A stretch of 64,000 nt of DNA, taken from assembly GCF_002752655.1 (NCBI RefSeq), contig NZ_CP023737.1:1364001-1428000 (forward strand). Direction: 5' to 3'. The translations under genes and the position numbers were made by a program. The first letter of the stretch is position 1. The number at the start of each line of letters is the position of its first letter. This DNA comes from Methylosinus trichosporium OB3b (lineage in GTDB: Bacteria; Pseudomonadota; Alphaproteobacteria; Rhizobiales; Beijerinckiaceae). This document shows, piece by piece, positions 1 to 64,000 of the stretch. The notes under the pieces were generated by a model. That model saw only the letters and a program-made list of their open reading frames with translations. It was not told the DNA's origin and ran no database searches.

Positions 1-4
1 CTCG

Positions 5-1306
5 TCACGGAAAGCAGCGGCCGAAGGCGGCGAGCAGGCGCGGATCGCCGCGGAGCCGTATCTTCAAGCGCGCCAGCGACCAGAAGAGATTGGCCTCCTT
101 GCGCAGGAAGCGCAGCCAGACCTGCGAATCGGCGCGAATGCGCAGATCGGCCGTTCCGATCAACCCCTCCTCCACGCTGAGCCGTCCGTCGGCGATCGCC
201 ACGGTGAGATCGCGGCGCTCGGCGCCGGTGAAGACGAAATGATAGACGGCGCGCAAGCCTCCCGCGCGCTTGCGCTGAAAACGAAGCGACATCCCGCGCG
301 CGAAGCCCGCGATGGATGCGACGCGCAGGCCATTGCCAACGCGCTTCACGCTCTTGTTGGGAAAGCGGCGCTTCACATAATCTTCCGCATCCGAGCCCGC
401 CGTCACATAGATCGTCTCCTGCTTGGCGCGCAGCGGATCGACGATCTCCTCGAGAAATTTCTTGCGGTCGTCGCGATAGGAGGAAATCACATCCTCGCCG
501 GCGGGACACACGGCCAGGCAATAGGCGGCCTTGTAATTGGGCCCATAGGCGAGGCTCTGCCACATCGACACGGTCTCGGAATCGCTCATGTCGCGGCGAT
601 AGGCGCGCGCGCTCTTCGCGTCGGCGATGGTCTCGACCCAATCGGTGAAGCCGCCCATGAACTCGCGATAATTATGTGTGTAGCAAGCCTCGAACTGGAA
701 CGCGCCGTCGGGCGCGATGGCGCCGGTCGGACAGGCGGCGACGCAGAGCTTGCATTCGAGACAGGGATTGAAGTCGAGCGGGCGCGCATAGGAATCGAGC
801 TCGAGATCGGCGACGACGGTTCCGAGCAAGATGAAATTGCCGAATTTCGGATGAATGACATTGCGATGTATGCCGATGCGCCCGAGCCCGGCGGCGACCG
901 CGATCGGCTTGTGCGCGACGATCCACATACGCGAGGGCCAGCGCGCCGCCTCCATCGGAAAGGCCATCGCCGGATAGGCCGCGCGCGCGCCCATCTCCTC
1001 CAACGCGCGCGCGAGACGATGCGCCACCGCATCGGTCTCGTCGCCGACGCGATGGAACTCGACATTGGCCGCCGAGCGCGCCGGGCTGCGCACATTGTCG
1101 CGAGTCATGCGCATCACGAAGGAGACGAGCGTCTTGGCGAAGGGAAAGGCCGCGCGAATAATGTCGCGCTCGCCATCGAGCGCGGGATCGTCGAGCGCGA
1201 CGAAACCGACATCGTCGGCGCCGGCGGCGAGCGCCATCTCGCGCAGACGGCGCGCCGGGAAGGGAGCGGCGAGAGAACCGGCCGTTTCGAGCAAAGCGGT
1301 AGACAT
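5..1306 (-). CDS. 4Fe-4S ferredoxin-type protein with C-terminal SCP2-like domain
   Basis: Predicted cytoplasmic Fe-S protein of about 433 residues. The middle part carries a clear ferredoxin motif, CLECKLCVAACPTG, near residue 185, and a second cysteine group (EACYTHN, then CLAVCPAG) near residue 265. The N-terminal half resembles the QueG / reductive-dehalogenase-like fold. The last 100 residues (AVYHFVFTG onward) resemble an SCP2 lipid-binding domain. The substrate is unknown. I prefer the ATG at 1306, because AAGGGG lies about 9 bases before it; an ATG at 1312 is also in frame. The MarR gene lies just upstream on the same strand, and a sequence shared with the MarR leader overlaps this start, so MarR control is likely (inference). 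Confidence 0.8.
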   Translation of the reverse strand: MSTALLETAGSLAAPFPARRLREMALAAGADDVGFVALDDPALDGERDIIRAAFPFAKTLVSFVMRMTRDNVRSPARSAANVEFHRVGDETDAVAHRLARALEEMGARAAYPAMAFPMEAARWPSRMWIVAHKPIAVAAGLGRIGIHRNVIHPKFGNFILLGTVVADLELDSYARPLDFNPCLECKLCVAACPTGAIAPDGAFQFEACYTHNYREFMGGFTDWVETIADAKSARAYRRDMSDSETVSMWQSLAYGPNYKAAYCLAVCPAGEDVISSYRDDRKKFLEEIVDPLRAKQETIYVTAGSDAEDYVKRRFPNKSVKRVGNGLRVASIAGFARGMSLRFQRKRAGGLRAVYHFVFTGAERRDLTVAIADGRLSVEEGLIGTADLRIRADSQVWLRFLRKEANLFWSLARLKIRLRGDPRLLAAFGRCFP

Positions 1307-1319
1307 ATGCATATACCCC
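1304..1319 (-). promoter_or_regulatory. Candidate MarR operator at start of Fe-S gene
   Basis: Read on the minus strand this is GGGGTATATGCATATG. It shares the decamer GGGTATATGC with the palindrome before the MarR gene (1932-1947). It overlaps the ribosome binding site and start codon of the downstream gene, where a bound repressor would block expression. This is pattern matching only. Confidence 0.4.
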
Positions 1320-1344
1320 TTTCGTCGCGAGCGGTGGCGCTCTA

Positions 1345-1412
1345 AGGGCGAGCCTGAAGGCTCGCGGTCCAGAGGCCGGGTTTGGACCGCGAGCCTTCAG
1401 GCTCGCTCTACC
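1345..1412. repeat. R1 palindromic repeat, inverted pair
   Basis: Two copies of the R1 core GCCTGAAGGCTCGCGGTCC face each other around a short spacer, so the transcript could fold into one long hairpin. It lies between the MarR gene and the Fe-S gene on the same strand and could attenuate read-through. Further R1 copies are at 20945, 26142, 31003, 36373, 36553, 43645 and 60281. Confidence 0.85.
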
Positions 1413-1420
1413 GGGCCTTC

Positions 1421-1450
1421 GGAGCGAATTCCGTTCGATCGGAAGCGCTC
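1421..1450. repeat. R5 repeat fragment
   Basis: This is a partial copy of a third repeat family, with GAGCGAATTCCGTTCGATCG followed by GAAGCGCTCC. Longer copies are at 14250-14297 and 41229-41285. It abuts the R1 pair. Confidence 0.6.
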
Positions 1451-1456
1451 CGACGT

Positions 1457-1927
1457 TCACTCTTCCGCATGATCCTTTTTCTGCATCGCATCGGCGAGCG
1501 CGCGGGCTTCGCCGACGAGATTCGCCAGCCGTTCGGGGCCGAAGGCCTTCTCCGCTTTCGCCTGCGCCTCGCGCCAGCGCGGCAAGGCCGCAGCGAGCGT
1601 CGTCCTGCCCTTCGCGGTGAGGAAGACCTTGCGCGTGCGGCGATCCTCGCCGGGTTTCACGCGCAACAATCCGCGTTTCTCCATGACCGCCAGATTGCGC
1701 GCGAGGGCGCTGCGCTCCAGCAGAAAAACCTCGGCGAGCTTGCCGACGGTCGCGCCCTCGGCGAGCGTGCAGGCGACGAGCAGCGAATATTGCGTCGGCT
1801 CCAGCCCGATCTCGGCGAAGCTCTCCGCATAGAGCCGCCCGACGGCGCGCCCGGCGCGGCGCACATTGGCGGCCGCGCAGCTTTGCGCACAGGCGCGAAT
1901 CTCGGCGAGGTCGAGTGGGTCCGTCAT
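1457..1927 (-). CDS. MarR-family transcriptional regulator
   Basis: This 156-residue protein has the winged-helix layout of the MarR family: a dimerisation helix, then LEPTQYSLLVAC, the recognition helix region LLERSALARNLAVMEKRGLL and the wing motif EDRRTRKVFLTAKG. Length is typical. I chose the ATG at 1927 over one at 1963, because the longer form would read through the palindrome at 1932-1947. The likely targets are itself and the downstream Fe-S/SCP2 gene, since both leaders share GGGTATATGC. The ligand cannot be told from sequence. Confidence 0.88.
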   Translation of the reverse strand: MTDPLDLAEIRACAQSCAAANVRRAGRAVGRLYAESFAEIGLEPTQYSLLVACTLAEGATVGKLAEVFLLERSALARNLAVMEKRGLLRVKPGEDRRTRKVFLTAKGRTTLAAALPRWREAQAKAEKAFGPERLANLVGEARALADAMQKKDHAEE

Positions 1928-1931
1928 GATT

Positions 1932-1947
1932 GAGGGTATATGCCCTC
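1932..1947. promoter_or_regulatory. Candidate MarR autoregulatory operator
   Basis: The sequence GAGGGTATATGCCCTC is a near-perfect palindrome lying 5 to 20 bases before the preferred MarR start codon. MarR proteins bind palindromes of about this size in their own promoters. The core recurs upstream of the next gene (1304-1319). Confidence 0.5.
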
Positions 1948-2317
1948 TTTTTTGCTCCGTCAAGAAAGCGACAGAAGCGGGCGACGCGAGTTATACCGGC
2001 ATGACACGCGGCGACCATCGAGACGACGAACGAACACCGCGCGTGCCCGATGCGGAGCGATATTCGCGATCGCCGTGACGCTCGAGCGACTGGCTCGATC
2101 CTCGCGAGCATAGGGAGAGCCGCCGCCATTCTGTGGAGCGCATGGGTCCTCATGCGCGAGGCGCTCGGTCTCGCCCCGCCTTCCGTCATTTGAAGCGGTC
2201 GGTTCGTGCAATGGGATCGATCCGTGCGCGTGCGTCGCCTGCGGTAGAGCGCCGATTGTTCGGCGCCGCGCGAGCTTCTATCGTCGGCTCGCTTCGCCCG
2301 ACCGAAAGGCCTCTCAC
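1948..2317. other. Gap before usp without a recognised gene
   Basis: About 370 bases lie between the divergent MarR and universal stress genes. I see no convincing ORF, RNA gene or dispersed repeat. It must hold the promoters of both genes, but no clear -35/-10 pair stands out. Confidence 0.5.
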
Positions 2318-3142
2318 ATGTCCGACGACTATTTTCGCTCGATCGTTTTTCCGACCGATTTCTCGCCACAGAGCAGCGCCGCTTTCGCTCACGCGCTGCG
2401 CATGGCCGTCGCCGCGCGCGGCCTGCTGCATCTGCTGCACATCGGCGGCGCGGGAGAGCCGCACGACTGGTCGCAATTTCCACATGTGCGCGACACGCTC
2501 GCCGATTGGGGAATGATCGAGCGCGGCGCGAGCGAGGCCGCGGTGGCCGAGCGGCTCGGATGCGACATCCGCAAGGCGCTTGTGAAAGCGCATGATCCGG
2601 TCAACGGCATCCGGTCCTATCTCGAGCTTCACCGATGCGACCTGCTGATTCTTGCGACCCATGCGAGCGCCCTGCAGCGTTTGCTGCTCGGCTCGACCGC
2701 CGAGGCCGCCGCCCAAGCCGCCGGGACGCCGGCATTGTTCCTGCGCGACGGCCAGAAGGGATTCGTCGACGCCGGGACCGGCGAGATGCGGCTACGGCTC
2801 GTGCTGATGGCCGTCGATTTGACGGACGCCGCAGAGCCGGCGTGGCTCTGGCTGTCACGCGCCGCGGCGCGGCTCGATCCCGCCTGCCGCATCCGCCTGC
2901 TGCATGTCGGCGAGGCGGCGCCACGCCTCGGCGCATCGGCGCCGGCGGTCGAGCTGCGGCATGGTCCCGTCGCCGAGACGATCATCGACCATGCGCGGGA
3001 GATCGGCGCCGATCTGATCGCCATGCCGACGAGCGGCCTCCAGGGATGGACACAGGCGCTGAAAGGCAGCGTGAGCGCGAAAGTCATTCACGGGGCCGAC
3101 CAGCCGGTCCTCGTCATTCCGGCCCAGGCGCTCGGCGGCTGA
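2318..3142 (+). CDS. Tandem universal stress protein (UspA family)
   Basis: The 274-residue protein has two Usp domains. The first starts at FRSIVFPTDFS and contains DLLILATHAS; the second starts at LRLVLMAVDLT and contains ADLIAMPTSG followed by GSVSAKVIHGADQPVLVIP. Tandem Usp proteins are cytoplasmic and bind adenine nucleotides in stress responses. The G-x2-G-x9-G-S/T signature is only partly kept in the first domain, so ATP binding may rest on the second. Its 3' end overlaps hemD by 29 bases in convergent orientation. Confidence 0.85.
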   Translation: MSDDYFRSIVFPTDFSPQSSAAFAHALRMAVAARGLLHLLHIGGAGEPHDWSQFPHVRDTLADWGMIERGASEAAVAERLGCDIRKALVKAHDPVNGIRSYLELHRCDLLILATHASALQRLLLGSTAEAAAQAAGTPALFLRDGQKGFVDAGTGEMRLRLVLMAVDLTDAAEPAWLWLSRAAARLDPACRIRLLHVGEAAPRLGASAPAVELRHGPVAETIIDHAREIGADLIAMPTSGLQGWTQALKGSVSAKVIHGADQPVLVIPAQALGG

Positions 3143-3851
3143 CCACGGGCGGCGCTCGAGACGATTGAAGCAGGCTGTCCTCATTCGGTGACGACGCCAC
3201 GCGCACATGCGTGCAGCCGGCGCCGCGCAGCACGCGCGCGACGTCCGCCGACAGAGCGAGATGCGCGACCGCCTCGATCCGGCGCGCCTCGACGCGCCCC
3301 TGCGTCAGCGCCAGGAACAGCGCCGCGCTGCGCGCCGAATAATGCAGCACGACATCGATCTCGCCGCACGCCATCGCCGCGAGCGCATCCGCCGGGAGGG
3401 CCGCCGTCTCCTGCGCGTGATAAATCTCGACGACGCGCGTCTCATGGCCGCAGCTGCGCAAAAACTCTTCGAGCGCGTCCTTGCGGTCGCGGCCGGCGAG
3501 ATAGAGGAAGCGGCGCGGCGTGGGAAAACGCTCGCGCAATAGCGCGATCAGTCCCGCGACATCACTCGCGCTCGCTTCCACATGCAGCCCCCGCGCGCGC
3601 GCCGCTTCGGCGGTTCGCGCGCCGACCACATAAAGCGGAACGTCGCGGAGCGTCTCGACATCCTCGCCCGCGTGGCGCAGCGCCCGCGCGCTCGTCGCGA
3701 GTACCGCGTCGAAGCTCTCGCGCGGAATCGCCGCGCCGGTGGCGACGATCTCCGTCACCGGCGCGAGGATCGGCTCATGGCCGAGGCGCCGCAATTTTTC
3801 CGCCGTGCGTTCGGCGTCGTCCCGCGCGCGCGTGACGAGCACGCGGCTCAT
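3114..3851 (-). CDS. hemD: Uroporphyrinogen-III synthase
   Basis: HemD closes and inverts the linear hydroxymethylbilane to uroporphyrinogen III, the branch point of heme, cobalamin and siroheme synthesis. The 245-residue protein shows the poorly conserved HemD pattern: VLVTRARDDAERTAEKLRRLG at the start, a middle VVGARTAEAARARG and FLYLAGRDRKDALEEFL, and a late LHYSARSAALFLAL. Its start overlaps the hemC stop by four bases (ATGA), so the two are translationally coupled. The last 29 bases overlap the convergent usp gene. Confidence 0.88.
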   Translation of the reverse strand: MSRVLVTRARDDAERTAEKLRRLGHEPILAPVTEIVATGAAIPRESFDAVLATSARALRHAGEDVETLRDVPLYVVGARTAEAARARGLHVEASASDVAGLIALLRERFPTPRRFLYLAGRDRKDALEEFLRSCGHETRVVEIYHAQETAALPADALAAMACGEIDVVLHYSARSAALFLALTQGRVEARRIEAVAHLALSADVARVLRGAGCTHVRVASSPNEDSLLQSSRAPPVVSRRAPGPE

Positions 3852-4774
3852 GAGAGGCCCGCGACGCCATGCGGCAGGCGCAGCAGGATTTCATTCGCCG
3901 CGTCGTCGCCGAGCCGCGCCGCGTCGATCGCCGCCCCGCGCCGGCGCGCCTCATAGATTTCGGAGCCGTCGGCGCGCAGCGCCAAGCCATGAAACTCCAT
4001 TGCATCGCCATCGACGCGCGCATGAGCGGCGATCGGCGTGCGGCAGGAGCCGTCGAGCACAGTGAGAAAGGCGCGCTCGGCGGCGAGCGCCGCGCCGGTG
4101 GCCGCATCCAGGATCGGCGCCAGCGCGTCGCGCGTGCGCGCGTCGCCGGCGCGCTTGGTGATGGCGATGGCCCCCTGCCCCGCCGCGGGCAGAAAATCCT
4201 CGAGCGGCAGAATGGCGGTCGCTTTATCGGCGAGGCCGAGGCGCTTCAGCCCGGCGAGCGCCAGCAACGTGCCGTCGACCTCGCCGCTCTCCACCTTGTG
4301 CAGCCGCGTCTCGACATTTCCACGCAGCAGCGTGACCGACACATCCGGCCGCAGGCGCTTCACCTGGGCGCCGCGCCGCAGCGAGGCGGTGCCGACGACG
4401 GCGCCTTGTGGCAAATCGGCGAGGCTCGCGCCGCCGCGACCGATCCAGGCGTCGCGCACATCCTCGCGCGGCAGAAAGCCGGCGATGGCGATCTCGGGCG
4501 GCAGATGGGTGGGCAGATCCTTGGACGAATGCACGGCGAGATCGATCCGCCCCTCGGCGAGGGCGATGTCCAGCTCGCGGGTGAAGAGCCCCTTGCCGCC
4601 CGATTCGGCGAGCGGCCGATCCTGGATCATATCGCCGGTGGTGCGGATGATCTCGATCGGCAGCGCCTCCTCGGGCGCCCCGAGCGCCGCCGCCAGCAGC
4701 CGGCGGACCTCATGGGTCTGCGCCAGGGCGAGCGGGCTGCCGCGCGTGCCGATCGTCAAAATTGCCGTTGTCAT
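3848..4774 (-). CDS. hemC: Hydroxymethylbilane synthase (porphobilinogen deaminase)
   Basis: HemC polymerises four porphobilinogens into hydroxymethylbilane in the tetrapyrrole pathway. The N-terminal signature GTRGSPLALAQ is present, as are the substrate-site stretch AVHSSKDLPT and the cofactor-loop region GSCRTPIAAHA, where the cysteine carries the dipyrromethane cofactor. The frame runs open to 4930, but the family start is clearly MTTAILTIGTRGSP at 4774, giving 308 residues. hemD follows with a four-base overlap. holA lies divergently upstream beyond an R3 repeat. Confidence 0.95.
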   Translation of the reverse strand: MTTAILTIGTRGSPLALAQTHEVRRLLAAALGAPEEALPIEIIRTTGDMIQDRPLAESGGKGLFTRELDIALAEGRIDLAVHSSKDLPTHLPPEIAIAGFLPREDVRDAWIGRGGASLADLPQGAVVGTASLRRGAQVKRLRPDVSVTLLRGNVETRLHKVESGEVDGTLLALAGLKRLGLADKATAILPLEDFLPAAGQGAIAITKRAGDARTRDALAPILDAATGAALAAERAFLTVLDGSCRTPIAAHARVDGDAMEFHGLALRADGSEIYEARRRGAAIDAARLGDDAANEILLRLPHGVAGLS

Positions 4775-4844
4775 CTCGCTTTCGCCTCTCGTGAGCGGCG
4801 GACTATAGGCAAAAGCGCGCCCGCCACAAGGCGGCGCGATTCCT

Positions 4845-5012
4845 TCCCCCGCTCGCGGGAGAAGGTGGCCCGGCGAAGCCGGGTCGGATGAGGGTCCACG
4901 CCGATTTGAGTGATTATATTCAATTATCACAAAGAGAAATCGCGCGAACCGGGGGCGCCCTCATCCGACCCTCGCTGACGCGAGGGCGCCCTCTCCCACC
5001 CTGCGGGAGAAG
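4845..5012. repeat. R3 palindromic repeat cluster
   Basis: The gap between hemC and holA holds several inverted segments, such as CTCGCGGGAGAAGG and CCCTGCGGGAGAAGG, with two inverted copies of a CGGGTCGGATGAGGG segment. An AT-rich stretch (about 4908-4935) lies in the middle. Related blocks are at 8426, 49699 and 55320. Confidence 0.75.
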
Positions 5013-5090
5013 GAGCGCGCGTCGAGATTCTGGCTGGTTCTCGCGCGTCGCGGAGGCTAGACAGGATCCTCGCCTTCGCCGAGGTTTCGC

Positions 5091-6122
5091 ATGGTCGCCG
5101 TCAAGAGCCGCGAGGCGCAGCGCTTCGTCGATGCGCCGCCCGCGGCGATCTTTCTGTTCCTGCTCCATGGCGCCGACGCCGGCCTCGTGCGCGAGCGCGC
5201 GCTCGCGCTGATCGCCAAGCGCGTGGACGATCGCCGCGATCCGTTCCAATGCATCGAGATGAGCGGCGACGCCGTCGCCGCCGATCCGCTGTCGCTGCTC
5301 GACGAAGCCAATACGGTGCCGATGTTCGGCGGGCGGCGGGCGATCCTGGTCGAGGCGGGGTCCAAATCCATCAATGCGCCGCTCGAGCAATTGCTCGCCG
5401 CGCCGCCGCGCGATTGCGCCGTGGTGGTGACCGCGGGCGTGCTGAAGCGCGACGCGCCGCTGCGCAAGCTGATCGAGCCCGCCAAGCTCGGCGCCGCGAT
5501 CGAATGCCAGCCGGACGCCGAGCAGGACCTCGAAGCGCTGATCGACGAGAGCCTGCGCGCGGCGGGGCTCGCCGCCACGCCCGAGGCGCGCATGCTGCTG
5601 CGCGCCGCGCTCGGCGAGGACCGCCGCATGAGCCGCGCCGAGCTCGCCAAGCTCGCGCTCTACAAGCATGGCGAGACGACGGTCGAGGCGAAGGATGTCG
5701 AGGACATCGTCGCCCACGCCTCCGCCATCGCCTCCGACCGGCTGGTGATCGACGCCTTCTCGGGCGTGGCGGCGGCGGCCGGGGAGGAACTCGACCGGGC
5801 GCTCGCAGGAGGCGCCGATCCGGGACAACTGCTCGGCGGCGCGCTGCGCTATGCGATGGCGCTGCATCGCGCGCGCCTCGCCGCCGATCGCGAGGGCGGG
5901 CGGACGGACGCCGGCGTCACCATATTGATGCGCAGCGGCTTCGGCGTGTTTCCGCGTCCGGCGCTGGAGCGCCATTTGAAGAGCTGGACCGCGGCCAAGA
6001 TCGCGGGCGTGATCGCCCCCTTGCGCGAGGCGCAGCGGCGCGCAAGGGTCGACGCTTCGGTCGCCGAGATCGAGGCGGGCCGCGCGCTGCTGGCGATCGC
6101 GGCAAGGGCGGGGAGGAAGTGA
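5091..6122 (+). CDS. holA: DNA polymerase III delta subunit (clamp-loader)
   Basis: HolA opens the beta sliding clamp within the clamp-loader complex. The 343-residue protein has the family pattern: an N-terminal AIFLFLLHGADAGLVRERA, then DPLSLLDEANTVPMFGGRRAI (the clamp-binding stretch around PMFGGRR), a middle LIDESLRAAG and SRAELAKLALY, and the C-terminal alpha-helical collar domain with LKSWTAAKIAGVIAPLREAQ. Length is typical. The start codon at 5091 has no strong ribosome binding site; no better start is seen. An R2 repeat follows. Confidence 0.9.
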   Translation: MVAVKSREAQRFVDAPPAAIFLFLLHGADAGLVRERALALIAKRVDDRRDPFQCIEMSGDAVAADPLSLLDEANTVPMFGGRRAILVEAGSKSINAPLEQLLAAPPRDCAVVVTAGVLKRDAPLRKLIEPAKLGAAIECQPDAEQDLEALIDESLRAAGLAATPEARMLLRAALGEDRRMSRAELAKLALYKHGETTVEAKDVEDIVAHASAIASDRLVIDAFSGVAAAAGEELDRALAGGADPGQLLGGALRYAMALHRARLAADREGGRTDAGVTILMRSGFGVFPRPALERHLKSWTAAKIAGVIAPLREAQRRARVDASVAEIEAGRALLAIAARAGRK

Positions 6123-6133
6123 GACCGACTGCC

Positions 6134-6252
6134 TACTGCGTCACGAAAAGCCGCAACGTTCGGGGCGCCGTCATTGCGAGGAGCGAAGCGACGAAGCAAT
6201 CCAGGAGCCGCCCCGAGGCTCTAGATTGCTTCGCTACGCTCGCAATGACGAC
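6134..6252. repeat. R2 palindromic repeat (inverted orientation)
   Basis: The unit begins with CTACTGCGTCA, contains GTCATTGCGAGGAGCGAAGC and its inverse GCTACGCTCGCAATGAC, and so forms a long stem. The left flank matches the right end of the 142-bp units at 14091 and 18349 read in reverse. Confidence 0.8.
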
Positions 6253-6339
6253 CCATCTTTCGTTGTTTTTCATTATGTGACGCCGCGGAACGACCGCCTA
6301 CTCACTACTGCCCACTCCCCCAAAGAAGAGGAGCCACCC

Positions 6340-6906
6340 ATGGACGAACTGAAACAACGCCTCTCCCGCGCCTTCTGGTTCGCGTTGGCCGTGCTCTTTC
6401 TCATCGAGAGCTGGCTGTGGGACAATGTGAAGCTGGCGCTGGTGTGGCTCGCCCACGCCTCGGGGCTGAAGGATCTGGAGCCGCGGGCGCGGGCCTTCAT
6501 CGGCGGCCTGTCGCCAGTGGCGACGCTCGCCGTCTTCACCGTTCCTGCGATCACTATTTTTCCGCTGAAGCTGATGGCGGTCGCCGCCATCGCCCATGGC
6601 CATGTGCTCATGGGGCTCTGCGTCATTTTCGCCGCCAAGACGCTGGCGCTCGGCGTCACGTCTTTCCTCTTCGACGCCAGCCGCGAGAAGCTGATGCAGA
6701 TCGCCTGGTTCGCGCGGCTCTATGCGCTCGTGCTGCGTGTAAGCGCCTGGGCGCATGGCCTCGTCGATCCGGTGCGCCAGCGCCTGCGCGAGGCGCGCGC
6801 CTATGTCGCGGCGCGGCTTTCCGCTGCGTTCGGCGAGGGACGGTCGCAATTTTTCCGGCGGGTCGCGCTCCTTCGCGCGATGGTGAAGCGGCGCGGCGCA
6901 TCGTGA
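6340..6906 (+). CDS. Hypothetical integral membrane protein
   Basis: The 188-residue protein starts at an ATG preceded by AAGAAGAGGAG, a strong ribosome binding site. An upstream in-frame ATG at 6226 lies inside the R2 repeat and is rejected. There are about three hydrophobic segments: FWFALAVLFLIESWLW near the N-terminus, then the pair around PVATLAVFTVPAITIF and LMGLCVIFAAKTLALGVTSF. The C-terminal 60 residues are basic and helical (DPVRQRLREARAY and further). I do not recognise a named family and no partner is evident. Confidence 0.75.
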   Translation: MDELKQRLSRAFWFALAVLFLIESWLWDNVKLALVWLAHASGLKDLEPRARAFIGGLSPVATLAVFTVPAITIFPLKLMAVAAIAHGHVLMGLCVIFAAKTLALGVTSFLFDASREKLMQIAWFARLYALVLRVSAWAHGLVDPVRQRLREARAYVAARLSAAFGEGRSQFFRRVALLRAMVKRRGAS

Positions 6907-6925
6907 GAGACGCGCCGCGCGCCGA

Positions 6926-7060
6926 TCAGCGGCAGAGCGCGTAGCCGAGGCAGGCGTCGGCCGAGACCGCCTGCCCCGAGGTGACGATGATCCAGACGCC
7001 ATAGGCGAACGCCATTGCGAGCAGCAGCCCGAGCAGCGACAATCTCGGCGTTTCGCGCAT
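6926..7060 (-). CDS. Small single-pass membrane protein (44 aa)
   Basis: A short ORF of 44 residues begins at ATG 7060 just after AGGAGGGG, an unusually good ribosome binding site for this window. It has one hydrophobic stretch (LLGLLLAMAFAYGVWIIVTS) and a short tail with two cysteines (DACLGYALC). The frame remains open upstream to 7165, but without a start of comparable quality. It is convergent with the preceding membrane protein. Function unknown. Confidence 0.6.
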   Translation of the reverse strand: MRETPRLSLLGLLLAMAFAYGVWIIVTSGQAVSADACLGYALCR

Positions 7061-7389
7061 GTTCCCCTCCTGCGATCGGCTGCGTCGCTCCCCGCGCGCA
7101 GTCCGACCCTCGCGCCTTCGAGGCCCGCGGCGCCATGTGCTTCCGCACCGCCGCAGCCCCGGCACGCTGCTTAAGGAAGGGCGCAGCAGGAGAAAAACGA
7201 GCCTGTGCCGCCGCTGAATAATTTCACCGCGCCAGGGTTGACGCGAAAGGGAAAAATCAAAGCAAATTCAAATCGAGGTAGCAGAAAACGAGGCCCGGTC
7301 ATCGACGCATTGGACAATCGGCGGAGGAGTCTCCCTGCCGCTCTGGATTGCTTCGCTACGCTCGCAATGACGGGGCGCCACTCAGACTC
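7061..7389. repeat. Gap with R2 fragment and CTACTCCCTACTC tract
   Basis: This 330-base gap between two convergently separated minus-strand genes has no convincing gene. At about 7341-7374 there is half of an R2 element (GGATTGCTTCGCTACGCTCG and GCAATGACG). Just after it ACTCCTACTCCCTACTC resembles the repeat between ilvN and ilvB. Confidence 0.6.
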
Positions 7390-8379
7390 CTACTCCCTAC
7401 TCTCTCCCCTCCCCGCCCGCGGATGCGCCGAACGATACGCCTCCAGCAGGCGCTGCTTGTCGACCGCGGCGTAGATTTGCGTGGTCGACAGCGAGGCGTG
7501 GCCGAGCAGCTCCTGAATGCTGCGCAGATCGCCGCCGCGGCCGAGCAGATGGGTGGCGAAGGAATGGCGCAGCGCATGCGGCGTCGCGCTGTCCGGCAGG
7601 CCGAGCGCGCCGCGCATGCGCTCCATGGCGAGCTGCAGAATGCGCGGCGACAGGCGGCCGCCGCGCGCGCCGATGAACAGCGGCCCGCCGGACAGCTCAT
7701 GGGGACAGAGCCGGATATAGTCCTCGATCGCGCGCCGCACCGGCTCGATGATCGGCGCGACGCGGGTCTTGCCGCCCTTGCCGTGAATGGTGACGCGGTC
7801 GATCTTGCCGATCGGCGCCGCGTCGCGGTCGATCGACAGCGCCTCGGAAATGCGCAGGCCGGCGCCATAGAGCAGCGCCAGCGCGGCGGCGTCGCGGGCG
7901 ATGATCCAGGGCTCGCGCGCCTCGCCGGCGCGGGTCGCGGGATCGACCAGCTCGCGCGCGTCGGCGACGCCGAGCGCCTTGGGCAGCGCATGCGGCCGCT
8001 TGGGCGCGCGAATGGCGGCGAAGACGTCCGTTTTGGCCAGGTCCCGCTTTTCCAGGAAGCGCATCAGCGAGCGCACCGCGGCGAGCCCGCGCAGCAGCGA
8101 ACGGTTCTCGACGCCCTGCGCGCGGCGCCGGGCCATGAAGGCGCGCAGATCCGCAGGCGCGAGCGCGCCCAGCAGGGCCGCATTCGCCGGCGCGCCTTTG
8201 TGCTCCGCGAGAAAAGCGAGGAAGAAGCGCGCATCCCGCGCATAAGCGGCGAGCGTATGGCGCGAGCAGCGCTTCTCGCCGGAGAGATAGTCGAGCCAAT
8301 CCTGCGCCGCTCGCGCGATCTCGGGCGCCGCGGGGAAGGCGGCGGGCTTGCGCGCGGGTTTCGCTGGAGAGTCGGACAT
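7390..8379 (-). CDS. xerC: Tyrosine recombinase XerC
   Basis: XerC resolves chromosome dimers at dif together with XerD at the division septum. The protein has an N-terminal SAM-like core-binding domain (AAQDWLDYLSGEKRCSRHTL onward) and a C-terminal catalytic domain with GAGLRISEAL (first Arg), the Lys in HGKGGKTR, HALRHSFATHLL (His-x2-Arg), LGHASLSTTQIY (His and the Tyr nucleophile). The start could be 8379, 8403 or 8409; none has a clear ribosome binding site and I chose MSDSPAK at 8379. It could be another Xer-type protein, but the length and motifs fit XerC best. Confidence 0.88.
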   Translation of the reverse strand: MSDSPAKPARKPAAFPAAPEIARAAQDWLDYLSGEKRCSRHTLAAYARDARFFLAFLAEHKGAPANAALLGALAPADLRAFMARRRAQGVENRSLLRGLAAVRSLMRFLEKRDLAKTDVFAAIRAPKRPHALPKALGVADARELVDPATRAGEAREPWIIARDAAALALLYGAGLRISEALSIDRDAAPIGKIDRVTIHGKGGKTRVAPIIEPVRRAIEDYIRLCPHELSGGPLFIGARGGRLSPRILQLAMERMRGALGLPDSATPHALRHSFATHLLGRGGDLRSIQELLGHASLSTTQIYAAVDKQRLLEAYRSAHPRAGRGESRE

Positions 8380-8425
8380 CAGCGATGGATCGCGCCGGAG
8401 CATGAACATAGAATTAAGGGCGTGA

Positions 8426-8456
8426 CTTCCTTCTCCCGCCCTGCAGGAGAAGGAAG
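8426..8456. repeat. R3 palindrome fragment
   Basis: CTTCTCCCGCCCTGCAGGAG is followed by AAGGAAG, which forms a short hairpin. It sits between xerC and the creatininase-like gene. Confidence 0.55.
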
Positions 8457-8475
8457 AGAACGGCGCGATTTCGCT

Positions 8476-9270
8476 TTACGACCGCAGCCGCTCCAGATCG
8501 AAGGCCTCGACATCCCGCAGCAGCTCGACGAAGGCGGTGGCCCAATAATCGGCGGCGGCCTCGCCCTTGGCGGCGCTGGCCGCGGCGGCGTCGCCGAGGG
8601 CACCGTCGCGAGACAAATCCTGCGTCATCCAACCGAAGCCGATAGGCTTGTCGGCGCGCAACCAGGTGAACTCGCGCTCGAAAGCTTCGCTCTCCGAGCC
8701 GAAGCGCGCGGCGCGCGCCGTGTCGACGAAATCGGGCGCCAGCGCCAGCATCAGCGAGGTCTCGATCTCGCCGCCATGCACGCCGAGGCGGATCTCGTCT
8801 TCCGGGAAGAGCCCGTCGGGATAGCCGAAGCGGTGCCAGGAACAGGCGACCGCGAGCATTCCGCGACGCGCGCGCAGCTCCAGCGCGGCTTGGGAGAGCA
8901 GCGGCGTATTGCCGCCATGCGAATTGAGGAGTACGAGCTTGCGGCAGCCGGCGCGGGCGACGCCTTCGCCGATCTCGGTCACGAGCCGCAGCGCGGTCTC
9001 GTGCGAGAGCGTGAGCGTGCCGGGAAAATCGCCGTGCTCGATGGAGACGCCGATCGCCTGCTGCGGCAGGAACAGGACGTCGAGATCCTCCGGCAGACGC
9101 TCGACCACGCGCTCGATCATGCCCTGCATGATCGCGCTGTCGACGCCGACCGGCAGATGCGGCCCATGCTGCTCGACGGCGGCGAGCGGAAGGACCGCGA
9201 TGACGCGCGACCTGTCGAGGTCACGGAAGTCCACGGTGGTGAGGTCGGTCCAATAACGAGACGGAAGCAT
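8476..9270 (-). CDS. Creatininase-family amidohydrolase
   Basis: The 264-residue protein has the metal-binding pattern of the creatininase superfamily: VEQHGPHLPVGVDS near residue 33, SIEHGDFPGT, NSHGGNTPLLSQ and HGGEIETSLML. Family members hydrolyse cyclic or formyl amides, for example creatininase and the formamide hydrolase ArfB of riboflavin/F420 synthesis. The start at 9270 gives the correct family length; the frame is open far upstream but only as a shadow of the divergent transporter gene. It is divergent from an NMT1/THI5-type transporter operon with only 75 bases between them, so a linked role in uptake and breakdown of a pyrimidine-like compound is possible (inference). Confidence 0.88.
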   Translation of the reverse strand: MLPSRYWTDLTTVDFRDLDRSRVIAVLPLAAVEQHGPHLPVGVDSAIMQGMIERVVERLPEDLDVLFLPQQAIGVSIEHGDFPGTLTLSHETALRLVTEIGEGVARAGCRKLVLLNSHGGNTPLLSQAALELRARRGMLAVACSWHRFGYPDGLFPEDEIRLGVHGGEIETSLMLALAPDFVDTARAARFGSESEAFEREFTWLRADKPIGFGWMTQDLSRDGALGDAAAASAAKGEAAADYWATAFVELLRDVEAFDLERLRS

Positions 9271-9345
9271 GGCGAGGAAGTTAGACCTTTCGGATGCTCT
9301 TCGCCATAGCGCCCCTCCTGCAAAGACACTCAAACGAGGCAATCG

Positions 9346-10356
9346 ATGACGAAACGCTTCGCCGCAATGCTCGCGGCCTTTCTGCTCGCCGCGCCGGCGC
9401 TGGCGCTCGACAAAGTCTCCTTCGCCACCAATTGGCGGGCGCAGGCCGAGCATGGCGGCTTCTATCAAGCCGTCGTCGACGGCACCTATGCCAAATACGG
9501 TCTCGACGTCGGCATCGTGCAGGGCGGGCCGCAGTCCAACGCGCGCCTTCTGCTCGCCGCCGGGCGCGTCGATTTCTGCATGGGCGCCAATCTCATTCAG
9601 ACCTTCTCCGCCGTGCAGCAGAAGGCGCCGATCGTCGCCGTCGCCAGCCTGTTCCAGAAGGACCCGATCATCTTCATGTCGCATCCCGGCGCGGGGCTCG
9701 ACCGCTTCGAGGATCTGCCGAAAGCGACCGCCTTCATCGGCAACGACAATCTCGTCTCGGTGTTCCAATGGCTTCGCCAAGCCTATGGCTTCAAGGAGGA
9801 GAAGGTGAAACCCTACACCTTCAACTCCGCGCCCTTCCTCGCCGATAAGAACTCCATCCAGCAGGGCTATCTCACCTCGGAGCCCTTCGAGATCGCGCGC
9901 CAGGGCGGCTTCACGCCGAACGTCTTCCTGCTCGCCGATTATGGCCATGACAGCTATTCGACGACGATCGAGACGCGCGCCGAGACGATCGCGGCCAAGG
10001 CCGATCTGGTGCAGCGCTTCGTCGACGCCTCGATCATCGGCTGGTATCATTATCTCTACGGCGACCATGCCGCCGCCGACGCCGCGATCCGCAAGGACAA
10101 TCCCGAAATGTCCGAGGGCCAGCTCGCTTATTCCTACGCCAAGATGAAGGAGCGCGGCATCGTCGACAGCGGCGATTCGCTCACTCTCGGCATCGGCGCC
10201 ATGACCGACGCCCGCGTGAAGAGCTTCTTCGACAAGATGGCCAAGGCGGGCGTCTTCCCCGCCGATCTCGACATCGCGAAGGGCTATACGACGCGCTTCG
10301 TGAACAAGAAGATCGGCGTCGAGCTGCGCCCGGCGCAGGCGGCGAGCGCGCCGTGA
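9346..10356 (+). CDS. ABC transporter substrate-binding protein, NMT1/THI5 type
   Basis: This periplasmic binding protein of 336 residues has a cleavable signal peptide (about residues 1-20, ending APALA) and the NMT1/THI5-like sequence FATNWRAQAEHGGFYQAVVDG, then QSNARLLLAAGRVDFCMG. The family binds thiamine pyrimidine precursors, riboflavin, taurine-type sulfonates and similar compounds. HGGFYQA resembles ThiY and RibY more than sulfonate binders. It is the first gene of a three-gene operon; its stop overlaps the GTG start of the ATPase gene. Confidence 0.88.
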   Translation: MTKRFAAMLAAFLLAAPALALDKVSFATNWRAQAEHGGFYQAVVDGTYAKYGLDVGIVQGGPQSNARLLLAAGRVDFCMGANLIQTFSAVQQKAPIVAVASLFQKDPIIFMSHPGAGLDRFEDLPKATAFIGNDNLVSVFQWLRQAYGFKEEKVKPYTFNSAPFLADKNSIQQGYLTSEPFEIARQGGFTPNVFLLADYGHDSYSTTIETRAETIAAKADLVQRFVDASIIGWYHYLYGDHAAADAAIRKDNPEMSEGQLAYSYAKMKERGIVDSGDSLTLGIGAMTDARVKSFFDKMAKAGVFPADLDIAKGYTTRFVNKKIGVELRPAQAASAP

Positions 10357-11129
10357 CCCTGCGCGTCGCGGCGCAGGCCGCCCCGCTCGTCTGCCTGCGC
10401 GGGATCGGCAAGGCCTATGACAATGGCGTCGCGGCGCTCGACCATTTCGATCTCGATCTGCGCGAGGGCGAGCTCCTCACTCTGCTCGGCCCCTCCGGTT
10501 GCGGCAAATCGACGGCGCTGCGGCTCATCGCCGGCCTCACCGAGCCGAGCCGTGGGCGCATCGACTGGCGCGGAGCGCAGGCGGCGCGCGCCGGCTTCGT
10601 GTTCCAGGAGCCGACGCTGCTGCCCTGGGCCGATGTCTTCGCCAATGTCTATCTGCCGCTGCGGCTCGAGGGGGTCGCGCGCGAAACGGCGGCGCCGCGC
10701 GTGCGCGAGGCGCTCGCCCGCGTCGGCCTCGCCGATTTCGAGAGCGCGCTGCCGCGCCAGCTCTCCGGCGGCATGAAGATGCGCGCGGCGATCGCCCGCG
10801 CGCTGGTGACGCGGCCGTCGCTCCTGCTGATGGACGAGCCCTTCGCCGCGCTCGACGAGGTGACGCGCTTTCGTCTCAATGACGACCTGCTGGCGCTCAA
10901 GCGCGAAACCGGGACGACGATCGTCTTCGTCACCCATTCGGTCTATGAGAGCGTCTATCTCTCGACGCGCATTCTCGCGCTGGCGGCGCGCGGCGGCGCG
11001 ATCATCGACGAGATCGAGATCGACGCCGATATCGCGCGCGACGAGGAGTTTCGCGCGAGCGCGCAATTCGCGCAGCTCTGCCGGCGCGCCTCCGCCGCTC
11101 TGCGCAGCGCTTCGGGAGAGCGCCTGTGA
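10353..11129 (+). CDS. ABC transporter ATP-binding protein
   Basis: This 258-residue ATPase energises the transporter. It has Walker A GPSGCGKST, Q-loop VFQEPTLLPW, signature LSGGMKMR, Walker B LLLMDEPFAALD and the H-loop VTHSVYESVYL. Translation starts at GTG 10353, overlapping the stop of the binding-protein gene, and its own stop overlaps the GTG of the permease gene. It is of the nitrate/sulfonate/taurine/pyrimidine subtype, like ThiZ and SsuB. Confidence 0.92.
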   Translation: MTLRVAAQAAPLVCLRGIGKAYDNGVAALDHFDLDLREGELLTLLGPSGCGKSTALRLIAGLTEPSRGRIDWRGAQAARAGFVFQEPTLLPWADVFANVYLPLRLEGVARETAAPRVREALARVGLADFESALPRQLSGGMKMRAAIARALVTRPSLLLMDEPFAALDEVTRFRLNDDLLALKRETGTTIVFVTHSVYESVYLSTRILALAARGGAIIDEIEIDADIARDEEFRASAQFAQLCRRASAALRSASGERL

Positions 11130-11911
11130 GCAAGGTGAGCTTTCGCGATGCGCTGCTGCCGCTGGCCGTGCTCGCCGGCGCGCTCGCCGCCTGGGAAGCG
11201 GGTGTCCGCGGCTTCGCCATTCCGACCTATGTGCTGCCGGCGCCGAGCCTCATCGCCGAGACGCTGGTGAAGGATCGCGAGATCCTCTTTTCCGCGCTGC
11301 TGGTGACGCTCGCCACCGCGCTCGAGGCCCTGGCGCTGGCGACGCTCGGCGGCGTCGCGCTGGCGCTCTTGATCTCGCGCTCGCGCGCGCTGGAGCGCGC
11401 GATCATGCCCTTCGCCATCGTGCTGCAGGTGACGCCGATCATCGCCATCGCGCCCTTGCTGCTCGTCTATCTCGAGCCGGCGCGGGCGGTGCTGGTCTGC
11501 GCCTTTCTGGTCGCCTTCTTTCCCATTCTCGCCAACGCTTCGCTCGGCCTCGCCTCGGTCGACCGCGCGCTCGTCGAGCTGTTCGATCTCTATCGCGCCT
11601 CGCCCTGGCGGAAGCTGATCCTGCTGCGCGCGCCAGCGGCGCTGCCGCAGTTCCTCACCGGGCTGCGCATCGGCGGCGGCCTGTCGCTGATCGGCGCCAT
11701 CGCCGCCGAGCTCGCCGCAGGCGCCGCGGGCCAGGGCGCCGGCCTCGCCTTCCGCATTTCGGAAGCGGGCTATCGGCTCGACATTCCGCGCATGTTCGCG
11801 GCGCTGGCGCTGGTCTCGGCGGCAGGGGTGACGATCTATGGCGCGCTGACGCTGCTGACGCATCTTTGCCTGCGCCGCTGGCACGAGAGCGCGCGCGGCA
11901 AGGGCGAGTAG
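11126..11911 (+). CDS. ABC transporter permease
   Basis: This inner-membrane permease of 261 residues has about six hydrophobic helices and a BPD_transp_1-type coupling region near EAA-like VELFDLYRASPWRKLILLRAPAALP. The GTG start overlaps the ATPase stop. One permease gene beside one binding protein and one ATPase suggests a homodimeric channel. The substrate is unproven; see the binding protein. Confidence 0.9.
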   Translation: MSKVSFRDALLPLAVLAGALAAWEAGVRGFAIPTYVLPAPSLIAETLVKDREILFSALLVTLATALEALALATLGGVALALLISRSRALERAIMPFAIVLQVTPIIAIAPLLLVYLEPARAVLVCAFLVAFFPILANASLGLASVDRALVELFDLYRASPWRKLILLRAPAALPQFLTGLRIGGGLSLIGAIAAELAAGAAGQGAGLAFRISEAGYRLDIPRMFAALALVSAAGVTIYGALTLLTHLCLRRWHESARGKGE

Positions 11912-11929
11912 ACGAAGGCTCGCGCGCGC

Positions 11930-13360
11930 TCAGCGGTCGCCCCGCGCCTCCCCGACCGCGTCGACGCCATAAACGTCGTTGCGGAAATGCACCGTCCCGT
12001 CGGCCGAGGCCCAGCCGGTCATATAGACCCACACCACCGGCACGGGCTTGGGCAGCGCCACGTCCTGCCGCTCGCCGCCGGCGATCTTGGCCAGGATCGC
12101 GGCCTTGTCCCATTGCCCGCTCGGCGAGCCGGAAGCGCCCTGCAGCAGCCAGGCGGCGAGATCATAGACGCCCTCGACGCGCACGCAGCCATGCGAGAGG
12201 AAGCGGTAGTCGCTGGCGAACAGCCGCTTGCTCGGCGTGTCGTGCATATAGACGGCGTGCTTGTTGGGCATGGCGATGCGGATCGAGCCGAGCGAGTTGC
12301 CCGCGCCCGAATCCTGGCGCAGCGTGTAATTGGCGGCGCGCTCATTCGCCCAATTGATCGTTTTGGGATCGACCTCGGCGCCGTGATTGTCGAGCACGCG
12401 GATGCGGAGCTTCGCCAGATAGGACGGGTTCTTCTGCATCTTGGGCATGATCTCGTTCTTGATGATCGAGACCGGCACCGTCCAGGTGGGATTGAGATTG
12501 ACCGCGCCGACCCGCGCTTCGACCTCTGGCGAGGGATGGTCGACGCCGCCGACGATCGCCGTGTAGCGGCGCACGACGCGGCCGTTCTCCACGGCGTCCA
12601 CCGCCGCAGAGGGAATATTCACGACGATATAGCGCGGGCCGAAGGGGAAATTATTGCCGGCGAGCCGCTGCGCCGAGGAGGCGAGCTGACGGAAGCGCAC
12701 ATTGGCGGGCACGTCGAGCTCGCGCAGCGTGGCCCCGGCGACGACGCCGGTCTGCTTCAGCCCCATGCGGAACTGAAAATGCTTCACCGCCTGGGTGAGC
12801 GCGCCGTCCCAGCCTTCGCCAGCGGCCGCGGCGCTCGGCAGATCGCCTTCGACCGCGAGCCGCTTGCGCAGCGCCGCGACGGCGCGACCGCTGGAGCCCG
12901 GCTTCAGAGCGGCTCCGACCTTGGGCCAGCCGCCGGCGTCGGCGATCGCCGCATAGCGCTCCGAGGCGAGCGAGGTGGTGAAGAAAGTTTCCGGCTGCAG
13001 CGCCGGAGTCGGATCATCGGACAGCGCGGTCTCGCGCGGCGGCGCCGGCTTGGGTTTCGGCTTGGGCTTCGGCGCGACCTGCGCCTGCGGAGCGGGAGCG
13101 GGCGTCTCGCCCGCAGCGGCTGGCGCAGGCGCGGCGGGAACGGGCTCGGCCGGAGCGGGAGCCGGCGCAGCAGCGGGCGCGGGCACGGGCGCAGGAGGAG
13201 CAGACGCGGCGGGCGCAGGCGCGGGACTCGTCGGAGCCGGAGCCGGAGTCGGCGCGGCTTCCTGCGCGGGGGCGAAACGAATCACGGCGGGCTCGACGCT
13301 CAGCGCCGCGGCGACCGCCGCCAGCGCAGCGAGGCGTCCTATCTTGTTCACGATCGTCAT
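11930..13360 (-). CDS. L,D-transpeptidase (YkuD domain) with peptidoglycan-binding module
   Basis: This 476-residue exported enzyme probably forms 3-3 crosslinks in peptidoglycan or attaches proteins to it. After a signal sequence (residues 1-33) there is an Ala/Pro-rich linker (about 34-115). A PG_binding_1-like segment follows (GSSGRAVAALRKRLAVEGDL to LKQTGVVAGATLREL). The YkuD domain carries HDTPSKRLF and SHGCVRVEG, in which the cysteine is the nucleophile. The layout is that of YcbB/LdtD. The Pro/Ala linker is likely to span the periplasm. The gene is convergent with the transporter operon. Confidence 0.92.
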   Translation of the reverse strand: MTIVNKIGRLAALAAVAAALSVEPAVIRFAPAQEAAPTPAPAPTSPAPAPAASAPPAPVPAPAAAPAPAPAEPVPAAPAPAAAGETPAPAPQAQVAPKPKPKPKPAPPRETALSDDPTPALQPETFFTTSLASERYAAIADAGGWPKVGAALKPGSSGRAVAALRKRLAVEGDLPSAAAAGEGWDGALTQAVKHFQFRMGLKQTGVVAGATLRELDVPANVRFRQLASSAQRLAGNNFPFGPRYIVVNIPSAAVDAVENGRVVRRYTAIVGGVDHPSPEVEARVGAVNLNPTWTVPVSIIKNEIMPKMQKNPSYLAKLRIRVLDNHGAEVDPKTINWANERAANYTLRQDSGAGNSLGSIRIAMPNKHAVYMHDTPSKRLFASDYRFLSHGCVRVEGVYDLAAWLLQGASGSPSGQWDKAAILAKIAGGERQDVALPKPVPVVWVYMTGWASADGTVHFRNDVYGVDAVGEARGDR

Positions 13361-13545
13361 CTTTTCCGAAGGCGGCGCGGCGTCTCGGCCAGTGCGGCCG
13401 AGCAGGCTCTATCCAAAGCTTTTCCGCTTTGCGGCGCGCGCGGTCAACAAATGTTTGCGTTTTAAGACGACCTGGGACGCCGATAGCGTGAGCGGTCGTT
13501 TTACGCTATGTGAAGATGCGGCGCTGTCTTTTTAGGGACTGAACG

Positions 13546-14055
13546 ATGCTGCGTGCGAGGACACAGCGAGCGAGAGCTCATGCGCTGCTCGCGGCCGGCC
13601 TCGCCGCCTGCGCCGCTGCTCCGGCGGCTGCGAGCGATCCCGAGCCCTTCGCCGAGGGCTCCTACGCCCTCATCCGCAAGGCCCATGCGGGACGTCCGCT
13701 GATCGTGCATTTCTGGTCCGTCGCCTGCCCGACCTGCGTGCTCGAGCTCGCCGATTGGGCGCGGCTCGCGCGCGAACGCCGCGACATCGATTTCGTCTTC
13801 GTCAACGCCGACCGGCTGCGCGATCGTCATCGCGTCGAGGCGCGCATGGACAAGGTGGGGCTGCGACAAGCGGCGAATTTCGCCTTCGCCGAGGAGAGCG
13901 TCGACCAGCTCTATCGCGAGGTCGACCACCATTGGAGCGGGGAATTGCCCTTCACCGCGCTGATCGGCGCCGACGGCGAGACGCGAACGGCGGCCGGCGC
14001 GCTGGACTCGCCGCCGATCAAGCGCTGGCTCGCGCCGGAGGCGAAGGCGCGGTGA
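13546..14055 (+). CDS. Periplasmic thioredoxin-fold protein (TlpA-like)
   Basis: The 169-residue protein has an N-terminal signal region (HALLAAGLAACAAAPAAAS) and a TlpA/AhpC-type thioredoxin fold with the active-site motif CPTC in FWSVACPTCVLELADWARLA. A cis-proline region (GELPFTALIGADGE) follows. It is probably a periplasmic thiol-disulfide reductase, perhaps for cytochrome or oxidase assembly (inference). No obvious partner gene is adjacent. An R2 repeat follows immediately. Confidence 0.8.
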   Translation: MLRARTQRARAHALLAAGLAACAAAPAAASDPEPFAEGSYALIRKAHAGRPLIVHFWSVACPTCVLELADWARLARERRDIDFVFVNADRLRDRHRVEARMDKVGLRQAANFAFAEESVDQLYREVDHHWSGELPFTALIGADGETRTAAGALDSPPIKRWLAPEAKAR

Positions 14056-14090
14056 ACGGCCGCGCCACCCCGATTTGTCACACCATGAAA

Positions 14091-14232
14091 TGTGAGCCAA
14101 CGGAAGCCGGGGCCGTCATTGCGAGCGGAGCGAAGCAATCCAGGGCCGTGGGGCGGCCCCTGGGTTGCTTCGTCGCTCCGCTCCTCGCAATGACGCCGCC
14201 CCTATCATTACGGCTTCCCCTGACGCAGTAGA
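14091..14232. mobile_element. R2 element, complete 142-bp unit
   Basis: The unit runs from TGTGAGCCAACGGAAGC to CCCTGACGCAGTAGA. Inside, GTCATTGCGAGCGGAGCGAA is matched by the inverse GCTCCTCGCAATGACG, giving a long imperfect stem. The unit at 18349-18490 has the same ends and exactly the same length, which supports a discrete MITE-like element. Confidence 0.75.
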
Positions 14233-14249
14233 CCTCGAGTTCTTTCATT

Positions 14250-14297
14250 TGAGCGAATTCTGATCGATCGAACGATTCCGTTCGATCGGAAAGCGCG
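14250..14297. repeat. R5 repeat
   Basis: TTTGAGCGAATTCTGATCGA is followed by TCGAACGATTCCGTTCGATC and a GGAAAGCG tail, which contains nested inverted repeats around TCGATCGAACGA. It lies directly after the stop of the adenosyltransferase gene and might act as its terminator. It also occurs at 41229-41285. Confidence 0.65.
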
Positions 14298-14879
14298 CTA
14301 TCGCGTCGCGCCGGGGGTCCACAACACATCGCCCTTCTCGCGATTGGCGTAGCGCGCGGCGACGAAGAGGAAATCCGACAGGCGATTGACATAGCGCAGC
14401 GCCGGCGCGTCCACCGTCTCCTCCGGCGCATTGGCGAGCGCGACCATCATGCGCTCGGCGCGGCGAGAAATCGCGCGGGCGACATGAAGATGCGCGGCGG
14501 CGGCGGTCCCCCCCGGCAGCACGAAGGATTTCAAGGGCGCGAGCGCGGCGTTGAGCGTGTCGATCTCGCGCTCCAGCCGGTCGACCTGCGATTGCAGAAT
14601 GGCGAGGCGGGCGGCGCCGTTCGGCTCGACGCCCGGCCTCTGCGGCGTCGCCAGCTCGGCGCCGAGATCGAACAAATCGTTCTGAATGCGCGCCAGCATG
14701 GCGTCGAGCGCCGGCTCGGCGGCGGTGGCGAGGCGCGCCACGCCGATGGCGGAATTGGCCTCGTCGACCGCGCCATAGGCTTCGACGCGCAGATCGTCCT
14801 TGCGCCGCCGCTCGCCGGTGGCGAGCGAGGTGGCGCCGGAATCGCCGCCGCGCGTGTAGATTTTATCGAGACGCACCAT
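14298..14879 (-). CDS. Cob(I)alamin adenosyltransferase, PduO type
   Basis: The enzyme transfers the adenosyl group of ATP to cob(I)alamin, making coenzyme B12. The 193-residue protein has the PduO-type ATP site YTRGGDSGATSLATGERRRKD at the N-terminus, EAYGAVDEANSAIG, and the C-terminal RRAERMMVAL and YVNRLSDFLFVAARYAN. The start at 14879 matches the family (MVRLDKIYTRGGDSG); an upstream ATG at 14921 is less likely. The twin-transmembrane gene lies 16 bases upstream, an arrangement I know from other Hyphomicrobiales. Confidence 0.93.
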   Translation of the reverse strand: MVRLDKIYTRGGDSGATSLATGERRRKDDLRVEAYGAVDEANSAIGVARLATAAEPALDAMLARIQNDLFDLGAELATPQRPGVEPNGAARLAILQSQVDRLEREIDTLNAALAPLKSFVLPGGTAAAAHLHVARAISRRAERMMVALANAPEETVDAPALRYVNRLSDFLFVAARYANREKGDVLWTPGATR

Positions 14880-14895
14880 CGAATTGAAATCTCGT

Positions 14896-15087
14896 TCAGT
14901 GTCGGAAAGCGAGGACCGCAAGGATCAGCAGAAGCGCGCAGAATTGCAAGCCCACGCGCCACCGCATGAGCAATTGCGAGCGGTTGCGGTCGCCCTTGCG
15001 CAACAGATTGATCAGCCCGAGCAGCACGACGACGGCCACAGCGGCGACGGCGCCGAGGACGAGGAGATTGGACCAGTGCGACATCAT
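14896..15087 (-). CDS. Twin-transmembrane (HIG1-like) small protein
   Basis: The 63-residue protein has two hydrophobic helices (LLVLGAVAAVAVVVLLGLIN and FCALLLILAVLAF) joined by a basic loop LLRKGDRNRSQLLMRWRVG. This is the HIG_1_N-like twin-transmembrane family. HIG1 proteins assist respiratory complexes in mitochondria; in bacteria the role is not known to me. It is followed on the same strand by the adenosyltransferase gene. Confidence 0.8.
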   Translation of the reverse strand: MMSHWSNLLVLGAVAAVAVVVLLGLINLLRKGDRNRSQLLMRWRVGLQFCALLLILAVLAFRH

Positions 15088-15196
15088 CGGCCCGTTCTCC
15101 GGCAGGCGCGCTTCATGGCGGCTCCATGACTAGAGGAGCGCGGAGCGGCGGGCAAGGGGCGGACGGGGCGCCAAATTCAGATTAGCGCGCAGAGCA

Positions 15197-15251
15197 TTTC
15201 CACCGTCATGGCCGCGCTTGTCTCGACAAGCGCGGCCATGACGGTGGAACG
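15197..15251. repeat. R4 perfect palindrome
   Basis: TTTCCACCGTCATGGCCGCG is mirrored by CGCGGCCATGACGGTGGAA around CTTGTCTCGACAAG, giving a nearly perfect stem of about 26 base pairs. A related, longer and less perfect pair is at 29890-30035. It sits in the divergent gap between the twin-transmembrane and YfgM-like genes. Confidence 0.8.
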
Positions 15252-15380
15252 ACAAAGGATTTTCGACACGGATTCGGAAGCCCTGGCGGCGGCGCCGCGC
15301 AACTGGTCTTGCCGCCTGCGCCATGCTAACAGCGGCTTTCGCGCCGGGATCGGTCCGCCGCGCAGCTTTCGGGGAGCGCC

Positions 15381-16106
15381 ATGTCCGATATTTTCCGCGA
15401 GGTCGACGAGGACGTCCGCCGCGATCAGGCGGCCAATCTCTGGAAGCGCTATCGGACGCCGGTGATCGTCGCGGCGGCGCTGATCGTCGCCGGAACCGCG
15501 GCCTGGAGCTTCTACGAGAACAAGCGCCTCGAGGCGGCCTTCGCCGCCAATCAGCGCTATGGCGCTGCGGCCGAGCTGGCGGCGGCGGGCAAGAGCGCCG
15601 AGGCCGCGGCCGCCTTCGAGGCGGTCGCCAAGGAGACGCCCAAGGGCTATGCGACTCTGGCCCGGCTGCGCGCCGCCGAGGAGCTGGCCAAGAGCGACAA
15701 GGAGAAGGCGCTCGCCGCTTTCGACGCCGTCGCGCAGGACAAGAGCGTCGACCGCCTCACCCAGGAGGTGGCCAAGCTGCGGGCCGGGCTCGTCGCGCTC
15801 GAGCAGGGCGACCGCTCGAAAATGGTCGATCGCCTCGGCGAGCTCGTCACCTCCGACGGGCCGTTCCGCTACACGGCGCAGGAGCTGATCGGCCTCGACG
15901 CGCTGAACGACGGCGATTTCGACGAGGCGCAGCGCGTGTTCAAGCTGCTGCTCGACAATCTCGACGCGCCGCATGCGATGCGCCAGCGCGCTTCCGCCTA
16001 TCAGGCGCTGCTGAACGCCGCGCGCGGCGGCAAGCCGACGCCGTCCGCGCCGGCGCCCGCGGCCCCCGCCCCGGCGCCCGACGCGCCGGCGGTGGAAGTG
16101 AAATAG
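15381..16106 (+). CDS. YfgM-like membrane-anchored tetratricopeptide protein
   Basis: The 241-residue protein has an N-terminal cytoplasmic stretch ([16 protein letters not shown]), one transmembrane helix ([18 protein letters not shown]) and a periplasmic helical repeat region, ending in an Ala/Pro-rich tail. This is the TPR_21/YfgM family, thought to assist at the SecYEG translocon. Its position directly before der is conserved in many proteobacteria and supports the call. The gap to der is 22 bases. Confidence 0.85.
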
Positions 16107-16128
16107 GCGGGCCGCCAGCGCGGGCTCG

Positions 16129-17535
16129 ATGCCGCTCATGACCTTCACACTCGCCATCATCGGCCGACCGAATGTCGGCAAATCGACGCTGTTCAACCGG
16201 CTCGTCGGCAAGAAGCTCGCGCTCGTCGACGACCGGCCGGGCGTGACGCGCGACCGCCGCGAGGGCGAGGCGCGTCTCGCCGATCTGCGTTTCACGATCA
16301 TCGACACCGCCGGGCTCGAGGAAGGGGCGTCTGCGACGCTCGAGGGACGCATGCGCGCCCAGACCGAGGCGGCGATCGAATCGGCCGACGCCATTTTGTT
16401 CATGATCGACGCGCGCGTCGGCGTGACGCCGGACGATAAATATTTCGCCGATCTGGTGCGCCGCGCCGGCAAGAAGGTGGTGCTCGCCGCCAACAAGTCC
16501 GAAGGCAAGAAGGGCGAGGCCGGCCTCGTCGAGTCCTACGAGCTCGGGCTCGGCGATCCTGTGCCGCTCTCGGCCGAGCATGGCGAAGGCCTCGGCGAGC
16601 TCTATGACGCCTTGCTCGAGGCTCTGCCCGAGGCGACGCAACCGCCGGATGAGGACGAGGAGGCGACGACCGACGTCGAAATCTCCGCCGACGAGGACGG
16701 CAGCGAGGCCGATCCGACCAAGCCGTTGCGCATCGCCGTGGTCGGCCGGCCCAATGCCGGCAAATCGACGCTGATCAATCGGCTGCTCGGCGAGGATCGT
16801 CTGCTCACCGGGCCGGAGGCCGGCATCACCCGCGACTCGATCGGCGTCGAGTTCCGCTGGCGCGATCGCGAGATGAAGCTGTTCGACACGGCTGGCCTGC
16901 GCAAGCGCGCCCGCGTCGTCGACAAGCTGGAGAAGCTCGCCGGCGCCGATGCGCTGCGCGCCGTGCGCTTCTCCGAGGTCGTCGTGCTGCTGCTCGATTC
17001 GGCCATTCCGTTCGAGAAGCAGGATTTGACCATCGCCGATCTCGCCGCGCGCGAAGGCAGGGCGGTGGTGATCGCGCTCGGCAAATGGGACGCGGTCGAC
17101 GATCCGGGAACGCGCCTCGCCAAGCTGCGCGAGGAGGCCGAGCGCCTGCTGCCGCAGATCAGAGGCTGCCCGGTGGTTCCCGTCTCGGGCGCGACCGGCT
17201 ACGGCCTCGAAGGGCTGATGCGCGCGGTGCTGGAGGCGCATGAGGTATGGAACCGCCGCATCTCGACGGCCCGGCTCAACCGCTGGCTGGAGAGCGCGAT
17301 CGACGAGACGCCGCCGCCGGCGGTCTCCGGCCGCCGCATCAAGATCCGCTATATGACGCAGGCCAAGGCGCGTCCGCCCTATTTCATCTTGTTCGGCAAT
17401 CAGCTCGAGGAGCTGCCGGCGAGCTATATGCGCTTCCTGACGAACGGATTGCGCAAGGCCTTCGCTCTGCCCGGGACGCCGATCCGCATCTCGGTGCGCT
17501 CGGGCGAGAACCCGTTCGACAGGGGGAAGAAATAG
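16129..17535 (+). CDS. der: Ribosome-assembly GTPase Der (EngA)
   Basis: Der acts in maturation of the 50S ribosomal subunit. The 468-residue protein has two G domains and a KH-like C-terminus ([21 protein letters not shown]). Domain 1 has [13 protein letters not shown] and ANKSE. Domain 2 has [20 protein letters not shown] and ALGKWDAVD, where the usual NKxD guanine-specificity motif reads GKWD. The N-to-G change is unusual and might relax nucleotide specificity, or be compensated. A second ATG at 16138 ([12 protein letters not shown]) fits the family start better; neither has a clear ribosome binding site. Confidence 0.95.
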
Positions 17536-17608
17536 CGCGCGAGCGCGCGCCGCGCTGATCTCCGGACATCGAAGGTCAGCGCCGCTCTATTGCGCGACTG
17601 CGCCGCTT

Positions 17609-18028
17609 CTAAAGCGCGGACGCGGCCTTGCGCGCCTTCGCGAGCAGCTCGTCGCTGGAGACGAGCGTCTTGTCGCCCGTGTCATAGACGACCGCGCCGA
17701 AGCTCGTCGCGAGCGCCGCGCCGACCGCCATGGCGCTGACCACCTCGCGCGCGTCGCCGCTCCAGCGAAAAGTGATCTCCACATCCCTGTCCCCAAGCGC
17801 GGCCTTCAGGTCCTCGGGACGCTCGGCATTGGGATCGACCTCGAGAAATTTGATCGTGAAGCCCGAATCCTCGCCGTCGAATGTGCAGGGCAGATAGCCC
17901 GAAGTTTTCATCGGGACATAAGTGTCGTCGATGACGACCTTGAAGCCGAGGCCGTCGACGGCCTTCTGGAGCTCGCTTCGTCCCGGGACGTCCTTGCGGG
18001 CGAGGAACGCCGATTGTGCGCGCGACAT
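17609..18028 (-). CDS. Hypothetical protein
   Basis: The 139-residue protein is soluble, with no signal peptide, metal motif or membrane segment. It starts with MSRAQSAFLARKDVPGRSEL and includes FTIKFLEVDPNAERPEDLKA and DVEITFRWSGDAREVVSAMA, suggesting an alpha/beta fold. Codon use fits the genome. I do not recognise the family. It is followed by der in convergent orientation and lies next to a broken toxin-antitoxin pair. Confidence 0.65.
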   Translation of the reverse strand: MSRAQSAFLARKDVPGRSELQKAVDGLGFKVVIDDTYVPMKTSGYLPCTFDGEDSGFTIKFLEVDPNAERPEDLKAALGDRDVEITFRWSGDAREVVSAMAVGAALATSFGAVVYDTGDKTLVSSDELLAKARKAASAL

Positions 18029-18169
18029 GAGTTGCTTTCCCTTGAATTTCGCCTCGAGCCCGAGCGGCGCGACGCGCCCCCCTCGTCTCGAATCCGCTGC
18101 TCATCCCTTAGCCCAAGTCTCGAGAAATGTGACCGGGTTTTCGACAGCGGCGCGCATCCGGGGAGCTGG

Positions 18170-18550
18170 CTAGCGCCAAGGATCGAGCACAGACGCCTTC
18201 ATCGGCGCAAAATCCGCGATGTTGCGCGTGACAACGGTCATGCCATGCGCGAGCGCCGTCGCCGCGATCAGCGCGTCACACGCGCGCAAATCTGCGCGAC
18301 GGCGGCCGACTGTGTCACATAAAAAAAGTCATCCAAGACAGATCTTGATGTGAACCAACGGAAGCTGAAGCCGTCATTGCGAGCGGAGCGAAGCAATCCA
18401 GAGCCACGGGGAGGGCTCTGGATTACAACGTCGCTTCGCTCCTCGCAATGACGCCGCCCCGATCGTTACGGATTCTCATGACGCAGTAGAACTATTTGCT
18501 TTTTCCGGACGGCGAAGCTCCGAGACGACATTGGCGTCGAGAACGAACAT
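18170..18550 (-). pseudogene. vapC: vapC-type PIN-domain toxin, disrupted by an R2 element
   Basis: Reading begins at ATG 18550 with MFVLDANVVSELRRPEKANS, the typical PIN start with its first catalytic Asp, then stops about five codons later where the R2 unit (18349-18490) begins. Past the R2 unit the C-terminal part resumes: ACDALIAATALAHG and TVVTRNIADFAPMK, ending DPWR at 18170. About half of the central PIN domain is missing, so the toxin cannot be active. The start overlaps the antitoxin stop (TGATG), the usual toxin-antitoxin arrangement. Confidence 0.8.
18349..18490. mobile_element. R2 element, complete 142-bp unit inside vapC
   Basis: The unit runs from TGTGAACCAACGGAAGC to CATGACGCAGTAGA with the internal inverted GTCATTGCGAG arms. 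Length and ends equal those of the 14091-14232 unit. It separates the two recognisable ends of a vapC gene. Confidence 0.8.
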
Positions 18551-18762
18551 CAGAGCAGATCGGGCTTGCGAAACAATCCCTCTGCACGCGGCGGCGCAAA
18601 ATTGAAATCAGGAGCCTCCGGCTGCGCCAACGCTTCCGCGAGCGTCATCCGACCGTGGGTCGCCTCGCGATCGGTGATGGAGACGGGTCCGCGCGCCACG
18701 GCCCTCTTGGCTCGGCTGGTGTCCTGATTGAACTCATGGATCGACTGGGTCGTGATCGGCAT
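18550..18762 (-). CDS. Phd/YefM-type antitoxin
   Basis: The 70-residue protein has the antitoxin N-terminus with a DNA-binding region (SIHEFNQDTSRAKRAVARGPVSITDRE) and a toxin-binding tail ending in FNFAPPRAEGLFRKPDLL. This fits the Phd/YefM/prevent-host-death type paired with PIN toxins. Its stop overlaps the ATG of vapC by one base. With the toxin broken, it is a solitary antitoxin remnant of the pair; the frame itself is intact. The longer reading frame to 18894 lies inside an R2 repeat and is rejected. Confidence 0.75.
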   Translation of the reverse strand: MPITTQSIHEFNQDTSRAKRAVARGPVSITDREATHGRMTLAEALAQPEAPDFNFAPPRAEGLFRKPDLL

Positions 18763-18774
18763 GGCAGGCCTCGC

Positions 18775-18893
18775 AACAACCGGGCCGGCGTCATTGCGAG
18801 GAGCGTGACGACGAAGCAACAAAGGCGCCGCCCCGCGGCTCTGGATTGCTTCGCTCCGCTCGCAATGACGGCCCGAGCTTCCGTTGGCTTCCA
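18775..18893. repeat. R2 repeat, partial copy upstream of antitoxin
   Basis: An R2 copy in the opposite orientation has the arms GTCATTGCGAGGAGCGTGAC and GCTCCGCTCGCAATGACG and the end GCTTCCGTTGGCTTCC, but the CTGACGCAGTAG end is missing. It occupies nearly all of the space between glmS and the antitoxin start, so it must lie in or near the antitoxin promoter. Confidence 0.75.
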
Positions 18894-18928
18894 TACGTTA
18901 CGACAAATGCCGGCCCAGCGGAAGCGCC

Positions 18929-20755
18929 TCACTCCACCGTCACGCTCTTGGCGAGATTGCGCGGCTGGTCGACGTCCTTCCCCATGAACACCGCAGCATG
19001 ATAGGCGAGCAGCTGCACCGGGATGGCGTAGACGAGCGGCGCGAAGGCGCTCGATATCTCGGGCAGCTCGATGAAGCCGGCGAGCTCCGAGGCCGCCGCC
19101 GCGCGCGCCGCCGCAGAGCCGATGAGAATGAGATGGCCCCCGCGCGCGGCGACCTCCTGGAGATTGGAGACGGTCTTCTCCAAGGTCGCGTCCGGCGGCG
19201 CCAGCACGATCACCGGCATCGCATAATCGATGAGCGCGATCGGCCCGTGCTTCAGCTCGCCGGCGGCGTAGCCTTCCGCATGAATATAGGACAATTCCTT
19301 CAGCTTGAGCGCGCCTTCCAGCGCCAGCGGATAGGCCGCGCCGCGGCCGAGATAGAGCACGCTCGACGCGCGCGCCACATCGCGCGCCACCGGCTCGATC
19401 TCAGCCTCGCGGGCGAGCGCCGCGGCCATCTGACCCGGGGTCGCGGCGAGCTCGCGCACGAGGCGCTGCTCGTCTTCTTCGCTCAGCACGCCGCGGGCGC
19501 GGCCGAGCGCGATGGCGAGCGCGGCGAAGACGGCGAGCTGGCAGGTGAAGGCCTTGGTCGAGGCGACGCCGATTTCCGGGCCCGCCAAAGTCAAAGCCGC
19601 CGTGTCGCTCTCGCGCGCGATGGTCGAGGTCTCGACATTGACGATGGAGAGAATGTGCTGGCCCTGCGCCTTGGCGTAGCGCAGCGCCGCCAGAGTGTCG
19701 GCGGTCTCGCCCGATTGCGAGACGAGGATCGTCAGCCCATGGGCGGGCAAGGGCGCCTCGCGATAGCGGAACTCCGAGGCGATGTCGATCTCCACCGCGA
19801 GCCGCGCATGGCGCTCGATCCAATAGCGGCCGATGAGCCCGGCGTAATAAGCGGTGCCGCAGGCGGAAATGGTGACGCGAGACAGCTTCTCCGCATCGAA
19901 GGGGAGATCGAAGGGGAGGCGCACCTTGCCGGCGGCGAGGTCGAGATAATGCGAGAGCGTGCGGCCGACCACCTCGGGTTGCTCGGCGATCTCCTTGGCC
20001 ATGAAATGGCGGTGATTGCCCTTGTCGACGAGAAAGGCGCCCGCCTGCAGCGGCTGCCGGCGCCGCTCGGTCTCGCGGCCGGCGGCGTCATAGAAGGTGA
20101 TCTTGTCGCGCGTCAGCACGACATGGTCGCCCTCCTCGAGATAGGCGATCGTATGCGCGAAAGGCGCGAGCGCCAGCGCGTCCGAGCCGAGATAGACGCC
20201 GTCGCGCCCCCAGCCGGCGGCGAGCGGCGCGCCGCGGCGGGCGCCGATCAAGAGATCCTCCTCACCATCGAAGAGAAAGGCGAGCGCGAAGGCGCCGTGG
20301 AGCCGCGTCAGCGCGCTGGCCACGGCCTCGCGCGGGCCGGCGCCGGAGCGCCGCTCCTCGGCGACGAGATGGGCGACCGCCTCCGAATCCGTCTCGGTGG
20401 CGAAGACATGGCCTTTGGCGGAAAGCTCCTCGCGCAGCTCGCGGAAATTCTCGATGATGCCATTATGCACCACGGCGAGGCCGGCGCTCGCATGCGGATG
20501 CGCGTTGGCTTCGGTGGGGCGGCCATGCGTCGCCCAGCGCGTATGAGCGATGCCGACGAGGCCGGAGAGCGGCGCGGCGGCGAGCTTGTCCTCGAGATTG
20601 CGCAGCTTGCCGCTGGCCCGCACCCGCGTGAGCCGGCCCTTCTCCAGCGTGGCGAGTCCCGCCGAATCATAGCCGCGATATTCGAGCCGCTTCAGCGCCT
20701 CGACGAGCGCGGGCGCGACGGGCTCGCGCCCCAGAATGCCGACAATTCCACACAT
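18929..20755 (-). CDS. glmS: Glutamine-fructose-6-phosphate aminotransferase
   Basis: GlmS makes glucosamine-6-phosphate from fructose-6-phosphate and glutamine, the first step to UDP-GlcNAc for peptidoglycan and LPS. The 608-residue protein starts MCGIVGILG, where Cys2 is the glutaminase nucleophile. IAHTRWATHG and HNGIIENF are class II amidotransferase motifs. Two SIS domains follow (SACGTAYYAG, SQSGETADTL, STKAFTCQ, LGRGAAYPLALEGALKLKE), ending LAKSVTVE. The start at 20755 is fixed by Cys2, although the frame is open to 20848. glmU is not adjacent. Confidence 0.97.
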   Translation of the reverse strand: MCGIVGILGREPVAPALVEALKRLEYRGYDSAGLATLEKGRLTRVRASGKLRNLEDKLAAAPLSGLVGIAHTRWATHGRPTEANAHPHASAGLAVVHNGIIENFRELREELSAKGHVFATETDSEAVAHLVAEERRSGAGPREAVASALTRLHGAFALAFLFDGEEDLLIGARRGAPLAAGWGRDGVYLGSDALALAPFAHTIAYLEEGDHVVLTRDKITFYDAAGRETERRRQPLQAGAFLVDKGNHRHFMAKEIAEQPEVVGRTLSHYLDLAAGKVRLPFDLPFDAEKLSRVTISACGTAYYAGLIGRYWIERHARLAVEIDIASEFRYREAPLPAHGLTILVSQSGETADTLAALRYAKAQGQHILSIVNVETSTIARESDTAALTLAGPEIGVASTKAFTCQLAVFAALAIALGRARGVLSEEDEQRLVRELAATPGQMAAALAREAEIEPVARDVARASSVLYLGRGAAYPLALEGALKLKELSYIHAEGYAAGELKHGPIALIDYAMPVIVLAPPDATLEKTVSNLQEVAARGGHLILIGSAAARAAAASELAGFIELPEISSAFAPLVYAIPVQLLAYHAAVFMGKDVDQPRNLAKSVTVE

Positions 20756-20944
20756 GAGCCGTCTCCGGGCGCTGGAAAAAGTTCGATGTCGAGGCGTTCG
20801 AGCCGGCGCGCCCCGCGCGCCGACCTCTTCGCGCGAAACTCTTACCAACTCGGATCATGAACAGAGCATTAGGGCGATTCTGGGTTTCGACCAGCGGGGC
20901 GATGAGACCGAGGGTGAACCTCTGACGCTCGCGATCCGAGCGCG

Positions 20945-20999
20945 ACCCTGGACCGCGAGCCTTCAGGCTCGCCCTTTCGGCCCGGTCAAATCGACTGTC
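20945..20999. repeat. R1 repeat, single copy
   Basis: GGACCGCGAGCCTTCAGGCT is followed by CGCCCTTTCGGCCCGGTCAA and ATCGACTG. The same end (CAGTCGATTTGACAGGGC in the other orientation) flanks the R1 copy at 31003, so it defines one boundary of the element. It cuts off the 5' part of the gene remnant that follows. Confidence 0.7.
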
Positions 21000-21205
21000 G
21001 TGCAGCTGCGAACGAGGTCGTCAACGCCATCCTGCGCGACCGGAATATCGAAAGCGTTCAAGGGGACCAGTTCGAGCAGATCGTGGAAAACTGTATTTTT
21101 GTGGCGCATGACGTTGACCGACGAGTCGCCAAACTCGAGACCGGATTAGAGTCGATGCGCTTGTACAACCAATTTTTGCAATTTTTGGCCCGGACAGCCG
21201 TGGGC
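21000..21205 (+). pseudogene. 5'-truncated coding remnant, unidentified
   Basis: Directly after the R1 repeat an open frame without a proper start reads AANEVVNAILRDRNIESVQG, later FEQIVENCIFVAHDVDRRVA and KLETGLESMRLYNQFLQFLA. It looks like a natural soluble helical protein rather than a shadow frame, and its base composition is less GC-rich than its neighbours. It runs into a palindrome at 21185 and then into non-coding-looking sequence. I do not recognise the family. A downstream ATG (21083) is in frame but would give only a fragment. Confidence 0.35.
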
Positions 21206-21218
21206 TTGTCCGGGCCAA
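21185..21218. repeat. Palindrome with 12-bp arms
   Basis: TTGGCCCGGACA is mirrored by TGTCCGGGCCAA around a 10-base loop. It could act as a terminator for the remnant before it, but no T tract follows. It resembles a common alphaproteobacterial GGCCCGGACAAGCC repeat. Confidence 0.6.
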
Positions 21219-21286
21219 CCACATCACGCCGCGGAGCAATGCTCGCAAAGCGACGGCGATCGGTAGATTTCTCGGCGCCGCGCCAC

Positions 21287-21331
21287 GAGAAGCCGCAACG
21301 ATTGGGGCGCCGTCATTGCGAGGAGCGCGGC
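21287..21331. repeat. R2 repeat fragment
   Basis: GAAGCCGCAACGATTGGGGC is followed by GCCGTCATTGCGAGGAGCG, matching the left part of the R2 copy at 6148-6190. It ends a few bases before the ferredoxin stop codon. Confidence 0.6.
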
Positions 21332-21339
21332 GACGACGC

Positions 21340-21708
21340 TCAGCTCGCGCCGCCGGGCTCGCCGGTGAATGTCACCAGAATATCCTGGTCGCGCACCACA
21401 TATTGGCAGGCGAGCCGATATTTCGGCGGAATGTCGTCGACCTCGGCGCGTCTGATCTCGTCATTGCTGATCTTGCCCATGGATTTGAGCTGCGCCTTCT
21501 CCTTCTCGGTGAGCATGGCGCCCATGGTCTTGTCGTCGAGCGGCATGACCTCGATGAGGCAGGAGCCGCATTCGCCGTCCTTGCAATCATGCGGAATGGG
21601 AATCTTGTTCGCCTCGGCGACGGCGAGGATCGTGTGCGTGTCGCCGGCGACCGCATAGACGGTGACATTCTTGTGGAGGAGCGGAGTGGAGAAAGTGACG
21701 TCGGGCAT
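21340..21708 (-). CDS. 2Fe-2S plant-type ferredoxin
   Basis: The 122-residue electron carrier has the 2Fe-2S loop CKDGECGSC and a fourth cysteine in RLACQYVVRDQDI, the C-x4-C-x2-C...C pattern of plant-type ferredoxins. It has a 20-residue insertion between the third and fourth cysteines (MGAMLTEKEKAQLKSMGKIS), seen in ferredoxins that serve oxygenases and N2-fixing electron chains. The ribosome binding site AGGGAGA lies before ATG 21708. It is the last gene of the downstream-running strand group after the glutathionylspermidine-synthase-like gene; its partner enzyme is unknown. Confidence 0.88.
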   Translation of the reverse strand: MPDVTFSTPLLHKNVTVYAVAGDTHTILAVAEANKIPIPHDCKDGECGSCLIEVMPLDDKTMGAMLTEKEKAQLKSMGKISNDEIRRAEVDDIPPKYRLACQYVVRDQDILVTFTGEPGGAS

Positions 21709-21770
21709 GGTCGTTCTCCCTTAGCTTATTCTTATTACAAAGAAGAAGGTACGCCTCGCCCGAAGGCGCG

Positions 21771-22925
21771 TCAATCGATGATGGCGTGCGGCAAAAAGCG
21801 CGAGCGATCGGAGGTGACGAGCGCTGCATCCTCGCGCACGCCGAGGCCCGCCGGCGCGTCGCCGACGAGCCAGCAGCCGAGCACCGGACGCTTGCCGTCG
21901 AAATCGGGCAGCAGATGCAGCTCCTGGCGCACATGGCCTTCGGCGCCATAGGTCCCGCCCGTTTCTGCGAGGCGCGCGTCGCCGTCGACGAGCGCGATAT
22001 TGGCGCCTTCGCGCGAATAGAGCGGCTTGCGCGCATAGCGGCGCAGCTCCGCCGCGCGCCCATCACACTCGAAGAAGCAGGGCAGAAGATTTGGATGGCC
22101 CGGCGCCGCATCCCACAGCAGCGCGAGAAAGCCCTTGTTGGAAGCGACCGCTTTCCACGGCGGCTCGAGAAAATGCGTGGCGCGCATCGCCGGCGAGGAG
22201 CCGAATGCATCGGCGAACATCCATTCCCATGGATAGAGCTTGAACAGGCCTTCGATGCGCCGTCCCGAGCGATCGATGAAGACATCGCCGCGCAGGCCGA
22301 TGTCGCCCATGTCGAGCAGCGCCGTCTGCGAGCCGGCCTGCATCGCGCAATCGGCGAGATAGCGCAGCGTGCCGGCGTCCTCGACGCTGGCGCTCATGCA
22401 GGCGAGATGCACGAAGGCGCCATTGGCAATCTCGCGCCAGCGCGCGATCAGCCGCTCATGCAGCGAGTTGAACTGATCGGCGTCGCCGGGCAAACGCCCG
22501 CGCGCGATCATCTGTTCCAGCCAATGCCATTGCGCCACCGCCGATTCATAGAGGCTCGTCGGCGTGTCGGCGTTATATTCGAGCAGCTTCGGTGGACCCT
22601 TGCCGTCATAGGCGAAATCGAAACGCCCATAGAGCGACGGTTCGCGTCGCGCATGGGTCTCGGCGATGAGGCTCCAGGCGTGACGCGGAATGCGCAGTCT
22701 CTCGAGCAGCTCCTCGCTGGCGACGACGCGCGCGATCACCTCGTCGCACAGCGCCGACACATCGGAGGTCGCCTGCTCGAGATCATCCTCGATCTCGCGC
22801 ATCGAGAAAATATAAGCGGCGCTCTCGTCCCAATAGGGCGCGCCGTCGATATGGGCGAAGTGAAAGCCGATGCGCGCGGCGTGCTCGGCGAAATCGGGGC
22901 GCGGCGCGAAGGCGCGCCGCTTCAC
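21771..22925 (-). CDS. Glutathionylspermidine-synthase-like ATP-grasp protein
   Basis: The 384-residue protein matches the GSP_synth family (YjfC/YgiC): YWDESAAYIFSMREIEDDLE, PSLYGRFDFAYDG, LLEYNADTPTSLYESAVAQW, and the nucleotide-binding end YPWEWMFAD to KPLYSREGANI. E. coli YgiC and YjfC lack the amidase domain and their substrate is unresolved. The start overlaps the stop of the Ser/Gly-rich gene by four bases (ATGA). The arrangement with a DUF350 gene and a Ser/Gly-rich gene is like E. coli yjfLMC. The cluster may modify a cell-envelope or polyamine conjugate (inference). Confidence 0.88.
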   Translation of the reverse strand: MKRRAFAPRPDFAEHAARIGFHFAHIDGAPYWDESAAYIFSMREIEDDLEQATSDVSALCDEVIARVVASEELLERLRIPRHAWSLIAETHARREPSLYGRFDFAYDGKGPPKLLEYNADTPTSLYESAVAQWHWLEQMIARGRLPGDADQFNSLHERLIARWREIANGAFVHLACMSASVEDAGTLRYLADCAMQAGSQTALLDMGDIGLRGDVFIDRSGRRIEGLFKLYPWEWMFADAFGSSPAMRATHFLEPPWKAVASNKGFLALLWDAAPGHPNLLPCFFECDGRAAELRRYARKPLYSREGANIALVDGDARLAETGGTYGAEGHVRQELHLLPDFDGKRPVLGCWLVGDAPAGLGVREDAALVTSDRSRFLPHAIID

Positions 22926-23320
22926 GAGCCGCCGCCGTGGCCGAAGCCCATATGGCCGAAGCCGCCGAAGAAGGAACGGATGCTCGATGAACCGCCCGTA
23001 TGCGACGAGCCGGACGAGTCATGCCCGCCCGAGCCGCCGAAGAACCAGCCGCTGCGGGAGGAGGAGCCGCCATGTCCGCCGCCGCTCTTATGCGCGCATT
23101 CTCCCTGCGGCGGATCGCCCTCGCGCGGACAATCGGACGGCGCGGCGGCTTCATAGGCGGCGAAGCCGCCGAGCGAGCCGGCGCCGAGCGCGACCAGCGC
23201 AATGGCGAGCGAGCGCTTGCGCGCCGGCGACAGCGCGAGGACGCCGGGCAGGCCCTGCGGCGCATTGGTGACGACGGGCGGCGCCGCGACGCCGCGACGG
23301 CCGAACTCCTTGGGTCCCAT
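22922..23320 (-). CDS. Ser/Gly-rich protein with one membrane segment (YjfM/DUF1190-like position)
   Basis: The 132-residue protein has one hydrophobic segment (SLAIALVALGAGSLGGFAAY, about residues 37-56), a short cysteine-containing part (SDCPREGDPPQGECAHK) and a Gly/Ser/Phe/His-rich tail (GWFFGGSGGHDSSGSSHTGG and onward). It sits between DUF350 and glutathionylspermidine-synthase-like genes, the position of DUF1190 proteins (YjfM, YgiB) in E. coli. The sequence itself gives only weak similarity by eye. The gene ends with a four-base overlap into the next gene. Confidence 0.65.
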   Translation of the reverse strand: MGPKEFGRRGVAAPPVVTNAPQGLPGVLALSPARKRSLAIALVALGAGSLGGFAAYEAAAPSDCPREGDPPQGECAHKSGGGHGGSSSRSGWFFGGSGGHDSSGSSHTGGSSSIRSFFGGFGHMGFGHGGGS

Positions 23321-23321
23321 C

Positions 23322-23729
23322 TCACGGACTCATGCAGGCGGCGCTGAGCACGCCGGCCGAAAGAGAGACGGCGCCGAGCCAGACAGCGGCGGCGATGGCG
23401 TTCTGCTCGATCGCCGCGGAGAGGCCGGGATGCGCGAGGCGCGCGAGCAGATAAGCGACGAGCTGCGTCGCGAAGGCGACGAAGCCCCAGACGATGAACT
23501 CGGTCGCCGATGTGGTGTTGTGAACCGCGCCGGCCAGCGCGATGGCGAAGCCGATGAGGCTGGAGCCGAAGGCGATGGCCGCGGAAGCGTTGTGCTGCTC
23601 GACGATGAGCGCATATTCGTCATGCGCGGTGAGCCGCGTGTAGACGACGCAATAGGCCGCGCAATAAGCGAGGCAGCCGAGGAAATAGGCGGCGAAGGAG
23701 ACGAGGCCATAGGCGAGATCGGCGAGCAA
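23322..23729 (-). CDS. DUF350 family membrane protein
   Basis: The protein has four hydrophobic segments and the DUF350 motifs YTRLTAHDEYALIVEQHNAS and FGSSLIGFAIALAGAV. It is like E. coli YjfL. I chose the TTG at 23729, because AAAGGAG lies five bases upstream of it, giving 135 residues and a sequence that starts at the first helix (LADLAYGLVSFAAYFLG). An ATG at 23777 would add 16 residues and overlap the acetyltransferase gene. The next gene starts two bases after its stop. Confidence 0.8.
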   Translation of the reverse strand: MLADLAYGLVSFAAYFLGCLAYCAAYCVVYTRLTAHDEYALIVEQHNASAAIAFGSSLIGFAIALAGAVHNTTSATEFIVWGFVAFATQLVAYLLARLAHPGLSAAIEQNAIAAAVWLGAVSLSAGVLSAACMSP

Positions 23730-23760
23730 GGCGGCTCCTTTCGAGTCGGCGCCCGAAAGC

Positions 23761-24345
23761 TTAGCAACGCGAATCAATCGAAGGAAGCCCCTGCTCGCGC
23801 TCGGCCGGCGCGGCGCGGATCATGCGGACCCCCGCTTCGCCCTCCTGGCCCGGCGCTTCGACGAAACCGTGACGCGCATAGAGCGCGCGCGCCGGATTAT
23901 CGGCGAGCACGGTGAGAGCGCAGCGCAGGCCGCGCGCGTCGGCCGCCGCTTTCCACGCCTCCAGCGCCGCGCCGGCGACGCCGCGGCGGCGATGAGCGGG
24001 CGCGACCGCGAGATCGACGCAGAGGCTGCCGTCCGGCGCGCTCCAATCGATGATGACGCGCCCGATCGGCGCAGCGCCGGACTCGAAGATGCGCCGCATC
24101 GCCCCGGGATGGCCGTCACGGAACGCCGCCATGCGAATATCGGCCTGCTGCTCGAGCATTACGGGCGGCAGCAGGGCGGCGAGCGGATGATCGGCGAGGA
24201 ACAGAGCGCGCAGGAAGGGCGCGTCCTCCGGCGCCTCTGGCCGCACGGTGAGCCATGGCGCCCGCGTCGCGACGAAGCCGTCGAAAGCCGCCGCGGCGGC
24301 GGCCGGGTCGAGCAGCGAGTCTTTGGTCTCGGAGTCGTTGGTCAT
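23761..24345 (-). CDS. GNAT-family N-acetyltransferase
   Basis: The 194-residue protein has the GNAT acetyl-CoA-binding motif DLAVAPAHRRRGVAGAALEAW and the C-terminal strand/helix ALTVLADNPARALYARHGF. Substrate is unknown. The start at 24345 (MTNDSETKDSL) is chosen because upstream sequence in the same frame is a shadow of the divergent gene. It precedes the DUF350 gene by 31 bases on the same strand. The N-terminal 25 residues are extra compared with minimal GNATs. Confidence 0.83.
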   Translation of the reverse strand: MTNDSETKDSLLDPAAAAAAFDGFVATRAPWLTVRPEAPEDAPFLRALFLADHPLAALLPPVMLEQQADIRMAAFRDGHPGAMRRIFESGAAPIGRVIIDWSAPDGSLCVDLAVAPAHRRRGVAGAALEAWKAAADARGLRCALTVLADNPARALYARHGFVEAPGQEGEAGVRMIRAAPAEREQGLPSIDSRC

Positions 24346-24384
24346 GGCTTGTCGCGACTTTTCCGAGAGGCTAGAATCACATTC

Positions 24385-24702
24385 ATGTCGATACATGATA
24401 TTGCGCCACGACCGATGACATTGGACGAATTCGTCCCCATGATCGGTCAGATTCTTCTCGCCGACTGCAATCCCAGCCCCGCCGCGCTCGAGCTGGTGAG
24501 CGCGAAGCCCTTGACCAATCACGGGCTGACGGCGCGTCCGCCGTTCCACCTCGTTTTCCGCAGCGCGCCGGAGGTGCTGCTGCTCCCCGGCGTCTACGCA
24601 ATGCGTTGCGGCGAATGGGGACCCGACGCCATCTATATCGAGCAGATGGCGTCGCTCGGCTTCGACGCGCCCGGTCATTACTATCAGGCCGTGTTCAACT
24701 GA
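24385..24702 (+). CDS. DUF6916-like protein
   Basis: The 105-residue protein starts MSIHDIAPRPMTLDEFVPMI and has LELVSAKPL, PPFHLVFRSAPEVLLLPGVY and, near the end, IYIEQMASLGFDAPGHYYQA followed by VFN. I recall this pattern (TLDDF...FSLLFRG...YEAVFN) from DUF6916 proteins, which tend to accompany phage-tail-collar (MdpB-like) proteins. Such a protein is encoded at 31437-32033. The gene is divergent from the acetyltransferase gene and may be the left end of the accessory island. Its function is unknown. Confidence 0.65.
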   Translation: MSIHDIAPRPMTLDEFVPMIGQILLADCNPSPAALELVSAKPLTNHGLTARPPFHLVFRSAPEVLLLPGVYAMRCGEWGPDAIYIEQMASLGFDAPGHYYQAVFN

Positions 24703-24751
24703 TCCGCCGAACGGGCCGTTCGATCGAGGGGAATTGAGCGGAGGATAACGA

Positions 24752-24892
24752 TCCCCGACCCTCGTCCTGAGGAGCCCGCGAAGCGGGCGTCTCGAAGGAC
24801 GGCAAAGGGTAGAGACCTTAGATTTCGCCCAGCGGCCGTCCTTCGAGACGCCGCCTGCGGCGGCTCCTCAGGACGAGGGTTGGGGATTTTGT
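24752..24892. repeat. R6 long inverted repeat
   Basis: CCCTCGTCCTGAGGAGCCCG and GCGTCTCGAAGGAC in the left half are mirrored by GTCCTTCGAGACGCC and GGCTCCTCAGGACGAGGG in the right half. This type of 130-140 base hairpin is common in alphaproteobacterial genomes. It separates the DUF6916-like gene from the first oxygenase gene. Confidence 0.85.
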
Positions 24893-24944
24893 CCTTCGCT
24901 CGATCGCCCTGCGCGGCGTGACGCGGCAGACGAAAGGTCGGCGC

Positions 24945-26156
24945 ATGCGATGGGTCGAGGTCGAGCGCCCGGAGACGAAGCGGATCTCGCGAGCGACCGC
25001 GACCAAGGTGCTGCGCGCCGCCGTGGCGACGGCGCCCGATCCGCTCCCTCTGCTCGAGCGGCTCGGCGCCGCGCTCATGGACGAGGGCGGCCATCGCGAG
25101 GCCATCGCCGCCTTCGACGCGCGGGCAAAGGCCGATCCCGCGCGGTTCACATCCTGGGGACGGCTGGCGCAATGCCATAACGAGATTGGCGAGCCGGCGA
25201 CGGCGCTGGCGATCTGCGACAGGGCCGGCGGCCATGGCGCCCGGGTGGCGCGGGCGCGCGGCGCCGCGCTGGAGGCGCTGGGCCGGCGGGACGAAGCGCT
25301 GGAAAGCTATCGCCGCGCCTTCGGCGAGGACGAGACCGACGCGATCGCGCTGGACGCTGTTCTGCGCCTCCTCTGCCGCGCGGCGGACGCCGCGCCGCTG
25401 CTCGCCTTCTGCGACGCCCTGCCCGCGACGGCGCGCTTCGACGTGCAGAAAAGGGCGTTCCGCGCGCTCGCCTGCAGCCGGCTGGGCCGGCGGGAGGAGG
25501 CGTCGGCGCTGATCGATCCCGAGCGTCATGTGATGTCCTTCCGCTTCGATCCGGCCTGCGAGAGCGGCGGCGTCGACGCGTTCAACGCGCGGCTGGCCGG
25601 CTGGCTGCTGGCCAACACCGGAGCGACGCCGACGCCGCGCCGCGATTGCGTGCATGATTACGCGCTGAGACATATGCGCGCCCCGCTGCTGCAGGAATTG
25701 CGCGCCTTCTTCCGCCAGTCGTTCGACGCCTATATCGCCGCTCTGCCGGCGCTCGGCCTCGATCGGCTGATGCCGCCGCCGGTTGCGGGCGACATCGCCG
25801 ACGGGGCCACTTTTCTGCGCAACGAGGCGCGCAATGGCGAGCATGTTCATCGCGGCCGTTATTTGACGGGCGTCTATTATGTCCACACGCCGCAGGCGAT
25901 CCGGACAAATGTCGAGCGGCGCGGCCGGCTCGCCGTGGGCCGGTGCCATGAGACCGCCGGCGGCCATGAGCCGGTCTGGGGCGCCCGCTACATCGCGCCC
26001 GAGCCCGGAATGTTCGTCGTGTTCCCCGCCCATATGTTCCATGACGTCGTTCCGACGCGCTGCAGCGAATGGCGCATCGCCATCGTCGCGGATGTCGAGC
26101 CCGCCCCCATTGGTGGGCGGGAGCTCCCAATGCGATATGTCCAAGAGCGAGCCTGA
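24945..26156 (+). CDS. TPR / 2OG-Fe(II) oxygenase-like protein, copy 1
   Basis: The 403-residue protein has an N-terminal TPR-like helical region (ERLGAALMDEGGHREAIAAF, FTSWGRLAQCHNEIGEPATA) and a C-terminal double-stranded beta-helix domain of the 2OG-FeII_Oxy_5 type. Likely iron ligands are His in NGEHVHRGRYLTGVYYV and the His in FPAHMFHDVVPTR, with the 2-oxoglutarate Arg nearby. Start at 24945 matches that of the paralogue at 26181. The stop codon and last residues (about QERA) lie inside an R1 repeat, so the C-terminus was probably changed by its insertion. Substrate unknown; peptide hydroxylation is possible given the neighbours. Confidence 0.8.
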   Translation: MRWVEVERPETKRISRATATKVLRAAVATAPDPLPLLERLGAALMDEGGHREAIAAFDARAKADPARFTSWGRLAQCHNEIGEPATALAICDRAGGHGARVARARGAALEALGRRDEALESYRRAFGEDETDAIALDAVLRLLCRAADAAPLLAFCDALPATARFDVQKRAFRALACSRLGRREEASALIDPERHVMSFRFDPACESGGVDAFNARLAGWLLANTGATPTPRRDCVHDYALRHMRAPLLQELRAFFRQSFDAYIAALPALGLDRLMPPPVAGDIADGATFLRNEARNGEHVHRGRYLTGVYYVHTPQAIRTNVERRGRLAVGRCHETAGGHEPVWGARYIAPEPGMFVVFPAHMFHDVVPTRCSEWRIAIVADVEPAPIGGRELPMRYVQERA

Positions 26157-26176
26157 AGGCTCGCGGTCCAGGGCCG
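26142..26176. repeat. R1 repeat, single copy supplying a stop codon
   Basis: AAGAGCGAGCCTGAAGGCTC then GCGGTCCAGGGCC. The TGA inside GAGCCTGAAGG terminates the upstream oxygenase gene. The repeat fills nearly the whole gap to the next paralogue. Confidence 0.75.
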
Positions 26177-26180
26177 CGCC

Positions 26181-27356
26181 ATGCAGTGGATGGAGATCGA
26201 GCCCCCGAAAGCGCGTCGCATTTCGCGACGCGCGGCGACAAAGGTCCTGCGCGCCGCCGTCGACGCCGCGGCCGACCGGCCGGCGCTGCGCGAGCGGCTC
26301 GGCGCGGCGCTGATGGACGAGGGTCGGCATGGCGAGGCCATCGCCGCCTTGCGCGCGAGCGCGGCGGCGGAGCCGAGCGGCTTCACCTCATGGGGGCGGC
26401 TGGCGCAATGCCATCTCGCGATCGGCGAGCCGGCGGCGGCGCTCGACATCTGCGAGCGGGCGCAGGGGCGCGGCGTCGCGCGGGCGCGCGGCGGAGCGCT
26501 GGAGGCGCTCGGGCGGCCCGAGGACGCGCTGAGAGAATATGCGCGCGCCTTCGCCGAGGACGACGCCGACGCATTGGCGCTGGAGGCGGCGCTGCGCCTC
26601 CTCAGCCACGCCTCCGACGCCGAGCCGCTGCTGGCATTTTGCGCGGCGCTGCCGGCGACGCGGCGCTTCGACGCTCAGCGCCTCGCCTTCCGGGCGCTCG
26701 CCTATAGCCGGCTCGGCCGGACGCAGGAGGCGCGCGCCCTGATCGACCCCGATCGTCATGTCATGCTCTTCCGCTTCGTGCCGCCGGCGGCGCTCGGCGC
26801 CGTCGATCTGTTCAACAGGCGCCTCGCCGCCTTTTTGCTGGCGAATATGGGCCAGACGCCGACGCCGCGGCCCGATTGCGTGATCGACGGCGGCCTTCCG
26901 CAAAGGCGCGATCCGCTCCTGCTGGCGCTGCGCGAGTTCTTTCGCCGCTCCTTCGACGGCTATATCGCCGCAATGCCGGCGCTCGGCCTTCACGGGCCGG
27001 CGCCCGCGGCGGGACGCATCGAGGAAGTGGTCGTCTTCCTGCGCGGCGCGGGCCGCAATGGCGAGCATGTCCATCCGGGCGGCTATGTGTCCGGCGTCTA
27101 TTACGTCGAGGCGCCCTCGAGCGTCCTCGCGGGCTCTGATCTGCGCGGCCGTCTCGCGCTCGGCCAATGCGAGAGGCTGACGGGCGGCCACCGGCCGGCG
27201 TGGAGCGTCCGCCATGTCGCGCCCGAGCCGGGGACGCTCGTCGTCTTCCCCTCCCATATGTTCCACGACGTCGTTCCGACGCGCAGCGAGGCGCTGCGCA
27301 TCGCCATCGGCCTCGACGTTCGGCCCTGTGGAGAAGAAAGCGAGGAGCCGACATGA
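26181..27356 (+). CDS. TPR / 2OG-Fe(II) oxygenase-like protein, copy 2
   Basis: This 391-residue protein is a close tandem paralogue of the preceding gene (both start M-x-W-x-E-x-E and share FTSWGRLAQCH). It has the same TPR-like N-half and beta-helix C-half with NGEHVHPGGYVSGVYYVEAP and FPSHMFHDVVPTR, where the His residues are likely Fe ligands. It keeps a natural C-terminus (IAIGLDVRPCGEESEEPT), unlike copy 1. Its stop overlaps the next ATG by four bases, so it is translationally coupled to the PhyH-type gene. Confidence 0.83.
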   Translation: MQWMEIEPPKARRISRRAATKVLRAAVDAAADRPALRERLGAALMDEGRHGEAIAALRASAAAEPSGFTSWGRLAQCHLAIGEPAAALDICERAQGRGVARARGGALEALGRPEDALREYARAFAEDDADALALEAALRLLSHASDAEPLLAFCAALPATRRFDAQRLAFRALAYSRLGRTQEARALIDPDRHVMLFRFVPPAALGAVDLFNRRLAAFLLANMGQTPTPRPDCVIDGGLPQRRDPLLLALREFFRRSFDGYIAAMPALGLHGPAPAAGRIEEVVVFLRGAGRNGEHVHPGGYVSGVYYVEAPSSVLAGSDLRGRLALGQCERLTGGHRPAWSVRHVAPEPGTLVVFPSHMFHDVVPTRSEALRIAIGLDVRPCGEESEEPT

Positions 27357-28027
27357 ACGATCCTGCATCGGAGGCCGCGACCGCCGCCGAGGCCCTCGAC
27401 CGGGACGGCTTCGCGCTGCTGCGCGGCGCCATTCCCGCGCCATTGCTCGCGCCGCTGCGCGCCGCCTTCGAGGCGGGGGCGCGCGCCTCGTCGGAGTGGC
27501 CGGTCCCGCGCGGCGCCGACTGGCGCCATTCCATGCTCGATCTCGATCCCGCCGTCGCCGCCACCTGCCGTCTGCCGATCCTGCTCGCCGCGGCTCATCA
27601 TGTCTTGCAGGCTCCCTTCGCGCTCGTCCAGGTCGAAGGGCGCGAGCCGCGCGCCGGCGGCGGCGGACAGGCGCTGCACCGCGACGCGCCGGCGGCCGCA
27701 GTAGTGGAGATCGTCTCCGCACTGGCCTTTCTCGATTCGTTCGGGCCGCCCAACGGAGCGACGCGCTTCGCGCCCGGCACGCATCGCGGCGCTGGTCTGG
27801 CGCTGCGCGAGGAGGATGGCCCGCCCACCACCATCCTCGAGGGCGAGGCCGGCGACATCGTCGTGCTCGATGTGAATGTGCTGCATGGCGCGACGCGCAA
27901 CATCGCCGGCGCTCCGCGTCGATCGCTCTTGATCACCTACGCCGTCGAGACCGCGCGCGCGAAATTCGACGCGACCCGCGCCATGCGCGCGGTGCGTATG
28001 GCGCCGAGCGAGATCTTCGGCGCGTGA
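27353..28027 (+). CDS. Phytanoyl-CoA dioxygenase (PhyH)-like protein
   Basis: The 224-residue protein matches the PhyH-type 2OG-Fe(II) oxygenases: LDRDGFALLRGAIP at the start, QALHRDAPAA (likely H-x-D iron ligands), ALAFLDSFGPPNGATRFAPGTH and GDIVVLDVNVLHGATRNIAG (third ligand His), followed by an Arg (APRRSLLITYA) for 2-oxoglutarate. Substrate is unknown. It overlaps the previous oxygenase gene and is convergent with the asparagine-synthetase-like gene, with only two bases between their stops. Confidence 0.83.
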   Translation: MNDPASEAATAAEALDRDGFALLRGAIPAPLLAPLRAAFEAGARASSEWPVPRGADWRHSMLDLDPAVAATCRLPILLAAAHHVLQAPFALVQVEGREPRAGGGGQALHRDAPAAAVVEIVSALAFLDSFGPPNGATRFAPGTHRGAGLALREEDGPPTTILEGEAGDIVVLDVNVLHGATRNIAGAPRRSLLITYAVETARAKFDATRAMRAVRMAPSEIFGA

Positions 28028-28029
28028 GC

Positions 28030-29793
28030 TCACTCCAGAGCGTCGGCGCCCTCGTTCCAGGCGAGCAGGAATTCGGCGACATTGGCGGTGATCTGAATGC
28101 GGAACGCCTCGGCGACCGGCGGGCGGGGCTCGGCGTCGAGACGCGCGAGCCGCTGGTCGAGCCAGTCGAGATCGAGCCATTCGCCGATTCCCGCGCGGCG
28201 GAAGGCGAGCAGGCGCGTCCGCGCCTCCGGCGCCTCCGCGGCGAGGCGCGGATAGAAATCCGGACAGAACGCCAGGCCCGACCGGCGCAGACGGATCGAA
28301 TCGGGAAGCCGTCCGTCGAGCAGCGCGCGCGCCGGGGCGCGGGATGCGCCGCCATGGTTGGAGTAGCGCGCTGGAAAGCCCGAGAAGAGCTGCAGCAGCC
28401 GCTGGTCGCGAAAGGGTGGGACAATTCGCGCGGCGCCGATCATCGTCTCGCTCGGGCTGTTGTCGAGCTTCTCGACGCCCTGGCAATAGCCCCAGCGGCC
28501 GCGCGGATCGAAGGCCGGCTCGGCGCTCCAGGGGCGGCGCCATGTCTCCTCGAGATGCGACGGCAGGCCGGAAAGCAGCCCCGGCGCCAGCCGCACATTG
28601 AAGCCATCCTCGGGCCAGTGTGGAGCTCCGCGACGCGGATCGACATGATCGCGCAGCCGCCGCAGAGCGCGGCGCAAGCGATAGGCCGGCGTCGCCAAGG
28701 GGAAGGCGGCGGTGAATGTATATTCGCCGCCCGAGCCGTCGATCAGCTCCGCATGGCCGGCGGCGCCGCTCGCTACGAAAAAGGCTTCGTATAAATGATG
28801 CCAGGTCGCGCGGGTCGGATCATTGCGCGCGAGACAATGGCGGCGCGACGGCCGGAACAGCCGCGCCTGAGGCGATGGGCGCACCAGAGTGAGCGGCAGG
28901 CCGAGACGATCGGCGACGATGCGCGCGAAGGGCGTCTCGTCGGGCAGGCCGCTTTCCTCGGGCGCCGCCGAGGTCAGCAGCGTCAGCCTCTGCCCCGCGG
29001 CGCGCTCCGCCGCCGCCACGACGGCGAGCGTCGAGGAATCGAGGCCGCCGCTGAGCATGACCGCCAGCCCGCCGTGACGCGCGAGACGCTGGCGCAGGAT
29101 CTGGCGCAGCAATGTCTCGGCCTCGGCGAGCGCGTCCGCGAAGGAGCCGGCGAAAGGCGGAGCCGCCACTGGAGCGCCGATGCGACGCAGCTGCGTCCCA
29201 CCCGCATCGAAGGTCACGCAGGCGCCAGGCGGCAGGGCCTCCACCCCGCGCAGCAGGCTGCGGGTGTTGAACGGACGCACCGCGCGATGGCGGGCCATGG
29301 TCGCCGCAAAGCCCTCCGGGTCGATGTCGTTCGGCATCCAGGGAAGGCGGCGCAGCGCATGGATGGAGGGCGCGAGGACGACGCTCGCGCCCTTGCGCGC
29401 ATGGAGCACCGGATCACGCAGCGCCCGCGAGGTCATCAGCGCGAGACGCCGCTCCTCGGCGCGCCAGACGAGGCAGGACCATTCGCCGAGCATATGCGCG
29501 GGCGCCTCGGCGCCGAAGCGCGCATGAGCGGCCGCCGCCAGAAGCGCGAAGCCGGAGTCGACCGGCAGGCCGAGGCGGACGGCGAGCTCCTGCGGCTCAT
29601 CGAGATAGCCGAGCAATATGCAGCAGCATCCGCCCGCATCAGCGCGATGCACGGCGCGAGGATCGACGCGGTCCACGCCGGCGGCGACAAAGGAGCCCGT
29701 CGCGCGCGTCAGACCGAGAGCAGCGCAATCCGCGGCCTCCACAGGCCCGCCGTCGAGGCGGACGACGCCGTATAATCCGCTCTTCAAATCCAT
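28030..29793 (-). CDS. Asparagine synthetase-like macrolactam cyclase candidate
   Basis: The 587-residue protein has the AsnB layout: N-terminal amidotransferase-like half and C-terminal synthetase half with the PP-loop SGGLDSS (residues 248-254), followed by LTSAAPEESGLPDETPFAR. The N-terminus is MDLKSGLYGVVRLDGG, with no Cys at position 2, so it cannot use glutamine as a normal AsnB does. Lasso-peptide cyclases (McjC type) are ATP-dependent AsnB homologues that also lack this glutaminase function. The PqqD-like, HPr-kinase-like and precursor-like genes lie 1.4-3.5 kb upstream on the same strand. True asparagine synthetase is the alternative. Confidence 0.75.
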   Translation of the reverse strand: MDLKSGLYGVVRLDGGPVEAADCAALGLTRATGSFVAAGVDRVDPRAVHRADAGGCCCILLGYLDEPQELAVRLGLPVDSGFALLAAAAHARFGAEAPAHMLGEWSCLVWRAEERRLALMTSRALRDPVLHARKGASVVLAPSIHALRRLPWMPNDIDPEGFAATMARHRAVRPFNTRSLLRGVEALPPGACVTFDAGGTQLRRIGAPVAAPPFAGSFADALAEAETLLRQILRQRLARHGGLAVMLSGGLDSSTLAVVAAAERAAGQRLTLLTSAAPEESGLPDETPFARIVADRLGLPLTLVRPSPQARLFRPSRRHCLARNDPTRATWHHLYEAFFVASGAAGHAELIDGSGGEYTFTAAFPLATPAYRLRRALRRLRDHVDPRRGAPHWPEDGFNVRLAPGLLSGLPSHLEETWRRPWSAEPAFDPRGRWGYCQGVEKLDNSPSETMIGAARIVPPFRDQRLLQLFSGFPARYSNHGGASRAPARALLDGRLPDSIRLRRSGLAFCPDFYPRLAAEAPEARTRLLAFRRAGIGEWLDLDWLDQRLARLDAEPRPPVAEAFRIQITANVAEFLLAWNEGADALE

Positions 29794-29889
29794 GTCCTCG
29801 ATCTTGACTCGGTCCTGCGTTGGTTTAATCGCGACGCCGTGCCGACGCCCTCCAGCGTTCCGAATCCGGATTGACAGCTTCCGAGCAAC

Positions 29890-30035
29890 AGCGTCATGGC
29901 CACGCTTGTCGCGGCCATCCACGCCGTGACATCGCGACGCGCGGGAAAAAGAGGCGGTGATGTTCGGCTCATGATCCAATATTGCGAGCCGTCGCGGCGT
30001 GGATGGCCGCGACAAGCGCGGCCATGACGCTGGAA
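29890..30035. repeat. R4-family long inverted repeat
   Basis: CAGCGTCATGGCCACGCTTG then TCGCGGCCATCCACGCCG is mirrored by GCGTGGATGGCCGCGACAAG then CGCGGCCATGACGCTGG. The arms are about 45 bases with a 60-base loop. It lies between the divergent cyclase-like and propeller-like genes, and its right end may supply the start codon of the latter. Confidence 0.8.
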
Positions 30036-30998
30036 ACTCTCTGCTTGTTAACCCAAATTCGGAGCCCTGAGACGCCCTCACCCCTCTCCGAGCGGAAATT
30101 GCGTCACGCGCTGGCCCGCGCGGCCTATGGCCGACGCGAGATTCGCGTGGCTGATCCCGTGGTCGCCGGCCATGATTGCCTGATCTCGACCCGCCTCGGG
30201 CTGTTCGCCGGACGACGGGAGGGCGTCAAGCGGCTGTTGTGGGGCTATTTCTTCGGCGTCGCCCGCCACGAGGACGCGATCTATCTGTTCGAGGCCTGCG
30301 ACGATCCCGCCGGCTCGAGCGACATGGGCCGCATCCTGCGCTTTCATCTGCACGACGGCCGGCTCAGCGATTTCGTCGTGCTCGCCGAGGGGCTGCACAA
30401 TCAATGTCATCAGATCGCGGTGATCGACGATCTCCTGTGCGTCGTCGACACCGCGCGCCAGTCGATCGTGCGGCTGCGGCTCGACGGCGGCCTCCACGAT
30501 ATTCGCCAGCCGATCGAGGTGGGGCCGCGGCCGGGCGGCGGCGGCGCCTATCGCCACATCAACTCGATCGCCGAGGTCGGCGAGCGCATTGCTCTGATGC
30601 TGCACAATGGCCCGGTTCTCCCCGAGGAGCCGAGCGAGCTCGCCTGGCTCGACCGCGATTTCAATCTGCTCTCGCGTCAGCCGCTGCCGGGGCGTCATTG
30701 TCACGACATTCTGCCCCTGCCGGACGGGTCGATCTGGCATTGCGGGTCGTTCGCGGGCGAGATCATCGATGCGAATGGCGCGCGTATAAAAATTTCCGAG
30801 CGAATGACGCGCGGGCTGATCGCTGTTCCCGGCGGCTTCATCGTCGGCGCGTCCTTGTTCGGACCGCGATCGGATCGAGATATTCTCTCGGGCTCGATCA
30901 TCTATCTCGATCGATCCTTTCGCCGTCTCGTCGAGGCCCCCTGCCCGGGGGCGCCGACCGATCTGCTGGCGCTCTGCCGCTCGAGCCCAATGGTCTGA
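30024..30998 (+). CDS. Propeller-like protein of unknown function
   Basis: About 320 residues, soluble and without a signal peptide. Repeating strand patterns (AIYLFEACDDPAGSSDMGRI, HQIAVIDDLLCVVDTARQSI, HDILPLPDGSIWHCGSFAGE, LIAVPGGFIVGASLFGPRSD) suggest a beta-propeller of the NHL / SMP-30 / DUF4915 sort. Several conserved-looking His and Asp residues (NQCHQI, AYRHINS, RHCHDI) could bind metal. The start is uncertain: ATG 30024 lies in the R4 repeat, and the real start may be a later codon near 30095. It is divergent from the cyclase-like gene within the putative RiPP island. Confidence 0.6.
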   Translation: MTLETLCLLTQIRSPETPSPLSERKLRHALARAAYGRREIRVADPVVAGHDCLISTRLGLFAGRREGVKRLLWGYFFGVARHEDAIYLFEACDDPAGSSDMGRILRFHLHDGRLSDFVVLAEGLHNQCHQIAVIDDLLCVVDTARQSIVRLRLDGGLHDIRQPIEVGPRPGGGGAYRHINSIAEVGERIALMLHNGPVLPEEPSELAWLDRDFNLLSRQPLPGRHCHDILPLPDGSIWHCGSFAGEIIDANGARIKISERMTRGLIAVPGGFIVGASLFGPRSDRDILSGSIIYLDRSFRRLVEAPCPGAPTDLLALCRSSPMV

Positions 30999-31002
30999 TT
31001 CA

Positions 31003-31090
31003 GTCGATTTGACAGGGCTGAAAGAGCGAGCCTGAAGGCTCACGGTCCAGGCGCTCGGACCGTGAGCCTTCAGGCTCGCTCTCGAGGCCC
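31003..31090. repeat. R1 palindromic repeat, inverted pair
   Basis: GCCTGAAGGCTCACGGTCC and GGACCGTGAGCCTTCAGGC are an inverted pair with a compensating change in both arms (GTGAG/CTCAC instead of GCGAG/CTCGC), which suggests selection for the hairpin or gene conversion. The left end is CAGTCGATTTGACAGGGC. Confidence 0.8.
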
Positions 31091-31099
31091 ATTATTTTC

Positions 31100-31143
31100 G
31101 CTGACGCAGACAACTGGATTGCTAGGCTCCGCTCGCAATGTCG
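31100..31143. repeat. R2 repeat fragment
   Basis: CTGACGCAGACAACTGGATT is followed by GCTAGGCTCCGCTCGCAATG. This is a decayed R2 half. It lies just past the 3' end of the precursor-like ORF. Confidence 0.5.
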
Positions 31144-31171
31144 GCGGGGACTGTCCAACCGGGGAGCCGGG

Positions 31172-31342
31172 TCAGGATTGGGTGCAGTCGGGGGCGTTCC
31201 CGGGATTGCCATCGAGGCCCACTCCGAACAAAAACTCGGTCTGCTCGATGGCCAGCGCCTCGATTTCAGGCTCCACCCAAATCTTGCGAGACGTCGAAGC
31301 CGGCGTGGAGACCGGAGGCTCTGATTCGGGCGTTGCGGTCAT
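31172..31342 (-). CDS. Candidate lasso-type RiPP precursor peptide (56 aa)
   Basis: A 56-codon ORF, start ATG 31342, with GGAGAGG about 7 bases upstream. The N-terminal 18 residues are Pro/Ser/Thr-rich. Residues 20-32 read KIWVEPEIEALAI, with the spacing W22-x2-P25-x-I27 that PqqD-like RRE proteins bind in lasso leaders. Thr35 follows 13 residues after Trp22, as the conserved penultimate leader Thr does in lasso precursors. If cleavage is after residue 36, the core is FLFGVGLDGNPGNAPDCTQS, in which Asp44 is position 8, suitable for an 8-residue macrolactam ring. The last residue is Ser56, the type of residue phosphorylated by HPr-kinase-like enzymes in paeninodin-type clusters. A Phe at core position 1 is unusual. 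A second possible ring acceptor is Asp52 with Gly45. Confidence 0.65.
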   Translation of the reverse strand: MTATPESEPPVSTPASTSRKIWVEPEIEALAIEQTEFLFGVGLDGNPGNAPDCTQS

Positions 31343-31436
31343 AGGTCAGCCTCTCCATATTCGCGGCCATGAATGGACGGACGGGAGCCGACTCGTCGCG
31401 CCGCGGCTCCCGCCCCCCGCTTATATCCGCCCGCGC

Positions 31437-32033
31437 TCAGCTGCGAGACGGGAAAATACCAGTCAACGTTATGACAAAGGTGATGGCGAGATAGGGCTGC
31501 AGCGTCGAGATCGGCACATTGCCGCCGGTGGCGCCCACGGTGACCGTGCCGGCGACATTGAGCCCTCCGAGCGGAATAGTCGTGGCGGTGCCCGCAGGAC
31601 AGTAGATCGCCGGCGCGGAGCCGGTCTGATTGAGGTCGACCGCATGGCCGAGCACTGTTCCATTGTCCGGGGTCTGCAGCGAGGCCTTGGGCTGGACGCC
31701 CGACGCATTGAAGCTCGAGGTCGAGGTGAAGGTGGCGCTGTGATTATGGGCCGGCAGATTCGTCGACAGCAGCGTCTCGGTCTCGACGCCGGCCTGCTGA
31801 CCGATCACGTAATTCGACAATCCCGGACCCTGGCCCCAATGAACGGGGGTGCGGCCGCGCAGGTCCGGCAGAGCGAAATTATTGACGCCATTGCCGCCGA
31901 AGGTGGTGCCCAGCAGCGCGAACAGCGCGGAGTTCTGCTGGATGGGCACGAGCTGGCCGTTGCAGAGCGCGGTGTGCGCGGGCGCGAAATTCCAACCGCC
32001 CTGGATGATCTGGCCTAAGTAGAGTTCCGCCAT
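31437..32033 (-). CDS. Phage tail collar domain (MdpB/microcystin-dependent-like) protein
   Basis: The 198-residue protein has the collar-domain pattern: YLGQIIQGGWNFAPAHTALC NGQLVPIQQN as start, then SALFALLGTTFGGNGVNNFA and LPDLRGRTPVHWGQGPG. A Ser/Thr/Gly-rich region with AHNHSATFTS follows, ending QPYLAITFVITLTGIFPSRS. Such proteins resemble tail-fibre tips and occur outside phages in many genomes with an unknown role. ATG 32033 is preceded by GGGAGGAG about 10 bases upstream; a GTG at 32042 is less likely. It lies between pqqD-like and precursor-like genes on the same strand. Confidence 0.85.
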   Translation of the reverse strand: MAELYLGQIIQGGWNFAPAHTALCNGQLVPIQQNSALFALLGTTFGGNGVNNFALPDLRGRTPVHWGQGPGLSNYVIGQQAGVETETLLSTNLPAHNHSATFTSTSSFNASGVQPKASLQTPDNGTVLGHAVDLNQTGSAPAIYCPAGTATTIPLGGLNVAGTVTVGATGGNVPISTLQPYLAITFVITLTGIFPSRS

Positions 32034-32138
32034 GACGTTCACTCCTCCCTCAAATAAACACGCGATCTTTATGATTATCGACGGTTCGAATTCGTACTAG
32101 AAACTCGGCGTCGCCACAACCGTGAATGATCGACGGCG

Positions 32139-32414
32139 TCAGGCCGCGACCGGCTGCGCGACATTGAGCGTCTGCATTTTCTGCAACAGGCGCACGACGG
32201 CCGCGCGACATTCATCGGGCGGCACGTCGAAGAGCTCGACCAGCTTCGATGCGATCTCGGATGCGCTCGCCGGAGCGTCCAGAGCGTTCCAGACCGCATA
32301 GGCGGTGCTGTTCAGCGCGACATAGAAGCCGGTGTTCACATTGATCATGACGAGGCTGTCCTCGATCTCGGATCCGACCCAATGATCGTCGCGGCGCCAA
32401 ATCGTCTCGCTCAT
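32139..32414 (-). CDS. PqqD-family RiPP recognition element protein
   Basis: The 91-residue protein has the PqqD fold pattern: GSEIEDSLVMINVNTGFYVA LNSTAYAVWNAL as the beta strands, then helices with SEIASKLVELFDVPPDECRA and LLQKMQTLNV. Stand-alone PqqD proteins bind the leader of RiPP precursors and present them to the modifying enzymes (PqqD and the B1 protein of lasso clusters). The ATG overlaps the stop of the HPr-kinase-like gene by four bases. Its likely ligand is the precursor-like peptide at 31172-31342 (inference). Confidence 0.88.
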   Translation of the reverse strand: MSETIWRRDDHWVGSEIEDSLVMINVNTGFYVALNSTAYAVWNALDAPASASEIASKLVELFDVPPDECRAAVVRLLQKMQTLNVAQPVAA

Positions 32415-33265
32415 AATTCAATTCTCTCGTCGATCGACGCGCGCGCGAGCCGTTCGGCCCTGCCGGCGCGATCCATCATGACATTGCGCCGTCCCCAGGC
32501 ATAGACCGGGACGGAGCGCGCGACCTCGACGCTGTGGAGAAGCGCGGCTGCCTGCAGCCCCATCAGCGCCGGCGCATTCGGGCGATGACGATGCGCGAGC
32601 AGGACTTCGAGCGCCTTGCGCTGGGAGAGACGCATCGGCTCTTCGTCAACGGCGTCATCGAGCACGATCAGCGCGCCGAGGCGCGCCGCGTCGATCATGC
32701 GATCAGCGGCGAGAGGATGGAACCGGCGCGCCTGCGAGCCTTCGCGCAGGAACAGGCCTCCCGGCAGGCCGCAGACGGTCGCCGCGCCGGAACCTGGAAT
32801 GATCGCTATGCTGTCATCGGCGAGCAGCGCCGCGCCGTCCGCGACCAGCGCCGCCGCCAGAGTGGATTTGCCGGCGCCCGAACGCCCCAGAATTCCCAGC
32901 GCCGGCCCGCCCGGCCGCGCGCAGACCGCCGCGGCGTGCAGCACCAGCCGGCCCTGCATCCACAGCGACGCGGGCAGCGCGCCGGCGATGAGCCGCTCGC
33001 CGATCTCCTCCGTTTTTGCGTGAGCGCTCGGCGTCACCTCTATGGCCGACGCCGAGCAGAGATAGCTCGCGATCCCCGGAACGGCGAGCCGCAGCGCATC
33101 GCCTTCGCGGGAAAAGCCGGCGGGGGCTGCGAAAGCGTCCTCCGCCGCGACGTCGCAGAAGATGACGACGCCGGGAGCGGTCGCTTCATCGCCGACCCAA
33201 TCGCGCGCGCCGGGAACCGGCGCCTCGCTGGCGATGATCTGTCCGAAACCGAAGAGCCGCCGCAT
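32411..33265 (-). CDS. HPr kinase-like protein
   Basis: The C-terminal two-thirds of this 284-residue protein match the HPr(Ser) kinase C-terminal domain: LVLHAAAVCARPGG, Walker A GRSGAGKST (about residue 128), and LLADDSIAI as the Asp-containing catalytic strand. The N-terminal regulatory domain of true HPrK is absent. Kinases of this kind in lasso clusters (PadeK, ThcoK) phosphorylate the C-terminal Ser of the precursor. The position here, six bases after the oxygenase gene and overlapping pqqD-like, supports such a role (inference). Start may be ATG 33265 or 33271. Confidence 0.8.
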   Translation of the reverse strand: MRRLFGFGQIIASEAPVPGARDWVGDEATAPGVVIFCDVAAEDAFAAPAGFSREGDALRLAVPGIASYLCSASAIEVTPSAHAKTEEIGERLIAGALPASLWMQGRLVLHAAAVCARPGGPALGILGRSGAGKSTLAAALVADGAALLADDSIAIIPGSGAATVCGLPGGLFLREGSQARRFHPLAADRMIDAARLGALIVLDDAVDEEPMRLSQRKALEVLLAHRHRPNAPALMGLQAAALLHSVEVARSVPVYAWGRRNVMMDRAGRAERLARASIDERIEL

Positions 33266-33277
33266 CGCCAACGCCCG

Positions 33278-34474
33278 TCACGCCGGCCGGAAGTCGAAAG
33301 CGACGCAGATGCGGCGGCCGCTGGCGCGATGCGGATAGGTGCGGTGATAGCAATGGGCGGGGAACAGCATCATCAGCCCCGGCTCCGGACGAACGAGGCC
33401 CGAGCCGAAGGCGCGGGCGGCCTCCTCGCCGACCAGATCCTCCGGAAGGCCGAAGGCGATATGGCCGCGTTCGTCGCGAGCTTCGGCGATTCCCGGCGGC
33501 GTCGCGACATAATACACGCCGCTCAGCCAGCCGTGCTGATGGACGTGCCAGGTTTCGTAGCCGTCCTCGTCGGTGATCACGCACCAGCTGTGCAGGACCA
33601 GCTCGGGCGGGCGGACGCGGATCATCGCATGATCGACGGCGGCGGCGAGCGTCGCGACGTGGCGCTCGGCGATCGTCGCTATGCGGGCGAGAAGCTGCTG
33701 CGCCAGCGGCGCGAAATGCGAGATCGTGCTGTCGATGCGCCAGGTCCGATGCGAGGCCGATCCATAACGTTCGAGATGCAGCCCGGGATGGGCGACGAGC
33801 TCGGCGGCGAGCGCCGCGTCGAACGCCTGCCGACTCGCCCAGCCGGGAGGGGGCGACAGGCGCGAGACCAGCTGCAGACGCTCCCGCGCCTCCGCCTCGC
33901 GCGCCTCCTCGATCCGGCCGAGCCGCGCGAGCGCCAGCACCTGCGCCGCCAGCACCCGCGAATGACCGACGCCCTGCGCGACGAGAGCCTCGGCCAGCGC
34001 CAGGGCCGCGCCGGGCTCCCGCGTGGAGAAGCACAGCGCGGCGAGACGTTTGCACGCGTCCTTGTTGTGCGGATCGAGGGCCAGCGCCTCTCGGAGCGTG
34101 CGCTCGGCGCGGACGTCGCCGAGCCGCATCTCGGCCTTTCCCCGGTCGGCGAGCGCGGCGGCGCGGCGGCGATCCGCATCGGCGAGCGCGAAAGCGCAAT
34201 CGGCGGAGACGATCGCCTCGCGCGTCGCCTCATGGGTCTCGAGCGCCAGCAACGCATTGGTCCGCAGCATCGCCTCCCCGAAATCGAGGTCCGCGGCCCC
34301 GGCCAGAAGCGCGACGGTCTCCGAATACCGATCGCAGGCGTTCAGCAGCCAGGCGAGACGCCGGCGCAGCTCGCGCGAGGCGGCGTTGCGCGCATGAGCG
34401 GCGCGCGTGAGCTCCAGCTCCTGGCGCGCGGTCAAGCGCTTCGCCGTCTCGAGTCGAATGGTGGTCGCGGTCAT
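33278..34474 (-). CDS. TPR / 2OG-Fe(II) oxygenase-like protein, copy 3
   Basis: The 398-residue protein starts MTATTIRLETAKRL at 34474; the open frame extends to 34636 but looks like a shadow there. The N-half has TPR-like helices (AAALADRGKAEMRLGDVRAE, TLREALALDPHNKDACKRLA). The C-half is a 2OG-Fe(II) beta-helix with ETWHVHQHGWLSGVYYVATP and LFPAHCYHRTYPHRASGRR, holding the likely His ligands and Arg. It is more distant from copies 1 and 2 than they are from each other. It is the first gene of the minus-strand group with HPrK-like, PqqD-like, collar and precursor genes. Confidence 0.83.
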   Translation of the reverse strand: MTATTIRLETAKRLTARQELELTRAAHARNAASRELRRRLAWLLNACDRYSETVALLAGAADLDFGEAMLRTNALLALETHEATREAIVSADCAFALADADRRRAAALADRGKAEMRLGDVRAERTLREALALDPHNKDACKRLAALCFSTREPGAALALAEALVAQGVGHSRVLAAQVLALARLGRIEEAREAEARERLQLVSRLSPPPGWASRQAFDAALAAELVAHPGLHLERYGSASHRTWRIDSTISHFAPLAQQLLARIATIAERHVATLAAAVDHAMIRVRPPELVLHSWCVITDEDGYETWHVHQHGWLSGVYYVATPPGIAEARDERGHIAFGLPEDLVGEEAARAFGSGLVRPEPGLMMLFPAHCYHRTYPHRASGRRICVAFDFRPA

Positions 34475-34586
34475 GAGCGCTCCGCCGGCGCGAGAAAATG
34501 AAGACATCGAACGATTGAGTCTAGCACGCGCCGCGCATCGGCGCCTCCCCCGGCTTCGGCGAAGCGGCCGGCGAGCGAAGAGGCCG

Positions 34587-34776
34587 ATGCGTCGCCTTCT
34601 TCCGACGCCCCCGCCCTGCCCGCGCCGCCAGCGCATCTCGCCGCTCTCGGCAAGCGCGCCCGACTATGCCCGCAAAGCCCGCTCCGACAATACGCGCCGC
34701 GCCTATGAGGCCGACTGGCGCGCCTTCGCCTCCTGGCTGCGCCGGCGAGGAGTCGATCCCGGCCAGGGCTGCGGGG
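34587..34776 (+). pseudogene. Integrase N-terminal domain remnant
   Basis: An open frame starting at ATG 34587 reads SAPDYARKARSDNTRRAYEA and DWRAFASWLRRRGVDPGQG, the core-binding (SAM-like) N-terminal part of a phage-type tyrosine recombinase. The catalytic domain is not found after it; the frame runs on into the Uma2 gene. It marks the right edge of the accessory island and may be the leftover of an integration event. Confidence 0.6.
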
Positions 34777-34832
34777 CTGTGACGCGCGGCCGCGGCGAAC
34801 TCGCTCGAGATTGCGATGCAAGGACCGGCGCG

Positions 34833-35471
34833 ATGCGTTATATTGCGCGCATGAACCCGCATCTGCGCCCGCTCGATCTTCCGCGCGAGACCCAGGCCGC
34901 CGAGGGACTTCCCCGGCGCTGCTGGAGCGTCGCGGAAATCGAGGAGATGGTTCGCGCCGGCATCCTCGACGAGGACGAGCGGTTCGAGCTGATCGGCGGT
35001 GAGGTCGTGCCCATGTCGCCCAAAGGGGCCCGGCATGAATGGGTGAAGATCGCGGTCAATCGCCACCTGCAGCGCATCGCCCCGGATCATGTGGAGATCG
35101 CGCCAGAGACCACGCTACGTCTCGACGCGCGCAGCTTCGTCGAGCCCGACTTCTGCGTCTTTCCGCGCGGCCTCGCGCTGACGGCGCTCGACGGCCCAGC
35201 CGTGCTGCTGGCGATCGAGATCGCCGATTCGAGCCTTTCCTATGACAAGGGCCGCAAGATCGGCGTCTATGCGGCCTTCGGCGTGCGCGAGGTGTGGGTC
35301 GTCGATGCGGTGAGAGCGACGACCTGGATTCACCGCCGGCTCGGCGCGACCGGCTACGCCGAGATCGGCGAACATCCGGCGAGCGCGCGGCTTACGCCCA
35401 TGCTGGCGCCGGAGCTCGCCTTCAGCCTCGCCGACATCGGCGTCGAGCCGGCCCGGGACGCCGGCCGATGA
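34833..35471 (+). CDS. Uma2-family (DUF820) putative endonuclease
   Basis: The 212-residue protein has the DUF820/Uma2 restriction-endonuclease-like fold: WSVAEIEEMVRAGILDEDER FELIGGEVV, the catalytic-looking FVEPDFCVFP, LLAIEIADSSLSYDKGRK and YAAFGVREVWVVDA. The family is abundant in cyanobacteria and some proteobacteria; its function is unproven, though the PD-(D/E)xK core (E-x-D...E-I-x-D...K) is intact. I chose ATG 34833, because AAGGA lies eight bases upstream; ATG 34851 is also possible. The stop overlaps the next gene by four bases. Confidence 0.83.
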   Translation: MRYIARMNPHLRPLDLPRETQAAEGLPRRCWSVAEIEEMVRAGILDEDERFELIGGEVVPMSPKGARHEWVKIAVNRHLQRIAPDHVEIAPETTLRLDARSFVEPDFCVFPRGLALTALDGPAVLLAIEIADSSLSYDKGRKIGVYAAFGVREVWVVDAVRATTWIHRRLGATGYAEIGEHPASARLTPMLAPELAFSLADIGVEPARDAGR

Positions 35472-35827
35472 CGACCCCCTCGCTCGCGACCGCGCTGCGG
35501 CGCGGGGTCCTGCGCAAATGCCCGCGCTGCGGCGCCGGCGCGCTGTTCGCCGGCTATCTGAAGCGCGTCGAGACCTGTCCGCATTGCGGCGAGAGCTTCG
35601 AGGGCGTCGACGCCGACGACGGGCCGGCCTGGCTGACCATCGGCCTCGTCGCCCATATCATCGTGCCGCTGCTGATCTTTTTCGAGAGCCGCGAGCTTCT
35701 GTCCTATCCGGCGGAGATGGCGGTGCTGCTCGGCGTCACCATCGTCGCGTCGCTGGCGCTGCTGCCGCTGTGCAAGGGCTTCTTCCTGGCGGCGGTCTGG
35801 GCGATCGCCGCCAGGAAGACGAGCTGA
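35468..35827 (+). CDS. DUF983 family membrane protein
   Basis: The 119-residue protein starts with a zinc-ribbon-like region (RKCPRCGAGALFAGYLKRVE, then TCPHCGESF) and two hydrophobic helices (AWLTIGLVAHIIVPLLIFF and AVLLGVTIVASLALLPL), the DUF983 pattern. It is an inner-membrane protein of unknown function, often near cytochrome oxidase genes in other alphaproteobacteria, not here. ATG overlaps the stop of the Uma2 gene. Confidence 0.88.
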   Translation: MTTPSLATALRRGVLRKCPRCGAGALFAGYLKRVETCPHCGESFEGVDADDGPAWLTIGLVAHIIVPLLIFFESRELLSYPAEMAVLLGVTIVASLALLPLCKGFFLAAVWAIAARKTS

Positions 35828-35829
35828 CG

Positions 35830-36468
35830 TCAGGCCGCGCGGGCCGAGGGCGCGGCGCGACGAAGCGCGCGAGACGCGCGCTCTCCGGTCGCCGCCACAC
35901 GGCCCTGCGCTCCGGCGAGCGCGCCCTCGATCAGCTCGAGGCCGAGGAAGCGCTCGCGCTCCACCGGGCCCGGCATGACCAGCCCTTCGGTCAGCGCGAC
36001 ATCGAAACCGAAACGCTCGTAATATGGCGCGTCGCCGACGAGCAGCACGGCGCCATGGCCGCGCGCCGCGGCGCGCGCGAGGCCCGTCTCGATCATCGCG
36101 GCGCCGAGGCCGAGCGAGCGATGCGAGCGCGCGACCGCGAGCGGGCCGAGCAGCAGCGCCGGGCGGCCCGGGCCGGCGTGAATGTCCCACAGCCGCAGGG
36201 TGGCGACGAGCCGCTCGTCGTCCATGGCGACGAGCGCGAGGCCGCGCGCGGGCCGGCGCCCGGCCCGCAGACGCTCGCAGGTCTTCAGGAAGCGCGCCGG
36301 GCCGAAGGCCTCGTCGAGCAGCGCCTCGCGCGCATCGACATCGGCGGGCGTCTCGTCGACGATGTCGAAGACCGGACCGCGAGCCTTCAGGCTCGCTCCC
36401 GAGGCGGCGCCGGCGAGCCTGAAGGCTCGCGGTCCGAGGGAATCGTGAAAGGAGTGACAAAAGGTCAT
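35830..36468 (-). CDS. GNAT N-acetyltransferase with an in-frame R1 repeat near its N-terminus
   Basis: The 212-residue protein has GNAT features: FDIVDETPADVDAREALLDEAF, then GLALVAMDDERLVATLRLW, the acetyl-CoA site LAVARSHRSLGLGAAMIETG and APYYERFGFDVAL. It is close to the YhbS-type family. GGAGG lies five bases before ATG 36468 (MTFCHSFHDS), which marks the true start. Between this start and the conserved domain, residues 11-32 are encoded by an R1 inverted pair (GPRAFRLAGAAS GASLKARGP). The repeat thus adds 22 residues without breaking the frame. Function of the enzyme may be unaffected. Confidence 0.8.
   Translation of the reverse strand: MTFCHSFHDSLGPRAFRLAGAASGASLKARGPVFDIVDETPADVDAREALLDEAFGPARFLKTCERLRAGRRPARGLALVAMDDERLVATLRLWDIHAGPGRPALLLGPLAVARSHRSLGLGAAMIETGLARAAARGHGAVLLVGDAPYYERFGFDVALTEGLVMPGPVERERFLGLELIEGALAGAQGRVAATGERASRALRRAAPSARAA
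36373..36437. repeat. R1 inverted pair inside a coding region
   Basis: GGACCGCGAGCCTTCAGGCT and GCCTGAAGGCTCGCGGTCC face each other around CGCTCCCGAGGCGGCGCCGG. The segment is a multiple of three and open in the acetyltransferase frame. Confidence 0.85.
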
Positions 36469-36552
36469 CGGTTCCTCCATCGAGGACGGACGACCCTCGC
36501 GCCTGGCGCGCAGATGCGCGCCCGCCGAACGGGACTGACAAGGGGCGAAGAG

Positions 36553-36618
36553 GCGGACCGCGAGCCTCGGAGGCTCGCGGTCTTTCGTCTAGAGGCGAGC
36601 CCGAAGGCCCGCGGTCCG
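36553..36618. repeat. R1 repeat, degenerate pair
   Basis: GGACCGCGAGCCTCGGAGGC then TCGCGGTC, followed by GGCGAGCCCGAAGGCCCGCG and GTCC. Both copies carry changes from the R1 core. It lies just after the ornithine decarboxylase stop on that strand and may terminate it. Confidence 0.7.
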
Positions 36619-36626
36619 GCGCTCGC

Positions 36627-37769
36627 TCAGATCACGAAGGATTCGAGCGGCGGGAAGCCGTTGAAGCCGACCGACGAATAGGTCGTCGTATAGGCGCCGG
36701 TTCCCTCGATCAGCACTTTCGAGCCGATCTCCAGGCCGATCGGAAGGAGATAAGGGTCCTTCTCGTACAGCACGTCGATCGAATCGCAGCTCGGCCCGGC
36801 GAGCACGCAGGGCGCGGTCGCGTCGCCGTCCGCCTCGGTGCGGATCGGATAGCGAATCATCTCGTCGGTGGTCTCGGCGAGGCCGTTGAACTTGCCGATG
36901 TCGAGATAGACCCAGCGCACCGGATCATCGTCCGACTTCCTCGACACGAGCACGACCTCGGCCTCGATCACGCCGGCGTTGCCGACCATGCCGCGGCCCG
37001 GCTCGATGATGGTCTCGGGAATTCGGTTGCCGAAATGCTTGGAGAGCGCCCGGAAGATCGCCTGGCCATAGGCCTTCACCACCGGAACATTCTTCAGATA
37101 TTTCGTCGGGAAGCCGCCGCCGAGATTGACCATCTGCAGCTGAATGCCGCGCTCGGCGAGATCGTTGAAGATCTCGGCGGCCGACTTCAGCGCGCCGTCC
37201 CACATGCCGGGATCGCGCTGCTGCGAGCCGACATGGAAGGAGACGCCATAGGCCGTGAGGCCGAGACGATGCGCATGCTCGAGGACGCGCGGCGCCATCT
37301 GCGGCGCGCAGCCGAACTTGCGCGACAGCGGCCATTCGGCGCCGTCGCCGTCGCAGAGGATGCGGCAGAACACGCGCGCGCCCGGCGCGGCGCGGGCGAT
37401 CTTCTCGACCTCCGCCTCGCAATCGACCGCGAACAGGCGCACGCCGAGCGCATAGGCCCGCGCGATGTCGCGCTCCTTCTTGATCGTGTTGCCGAAGCTG
37501 ATGCGGTCGGGCGTCGCGCCGGCGGCGAGCGTCTGCTCGATCTCGACGACGGAGGCCGTGTCGAAGCAGGAGCCGAGACGCGCCAGCAAAGCGAGCACCT
37601 CCGGAGCCGGATTGGCCTTCACGGCGTAGAACACGCGCGTGTCCGGCAGCGCGCGGGCGAAGCTCTGGTAATTGTCGCGCACGATGTCGAGGTCGACGAC
37701 GAGGCACGGGCCGGTGTCGCGTCCGGCGCGACGACGGGCCTCGAGAAATTCGCGGATACGATCGGTCAT
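36627..37769 (-). CDS. Ornithine/lysine decarboxylase, fold-type III
   Basis: The 380-residue PLP enzyme makes putrescine (or cadaverine), feeding polyamine synthesis. It has FYAVKANP with the PLP-binding Lys at about residue 51, FDTASVVEI, ISFGNTIKKERDIARA, SFHVGSQ, MVNLGGGFPTKY, EPGRGMVGNAG, and GPSCDSIDVLYE, where the Cys is catalytic. This is the bacterial eukaryotic-like ODC group that also decarboxylates lysine in some species. The start at 37769 (MTDRIREF) fits the family. A candidate structured leader lies directly upstream. Confidence 0.93.
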   Translation of the reverse strand: MTDRIREFLEARRRAGRDTGPCLVVDLDIVRDNYQSFARALPDTRVFYAVKANPAPEVLALLARLGSCFDTASVVEIEQTLAAGATPDRISFGNTIKKERDIARAYALGVRLFAVDCEAEVEKIARAAPGARVFCRILCDGDGAEWPLSRKFGCAPQMAPRVLEHAHRLGLTAYGVSFHVGSQQRDPGMWDGALKSAAEIFNDLAERGIQLQMVNLGGGFPTKYLKNVPVVKAYGQAIFRALSKHFGNRIPETIIEPGRGMVGNAGVIEAEVVLVSRKSDDDPVRWVYLDIGKFNGLAETTDEMIRYPIRTEADGDATAPCVLAGPSCDSIDVLYEKDPYLLPIGLEIGSKVLIEGTGAYTTTYSSVGFNGFPPLESFVI

Positions 37770-38190
37770 AGCTGCGGCATCCCCAACGAAGTCGCGGCGC
37801 AAAAGCCGCGGAGTGGCCAAGGGCTTCGAGCGGATGCACGTCGCCGTTTACGCAGGCGCTGTGGAGACGCGCTGCATATCGATACGACTGCGATCCAGGA
37901 TCGCCGACACGCCGCCCGTGAGGGCGCCGCATAGGCGATCGGGTGATGCGCCGTAGGCTAATGAAGGCGCGGACGCGCATGTCCTGACGGACATGTGATT
38001 CCGACCTGCATAGCCATCGCTTGGAAGGGGATTGATCCCTTTCCGCACGCCCGGCAAGAAAGACAAGCCTCTTCGGTACGCCGGCCTTTGGAGGGCCGAC
38101 AGAGACGAAAAAGCCCGGTCCGTCGTTGCTTTAAGTCGCGATCCCTCGCTCAGGCGAGGTTCGCCGGTTTCGCCTCCGGCTGCCGGTTTT
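37770..38190 (-). ncRNA. Candidate speF-type leader of ornithine decarboxylase
   Basis: The 777-base gap before the decarboxylase has no protein gene but strong stem-forming sequence on the minus strand. In transcript order: CGAACCTCGCCTGAGCGAGG, GGACCGGGCTTTTTCGTCTC, GGCCCTCCAAAGGCCGGCGT, then ACCGAAGAGGCTTGTC, and later ACATGTCCGTCAGGACATG. Alphaproteobacterial ornithine decarboxylase genes are known to carry the speF leader element (Rfam); the position and the GGCCCTCCAAAGGCC and ACCGAAGAGGC blocks fit my memory of it. A short Arg-rich upstream ORF (MRVRAFISLRRITR) starts at 37980 and might act as a sensing leader peptide. Confidence 0.5.
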
Positions 38191-38546
38191 ATTTCGGTGG
38201 TTAACCGGCCTCTTGTCCGGATCCCCGCCGACCGACACACGACCACAGGCACGTGCGAAATTGGGCAACCCTGTAAATACGCGCTTTGGCTCGGTTGACA
38301 AGGGCTTTTTTGCGCCGGCTGCGCATTTCTTCACCGCTCCGCCTGCACAGGCGGCACAGCCGCGCTCGAGCCGCTTGCGAGAGCGGCGGAAGCCGGCTAC
38401 GCAGAGACGAGAGCGCGACGACGAGCCATATAGCGACGCGCTCGGCGCCGGCGACCCGGGCGTCCCCAAGAACGCCCAATTCGTTTGCGACGCCCCACGC
38501 CGGCCGCCTGCCGGCGAGCCTTTATTCTTATCGGAAGCCGAGTGAA
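38191..38546. other. Divergent promoter region between odc leader and opgG
   Basis: About 350 bases with no convincing gene. A TTGACA box lies at about 38297 on the plus strand, but no good -10 follows at the usual distance. The opgG start at 38547 has only a weak upstream GGAAG at about 38533. Confidence 0.4.
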
Positions 38547-40112
38547 ATGACCGACATCTCCCGCCGCCGTCTCATCGGCGCGATGGCCGCAGCGAGCGCG
38601 CAGGCGACGCTGCTCGGACGCGCCGTCGCGCAGACGGCTCCAAATGGCCAGGCCCCTCATTTCGGCTTCGAAGATGTGGTCCGCCGCGCGCGCGACCTCG
38701 CCGGCGCGCCCTTCGAGGCGGCGCCGCCGCAGCTGCCCGAGCAGCTCGACCGTCTCGACTTCGACTCCTGGCGGGACATACGCTTCAAGCCCGAGCGGGC
38801 GCTGTTCGCCAATATTCCCGGCTCGTTCCGGCTGCATACGTTCCACCTCGGCTTTCTCCACAAGCGCCCGGTCACGGTGAACACGATCCGCGACGGCATT
38901 CCGACGCCGATCCCCTATTCGCCGGCGCTGTTCGACTATGGCCGCAACAAATTCGACAAGCCGCTGCCGATCAATGTCGGCTTCGCCGGCTTTCGCCTGC
39001 ATTATCCGCTCAACGATCCGCATATCTACGACGAGGCGATCTCCTTCCTCGGCGCGAGCTATTTCCGCTTTCTCGGCCGCGGCCAGAAATATGGGCTCTC
39101 GGCGCGCGCGCTCTGCATCGGCTGCGGCGACAATTCGGAGATTTTTCCGTTCTTCCGCGAGTTCTGGATCGAGACCCCGCAGGCGGGAAGCAATCGCGCC
39201 GTCATTTACGCGCTGCTCGACAGCGAGGCGGCGACCGGCGCCTTCCGCTTCGAGCTCTCGGCCGGCCAGGAGAGCACGATCGACGTGCAGGCGACGCTGT
39301 TCGCGCGCCGCGCCAATGTCAAATTCGGGCTCGCGCCGCTCACCTCGATGTATCTGACGGGCGAGAACGACCGCCGCATGCGCGACGGCTTTCGCGGCGA
39401 GCTGCATGATTCGGATGGATTGCTCGTCCATGACGAATCGAAGGAATGGCTGTGGCGCCCGCTCGGCAATCCGCCGCTGGCGCGCATGACGACTTTCGCC
39501 GATCCGAATATTCGCGGCTTCGGCCTGATGCAGCGCGACCGCGACTTCGATTCCTATCAGGACATAGAGCTCGCCTATGAGACGCGGCCGAGCTATTTCG
39601 TCGAGCCGCAAACGCCGTTCGGCGAGGGCGCGATCGAGCTGCTGGAGCTGCCGACGCCAGACGAGACCAATGACAATATCGTCGTCTCCTTCGTCGGAAG
39701 CGCCGCGCCGGAAATCGGCAAGCCGTTCTCCTACGCCTATCGCATCACCTCGCTGCTCGATCTCGAGCGCCTGTCGCCGAATGGGCGCGCCGTCAACACA
39801 TTCGCGACGACGGCGCGGGCGCTCGGCTCGTCCGAGCCCGTGACGCCCGGCGCGCAGCGGTTCATCGTCGATTTCGCCGAGGGCGAGCTCTCCTATTTCG
39901 TCAATGATCCGTCGCAGGTCGAGGCTGTCGTCACCACCTCGAAAGGCTCGGTGATCCGCTCGAGCGTCGCCGCCAATCCGCATATCGACGGGCTGCGCGC
40001 CATGTTCGACGTGGTGACGAAGCCGGGCGAGACCGCCGATCTGCGCGCGTTTCTCAAGGCCGGCCCGCGGACGCTGACCGAGACCTGGACCTATCCCTGG
40101 ACGGCGCCCTGA
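38547..40112 (+). CDS. opgG: Periplasmic glucan biosynthesis protein OpgG (MdoG)
   Basis: OpgG acts in the periplasm in synthesis of osmoregulated periplasmic glucans, shaping the glucan backbone branches. The 521-residue protein has a Tat-like signal (SRRRLIGAMAAASAQATLLG) and the MdoG pattern: FGFEDVVRRARDLAGAPFEA, PINVGFAGFRLHYPLN, FLGASYFRFLGRGQKYGLSA RALCI, and the C-terminal Ig-like part ending LTETWTYPW. Conserved acidic residues of the family fall in FPFFREFWIETP and ESKEWLWRPLGNPP. The glycosyltransferase gene opgH is not adjacent, so the pathway is split. Confidence 0.94.
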   Translation: MTDISRRRLIGAMAAASAQATLLGRAVAQTAPNGQAPHFGFEDVVRRARDLAGAPFEAAPPQLPEQLDRLDFDSWRDIRFKPERALFANIPGSFRLHTFHLGFLHKRPVTVNTIRDGIPTPIPYSPALFDYGRNKFDKPLPINVGFAGFRLHYPLNDPHIYDEAISFLGASYFRFLGRGQKYGLSARALCIGCGDNSEIFPFFREFWIETPQAGSNRAVIYALLDSEAATGAFRFELSAGQESTIDVQATLFARRANVKFGLAPLTSMYLTGENDRRMRDGFRGELHDSDGLLVHDESKEWLWRPLGNPPLARMTTFADPNIRGFGLMQRDRDFDSYQDIELAYETRPSYFVEPQTPFGEGAIELLELPTPDETNDNIVVSFVGSAAPEIGKPFSYAYRITSLLDLERLSPNGRAVNTFATTARALGSSEPVTPGAQRFIVDFAEGELSYFVNDPSQVEAVVTTSKGSVIRSSVAANPHIDGLRAMFDVVTKPGETADLRAFLKAGPRTLTETWTYPWTAP

Positions 40113-40121
40113 TCGCGGCGC

Positions 40122-41195
40122 TCACACCGCGAGCGCGAGCTGCGGATCGCTCGACGACTCCGCTGCGCAGAGCGAAGAGAGCGTGACGCCGAGCAGTCGC
40201 ACGCCCGCGGGCGAGGGAAACAGCGGGTGCATCAGCGCGAGCGCCGAACGCTCGAGCTCGGCCGCGCCGGCAACGGGAGCCGCCAGAGTGCTGCGTCGTG
40301 TGATCTGGCGGAAGTCCGCATATTTGACCTTCACCGTCACTGTGCGTCCACTCGTTGCGGCGCGCTGGCAATGGCTCCAGACGCGCGCGACGATCGGCGC
40401 GAGCGCCGCTCGAGCCTCCTCGTGGGCGTGGAGATCGCGCGCGAAAGTGACCTCGGCGCCGATGGATTTGCGGATGCGGTCGGGTCGCACCGGCCGCTCG
40501 TCGACGCCGCGCGCGATTCCATAATAGAACGCGCCGGATTTGCCGAAATTGCGCTGCAGAAACTCGAGGCTCTGCGCGCGCAGATCGCGCCCCGTCTCTA
40601 TGCCGAGCGCGTTCATCTTCTTTGTCGTCGCCGGCCCGACCCCGTGAAAGCGGCCGACGGCGAGATCGGCGACGAAGGACGGCCCCATCTGCGGCGTGAC
40701 GACGAAGAGCCCGTCGGGCTTGCGATGATCCGAGGCGAGCTTGGCCAGAAATTTATTGTAGGAGACGCCGGCCGAGGCGGTGAGGCCCGTTTCTTCCTTT
40801 ATTCGCGCGCGGATCTCCTCGGCGATGCGCGTCGCCGAAGCCATGGCCTTGCGATTCTCGGTGACGTCGAGATAGGCCTCGTCGAGCGAGAGCGGCTCGA
40901 CCAGCGGCGTGTAGTCGAGGAAGATGGCACGAAGCCCGCGCGACACCTCGCGATAGACGTCGAAGCGCGGCGGAACGAAGATCAGCTCCGGACAACGTCG
41001 CTGCGCCGTGACCGAAGGCATGGCCGAGCGCACGCCGAACTTGCGCGCCTCATAGCTCGCGGCGGCGACGACGCCGCGCTCGCGCGGCGAGCCGACGGCG
41101 ACCGGACGGCCGCGCAGCGCCGGATCGTCACGCTGCTCCACCGACGCGTAGAAGGCGTCCATGTCGATATGGATGATCTTGCGTTGCGACGCCAT
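40122..41195 (-). CDS. dinB: DNA polymerase IV (Y-family, translesion)
   Basis: DinB copies damaged DNA past lesions in the cytoplasm. The 357-residue protein has the catalytic motifs IIHIDMDAFYASVEQRDDP (first Asp) and PLSLDEAYLDVTENR (Asp-Glu), GVSYNKFLAKLASDHRKPDG, the helix-hairpin-helix GRFHGVGPATTKKMNALGIE and the little-finger domain starting after VTFARDLHAHEE. Start at 41195 (MASQRKIIHIDMD) fits the family; upstream extension is a shadow. No LexA box is obvious. It is convergent with opgG with nine bases between stops. Confidence 0.95.
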   Translation of the reverse strand: MASQRKIIHIDMDAFYASVEQRDDPALRGRPVAVGSPRERGVVAAASYEARKFGVRSAMPSVTAQRRCPELIFVPPRFDVYREVSRGLRAIFLDYTPLVEPLSLDEAYLDVTENRKAMASATRIAEEIRARIKEETGLTASAGVSYNKFLAKLASDHRKPDGLFVVTPQMGPSFVADLAVGRFHGVGPATTKKMNALGIETGRDLRAQSLEFLQRNFGKSGAFYYGIARGVDERPVRPDRIRKSIGAEVTFARDLHAHEEARAALAPIVARVWSHCQRAATSGRTVTVKVKYADFRQITRRSTLAAPVAGAAELERSALALMHPLFPSPAGVRLLGVTLSSLCAAESSSDPQLALAV

Positions 41196-41228
41196 GCCCG
41201 GCCCCGTCGAAGGCCGCGCGCGGCCTGA

Positions 41229-41285
41229 AGCGCTTTCCGATCGAACGAAATCGTTCGATCGATTAGAATTCGCTCGAACGAAAGA
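41229..41285. repeat. R5 repeat
   Basis: GCGCTTTCCGATCGAACGAA is followed by ATCGTTCGATCGATTAGAAT and TCGCTCGAACGAAAG. Nested palindromes centre on TCGAACGAAATCGTTCGA. It matches the inverse of 14250-14297. Confidence 0.65.
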
Positions 41286-41435
41286 ACGCCGGCGCGAGAC
41301 TCTCACGCAGGCGTCCCGATTTCAACCATCGCCTCGGTTGCGCCTTGACGTTCGCCGCTCCTCGCCAATGTGAGTGGGAAGCGGATCGGGCGGACCGCCC
41401 GCGGCGAGCGCGGACGAGGGCGCATGCGGGAGATC

Positions 41436-43628
41436 ATGGCGACCTTTCTCGGCGAGCAGCTCGACTTCATCTATTTCTTCTACGGCCTCGCTTTCATGCT
41501 GCTCGGCGCAGTCTGCATGAGCGGCGCGGGCGGCGGCGCGCGCGAGGAAAGCTGGACCGCTCTCGGCCTGTTCGGCTATTCGCATGGCTGCCTCGAATGG
41601 ATGGAGCTGTTTGCGCTGGTCGTCGGCGACGACCGCTATTTCGCTCTGCTGCGCTTCGTCTTTCTCACCGTCTCCTTTCTGTTTCTGCTGGAGTTCGCGC
41701 GGCTCGAATGGGCGCGCCTCGGGCACGGGATCGACGTCACGATCTATGCGCCTCTGATATTCCCCGTCGCGCTCGTCGCCTTGTGGTCGGGCCTGCCGGC
41801 CGCGAATGTCGTCGCGCGCTATCTGATCGCCTTCATCGGCGCGAGCGCGGCCGCCTGCGCGGTGGCGCGTCGCGCGCAAAATCTGAGCGGAGACGGACGC
41901 CGATTTCTGAGGTTCGCAGCCGTCGGCTTCGCGCTCTATTCGGTCGCCGCGGGGCTGGTCGTCGGGCCGGCGCCGTTCTTTCCGGCCAATGAGCTCAACG
42001 CTCGATCCTTCGTGGCCGTGACGGGAACGCCGATCCAGCTCTGGCGCGGGCTCCTCGGCTGCTGGATCGCGTTCTCCGTCTGGTCGATCCGCCAGAACCA
42101 GCTCGCGCTCGAGCTCGCCTCGCGGCGCTACACCGATTATTTGCGCAAGCAGTTCGGCTGGACCATCGCGGCGATGGCCGCGATCCTGCTGGGCGGTTGG
42201 GCGCTCACCAACTACCTCGGCAAAATTTACAATCACAGCGTCGTCATGGAGGCGCGCGGCGATCTCGCTCTGCTCGCCAGCCGCTTGGGCAGCGAGACCG
42301 ACGCGCTCGACGCTATGGCGAGAACGCTGGCGGGAACGCCGTCTGTGCGCGCAGCGCTGCAGACGAAGGGTCCATCGACAGATGAGGAGGCGACATCCGC
42401 GCTCGAGCTGCATGTCGACGCATCGGGCGCCGAGATCGGCATGATCATGAATCGCTCCGGCGCCGTCGTCGCTGCAGCCGGACGACGGGCGGGGATGGCG
42501 GAGGCCCGCGACTATGCGAGGCGCGGCTCCTTCACCGAGGCGCTGAGCGGCGCCTCGGCGCGCTGCTTCGTCTTCGACCGCACGCGCGGCGTGATCGAAT
42601 ATGCGGCCGGCGAGCCGATCCGCAATGCGGTCGGCGACGTCGTCGGCGTCGCGCAGCTGGTGCGAACGCTCGCCGATGTGGAGATCGATCTCATCGGCTT
42701 CGAACACGCCTATTATCTCGTCGATCCCGATGGGGTGGTGGCGATGACCAATCGTCCCGACAACATGCTCCGTCCGATGTGGCCGCTCGACGCGACGCAG
42801 GCCGAGGCTGCGGAGCGCCGCTTCGGCGCGCTGCGCGGCCGGCCCATGCTGAAGCGCGAGTTCGTGGACGACATATGGACCTCGGTCAATGACGAGCGCC
42901 AATATCTGCGGCGCAGCTTCGCGCGCGGCGGCGGCTGGTCGCTGGTGCTGGCGACGCCGACACGCGAATTATTCGCCTCGCGCGTGCTCGGCATCATCGT
43001 CACTTTGCTGGCGACGACGATGACCTTGATCTATCTCGTCGGCAAGGAGCGCCGGCTCCACGACGGCATTCAGATGGACAAGCGCCTGCATCTGCAGGAG
43101 CTCGCCCGCGACCTCGGCCAGCAGGCCGTGACCGATCCACTCACCGGCCTGTTCAACCGGCTGCGCATCGATCAGGCTCTCGCCAGCGAGATGGCGCGCG
43201 CTGGCCGCTATGGCGATCCGCTCTCGCTCGTGCTGTTCGACGTCGACTTCTTCAAGGCCATCAATGACGCGCATGGCCATCAGGCGGGCGACCGCGCGCT
43301 AGTGCGGCTCGCCGACGCCGCGCGCGCCTTGGTGCGCCGCTCCGATCTGCTGGCGCGCTGGGGCGGAGAGGAATTCATTCTGCTGACGCCCGGCTCCGAC
43401 GGCGCCATGGCGCGCAACGCAGCGGAGAAGCTGCGCGCCGCGGTCGAGCGCCTCTCATTCGAGGACATCGGCAAAATCACCTGCAGCTTCGGCGTGACGC
43501 AATATGTCGACGGCGACACCGCCGAGACGATGGTCCGCCGAGCCGATCGCGCGCTCTATCTCGCCAAGCTCAACGGCCGCAATCGCGTCGAATCGGTGCT
43601 CGAGTCGGATGCGTCGTCGAACGGCTGA
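41436..43628 (+). CDS. Membrane-bound diguanylate cyclase with sensor domains
   Basis: The 730-residue signalling protein makes cyclic di-GMP. It begins with about seven hydrophobic segments (41436 to about 42120; IYFFYGLAFMLLGAVCM, FVFLTVSFLFLLEF and others), a MASE-like region. A transmembrane helix (FGWTIAAMAAILLGGWAL) leads into a periplasmic dCache-like sensor domain (ARGDLALLASRLGSETDALD to LVLATPTRELF), then a second helix (VLGIIVTLLATTMTLIYLVG) and a GGDEF domain with the active site WGGEEF and DPLTGLFNRLRID. No RxxD inhibitory site is obvious. GGGAG lies before ATG 41436; other in-frame ATGs are at 41370 and 41424. Confidence 0.9.
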   Translation: MATFLGEQLDFIYFFYGLAFMLLGAVCMSGAGGGAREESWTALGLFGYSHGCLEWMELFALVVGDDRYFALLRFVFLTVSFLFLLEFARLEWARLGHGIDVTIYAPLIFPVALVALWSGLPAANVVARYLIAFIGASAAACAVARRAQNLSGDGRRFLRFAAVGFALYSVAAGLVVGPAPFFPANELNARSFVAVTGTPIQLWRGLLGCWIAFSVWSIRQNQLALELASRRYTDYLRKQFGWTIAAMAAILLGGWALTNYLGKIYNHSVVMEARGDLALLASRLGSETDALDAMARTLAGTPSVRAALQTKGPSTDEEATSALELHVDASGAEIGMIMNRSGAVVAAAGRRAGMAEARDYARRGSFTEALSGASARCFVFDRTRGVIEYAAGEPIRNAVGDVVGVAQLVRTLADVEIDLIGFEHAYYLVDPDGVVAMTNRPDNMLRPMWPLDATQAEAAERRFGALRGRPMLKREFVDDIWTSVNDERQYLRRSFARGGGWSLVLATPTRELFASRVLGIIVTLLATTMTLIYLVGKERRLHDGIQMDKRLHLQELARDLGQQAVTDPLTGLFNRLRIDQALASEMARAGRYGDPLSLVLFDVDFFKAINDAHGHQAGDRALVRLADAARALVRRSDLLARWGGEEFILLTPGSDGAMARNAAEKLRAAVERLSFEDIGKITCSFGVTQYVDGDTAETMVRRADRALYLAKLNGRNRVESVLESDASSNG

Positions 43629-43644
43629 AAGAGCAATCGCGCAA

Positions 43645-43670
43645 AGGCGAGCCTGAAGGATCGCATTCCC
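43645..43670. repeat. R1 repeat fragment
   Basis: GGCGAGCCTGAAGGATCGCA is a decayed single R1 arm between the convergent cyclase and dehydrogenase genes. Confidence 0.5.
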
Positions 43671-43676
43671 CGGTGG

Positions 43677-44801
43677 TCACGCGTGCCAGCGGCGCGTCGC
43701 GTTCATCTTGCGCAGCCGCTGCTCGACGAGCGATGTCGCGGCGTCGCGCAGCGACACGCCCGCCGCATCGGCGCGCTCGACGATCCTGCGCATATTGTGG
43801 CCGATCTTCTCCTCGATCGCCGCAAAAGCCGCAGCCGCGTCGCCGCCGGCATATTCCACCGCCGCGCAAATGACGCCGCCGGCGTTGGCGATGAAGTCGG
43901 GCGCGGCGACGATTCCGCGCTCGAACAGCCGCCGCTCCGCCTCCGCCGTCGCCGGAATATTGGCGCCTTCGACGACGAGCTTGCAGTCGAGCGTCTCGAC
44001 ATTGTCGGCGCGCAGCACGTCCGGCCGCGCCGCAGGAATGAAAATATCGCAAGGCGCGCGCAGCAGCGCGTCGGAGCCGAGCCTTTCGCCGACCGAATGC
44101 GCGGAAACGCTCATGCCCTTGGCGCGCAACAGCGACAGCGCCTCTATGTCGAGGCCGCGCGCATCATAGATCGCGCCGCGTCGATCCGAGGCGCCGACGA
44201 GGACCGCGCCTCTCCGCGCGAGAAAGCGCGCCGCATGACGACCGACGGCGCCGAAGCCTTCGACGACCACGCGCGCCCCGGAAAGCGAGAGCCCGGCGCG
44301 CGGCGCCGCGACCTCCGCCGCTATGGCGACGCCGAAACCCGTCGCGCCGATCTCGTCGAGCGGCACGCCGCCGAGCTCGGCGGGAAGGCCGACGGCGCGG
44401 CCGATCTCGTCATGCACGAAGGCCATGCAGGTCTCGTCCAATCCCATGTCGGGACCGGGAATATAATCGGTGAGAGGCTCTATGCCCTTGGCGAAGGCGC
44501 GGATCACCCGCTCCTTTTCGTCCATGGGCATTGCGGGGTCGCCGAAGATCACTGATTTGGCGCCGCCGTGGCGTAGCCCGCAGGCCGCGTTCTTCAGCGT
44601 CATTGCGCGCGCGAGGCGAAAACACTCCTCGACGCCGACATCGGGAGCCATGCGCACGCCGCCTATGGCGGGACCGGCGGCGACATTGTCGATGACGACG
44701 ATCGCCTCGAGGCCGGCGGCGGGCGTGCTCAGATAAACGATCTTCTCCGGCCCGAATTCGTCGACGAAGGCGAAGGCGTCGGATTTGAACAGCGCGGACA
44801 T
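43677..44801 (-). CDS. Glu/Leu/Phe/Val dehydrogenase
   Basis: This NAD(P)-dependent amino-acid dehydrogenase of 374 residues resembles leucine/valine/phenylalanine dehydrogenases more than glutamate dehydrogenases. It has IGGVRMAPDVGVEECFRLAR, the catalytic Lys region MTLKNAACGLRHGGAKSVI, PGPDMGLDE, the nucleotide-binding VVVEGFGAVGRHAARFLARRG and PCDIFIPAA, EGANIPATAEAE, FIANAGGVI. The product is a 2-oxoacid. A branched-chain-type 2-oxoacid dehydrogenase complex is encoded 1.5 kb away at 46269-49689; the two could act in sequence on branched-chain amino acids (inference). Confidence 0.9.
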   Translation of the reverse strand: MSALFKSDAFAFVDEFGPEKIVYLSTPAAGLEAIVVIDNVAAGPAIGGVRMAPDVGVEECFRLARAMTLKNAACGLRHGGAKSVIFGDPAMPMDEKERVIRAFAKGIEPLTDYIPGPDMGLDETCMAFVHDEIGRAVGLPAELGGVPLDEIGATGFGVAIAAEVAAPRAGLSLSGARVVVEGFGAVGRHAARFLARRGAVLVGASDRRGAIYDARGLDIEALSLLRAKGMSVSAHSVGERLGSDALLRAPCDIFIPAARPDVLRADNVETLDCKLVVEGANIPATAEAERRLFERGIVAAPDFIANAGGVICAAVEYAGGDAAAAFAAIEEKIGHNMRRIVERADAAGVSLRDAATSLVEQRLRKMNATRRWHA

Positions 44802-44911
44802 ATGCGCGATGTGGCGCGGGCGAGCGCGGCTTCAAGCATGCGGCCGCGAAAAGCGCGATCCGCATGCGTTATCGGTAGCATTGCTTAGCGCCGGGCCGTC
44901 ATTGCGCGGCC

Positions 44912-46228
44912 ATGGCGCCGCGCCATAGACTGCGCCATGGTTTCGTCGTAGCCGGAAGCGCCCGATTGTCGCGATTGATTTCTCTGTTCGTCGAGCTGAC
45001 GCTGACGCTCGCGCCGCAGCGTTTGCTCGGCCTCCTCGCTCACCCCGCCTTGCACGACGCGCTCGGGCGCGAGCGGCTCAATGCGGTCGGCGCCTGGATC
45101 AACAATGTCTTCATGCTGCCCTGGCGCCAGCGCCGCGCGCGCCTCTCGCCGCGCGACGCGGACATGCGCGCCTATCTTCGCACACATTTTTGCGCGCGAC
45201 CCTTTCACACGGTCGAGACGACGCATACCGGCCTCGCCTTCGTCTGCTGTCCGGTCTGGCTGCCCAAGCCGATCGGCGCGCTCTCCGGCGATCCGCAAGC
45301 GCTGTGGAACAGCGCCGCGGCGCGCGAGATTCGCGAGTCGATCGTCGACGGCTCGTTTCGCCATTGCGATCACCGCACCTGTCCGCTGATCGCGAGCCGC
45401 GCTCTGCCGCCGCGCGCGTCGGCGCAAGCGCAGCAGATGATCGCGCAGCATCGCTCCGGCGCTCCCGCCCCCTCGCCCAAATATGTCGTTCTCAGCCACG
45501 ACAAATCCTGCAATCTCGCTTGTCCGTCCTGCCGCTCGGGACTCTATCTCGCGAACAAGGCGCAGCAGGCGCGGCTCGACGCGCTGATGGAGAGCGCCAT
45601 ATTGCCGCTGCTGCGCCATGCCGAGGAGGTGGTGATCACCGGCTCCGGCGACGCCTTCGGCAGCAATCATTTCCGCAATGTCATCAAGCGCATCACCGCC
45701 GGCGAATATCCGGGGCTGAAGATTCATCTGCACACCAACGGCCAGCTCCTGGACGCGCGCGCCTGGCGCGACCTGTCGCTCGAGGGCCATGTCGGCGGCG
45801 TGCAGATCTCGATCGACGCGGCGCGCGCCGCGACCTACGCCATCGTGCGGCGGCCGGGCAATTTCGCACGGCTGCTCGAAAATCTCGCCTTCGTCAAAAC
45901 ATTGCGCCAGCGCGGCGCGATCTCGCATCTGCACTTCTCCATGGTGGTGCAGACGGCGAATTTCCGCGAGATGCCGGAATTCGTGCGTCTCGCCGCGGAT
46001 CACCGCGCCGATCTCGTCTCCTTCAATATGATCCGCCAACGCGACGTGTTCAGCCGTGACGAATTCGCGCGCGCCTTCATCGGCTCGCCGGATCATCCGG
46101 AACATCTCGAGTTTCTTGCCGTGCTGACCGCGCCGGAGCTGAAGGCGAGCATCGTCGACTGGGGCAATATGGACGCGTTCACGCCTGCGGGACGCGCGCG
46201 CGAGGACGGCGAGCGCCTGACGGCGTGA
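44912..46228 (+). CDS. Radical SAM protein with N-terminal SPASM-like cysteines
   Basis: The 438-residue protein has the radical SAM cluster motif CNLACPSC (C200, C204, C207) followed by VVITGSGDAFGSNHFRNVIK and LKIHLHTNGQLLD. Ahead of it lies a cysteine pattern typical of SPASM auxiliary clusters (FCARPF, FVCCPVWLPKP, HCDHRTCPLIASR; C94, C112, C113, C152, C157), which normally follows the radical SAM core. The order is thus permuted. Substrate unknown. Two ATGs are possible (44912, 44939). No RiPP precursor is seen next to it. The dehydrogenase genes on both sides do not suggest a role. Confidence 0.85.
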   Translation: MAPRHRLRHGFVVAGSARLSRLISLFVELTLTLAPQRLLGLLAHPALHDALGRERLNAVGAWINNVFMLPWRQRRARLSPRDADMRAYLRTHFCARPFHTVETTHTGLAFVCCPVWLPKPIGALSGDPQALWNSAAAREIRESIVDGSFRHCDHRTCPLIASRALPPRASAQAQQMIAQHRSGAPAPSPKYVVLSHDKSCNLACPSCRSGLYLANKAQQARLDALMESAILPLLRHAEEVVITGSGDAFGSNHFRNVIKRITAGEYPGLKIHLHTNGQLLDARAWRDLSLEGHVGGVQISIDAARAATYAIVRRPGNFARLLENLAFVKTLRQRGAISHLHFSMVVQTANFREMPEFVRLAADHRADLVSFNMIRQRDVFSRDEFARAFIGSPDHPEHLEFLAVLTAPELKASIVDWGNMDAFTPAGRAREDGERLTA

Positions 46229-46230
46229 TC

Positions 46231-46268
46231 AAAAAATTTCGGCGCGCCCAAAAAATTTCGACGCGCCG
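46231..46268. repeat. Tandem 19-bp direct repeat before pdhA-type gene
   Basis: AAAAAATTTCGGCGCGCCC is followed at once by AAAAAATTTCGACGCGCCG, two copies differing in two positions, ending right at ATG 46269. It could be a tandem regulator site, and it argues that transcription or translation control lies here. Confidence 0.6.
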
Positions 46269-47411
46269 ATGAAAAGCGCGAACCGGCGCCTTAAGTCGCG
46301 CATGATGCTCGAGGCCGAGAACGCCATGGTTGCAGACGTCTCGATTCCGATCGACCCGCTTCGTTTCCTCGCGCCCGACGGCGCGCTCTGCGGCGCGCCC
46401 CCTGCGGAGGCGATCGCGCCCGAGCTCGCGCTGCGGCTCTATCACGCCATGGCGCGCACGCGCGCCTATGACAGCAAGGCCGTCGCTCTGCAACGCACGG
46501 GCAAGCTCGGCACTTTCGCCTCGGCGCTCGGCCAGGAGGCGATCGGCGTCGGCGTCGGCGCGGCGATGCGCGAGGAGGATGTGCTCGCGCCCTCCTATCG
46601 CGACCATGGCGCGCAGCTTCTGCGCGGCATGAGCATGACGGAAAATCTCGTCTATTGGGGAGGCGACGAGCGCGGCAGCGATTACGCCGTTCCGCGCCGG
46701 GATTTTCCGATCTGCGTTCCCGTCGGCACACAGATCGCGCATGCGGTCGGCGCCGCCTACGCCTTCAAGCTGCGCGGCGAAGCGAGCGTCGCGGTCGCCA
46801 TCATCGGCGACGGCGGCACCTCGACCGGCGATTTCTATTCGGCCTTGAACATGGCCGGCGTCTTCGATGTTCCGCTCGTCGTCGTCGTGAACAATAATCA
46901 ATGGGCGATATCGACGCCCTGCAGCCTGGAGACCGCTGCGCCGACGATCGCGCACAAGGCGATCGCCGCCGGAGTCGCTGGATTGCGCGTCGACGGCAAT
47001 GACGCGCTCGCCATGCATCATGTCGCAAATCGCGCGATCGAGACCGCGCGCAGCGGCGGCGGGGCGACGCTGATCGAAGCGCTGAGCTATCGGCTCGGCG
47101 ACCATACGACGGCCGATGACGCGACGCGCTATCGCGATCCCGATGTCGTGCGGCGCGCCGCGACGCAGGAGCCGATCGCGCGGCTGCGCAATTATCTGAC
47201 CAAGCGTGGCCTCTGGAACGAAGAGGATGAAGCCAGGCTCGGGCGCGAAAACGCCGAGGAGGTGGAGCGCGCGGTCGAAGCCTATCTGGCGACGCCGCCG
47301 CAGAGCTTTGCGGCCATGTTCGATCATCTGTTCGCGCAGCTTCCGCCGTCGATGCGCGATCAATATGAGGAAGCGCGGCGCTTCGCCTCCGACGGAGCGC
47401 GTCATGGCTGA
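46269..47411 (+). CDS. 2-oxoacid dehydrogenase E1 component, alpha subunit
   Basis: E1 alpha binds thiamine diphosphate and decarboxylates the 2-oxoacid in a pyruvate or branched-chain 2-oxoacid dehydrogenase complex. The 380-residue protein has ALQRTGKLGTFASALGQEAI, the ThDP motif GDGGTSTGDFYSALNMAGVF ending VVVNNNQ, and the phospho-loop-like YRLGDHTTADDATRYRD. ALQRTGKLGTF and the overall layout favour the PdhA/BkdA type of Gram-positive-like E1. ATGs at 46269, 46302 and 46326 are in frame; none has a clear ribosome binding site, and MVADVSIPID at 46326 fits homologues. E1 beta follows after an R2 repeat. Confidence 0.9.
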   Translation: MKSANRRLKSRMMLEAENAMVADVSIPIDPLRFLAPDGALCGAPPAEAIAPELALRLYHAMARTRAYDSKAVALQRTGKLGTFASALGQEAIGVGVGAAMREEDVLAPSYRDHGAQLLRGMSMTENLVYWGGDERGSDYAVPRRDFPICVPVGTQIAHAVGAAYAFKLRGEASVAVAIIGDGGTSTGDFYSALNMAGVFDVPLVVVVNNNQWAISTPCSLETAAPTIAHKAIAAGVAGLRVDGNDALAMHHVANRAIETARSGGGATLIEALSYRLGDHTTADDATRYRDPDVVRRAATQEPIARLRNYLTKRGLWNEEDEARLGRENAEEVERAVEAYLATPPQSFAAMFDHLFAQLPPSMRDQYEEARRFASDGARHG

Positions 47412-47439
47412 GCATTCCACCACGGAAGCGCAAACGACA

Positions 47440-47545
47440 ACCGTCACGCGGCTGCTGGATTGCTTCGTCGCTGCGCTCCTCGCAATGACGGGCGGCCCAG
47501 CCGTCATTGCGAGCGCAGCGAAGCAATCCAGAGCCGTGGGGCGAC
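47440..47545. repeat. R2 repeat between the E1 alpha and beta genes
   Basis: GGATTGCTTCGTCGCTGCGC is followed by TCCTCGCAATGACG, then GTCATTGCGAGCGCAGCGAA GCAATCC. The two halves are in the reverse order of the other R2 units. It splits two genes that are usually contiguous. Confidence 0.75.
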
Positions 47546-47599
47546 TCCTTCATCGCTTCAGCGCTGCTCCCGTCACAATGAGCGTCGAAGGAGCGCGCC

Positions 47600-48583
47600 A
47601 TGGCTGAGCTCACACTCGTCGAAGCCGTCAATCGCGCGCTCGCGCATGAGCTCGAGCATGACTCCGCCGTGCTGCTGCTCGGCGAGGATATCGGCGTCAA
47701 TGGCGGCGTGTTCCGCGCGACGCTCGGATTGCAGCAGCGCTTCGGATGCGAGCGCGTCATCGACACGCCGCTCGCCGAAGCGGCCATCGCCGGCGCGGCG
47801 ATAGGCATGGCGGCGATGGGCTTGAAGCCCGTCGTCGAGATTCAATTCAGCGGCTTCCTCTATCCGGCGATGGATCAGCTGATCAATCACGCTTCACGCC
47901 TGCGCCATCGCACGCGCGGACGCCTCACCTGCCCCATGGTGCTGCGCGCGCCCAATGGCGGCGGCATTCATGCGCCCGAGCATCATTCGGAAAGTCCCGA
48001 GGCGATGCTCGCGCATGTGCCGGGGCTGCGCGTCGTCATCCCCTCCTCTCCGTCACGCGCTTATGGTCTGCTGCTGGCGGCGATACGCGATCCCGATCCG
48101 GTCGTCTTCCTCGAGCCGACGCGGCTCTATCGTCTGTTCAAGCAGGAGGTCGCCGACGACGGCGAGGCGCTGCCGCTCGACGCCTGCTTCATCTCGCGCG
48201 AAGGGCGCGACGCGACGCTCGTCGCCTGGGGCGGCATGCTTCACGAGGCGCTCGCCGCCGCGGATCGACTCGCCGAAGATGGAATCGATTGCGAGGTCAT
48301 CGACGTCGCGACATTGAAGCCGCTCGACGGCGAAACCATTCTGCGCTCGGTGGAGAAGACCGGCCGCTGCGTCATCGTGCAGGAGGCGGCGCGCACCAGC
48401 GGCTTCGGCGCCGAGATCGCCGCGCTGCTGGCCGAGCGCGCGCTCTATTTTCTGCTCGCGCCGGTGAAGCGTGTGACCGGCTATGACGTCGTCATTCCGC
48501 TGGCGCGGCTCGAGCACCAATATTTGCCGAGCGTCGACCGCATCGCCGCCGCGGTCCGCGAGACGATGGAGGCGTCCGCATGA
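47600..48583 (+). CDS. 2-oxoacid dehydrogenase E1 component, beta subunit
   Basis: E1 beta completes the ThDP-dependent heterotetramer. The 327-residue protein has LLLGEDIGVNGGVFRATLGL, DTPLAEAAIAGAAIGMA, EIQFSGFLYPAMDQLINHAS and PNGGGIHAPEHHSESPEAML. The His pair near EHHSES is the usual site at the active centre. The 3' end overlaps the E2 start by four bases. A gap of 189 bases, holding an R2 repeat, separates it from E1 alpha, so the operon could be partly uncoupled. Confidence 0.93.
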   Translation: MAELTLVEAVNRALAHELEHDSAVLLLGEDIGVNGGVFRATLGLQQRFGCERVIDTPLAEAAIAGAAIGMAAMGLKPVVEIQFSGFLYPAMDQLINHASRLRHRTRGRLTCPMVLRAPNGGGIHAPEHHSESPEAMLAHVPGLRVVIPSSPSRAYGLLLAAIRDPDPVVFLEPTRLYRLFKQEVADDGEALPLDACFISREGRDATLVAWGGMLHEALAAADRLAEDGIDCEVIDVATLKPLDGETILRSVEKTGRCVIVQEAARTSGFGAEIAALLAERALYFLLAPVKRVTGYDVVIPLARLEHQYLPSVDRIAAAVRETMEASA

Positions 48584-49689
48584 ACATCTTTCGTCTTCCC
48601 GATCTCGGCGAAGGATTGCAGGAGGCCGAGCTCGTCCAATGGCATGTCGCCCCGGGCCAGGAGGTCGCGGCCGATCAGCCGCTCGTCTCGGTCGAAACGG
48701 CGAAGGCGGTCGTGGAGATTCCGTCGCCGCAGGCGGGACGAATTGAAAAGCTGTTCGCCGAGGCGGGCGAGATCGTGCGCATCGGCGGGCCGCTGATCGG
48801 CTTCGTCGGCGCGCGCGACGAGAGCGCCGACAAGGGCACTGTGGTCGGCGCGATGGAAACCAGCGGGCGCGTGCTGCAGGAGGGCGCCGCCGGCGTCGAT
48901 CATGGCGTCGCCGGCGTGCGCGCGACGCCCGCGGTGCGCGCGCTGGCGCGGCGTCTCGAGGTCGATCTCGGCATCGTCACGCCGTCGGGGCCCGACGGCG
49001 TCATCACCGCGAGCGATGTGCAGCGCGTCGCGCGAATCTTGTCCGAGACCGAGCCGGCCGAGCCGCTGCGCGGCTTTCGCCGCGCCATGGCGCAGAACAT
49101 GGCGCTGGCGCAAGCGGAGGTCGCAGCCGCGACGGTCGTCGACGACGCGGATATCGAGGACTGGGCGCAGGGAACGGATACGACACTGCGGCTCATCCGC
49201 GCGCTCGTGTGCGGCTGCCGCGCAGAGCCCGCGCTCAACGCCTGGTTCGAATCGCATGCGCTGGCGCGGCGCGTGCTGAAGCGCGTCGATCTCGGCATCG
49301 CCGTCGATTCGGGTGAAGGGGGACTGTTCGTGCCGGTGCTGCGCAATGTCGCCGAGCGCGATCCGGCCGATCTGCGCGACGGGCTGAACCGCATGCGCGC
49401 CGATATCGAATCGCGCGCCATTCCGCCGGAGGAATTGCGCGGCGCGACCATCACCCTCTCCAATTTCGGCATGATCGCGGGGCGCTACGCCGCCCCGGTG
49501 GTGCTGCCGCCGACGGTGGCGATCCTCGGCGCCGGCCGCGTGCGCCGCGCCGCCGTGCCCGATGGCGAACGCATCGTCGCGCGGCGGCTGCTTCCGCTGA
49601 GCCTCACCTTCGACCATCGCGTGGTCACCGGCGGCGAAGCGGCGCGGTTTCTGCGCGCTGTGATCGACGATCTGGCGCTGGCGGCGTGA
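48580..49689 (+). CDS. Dihydrolipoamide acyltransferase (E2)
   Basis: E2 forms the core of the complex and moves the acyl group to CoA. The 369-residue protein has one lipoyl domain (lipoyl Lys at about 42 in VETAKAVVEIPSP), a peripheral-subunit-binding domain (VRATPAVRALARRLEVDLGI) and the catalytic domain with LTFDHRVVTGGEAARFL, where the His is catalytic. A short linker of about 40 residues joins the domains. No E3 gene is in the window. With E1 alpha and beta it could be a pyruvate or branched-chain complex; the sequence alone does not decide. Confidence 0.93.
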   Translation: MNIFRLPDLGEGLQEAELVQWHVAPGQEVAADQPLVSVETAKAVVEIPSPQAGRIEKLFAEAGEIVRIGGPLIGFVGARDESADKGTVVGAMETSGRVLQEGAAGVDHGVAGVRATPAVRALARRLEVDLGIVTPSGPDGVITASDVQRVARILSETEPAEPLRGFRRAMAQNMALAQAEVAAATVVDDADIEDWAQGTDTTLRLIRALVCGCRAEPALNAWFESHALARRVLKRVDLGIAVDSGEGGLFVPVLRNVAERDPADLRDGLNRMRADIESRAIPPEELRGATITLSNFGMIAGRYAAPVVLPPTVAILGAGRVRRAAVPDGERIVARRLLPLSLTFDHRVVTGGEAARFLRAVIDDLALAA

Positions 49690-49698
49690 AGGAGCGCG

Positions 49699-49965
49699 GT
49701 CTTCCTTCTCCCGCGAGCGAGGAGAGGGGCGCCCGGCGCCGAGCTATTCTCCCGGCAGTCTCGGGCTCGTCGAGCGACAACCGCGGCGCCGCCGCCTCCT
49801 CTCCCCGCTCGCGAAACCGCTCGCGGGGAGAGGTGAGGTGAGGGGCGAGGCGGGTAGGCGCGATGGAGAGACGCCGCGAGCCCTCCCGGGCCCCTCTCCG
49901 TACCTCTCCCCGCAAGCGGGGAGAGGAGGCGGCCGGCGCCGAGCAATTCTCCCGGCACACTTTGG
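49699..49965. repeat. R3 repeat cluster, several inverted arms
   Basis: The gap after E2 is filled with R3-type blocks: CTTCTCCCGCGAGCGAGGAG, CTCCCCGCTCGCGAAACCGC, CGCGGGGAGAGGTGAGGTGA and CTCTCCCCGCAAGCGGGGAG. Two copies of GGCGCCGAGC with nearby TTCTCCCGGCA suggest a duplicated unit (about 49735 and 49936). It separates the E2 gene and the convergent AAA ATPase. Confidence 0.75.
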
Positions 49966-50000
49966 CTCTTCCGGCAAAGACCGCGGCGTCTCCGCTTCGC

Positions 50001-51188
50001 TCAGCGTTTCGGCCACTCCCAGCGCGGGCGTGAATCCAGCGCTCCTTTGACGCGCGTCTCGCCGAAATCCTTCTCGAGCTCGATCAGCTTCGCGTCGCGG
50101 ACCTCGCTCAGCAACTCGACGAGCCGGCGATCATGCGTCACCACGATCGTCTGCGAGTGGCGCGAGGCGCGCTCGACGAGACGCGCCAGCGGCGCGATCA
50201 GATCGGCATGCAGGCTCGTCTCCGGCTCGTTGAGCACCAGCAGCTCCGGCGGCCGCGGCGACAGCAGCGCGGCGACCAAAATCAGATAACGCAATGTTCC
50301 GTCCGAAAGCTCGCTCGTCTCCAGCGCTCGCAGCAGGCCGTGCTGATGCATCGCGATCTTGAACCAGCCATCCGTGTCGATGACCTCGATCGCGGCGCCG
50401 GGAAAGGCGTCGTCGATCGCATCGTCCAATCCGCGCTTATCGCCGATCACGCGAATCGTCTCCAGCGCCGCAGCGAGATCGGCGCCGTCGTCGGCGAGCG
50501 CCGGCGTGTGGGTGCCGACCTGGGGACGCCGGCACGGCGCGTCGGAATCGGTGCGGAAATGATCGTAAAAGCGCCAGGAGCGCAGCTTCTGGCGCACGGC
50601 CGCCATTTCCGGCGCGTCGCGGGGGTCGGAGAATTCCGTCATCATGCTCTCGAAGCCCGCCAGCGTCTCCGGCAGCGGCTCCAGCGCGCCTGTCGGACCG
50701 GCGCAGCGCAGCGACGGACCGCGCCGGTCGACGAGCAGAGCGGATTGTCGATAGGCCGGACCCGCCCAGATGCATTCGCGCTTGATGACCGGATCGAGCG
50801 CGAAGGAGCCCGCTGGTTGCGACGGAAAGCCCAGATCGATGCAATAGCCGAAATCCTCTGCGCCGAAGCCGAGCTTGAGGCTCACAGCCTCGCGGCGCAC
50901 GGTTCCCTGCACCGGATGCGCGCCGGCCCGCACGCTACGGCCGATCCGCTCCGGCCCGGCCCAGAGCGTCGAGCGCAGCCCGCCTTCGCGCGCGAGCGAA
51001 GCGACGAGTCCTCCCTGCGCGGTCTGCGCCAGCAGACGCAAGGCGCGATAGAGGCTCGATTTGCCGCTGCCGTTCGGCCCGGTGACGATGTTGAGGCGCT
51101 CGAGAGGAACGACGAGGTCGTGAAGCGAGCGATAACCGGCGATGGCGAGGACGGAGAGGGTCGGCACGGCTCCCCGTCCGGCGCCCAT
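50001..51188 (-). CDS. AAA-family ATPase (RecF/OLD-like)
   Basis: The 395-residue protein has Walker A GPNGSGKSS near residue 37, following IAGYRSLHDLVVPLERLNIV, and a late LSDGTLRYLILVAALLSPRP PELLVLNEPETSLHADL with Walker B, then VVTHDRRLVELL. It matches AAA_21/AAA_15 ATPases such as the OLD-like and RloC/RecF-related families. GGGAGGAGGG precedes ATG 51188. Such stand-alone proteins are of unknown role; links to DNA repair or phage defence are known for relatives. No nuclease partner (TOPRIM or HNH) is next to it. Confidence 0.83.
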   Translation of the reverse strand: MGAGRGAVPTLSVLAIAGYRSLHDLVVPLERLNIVTGPNGSGKSSLYRALRLLAQTAQGGLVASLAREGGLRSTLWAGPERIGRSVRAGAHPVQGTVRREAVSLKLGFGAEDFGYCIDLGFPSQPAGSFALDPVIKRECIWAGPAYRQSALLVDRRGPSLRCAGPTGALEPLPETLAGFESMMTEFSDPRDAPEMAAVRQKLRSWRFYDHFRTDSDAPCRRPQVGTHTPALADDGADLAAALETIRVIGDKRGLDDAIDDAFPGAAIEVIDTDGWFKIAMHQHGLLRALETSELSDGTLRYLILVAALLSPRPPELLVLNEPETSLHADLIAPLARLVERASRHSQTIVVTHDRRLVELLSEVRDAKLIELEKDFGETRVKGALDSRPRWEWPKR

Positions 51189-51205
51189 GCCCTCCTCCCA
51201 GAGAA

Positions 51206-51679
51206 TCAGAGCGAGCGCGAAAAACGCAGCACGCCGCCCTTGGAGCCCTTGAGGATGAGGTCAGAGCCCTGCGTGTCCCAGAACGGGCCGGAGAGCATGA
51301 CCTGCCAGAAATCGCGCTCGATCGCCTGCAGCGCCGGATCGCATTTCGCATCGGCGACGGCCGGCATCGCCTTCGGCCCCAGCCGATTGGCGCCGACGAT
51401 GAACACGCCCGACCAGGATTTGCAGCCCGAAAAGCCCGAGCCGCGCATCGTCGAATCGATGCGGATCCAGATGTCGGCCGACGGAGCCTTGCCGTTGATG
51501 TCCTGAAGATTGAAAATATGATTATGCGGGAACGGCTTATAGGTGAGGACCTGCTCCTGCTGCGGCTCGCCCCCCTCCTCCTTCGGCTTGGCCGCCTCGC
51601 GCTTGCCCTTCGCTTGCGCGGTCGCGAGCAGAGCCGACGCCGAAAGGCCGATGACGAGGGCGGTCAGAATTTTGTTCAT
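51206..51679 (-). CDS. Exported META-domain-like protein (HslJ-like)
   Basis: The 157-residue protein has a signal peptide (ILTALVIGLSASALLATAQA) and, after a Lys/Glu-rich stretch, the pattern DIWIRIDSTMRGSGFSGCKS WSGVFIVGANRLG, then CDPALQAIERDFWQVMLSG and DLILKGSKGGVLRFSRS. This is the META/HslJ-type fold (S.. G-x-S-G-C.. and the E-x-x-F-x-x-x-L helix). Function unknown; HslJ relatives are linked to stress resistance. ATG 51679 has AAGGA about 11 bases upstream. Confidence 0.72.
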   Translation of the reverse strand: MNKILTALVIGLSASALLATAQAKGKREAAKPKEEGGEPQQEQVLTYKPFPHNHIFNLQDINGKAPSADIWIRIDSTMRGSGFSGCKSWSGVFIVGANRLGPKAMPAVADAKCDPALQAIERDFWQVMLSGPFWDTQGSDLILKGSKGGVLRFSRSL

Positions 51680-51773
51680 TCCTCGATCCTTCTTCCCGAA
51701 TCGCTGATCCGCAAGCTGCGTGTCGGATATGGCTTTTTTTTGCGAATCGCCGCGCGCGCCGAAATTCGGCGGC

Positions 51774-52769
51774 TCACAACATGCTGGGCAGGACTCGGTC
51801 GGGCGGGCGATGCCCGTCCATGAAGGTCTTGATGTTGATGATGACCTTCTCCCCCATGTCCACCCGGCCCTCATTGGTGGCCGAGCCCATATGCGGCAGC
51901 AGCGTCACCTTGCCGGATTTGGCGAGCTTCAACAGCTTGGGGGAGACGGCGGGCTCGTGCTCGAACACATCGAGCCCCGCGCCGGAAATTTCTTCCGCCT
52001 CGAGCATGCGGATCAGCGCATTCTCGTCGACAATCTCGCCGCGCGCCGTGTTGACCAGAATGGCGTGCGGGCGCAATTGCTTGAGCCTTCGGGCGGAGAG
52101 CAGGTGATAGGTCGCCGGCGTATGCGGGCAGTGGATCGACAATATGTCGATGCGCGCCAGCATCTGGTCGAGCGATTCCCAATAAGTCGCCTCGATCTGG
52201 TCCTCGATCTCGGCCGGCAGGCGGCGGCGATTGTGGTAATGGATCGACAGGCCGAAAGCCGCGGCGCGGCGCGCCAGCGCCTGGCCGATCCGGCCCATGC
52301 CGACGATGCCGAGCCTCTTGCCGGTGATGCGATGGCCGAGCATCCAGGTCGGCGACCAGCCGGACCAGCCGCCGTCCGGAATGGTGCGCGCGCCCTCGAC
52401 CAGCCGGCGCGCCACGGCGAGGATCAGCGCCATTGTGAGATCGGCGGTGTCCTCGGTGAGGACGCCCGGCGTGTTGGTGACGGTGATCGACCGCCGCAGC
52501 GCCGAGGCGACGTCGATATGGTCGACGCCATTGCCGAAATTGGCGATGAGCTTCAATTGGTCGCCGGCCTGGCCGATGAGGCCGGAATCGATCCGGTCGG
52601 TGATGGTCGGCACCAGCACATCCGCGGTGCGCACGGCTTCGACGAGCTCCTCGCGCGTCGCCGGACGGTCCGACACATTGAGCCGCGTGTCGAATAATTC
52701 GCACATGCGCGTCTCGATCACCTCGGGGAGCCGACGTGTCACCACGACGAGCGGCTTCTTTTTCGCCAT
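51774..52769 (-). CDS. D-2-hydroxyacid dehydrogenase (glyoxylate/hydroxypyruvate reductase type)
   Basis: The 331-residue NAD(P)-dependent enzyme reduces glyoxylate or hydroxypyruvate. It has NFGNGVDHIDVASA, TNTPGVLTEDTADLTMALIL, the nucleotide-binding VGMGRIGQALARRAAAF, NTARGEIVDENAL (catalytic Arg), GLDVFEHEP (Glu) and LLPHMGSATNEGR (His). The TPGVLTEDTADL motif is that of GyaR/GRHPR-type proteins. In a serine-cycle methylotroph such an enzyme might act as hydroxypyruvate reductase (inference). The ribosome binding site GAAGGGGA lies before ATG 52769. Confidence 0.92.
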   Translation of the reverse strand: MAKKKPLVVVTRRLPEVIETRMCELFDTRLNVSDRPATREELVEAVRTADVLVPTITDRIDSGLIGQAGDQLKLIANFGNGVDHIDVASALRRSITVTNTPGVLTEDTADLTMALILAVARRLVEGARTIPDGGWSGWSPTWMLGHRITGKRLGIVGMGRIGQALARRAAAFGLSIHYHNRRRLPAEIEDQIEATYWESLDQMLARIDILSIHCPHTPATYHLLSARRLKQLRPHAILVNTARGEIVDENALIRMLEAEEISGAGLDVFEHEPAVSPKLLKLAKSGKVTLLPHMGSATNEGRVDMGEKVIINIKTFMDGHRPPDRVLPSML

Positions 52770-53006
52770 CTTCCCCTTCGTCCTCCCGCCTCGCTCGACT
52801 ATGTTGCCGCCGCTGCGCGGCGCATCACGGCCGAGCTTTGGGAGCGATGAACCGTCTCTTCAACCTGGCCTTAACGACGATGGATGAAAAGACCTGTTCG
52901 CCGCCCGCGCCGCCTTCCCTCCAAGCTTCCTATCAGATGGCGGGACAAAGACAAGACGACGCGTCGCCCGGCCGATGGGACGCCTTCGCTGAGGACAACG
53001 CAGACC

Positions 53007-53549
53007 ATGCCCGAATCGCCGACTTTCCGCCCACGAAACGCCGAGCCGGGCTCGCTCCTCGCCGTCCTCTCGCTCGCCGCCGCGCTGCTCTTTGCGGGCG
53101 CGGCCCCGGCGCAGCAGCAGATCGGCCCGGTCTCCGGCCTCGCGCTGCCGCGATTCGTCAGCCTCAAATCGGACCGGGTCAATCTCCACGAGGGGCCGAG
53201 CAAGGAGCATCCGACCCTCTGGGTCTATGAGCGCGCCGGCCTGCCGGTGGAGATCACCGCAGAATTCGAGACATGGCGCAAGATTCGCGATTCCGAGGGG
53301 ACGGAGGGGTGGGTGCTGCACTCGCTGCTCTCCGGCCGCCGCACGGCGCTGGTCGCCCCGTGGAAGAAGGAGCCCGCGCTCGCCTACGCCCGCGACCGCT
53401 CGACCCCCCTCGCCCGGCTGTCGCCCGGCGTCGTCGCCAATCTGCGCCTTTGCGACGGCTCGTGGTGCCGCGTCTCTGGCGACGGATTCGACGGCTATGT
53501 CCACCAGGAGAATTTGTGGGGCGTGTATCCGGGCGAGAAGATCGATTGA
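53007..53549 (+). CDS. Exported SH3-domain protein
   Basis: The 180-residue protein has an N-terminal signal/anchor (GSLLAVLSLAAALLFAGAAP) and two bacterial SH3-like repeats: LPRFVSLKSDRVNLHEGPSK EHPTLWVYERAGLPVEI and a second with LRLCDGSWCRVSGDGFDGYV. This SH3_4 family occurs in many alphaproteobacteria and is probably bound to peptidoglycan. Two cysteines in LCDGSWC could pair. The ATG at 53007 follows GAGGA at a distance of about 12 bases; the frame is open upstream to 52884 but has no better start. Function unknown. Confidence 0.85.
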   Translation: MPESPTFRPRNAEPGSLLAVLSLAAALLFAGAAPAQQQIGPVSGLALPRFVSLKSDRVNLHEGPSKEHPTLWVYERAGLPVEITAEFETWRKIRDSEGTEGWVLHSLLSGRRTALVAPWKKEPALAYARDRSTPLARLSPGVVANLRLCDGSWCRVSGDGFDGYVHQENLWGVYPGEKID

Positions 53550-53568
53550 GGTTCTGCAGGGAGAGCCC

Positions 53569-54027
53569 TCAGCCTCGCCGCCGCTGGTCCTTCACCAATC
53601 GCACCACCACATCGACTCGGGCGATTCGCATCCCCGGCGGCGGCGCGGGCAAATTCACCACATCGATCTCGGCCCCGGGAATATCCACCAGAGCGTCGCC
53701 ATCCTCGATGAGGAAGTGATGATGCTCGCTGACATTGGTGTCGAAATAGACGCGCGCGCCATCGACCGCGATCTCGCGCAGGAGGCCGATGTCGGTGAGC
53801 TGGTGCAGCGTGTTGTAGACGGTGGCGAGAGAGACCGGCAGAGCGGCGGCGCGCGCCTCCTCATAGAGCTTCTCGGCCGTCACATGGCGATGGCCGCCGC
53901 GGAACAGCAGCTCGCCCAGCGCCACGCGCTGGCGCGTCGGCCGCATGCCGGCGGCGATGAGTCGCCCGCGCAAGCTGCGCGCCGCGTCCCGCGCGCGCTC
54001 CTCGGCTGTCCGCATTTCGTCCTGCAT
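53569..54027 (-). CDS. irr: Fur-family iron response regulator Irr
   Basis: Irr is the heme-sensing regulator of iron genes in Hyphomicrobiales. The 152-residue protein has the Fur winged helix (RLIAAGMRPTRQRVALGELL FRGGHRHVTAEKLYEEARAA), LATVYNTLHQLTDIGLLREI, and the Irr-type SEHHHFLIEDGDALVDIPG with its triple His heme/metal site. It is shorter than Fur and lacks the C-terminal CxxC. The start is either 54027 or ATG 54015, which has AGGA 5 bases before it; upstream extension to 54240 would read into the pstS leader. It is divergent from pstS. Confidence 0.88.
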   Translation of the reverse strand: MQDEMRTAEERARDAARSLRGRLIAAGMRPTRQRVALGELLFRGGHRHVTAEKLYEEARAAALPVSLATVYNTLHQLTDIGLLREIAVDGARVYFDTNVSEHHHFLIEDGDALVDIPGAEIDVVNLPAPPPGMRIARVDVVVRLVKDQRRRG

Positions 54028-54238
54028 CGCCCCGCGATCCCGCTCCGTCCCTGCCGCCTTGTTGATTAGAATAGGAAAGCTCACGGAAAAGAACAATTTT
54101 TTTCTCGGCGCCCGGAGGCTTGGCAGCTCGCCCGAGGTCGTGAGACAAGCAGCTGTGTGACGAAGAGATGACAGCGACGCGGCCATTGGCGGCGCCTGCC
54201 GCCTCGCTCGGGTCGCTCGCAAAAGATGAGACGCTTGC

Positions 54239-55282
54239 ATGCATATTTATGGTTTTGCCCGGGGCGCGACGCTCGCGGCGGCGGTTCTCGTCGCCGCTCC
54301 CGCCCTCGCCTATGACATCTCCGGCGCCGGCGCGACCTTTCCCTTGCCGGTCTATGCGCGATGGGCGCAGAGCTACAGCAAGGAAACCGGCGATCGGGTC
54401 AATTATCAGTCGATCGGCTCCGGCGGCGGCATTCGCCAGGTGAAGGCGCGCACGGTCACCTTCGGCGCCTCGGACCAGCCGCTCACCGCCGCCGAGCTGG
54501 AGGCGGCCGGGCTCATCCAATGGCCGCAGGTGGCGGGCGGCGTCGTCGCCATCGTCAATCTCGACGGACTGAAAGCCGGCGACCTCGTTCTCGACGGGCC
54601 GACGCTGGCGCGCATCTATCTCGGCGAGATCGCGCGCTGGGACGATGCGGCGATCGCCGCGCTCAATCCGAAATCGAAGCTGCCGGCGCAGCCGATCGTC
54701 GTCGTGCATCGCTCCGACGGATCGGGCACGACCTTCTGCTTCACCGATTATCTTTCGCACGCCTCAGCGAAGTGGAAGGAGACGGTCGGCGAGAATGTCG
54801 CGGTGGACTGGCCGCTCGGCATGGGCGCCAAGGGCAATGAGGGCGTCGCCAATAATGTCGCCACCGCCAAGGGCGCGATCGGCTATGTCGAGTTCGCCTA
54901 TGCGAAGCAGAGCGGCTCCACCGTCGTTCACATGGTCAATCACGACGGCAGGGTGGTGGCGCCGAGCAAGGAGAGCTTTCGCGCCGCCGCGGACAACGCC
55001 GATTGGGCGCATGCGCCGGGCTTCTTTCGCCTGCTGACCGATCAGCCCGGCGCGCAGTCCTGGCCGATCGCCGCCGCGACCTTCATCCTGCTGCCGAAGA
55101 CGCCGAAGGATGCGGAGGCGGCGCGAGTGGCGCTGAAATTCTTCGATTGGGCCTTCGTCAAAGGCGGCGCGGCGGCGGAGGAGCTCGACTATGAGCCGAT
55201 GCCCTCCTCGGTGATCGCGTTGATCCGCAAGAGCTGGAGCGAGAATTTGAAGGACGCGGAGGGGAAGCCGCTAGTCCGTTAG
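54239..55282 (+). CDS. pstS: Phosphate ABC transporter substrate-binding protein
   Basis: PstS binds phosphate in the periplasm for high-affinity uptake. The 347-residue protein has a signal peptide (GATLAAAVLVAAPALA), then YDISGAGATFPLPVYARWAQ, VNYQSIGSGGGIRQVKARTV TFGASDQPL, the phosphate-site VVVHRSDGSGTTFCFTDYLS and GVANNVATAKGAIGYVEFAY. The permease and ATPase genes pstCAB do not follow here, so this copy is either solitary or separated. No clear Pho box was recognised upstream. Confidence 0.93.
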   Translation: MHIYGFARGATLAAAVLVAAPALAYDISGAGATFPLPVYARWAQSYSKETGDRVNYQSIGSGGGIRQVKARTVTFGASDQPLTAAELEAAGLIQWPQVAGGVVAIVNLDGLKAGDLVLDGPTLARIYLGEIARWDDAAIAALNPKSKLPAQPIVVVHRSDGSGTTFCFTDYLSHASAKWKETVGENVAVDWPLGMGAKGNEGVANNVATAKGAIGYVEFAYAKQSGSTVVHMVNHDGRVVAPSKESFRAAADNADWAHAPGFFRLLTDQPGAQSWPIAAATFILLPKTPKDAEAARVALKFFDWAFVKGGAAAEELDYEPMPSSVIALIRKSWSENLKDAEGKPLVR

Positions 55283-55319
55283 GAGTCGGAGGAATTGCTC
55301 GGCGCTGGCCGCTTGCGGA

Positions 55320-55412
55320 GCGGGCCCGGAGAAGGCTCGCAGCGTCTCCATCACGCCAACCCGCCTCGCCCCTCACCTCACCCCGCGAGCGGGGAGAAGA
55401 GGCGGAGGCGCC
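55320..55412. repeat. R3 repeat
   Basis: GGGCCCGGAGAAGGCTCGCA and CCTCACCTCACCCCGCGAGC followed by GGGGAGAAGAGGCGG match parts of the 49699-49965 cluster. It lies between pstS and the convergent CorC-like gene. Confidence 0.6.
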
Positions 55413-55445
55413 GCGGTCATTGCTGGAGGCGCGCCGAGGCTCGCC

Positions 55446-56750
55446 TCACTCCGGCGGCTTCGCCTCCGCCGGCGTCACCTTCAGCACGGTGATGCGATTG
55501 CGCATCTTGCGCATGACCTCGAAGCGGAAATTGTGGAAGTTGAACACTTGGCCCGCTTCCGGGATCGCCGCCGCCTCGTGAATGACGAGGCCGGCGATCG
55601 TCGTCGCCTCCTCGTCCGGCAGGCTCCATTCCATCACGCGGTTGAGATCGCGCACCGGCACGGCGCCGTCGACCAGCACCGAGCCGTCCGGCTGCGGACG
55701 CACGCCCTGCATGGCGAGATCGTGCTCGTCCCTGATGTCGCCGACGATCTCCTCTAAGATATCCTCGAGCGTCACGAGCCCCATCACCTCGCCATATTCG
55801 TCGACGACCAGCGCGAAATGCGTCTTGCGCTTCAAGAACGCCTGCAGCTGATCCTCGAGCGAGGTCGACTCCGGCACGAACCAGGGCTCGAGCGCGATGT
55901 CGTCGATGTCGAGCTTGGAGAAATCGGCATTCACCGCATCGAGCGCGCGCAATAAATCCTTGGAATGGATGACGCCGATGAAATTATCCGGCCGATCGCG
56001 CCACAGGGGCATGCGCGTGAAGGGCGAGGCCAGCACCTCGCGCACGATCTCGTCGGGCGGAAGATCGGCGTCGATCGTGCGCATCTTGGTGCGATGGATC
56101 ATCACATCGCCGACATGCAGAATCTGCAGATCGAGAACGCCGCCGAACATGTCGCGCCAATTGCGCTCGACCGTGCCCTCCTCGTGCAGAATGTCGACGG
56201 CGCTCTTCAGCTCGTCATAGGGCGACAGCAGCGTGCGGCCATGGCCGATCTCGACCCCGAACAGCTTCAGCACCGCGCGCACGAAGGCCTCGACCGCGAT
56301 GAGCAGCGGGCCGAACACGGCGACGAACACATTGATGACGCGCGCGACGCGCAGCGACAGGCGATCGGGGTGGTTGATCGCCACCGTCTTCGGCAGCACC
56401 TCGGCGAACACCAGCAGCAGCACCGTCATGATGATGGTGGCGTAGATCGCGCCGCTCTCGCCGGTGAGATAGACGAGCACGCTGGTGGTGAAGGCGGAGC
56501 CGCCGATATTGACCAGCGTGCTGCCGAGCAGCAGCGCCGCGATCATGCGATTGCGCTGGCGCAGCAGGCGATTGACCAGCCTCGCCCGCGCGTCGCCCTC
56601 CTTCTCCAGCGCATGCATATGCGCATGAGAGGCCGCGGTCAGCGCCGTCTCCGAGGCCGAGAAGAAAGCCGACAGCAGCACGCAGGCCAGCACGATGGCC
56701 GAGGCGAGCCAGATGTCGATGTCGAGTCCTGTGTCGGCGCCGCCGTGCAT
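55446..56750 (-). CDS. CorC/HlyC-family protein (DUF21-CBS-CorC_HlyC)
   Basis: The 434-residue inner-membrane protein has an N-terminal DUF21 (CNNM) domain with four hydrophobic segments (ASAIVLACVLLSAFFSASET, FAEVLPKTVAINHPDRLSLR), a CBS pair (VMIHRTKMRTIDADLPPDE, VVDEYGEVMGLVTLEDILEE IVGDIRDEHD) and a C-terminal CorC_HlyC domain ending with ITVLKVTPAEA. The family is linked to magnesium or divalent-cation efflux. It follows the aroKB gene by four bases, an arrangement frequent in alphaproteobacteria. Confidence 0.92.
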   Translation of the reverse strand: MHGGADTGLDIDIWLASAIVLACVLLSAFFSASETALTAASHAHMHALEKEGDARARLVNRLLRQRNRMIAALLLGSTLVNIGGSAFTTSVLVYLTGESGAIYATIIMTVLLLVFAEVLPKTVAINHPDRLSLRVARVINVFVAVFGPLLIAVEAFVRAVLKLFGVEIGHGRTLLSPYDELKSAVDILHEEGTVERNWRDMFGGVLDLQILHVGDVMIHRTKMRTIDADLPPDEIVREVLASPFTRMPLWRDRPDNFIGVIHSKDLLRALDAVNADFSKLDIDDIALEPWFVPESTSLEDQLQAFLKRKTHFALVVDEYGEVMGLVTLEDILEEIVGDIRDEHDLAMQGVRPQPDGSVLVDGAVPVRDLNRVMEWSLPDEEATTIAGLVIHEAAAIPEAGQVFNFHNFRFEVMRKMRNRITVLKVTPAEAKPPE

Positions 56751-56754
56751 GATC

Positions 56755-58551
56755 CTACTCGCGCGCCATCTCGTCCTTGAGGAAGCTGCGCGCGGCGTCC
56801 ACATCGACGCCCTTGGCGACGAAGGAGCGGCCGATGCCGCGCAGCAGAACGAAGGTGAGAGCGCCCTTCTCGACCTTCTTGTCCTGGAACATGGCGTCGA
56901 GCACCGAATCGGCGTCGGCGCGCCAGCCGGGAATGTCGCGAATGCGCGTCGGCAGGCCGACGCGCGTCAGATGACGCTCGACGCGCTCGGCCTCCTGCAG
57001 GCTGCACATGCCGAGCCGCGCCGAGAAGCGCAGCGCGCAGACGAGGCCGATGGCGACGCCCTCGCCATGCACCAGCCGCGCGCTGTCGTAATGCACCAGC
57101 CGTTCGAAGGCATGACCGAAGGTGTGGCCGAGATTGAGCAGCGCGCGGTCGCCCTGCTCGGTCTCGTCGCGGGCGACGATCTTCGCCTTGGCGCGGCAGC
57201 TCACCGAAATGGCCTCCACGCGCGCGGCGCGGTCGGCGAAGACGGCCGAGGCGTTGCTCTCCAGCCATTCGAAGAAGAAGAAATCGTCGATGAGTCCGTA
57301 TTTGACGATCTCGGCGTAGCCGGCGCGGAACTCGCGCAGCGGCAATGTGGCGAGCGCGTCGACATCGGCCAGCACCAGCGACGGCTGATAGAAGGCGCCG
57401 ACGAGATTCTTGCCCTGCGCGGTGTTGATGCCGGTCTTGCCGCCGACCGAGGAATCGACCTGGGCCAGCAGCGTCGTCGGAATCTGCACGAAGCGCGATC
57501 CGCGCCGCACGCTCGCCGCGGCGAAGCCGGCGAGATCGCCGACGACGCCGCCGCCGAGCGCGACGACGACGTCGCGCCGCTCGATCCTCGCCTCGAGAAT
57601 CTGCTCGCAGACGCTCTGGAACACCGGGAAGGATTTGGAGCCTTCGCCCGGCTCGACGACGATCACGCTCGAGCGAATGCCGCGCGCCTCCAGGCTGTGG
57701 CGCAGCACCGGCAGCTGCAGCCGCGCGACATTGCCATCGGTGACGATGGCGCAGGCCGCGCCCGGGGCGACGCGGGCGATATGGTCGCCCGCCTGATCGA
57801 GCAGGCCGGCGCCGATGACGATGTCATAGGCTCGGTCGCCGAGGCCGACCGGAACCGTCTGCGGCTCGATGGCGCGCGGCGGCGGCCGCGAGGTCATGAA
57901 GCGAGCGAGATCCGCCGTCGAGGCCGCATTCTCCGGCTCTCCCTTCGCCCAGCCATAGAGAGCCGCCAAAGTCTCCTCCACCATCACCTCATGCGCGACA
58001 TCGCGCGACAGCACGGCGATATCCGCCTGCCGATAGACCGGATAGCGCTCGTCCATCAGCCGGCGCAACACGGCCGCGGGATCGCTGGTCTGCAGCAGCG
58101 GACGATCGCCCTTGCGACGCACGCGGCGCAGCAGAACGTCATGGGCGGCGTCGAACCAGAGAGAGAGGCCACGCTCCCTGATTCGCTCGCGCGTGCCTTC
58201 GTCCATGAAGGCGCCGCCGCCGGTCGCCAGAATGCAGGGCTCGCCGGCGAGCAGCCGCGCGATCACGCGCCGCTCGCAGTCGCGGAAATGCGCCTCGCCA
58301 TATTTGGCGAAAATATCGGGGATCGACATGCCCGCCGCAGCGGCGACGATCTCCGCGTCCGCGTCCTTGAACGGCAGGGAGAGCCGCTGCGCGAGACGCT
58401 GGCCGATCGAGGTCTTGCCGGAGCCCATCATGCCGACGAGCACGATCGAGCGGCCGGCGAGCGCGGCGCGCAAAATCGCGCCGCCGCGTCCGTCGCCCGG
58501 CCAGCCGACCCGCGCCGGCTCGGTCTCGCCCATTGCTTGCGCTTTGTTCAT
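56755..58551 (-). CDS. aroKB: Bifunctional shikimate kinase / 3-dehydroquinate synthase
   Basis: One protein of 598 residues does two steps of the shikimate pathway. The N-half (about 35-205) is AroK with the P-loop GMMGSGKTS, FRDCERRVIARL and ATGGGAFMDEGTR. The C-half (about 225-598) is AroB with GGGVVGDLAGFAAASVRRG, PTTLLAQVDSSVGGKTGINT, DEAEIVKYG-like YAEIVKYGLI, and the metal site around GHTFGHAFERL and HGEGVAIGL. The genes are usually adjacent but separate; here a linker (AKGEPENAAS) fuses them without stop. The non-adjacent order of steps 2 and 5 means no direct channelling is expected. Confidence 0.95.
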   Translation of the reverse strand: MNKAQAMGETEPARVGWPGDGRGGAILRAALAGRSIVLVGMMGSGKTSIGQRLAQRLSLPFKDADAEIVAAAAGMSIPDIFAKYGEAHFRDCERRVIARLLAGEPCILATGGGAFMDEGTRERIRERGLSLWFDAAHDVLLRRVRRKGDRPLLQTSDPAAVLRRLMDERYPVYRQADIAVLSRDVAHEVMVEETLAALYGWAKGEPENAASTADLARFMTSRPPPRAIEPQTVPVGLGDRAYDIVIGAGLLDQAGDHIARVAPGAACAIVTDGNVARLQLPVLRHSLEARGIRSSVIVVEPGEGSKSFPVFQSVCEQILEARIERRDVVVALGGGVVGDLAGFAAASVRRGSRFVQIPTTLLAQVDSSVGGKTGINTAQGKNLVGAFYQPSLVLADVDALATLPLREFRAGYAEIVKYGLIDDFFFFEWLESNASAVFADRAARVEAISVSCRAKAKIVARDETEQGDRALLNLGHTFGHAFERLVHYDSARLVHGEGVAIGLVCALRFSARLGMCSLQEAERVERHLTRVGLPTRIRDIPGWRADADSVLDAMFQDKKVEKGALTFVLLRGIGRSFVAKGVDVDAARSFLKDEMARE

Positions 58552-58611
58552 GGCCCGGCAATCTACACCGCGTCCGCCGGAAATTCAGCACCGATTCCTG
58601 GTTTCAGCCCT

Positions 58612-59334
58612 CTATTCGGGCAGAAGCGGCTCCAAAAAGCGGCGGATGAAGTCGAGCAGCCGCGGTTCCGCGAGGTCGGCGCGGCGGGCGGCCATGCGCA
58701 CGCCGGCGAGCTCGGGCTTCTCCTGCGCCGCGAGGAAGGCCGTGATCCGCCGCTCCAGCGCCGCCGCCGTCTCGACGCAATGGGCGATGCGCAGGCAGGC
58801 GACGCGCGGCCCGGCCAGCGCGATGGTCCAGCGCGGCTCGAGCCGCACCTCTCCTCGAGCGACGCCGGTCTCCTCCTGCAGCTCACGCAGCAGATTGTCC
58901 TCGAGATCGACGAATCCATCACGAATGTCGCTCGGATCGGGCGTGCCGGCAGGAAAATAGATCGCGCCGGCGGCCGAGTGGCCGACGCCCATCTCGCCGA
59001 GCAGAAAGGCGCCGTCGGCCGAGCGCAGCGCCGGCATGGAGAAGCAATTCTGCACCCCCTCGCCCGGAAAGCCGAAATCGCGCCAGGCGAGAAAGCGCGA
59101 GAAGCGCGTGTGAAAGAACTTCACCTGCAGAGCGTCGCCGCCGTCGGCGTCGCGGACCGGTTCGACCTCATGGGCGAGCAGCACCGGCCCGTCATAGAGG
59201 GCGGGATTGGCGGAAAGGCGCGCGCGCCAATGGGCGTCGATCTCCGCCGAGCGCTCGCGGTCGAAGGCCCAATCATGCTCTGCGACGACGCAGCGGAGGC
59301 GGTCGACGGTGATGAGCTCGATCGCCGCGCTCAC
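58612..59334 (-). CDS. Nudix-domain hydrolase-like protein
   Basis: The 240-residue protein has a Nudix-like stretch: AGAIYFPAGTPDPSDIRDGF VDLEDNLLRELQEETGVARG, where RELQEETG is the core of the Nudix box (G-x5-E-x7-REUxEExGU) though the first glycine segment is degenerate. The N-half (AEHDWAFDRERSAEIDAHWR ARL) is typical of Nudix proteins of alphaproteobacteria. It starts at GTG 59334, overlapping the PhzF-family gene stop by four bases. Substrate unknown. Confidence 0.8.
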   Translation of the reverse strand: MSAAIELITVDRLRCVVAEHDWAFDRERSAEIDAHWRARLSANPALYDGPVLLAHEVEPVRDADGGDALQVKFFHTRFSRFLAWRDFGFPGEGVQNCFSMPALRSADGAFLLGEMGVGHSAAGAIYFPAGTPDPSDIRDGFVDLEDNLLRELQEETGVARGEVRLEPRWTIALAGPRVACLRIAHCVETAAALERRITAFLAAQEKPELAGVRMAARRADLAEPRLLDFIRRFLEPLLPE

Positions 59335-60236
59335 AGCTCGAGCTCCCCGCTCAGCACGCCGATGCTGGCCCCGGCCACGGAGACGGCGGCGAGTTGTCCG
59401 CATTCGATGCGCGAGCCGACGATGATCCGCGACGGCCGGCCCACACGATATCCCTGCTCGATGACGAATTCGTGCTCGCCGTCCTCCGGCGCCTCGAAGG
59501 CGTGGGCGACCGCGGCGAAAGCCGCCGCCGCCGAGCCGGTCGCCGGATCCTCGGCGACGCCGACGCCATGCGGAAAGGAGCGCGCCAGCACGGCGCTGTC
59601 CTGCGCCATCGTCTCGGTGGTGTAGAGATAGGCGCCGCGCGAGGCGCCGAGGACCGCGCCGAAGGCGGACAGGTCGGGCTGGGCGCGATCGAGGGCGGCG
59701 CGCGAATTCACCGGCACGAAGAGAAACTCGACGCCGGCGGAAAAGCGCGAGGGCGCATGACGGCGAAAGCCGATATCGGCCGATTCGAGGCCGAGCGCCG
59801 CGGCGAGCGCGGCCGTCTGCGGCGGCTCGCCTCCGCCCCACGGCAGGCGCGGCGCGGCGAAACGAGCGAAGACGCGCCCTTCGGCGCCGGCCGAGACGTC
59901 GCAGCGCAGGACGCCGATCTCCTCCTCGAGCGCCACGACCAGACCATTGCGCGCCAACATGTCCGGCGCGCGCCGTGAAGCGATCAGCGCCGCGGCGCCG
60001 ATGGTCGGATGGCCGGCGAAGGGCAGCTCCGCCGAAGGGGTGAAGATGCGCAGCCTCGCCGTGTTCACCGGGTCGAGCGGCTCCAGGACGAAAACCGTCT
60101 CGCTCAAATTGAACTCGCGCGCGATCTTCTGCATCGTCGCGCCATCGAGCGCGTCGGCCGCGAGCACGACGGCGAGCGGATTGCCGGCGAAGCGGCGATC
60201 CGTGAAAACGTCGAGCGTGTGGAAGCGCAGCTTCAT
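59331..60236 (-). CDS. PhzF-family isomerase/epimerase-like protein
   Basis: The 301-residue protein belongs to the PhzF fold (diaminopimelate-epimerase-like): [37 protein letters not shown] with the catalytic Glu, [19 protein letters not shown] and [20 protein letters not shown]. Most members, outside phenazine clusters, are of unknown substrate. No phenazine gene is nearby. The Nudix gene follows with an overlap, so the two are expressed together, perhaps in metabolite repair (inference). Confidence 0.9.
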
Positions 60237-60280
60237 CGCAGATGACTCCGATATGAAGTGTTCGATTTTTTCAAGGCTCT

Positions 60281-60335
60281 AGAGCGAGCCTGAAGGCTCG
60301 CGGTCCAGGGGCCGCGCTTGGACCGCGAGCCATTC
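60281..60335. repeat. R1 repeat, inverted pair
   Basis: AGAGCGAGCCTGAAGGCTCG followed by CGGTCCAGGGGCCGCGCTTG and GACCGCGAGCC. The right arm decays after GAGCC into CATTCGCGCG. It lies between the PhzF-like and NTF2-like genes. Confidence 0.75.
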
Positions 60336-60343
60336 GCGCGGGG

Positions 60344-60808
60344 TCACGGCCAGCTCGGCTCGTCCTGCATCGCCAATATGGCCATGGAATCACGAAATTC
60401 GATCATCTCCACGATGAGACCATTTTCGAAGCGCGCGAATTCGGCGAGATCGACGCGGCCGCGCCGGCCGGTGCCGCGATGCCGCCAATCGACCCGGCGC
60501 CGCACGGCCACGCGGCCGCCATCGACGACGATGTCCTCGATTTCGTGATTCGACTGCTCGAACTCGATATGGATGACGCGCACGACGGCGATCAGCGCTT
60601 CGACTCCGACATGCCGGCCGGCATAGGGGATGCGGGATTTGTCGCCGATGAACTCGCAGGCGACGTCCGGTGAAAAGAGCCCACGCAAAATCGCGAAACT
60701 GTTCGGCATATCGGCCCGCCAAGTGGCGAGCAGCTCGGCGCGACGCAGGATTTCGGCGCGGTCGAGGCCCGGCGGACGCGCGGCAAATAGATCATCGAAA
60801 TCAGTCAT
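60344..60808 (-). CDS. NTF2/SnoaL-like protein, copy 1
   Basis: The 154-residue protein has the cone-shaped NTF2 fold signature: MPNSFAILRGLFSPDVACEF IGDKSRIPYAGRHVGVEALI, then DVDWRHRGTGR-like RRVDWRHRGTGRRGRVDLAE and FARFENGLIVEMIEFRDS. SnoaL-like proteins bind small ligands or act as isomerases or hydratases. The role is unknown. A paralogue lies about 100 bases upstream on the same strand. Confidence 0.78.
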   Translation of the reverse strand: MTDFDDLFAARPPGLDRAEILRRAELLATWRADMPNSFAILRGLFSPDVACEFIGDKSRIPYAGRHVGVEALIAVVRVIHIEFEQSNHEIEDIVVDGGRVAVRRRVDWRHRGTGRRGRVDLAEFARFENGLIVEMIEFRDSMAILAMQDEPSWP

Positions 60809-60904
60809 TCACGGCCTCTACGGACGCGCGGCGGGGCTTTCTGCCACTCTGCCGCCGGGCGCCCTCGCCGTCCGTCGGCCAGCTCGGCCATCGGCCGAAC
60901 GAAC

Positions 60905-61354
60905 TCACTTGTCGAGACGCGCCTCGTCCGCCGTCGCCCCCCAGCCATGATAGTCGAGATATTCGAACACCTCGACAATCGATCCGTTTCGCCACCGCAA
61001 GAAATGCGCCATATCGAGCGTGGCGACCCGGCCCGTCCCGCGGCAGCGCCAGGAGTTGCGCCAGCGCACCACTCCCGTGTCGCCTTGCGCCAGAATATCG
61101 AGCACCTCGAAGCCGAGCGGCTCGTATGCGGCGTCGGTGAGGCGAATATTCTCCCGGAACGCGTCCACTCCGTGCAGCTCGCCGGGAAGGAAGAGCCCTT
61201 CCTTTGTGCAGCGGTAGTGAACGACGACATCGGCCGCGAAATATTTCATCATCGCGTCGAGCGCGCCCGCCATGCGCAGCTGCGTGATCGCGAAAATGTC
61301 CCGTTTGAGGGCGCGGCCGCGCTCCTCGTCTCTATCGTCGGCCTCGGGATGCAA
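60905..61354 (-). CDS. NTF2/SnoaL-like protein, copy 2
   Basis: The 149-residue protein resembles the next gene: a helix with LDAMMKYFAADVVVHYRCTK, then GVDAFRENIRLTDAAYEPLG, RWRNSWRCRGTGRVATLDMA and HFLRWRNGSIVEVFEYLDYH. RCRGTGR matches HRGTGR of copy 1, which supports a tandem duplication. Function unknown. Confidence 0.78.
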   Translation of the reverse strand: MHPEADDRDEERGRALKRDIFAITQLRMAGALDAMMKYFAADVVVHYRCTKEGLFLPGELHGVDAFRENIRLTDAAYEPLGFEVLDILAQGDTGVVRWRNSWRCRGTGRVATLDMAHFLRWRNGSIVEVFEYLDYHGWGATADEARLDK

Positions 61355-61432
61355 ACGCCCTCTTTGGCCACACGCGAGAGCTGGCCAGCCCTCGCGTGCA
61401 GCGCGCGATGTCGGTCCGCTCTCCGGCGGCGC

Positions 61433-62521
<1,089 letters not shown>

Positions 62522-62594
62522 CTAAGCGGCCATTCGCCCGCCGTCAAAGGGCGCAGAGAATTCGCCCGCCGCCGAGGGCCGAATCCCGCCGTCC

Positions 62595-62948
62595 TCACAG
62601 GTGCGACAGGTCTCGAACGTCGAACCCGACGAGCGCGGCGAGCTTCGCCCGAACCTCAGAGAGGACTTCGTCGGGCGCCGTCTCGATCAACCCATGGAGG
62701 CGCATCGAACGATCGACCGCCCGTATCTGGTCGACGAGAACGGCGCCTTTGGTCCTCATGCCTCGCGGCAACGCGACGTTGAACGGCCATTCTCGCATAT
62801 TCGAGGTCACGGGGCAGATGATCGCCCGTGCAGAAATCTCGTGATAGGATCGATCCGACAGGACCAGCGCGGGACGCCGCCCTGCCTGCTCTCGCCCGCG
62901 CACCGGGTCGAGCTCGGCCCAGACGATGTCACCGGCCGTCGGAATCAT
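62595..62948 (-). CDS. mazF: MazF-family endoribonuclease toxin
   Basis: MazF cleaves RNA at specific short sequences. The 117-residue protein has GDIVWAELDPVRGREQAGRR PALVLSDRSYHE, CPVTSNMREWPFNVALPRG and VLVDQIRAVDRSMR, all of the PemK/MazF family, including the catalytic Arg in the first loop and the Thr in CPVTSN. It overlaps the mazE-like antitoxin by 20 bases, the usual translational coupling. It is inserted within the ilv gene group. Confidence 0.92.
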   Translation of the reverse strand: MIPTAGDIVWAELDPVRGREQAGRRPALVLSDRSYHEISARAIICPVTSNMREWPFNVALPRGMRTKGAVLVDQIRAVDRSMRLHGLIETAPDEVLSEVRAKLAALVGFDVRDLSHL

Positions 62949-63255
62949 CTTTTTCCTTTGCCGTTGCGACGCGCCCGGGCTGTTCCCGCGAGTAGTCGTC
63001 CTCGATGATCTCGGCCCCGACGTCCGGTCCCCAATCCTCGAGCGGCGGCTCGTTCTGCGGGCCGAGCCGCTTCATCTCGGCGACGAGGTCCTCGATCCGG
63101 TAAACGGGAAAGCGCGGGATGGGCTTGAGGCGCGCCTCGCGCCCTTCGAGCACCAGCTCCACCTCTTGACCCGGCTGCAGGCCGAGCTCCTCGACCAGAA
63201 CCTTGGGAAGACGCAACGCCGCGCTGTTCCCCCATTTGGCGACTTTGGCGCGCAT
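62929..63255 (-). CDS. mazE: MazE-type (AbrB-fold) antitoxin
   Basis: The 108-residue antitoxin has the AbrB swapped-hairpin start MRAKVAKWGNSAALRLPKVL VEELGLQPGQEVELVLEG and a toxin-binding acidic tail (EDWGPDVGAEIIEDDYSREQ). It neutralises MazF and probably represses its own promoter. No operator was recognised with confidence, although GATATACAATGTATATC at about 63276-63292 is a perfect-looking palindrome just upstream of the start and a good candidate. Confidence 0.9.
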   Translation of the reverse strand: MRAKVAKWGNSAALRLPKVLVEELGLQPGQEVELVLEGREARLKPIPRFPVYRIEDLVAEMKRLGPQNEPPLEDWGPDVGAEIIEDDYSREQPGRVATAKEKDDSDGR

Positions 63256-63275
63256 GGCTCGACCTCCTCGGTTGG

Positions 63276-63292
63276 ATATACAATGTATATCC
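63276..63292. promoter_or_regulatory. Candidate mazEF operator palindrome
   Basis: GATATACAATGTATATC is a near-perfect inverted repeat (GATATACA and TGTATATC), AT-rich in a GC-rich setting, about 20 bases before the mazE start. AbrB-type antitoxins commonly bind such sequences to repress their own operon. Confidence 0.55.
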
Positions 63293-63311
63293 GCACCGCC
63301 CGCGCGTCCAC

Positions 63312-63863
63312 TCAGATCGGCTCCGGCCCCCGCGAGATCGCCGCGACGCCGGTGCGCGAGACCTCGACCAGCCCGATCGGGCGCATCAGCCCCACGAATT
63401 CGTCGATCTTGTCCGGCCTGCCGGTCAGCTCGAAAATGAAGCTCTCCGCCGTCGCATCGACCACGCGGGCGCGGAAGGCGTCGGCGATCTGCAGAGCGGC
63501 GGTGCGGTTCTCGCCCTTGCCGCGCACCTTGACCATGGCCAGCTCGCGCTCCAGCGAGCGCGCCGAGACGGTGAGGTCGGTCACCTTGTGGACTGGCACG
63601 AGACGCTCGAGCTGATGCTGAATTTGCTCGATCGTCTCCGGCGTGCCCGAGGTCACCACGGTGATGCGCGACAAATGCTCGGCATGGGCGACCTCGGCCA
63701 CCGTCAGGCTCTCGATGTTATAGCCGCGCCCCGAGAACAGGCCGACGACGCGCGCCAGCACGCCCGGCTCATTGTCGACCAGAACCGAGAGCGTGTGCGT
63801 CTCGACATTGGACCGCGCCGACGGCGAGGAATAGGGCGAGGGTGGAGAGATGGGAGCGTTCAT
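63312..63863 (-). CDS. ilvN: Acetolactate synthase small (regulatory) subunit
   Basis: The small subunit gives feedback control by valine. The 183-residue protein has the ACT domain NEPGVLARVVGLFSGRGYNI ESLTVAEVAHAEHLSRIT and a C-terminal domain with TAALQIADAFRARVVDATAE SFIFELTG. The name ilvH is also used for this type. The catalytic subunit gene ends 94 bases upstream, separated by a palindromic repeat. The start at ATG 63863 gives an 18-residue Pro/Ser-rich lead before the ACT domain. Confidence 0.95.
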   Translation of the reverse strand: MNAPISPPSPYSSPSARSNVETHTLSVLVDNEPGVLARVVGLFSGRGYNIESLTVAEVAHAEHLSRITVVTSGTPETIEQIQHQLERLVPVHKVTDLTVSARSLERELAMVKVRGKGENRTAALQIADAFRARVVDATAESFIFELTGRPDKIDEFVGLMRPIGLVEVSRTGVAAISRGPEPI

Positions 63864-63878
63864 GTGTCTGTTTCCAGC

Positions 63879-63951
63879 GAGTAGCGAATAGCGAGTAGCG
63901 AATAGTCGAATTCGGAACAGCTCTATTCGCTACTCCCTATTCGCTATTCGC
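63879..63951. repeat. Palindromic repeat between ilvB and ilvN
   Basis: GAGTAGCGAATAGCGAGTAG and CGAATAG are mirrored by CTATTCGCTACTCCCTATTC and GCTATTCGC around AATTCGGAACAG. The repeat of 12 bases (GAGTAGCGAATA) occurs twice in each arm. It could trim the ilvB-ilvN transcript and set the ratio of the two products. A weak relative (CTACTCCCTACTC) is at 7390. Confidence 0.8.
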
Positions 63952-63956
63952 CCTTC

Positions 63957-64000
63957 TCACACCAGCATCTTGCCCTTCTCGTCGATGATCGAGCCGAGCT
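63957..64000 (-). CDS. ilvB: Acetolactate synthase large subunit, C-terminal end (partial)
   Basis: Only the last 13 codons are in the window; they read LGSIIDEKGKMLV, which fits the C-terminus of the acetolactate synthase large subunit in Hyphomicrobiales. The gene runs off the right edge. It is upstream of ilvN on the same strand, the usual order. Confidence 0.75.
   Translation of the reverse strand, partial: LGSIIDEKGKMLV

Follow-up and report, generated by a model that had tools for sequence, protein, structure and literature searches.

The window (the whole 64-kb stretch of DNA that was analysed) contains a short minus-strand ORF, hereafter precursor A, among genes for PqqD-like, AsnB-like, kinase and oxygenase proteins. 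The features of this neighbourhood, in order of position, are the following; L004, L005, L024, L025 and L026 denote the corresponding loci in other genomes.

23761..24345, minus strand: GNAT-like acetyltransferase, a possible accessory gene (read from the sequence; a 45% homologue lies beside the L026 cyclase)
24385..24702, plus strand: DUF6916 gene (PF21880, 58.2 bits; 48% in L026)
24918..26156, plus strand: third TPR + 2OG-Fe(II) oxygenase-like protein (tblastn matches to the TPR-2OG genes of relatives)
26181..27356, plus strand: second TPR + 2OG-Fe(II) oxygenase (PF13759, 59.4 bits)
27344..28027, plus strand: PhyH-type 2OG dioxygenase, a possible tailoring gene (PF05721, 59 bits)
28030..29793, minus strand: AsnB-like, lasso-cyclase-like protein C, 587 aa (PF00733, 66 bits; ATP motif SGGLDSS; no N-terminal Cys)
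30024..30998, plus strand: beta-propeller protein T3032 (adjoins the cyclase gene in 6 of 6 loci)
31172..31342, minus strand: precursor peptide A, 56 aa (leader 1-36; predicted core 37-56, FLFGVGLDGNPGNAPDCTQS)
31350..31356, minus strand: GGAGAGG, Shine-Dalgarno-like, 7 nt ahead of the ATG of A
31437..32033, minus strand: phage-tail-collar-domain protein, between A and B1 (PF07484, 82.6 bits)
32139..32414, minus strand: PqqD-like B1 (RiPP recognition element), 91 aa (PF05402, 60.7 bits, cut-off 23.4)
32411..33271, minus strand: HPr-kinase-like precursor kinase K (H112; K135 in GRSGAGKS 129-136; D152-D153)
33278..34477, minus strand: TPR + 2OG-Fe(II) oxygenase (PF13759, 74.4 bits; homologues in relatives 39-52%)

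Transcription on the minus strand thus runs from the TPR-2OG oxygenase (34477-33278) through the HPrK-like kinase (33271-32411), B1 (32414-32139) and the collar protein (32033-31437) to A (31342-31172). Past the plus-strand gene T3032 (30024-30998) comes the AsnB-like cyclase (29793-28030), again on the minus strand, and the plus strand also carries the PhyH oxygenase and two further TPR-2OG genes.

The existence of a 56-residue minus-strand ORF at 31172-31342 was confirmed by its translation, MTATPESEPPVSTPASTSRKIWVEPEIEALAIEQTEFLFGVGLDGNPGNAPDCTQS followed by a stop, in which W22, P25, I27, T35, F37 and D44 all stand where the initial annotation had placed them. Its start region reads GGAGAGG-CTGACCT-ATG, bearing out the good ribosome binding site that had been claimed. 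Bacterial gene callers usually work with a minimum ORF length below 57 codons, so the further remark that A is too short for ordinary gene calling was not quite right. In a two-strand scan of the 64 kb, the pattern sought was a start codon followed by [WYF]-x2-P-x-[LIVMF]-x7-T, an acidic residue 8-10 residues past the Thr and a stop 5-20 residues further on, and A was the sole ORF with this leader/core motif. Dinucleotide shuffling of the whole window gave at least one such ORF in 10 of 200 runs; the motif alone has a chance level of about 5% per 64 kb, before counting the nearness of A to the PqqD gene (0.8 kb) and the AsnB-like gene (1.4 kb). A plus-strand ORF (31062-32018) overlaps both A and the collar gene on the opposite strand.

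The best NCBIfam model for the window AsnB is the lasso cyclase NF033535, at 59.2 bits against a cut-off of 525, and for the L026 AsnB the same model ranks second to asparagine synthase. For B1 the best model is the lasso PqqD NF033536 (45.8 bits, cut-off 80). Family models score under their cut-offs for kinase K, in which the His, Lys and Asp-Asp of lasso kinases are present in the right order (positions read from the sequence). Homologues of T3032 occur in all five other loci (45-49% identity); its fold matches are common to many propellers and point to no function. In another alphaproteobacterial genus (L028, L029 and L030) a T3032-like propeller gene adjoins an HPrK-like gene, and the 3.8 kb searched in each of these loci gave no match to the window AsnB at E 0.1.

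TPR-2OG genes lie near the cyclase in five of the six loci, and in a second locus of the sixth genome. At E 1e-5 we found no PhyH gene near the cyclases of relatives and a single homologue elsewhere, in another locus (L079) of genome G356. At the same threshold the collar protein has a 50% homologue in L026 and none in the other stretches searched. The GNAT-like, DUF6916 and tail-collar genes are found together near the cyclase both in the window (23761-24702 and 31437-32033) and in L026 (11371-13173), at 45-50% identity, and the association of a collar protein with a lasso locus is unexplained. The window also holds a glutathionylspermidine-synthase-like ATP-grasp gene (21771-22925; PF03738, 456 bits). 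T3032 and A converge, and between their ends lies a terminator-like palindrome, GAGCGAGCCTGAAGGCTCACGGTCC...GGACCGTGAGCCTTCAGGCTCGCTC (31024-31081), whose 15-base end recurs at 1394, 26145, 36384 and 60282 and may be a dispersed repeat, and a long imperfect inverted repeat, AGCGTCATGGCC[A/G]CGCTTGTCGCGGCCATCCACGCC (29889-30035), was seen by eye between the divergent starts of the cyclase and T3032.

The A/cyclase family is rare in the genomes searched. Among 150 relatives, in each of which the best eight candidates were scored, the window cyclase was matched at E<=1e-30 in one only, its own genome (G000). A scan of contigs with AsnB, which picks up close relatives only and yields fewer loci than the genome search, found two loci, in two Sphingomonas MAGs; in the sphingomonad family of the first MAG the cyclase is present in 4 of 397 genomes, that MAG included. 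Overall, five other genomes carry it, with 39-46% identity to the window protein. Because the other 149 of the 150 relatives lack a cyclase match at E<=1e-30, G000 has probably acquired the cluster. A plasmid origin was looked for by comparing the window AsnB with 72,556 plasmid records, where one weak match (33% covered) was obtained and no such origin was found. G000 itself (5.18 Mb, 4 contigs) has two genes of the methane/ammonia monooxygenase A family (PF02461) with equal scores, which makes its host a probable methane oxidiser.

Each of the five other cyclase loci has a short ORF homologous to A at most about 4 kb from the cyclase. The initial annotation had staked its proposal on conservation of A beside the neighbouring genes and on an unbroken frame: a homologue stands near AsnB in 5 of 5 other genomes, and A is present and intact in 6 of 6 loci that carry the AsnB/T3032 gene pair. 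The window precursor alone detects its counterparts by tblastn at E 8e-10 in L024, 1.7e-6 in L025 and 1.5e-4 to 7e-4 in L026, L005 and L004. Invariant in the six-sequence alignment are M1, W22, P25, L30, T35, G42, D44, D52, C53 and S56, that is, T35 at position -2 and, in core numbering, G6, D8, D16, C17 and S20. The predicted cores are:

Window: FLFGVGLDGNPGNAPDCTQS
L004: ALPNRGADVGGNPYADCQRS
L005: ALPNRGSDVGGNPYVDCQRS
L024: QLSNLGADVGGNAAPDCQRS
L025: ADPGLGTDVRGNPFPDCQLS
L026: ASPLRGGDGATRYADCTRS

The first core residue is Ala in four precursors, Gln in one and Phe in the window, so that the Phe noted earlier as rare is unusual in its own family too. A model built from the precursor alignment matched 4 of the 397 sphingomonad-family genomes at E<=7e-23, the same four that have AsnB; these genomes (or their sequences) are inside the model, and the result therefore speaks for its specificity and for absence elsewhere rather than for independent presence. 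Eleven further genomes of the 397 scored E 0.003-0.046, some of them with an internal stop. Between L004 and L005, 10 of 13 codon differences in A are synonymous and 3 nonsynonymous (binomial P 1.3e-4, on the assumption that three quarters of random changes are nonsynonymous), and the ORF is 90% identical in a setting where the flanks have drifted further (76% and 64%). A is conserved as a protein and kept with the cyclase. In genome G411 the cluster (L024 3574-7381 and 14903-17014) includes a family-41 glycosyltransferase with TPR, a NodU-like carbamoyltransferase, a second kinase and a PF14907 nucleotidyltransferase, and is a candidate for a heavily tailored lasso peptide.

On these features we consider it likely that A gives rise to a kinase-type (paeninodin-like) lasso peptide, the ring, the threading, the phosphate and the partnership with a B2 protease being predicted, and the lasso-type proposal of the initial annotation is supported. 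The leader has the lasso spacing claimed for it, W22-x2-P25-x-I27...T35 (aromatic-x2-P-x-[ILV] with Thr at -2), of which W, P and T are the same in all six precursors. With the core start set by the Thr(-2) rule, an Asp falls at core position 8 in all six precursors, within the 7-9 range in which an Asp or Glu is expected. A separate PqqD-like B1 is clear at PF05402 (60.7 against 23.4) and lies under the lasso-specific cut-off of NF033536; the AsnB-like protein next to A matches PF00733, and its best model, NF033535, stays at 59.2 bits of the 525 required, so that it is a putative lasso cyclase. The C-terminal Ser of kinase-type lasso peptides is present in 6 of 6 precursors, and K is HPrK-like with the His-Lys-Asp-Asp set (H112, K135, D152-D153). 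An unmodified lasso peptide made without the kinase was dropped on account of this invariant terminal Ser and the kinase residues.

Against a lasso product stand the AsnB and PqqD scores, far below the NCBIfam lasso cut-offs, and the first residue, Phe1, which is bulky and atypical. The paeninodin precursor model NF033524 gave no match to the window precursor (P0001) at E<=10; run against five precursors, it scored 24.2 bits for L026 and 19.2 for L025 (E 2e-5 and 7e-4; cut-off 27) and did not match the rest. The precursors of the window, L004 and L024 match no lasso precursor model in NCBIfam. In our reading A works like a kinase-type lasso precursor, its formal membership being open where the curated models are not reached.

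No B2 was found in the 64-kb window. G000 has one match to PF13471, at G000:C1:3534833, 2.1 Mb from the cluster, and this gene passes the NCBIfam lasso B2 model NF033537 (76.3 bits, cut-off 33). We found neither AsnB nor PqqD near it; directly upstream lies a gene for a siderophore-type TonB receptor (G000:C1:3532200-3535200, L002 6204-9196; TIGR01783 over its cut-off), whereas no TonB receptor was recognised in the listed ORFs that surround the B2s of G150 and G151, the genomes with the cyclases closest to that of G000, a difference that counts against the link. The initial annotation was silent on the distant B2 and its absence here, as it was on the invariant terminal Ser, the 2OG oxygenases and the beta-propeller.

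The other genomes show several arrangements of B2. A single B2, with no AsnB match nearby, is present in the genome of L004 and in that of L005, in the former on another contig than the cyclase (C118 against C142) and in the latter on the same contig about 320 kb off. In G411 a B2-family gene adjoins the cyclase. In G356 the pathway is split: A, C and T3032 lie at 2.03 Mb, and a TPR-2OG gene, two kinases, B1, a methyltransferase (57% identical to one in the L005 cluster), an ABC protein and a B2 lie at 2.34 Mb; of the three B2s of this genome, only the one at 2.34 Mb is without an AsnB within 1 kb. The cluster contig of G216 is only 7.2 kb long, and B2 linkage is not readable there.

Compared with 12 other B2s, the G000 protein scores highest with the lone B2s of G150 and G151 (128 and 118 bits; 45% identity over 154-155 aa); the next score is 64 bits, and the B2 of G007, of the same genus, scores 33. 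These pairwise scores, on which the comparison rests, cover all 13 sequences; a tree of 10 of them, three having been left out by a motif filter, was mostly unresolved, which weighs against the link. Three of the 60 genomes round G000 have a B2, G000 being one of the three. In the sphingomonad family 63 of 149 genomes possess a PF13471 gene, which exceeds the cut-off in 61 of them, so mere presence says little there. The case for the distant B2 working with the cluster of A is circumstantial. G000 has a second HprK-PqqD-AsnB triad at 3.87 Mb (G000:C1:3868000-3872300, L075), with no B2 beside it and no precursor of A's motif in the 19.9 kb read, and this triad could also use the G000 B2.

These findings bear on other explanations. 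A could be a RiPP precursor for the same enzymes whose product is no lasso, AsnB making another amide (an unthreaded macrolactam or a side-chain amide) and the product being mainly a phosphorylated, hydroxylated linear or ring peptide. The low AsnB and PqqD scores, the dominance of tailoring genes at the locus and the position of the only B2 outside the cluster, in G000 as in the L004 and L005 genomes, would all fit this; but Thr(-2) and Asp8 are invariant, a B2-family gene stands beside the L024 cyclase, B2 occurs together with B1 and K in G356, and the lasso cyclase is the best NCBIfam model for the window AsnB (second for that of L026), and we judge a product of this kind unlikely. Less probable still is that the pathway is dead or incomplete in G000, the cluster having come without a working B2, the B2 at 3.53 Mb serving another system and A being a relic or awaiting a foreign protease. 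The window without a B2 and the second triad are what one would then expect, yet the frame of A is intact, L004 and L005 likewise have no neighbouring B2 while their precursors show synonymous bias, and the lone B2 of G000 is closest to the lone B2s of those two genomes. That A is a chance ORF of a GC-rich genome, for which the motif-bearing ORFs of the shuffled windows could be cited, has a negligible probability and was dropped, since coincidence would not place homologues next to these genes in five further genomes, and the synonymous bias between L004 and L005 also speaks against it.

If A is a kinase-type lasso precursor, its maturation may be pictured as follows. The PqqD-like B1 would bind the W-x2-P-x-I leader, and the HPrK-like kinase would phosphorylate the invariant C-terminal Ser. 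At least one TPR-2OG oxygenase would hydroxylate a tail residue, perhaps the invariant Asp16 beside Cys17. The B2 protease encoded 2.1 Mb away would cut after Glu36, with Thr at -2, and the AsnB-like cyclase would link the Asp8 side chain with the Phe1 amine, so that a ring of 8 residues encircles the tail. The TPR-2OG oxygenases and the beta-propeller are probably further parts of the pathway, T3032 being a conserved partner. Computed monoisotopic masses of the predicted core are 2007.900 for the linear peptide, 1989.889 once cyclised ([M+2H]2+ 995.952) and 2069.855 once cyclised and phosphorylated ([M+2H]2+ 1035.935), with 15.995 more for each hydroxylation.

Several known systems share parts of this plan. 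Extracts of two papers (PMC9266682, PMC8498205) describe, for paeninodin-type pathways, an HPrK-like kinase with His-Lys-Asp-Asp whose target is the C-terminal Ser while the precursor is linear; the proteobacterial SyanK is described as doing likewise. As far as these extracts go, paeninodin and SyanA-SyanK (Sphingobium yanoikuyae) have in common with the window the H-K-D-D kinase, the separate B1, the C-terminal Ser and the leader W-x2-P-x-I...T-x. Among our precursors those of L025 and L026 match the paeninodin model weakly; the window differs from paeninodin and SyanA in a B2 away from the cyclase, in the added TPR-2OG oxygenases and beta-propeller, in the core G6-x-D8...D-C-x-x-S and in Phe1. 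SyanA was compared by its description in the available text only, and may belong to the window precursor's own family.

Canucin A, according to the accessible part of PMC9266682, undergoes Fe/2OG hydroxylation of a tail Asp and, like the window, has 2OG oxygenase genes in its cluster and a tail Asp available; the window oxygenases, in contrast, combine TPR with PF13759, and hydroxylation here is predicted. Metanodin, in the extracts of PMC12670498, is proteobacterial like A, has an atypical residue 1 (Asn1, against Phe1 in the window) and was overlooked as a precursor by automatic mining; the word kinase is absent from the text of that paper, an extract of which gives Gly, Cys, Ser and Ala as the first residues observed. 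The Bradymonas bsf cluster, as far as the portion of PMC10368454 at hand describes it, resembles the window in coming from a Gram-negative bacterium and in having B1, kinase and C as discrete proteins, but its kinase BsfK phosphorylates Ser3, it has Ile at -2, and its B2 and an ABC transporter lie inside the cluster. A peptidyl arginine deiminase encoded outside its lasso cluster, reported in the extract of PMC8498205, is a precedent for unlinked tailoring. Among other lasso peptides, fusilassin has Trp1 as its first residue. A literature search of ranked extracts, with subscription papers mostly outside it, returned nothing on the A peptide or on an unlinked lasso B2; in the methanotroph search the term lasso peptide occurred in none of the papers listed (15 of 828), a ranking that favoured methanotroph papers, and this says little on novelty.

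A very doubtful extension is that the dispersed lasso pathway makes a metallophore, in which an Asp16-Cys17-x-x-Ser20 tail, hydroxylated and phosphorylated by the TPR-2OG and HPrK enzymes, would bind metal on a knotted scaffold and the siderophore-type TonB receptor upstream of B2 would re-import it; if true, lasso peptides would gain a new function, here in a probable methanotroph. Taken as the precursor of a kinase-type lasso peptide, A would be a lasso-type candidate from such a host. With its homologues A makes up a small precursor family open to testing, marked by G6-x-D8...D-C-x-x-S and by an unusual residue at the start of the ring, and an unlinked peptidase, a beta-propeller and TPR-2OG enzymes would set its system apart. 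Should the unlinked B2 indeed belong to this pathway, genome mining that demands a neighbouring B2 will overlook the family, and the pathway works partly in trans, from a distant site in the genome.
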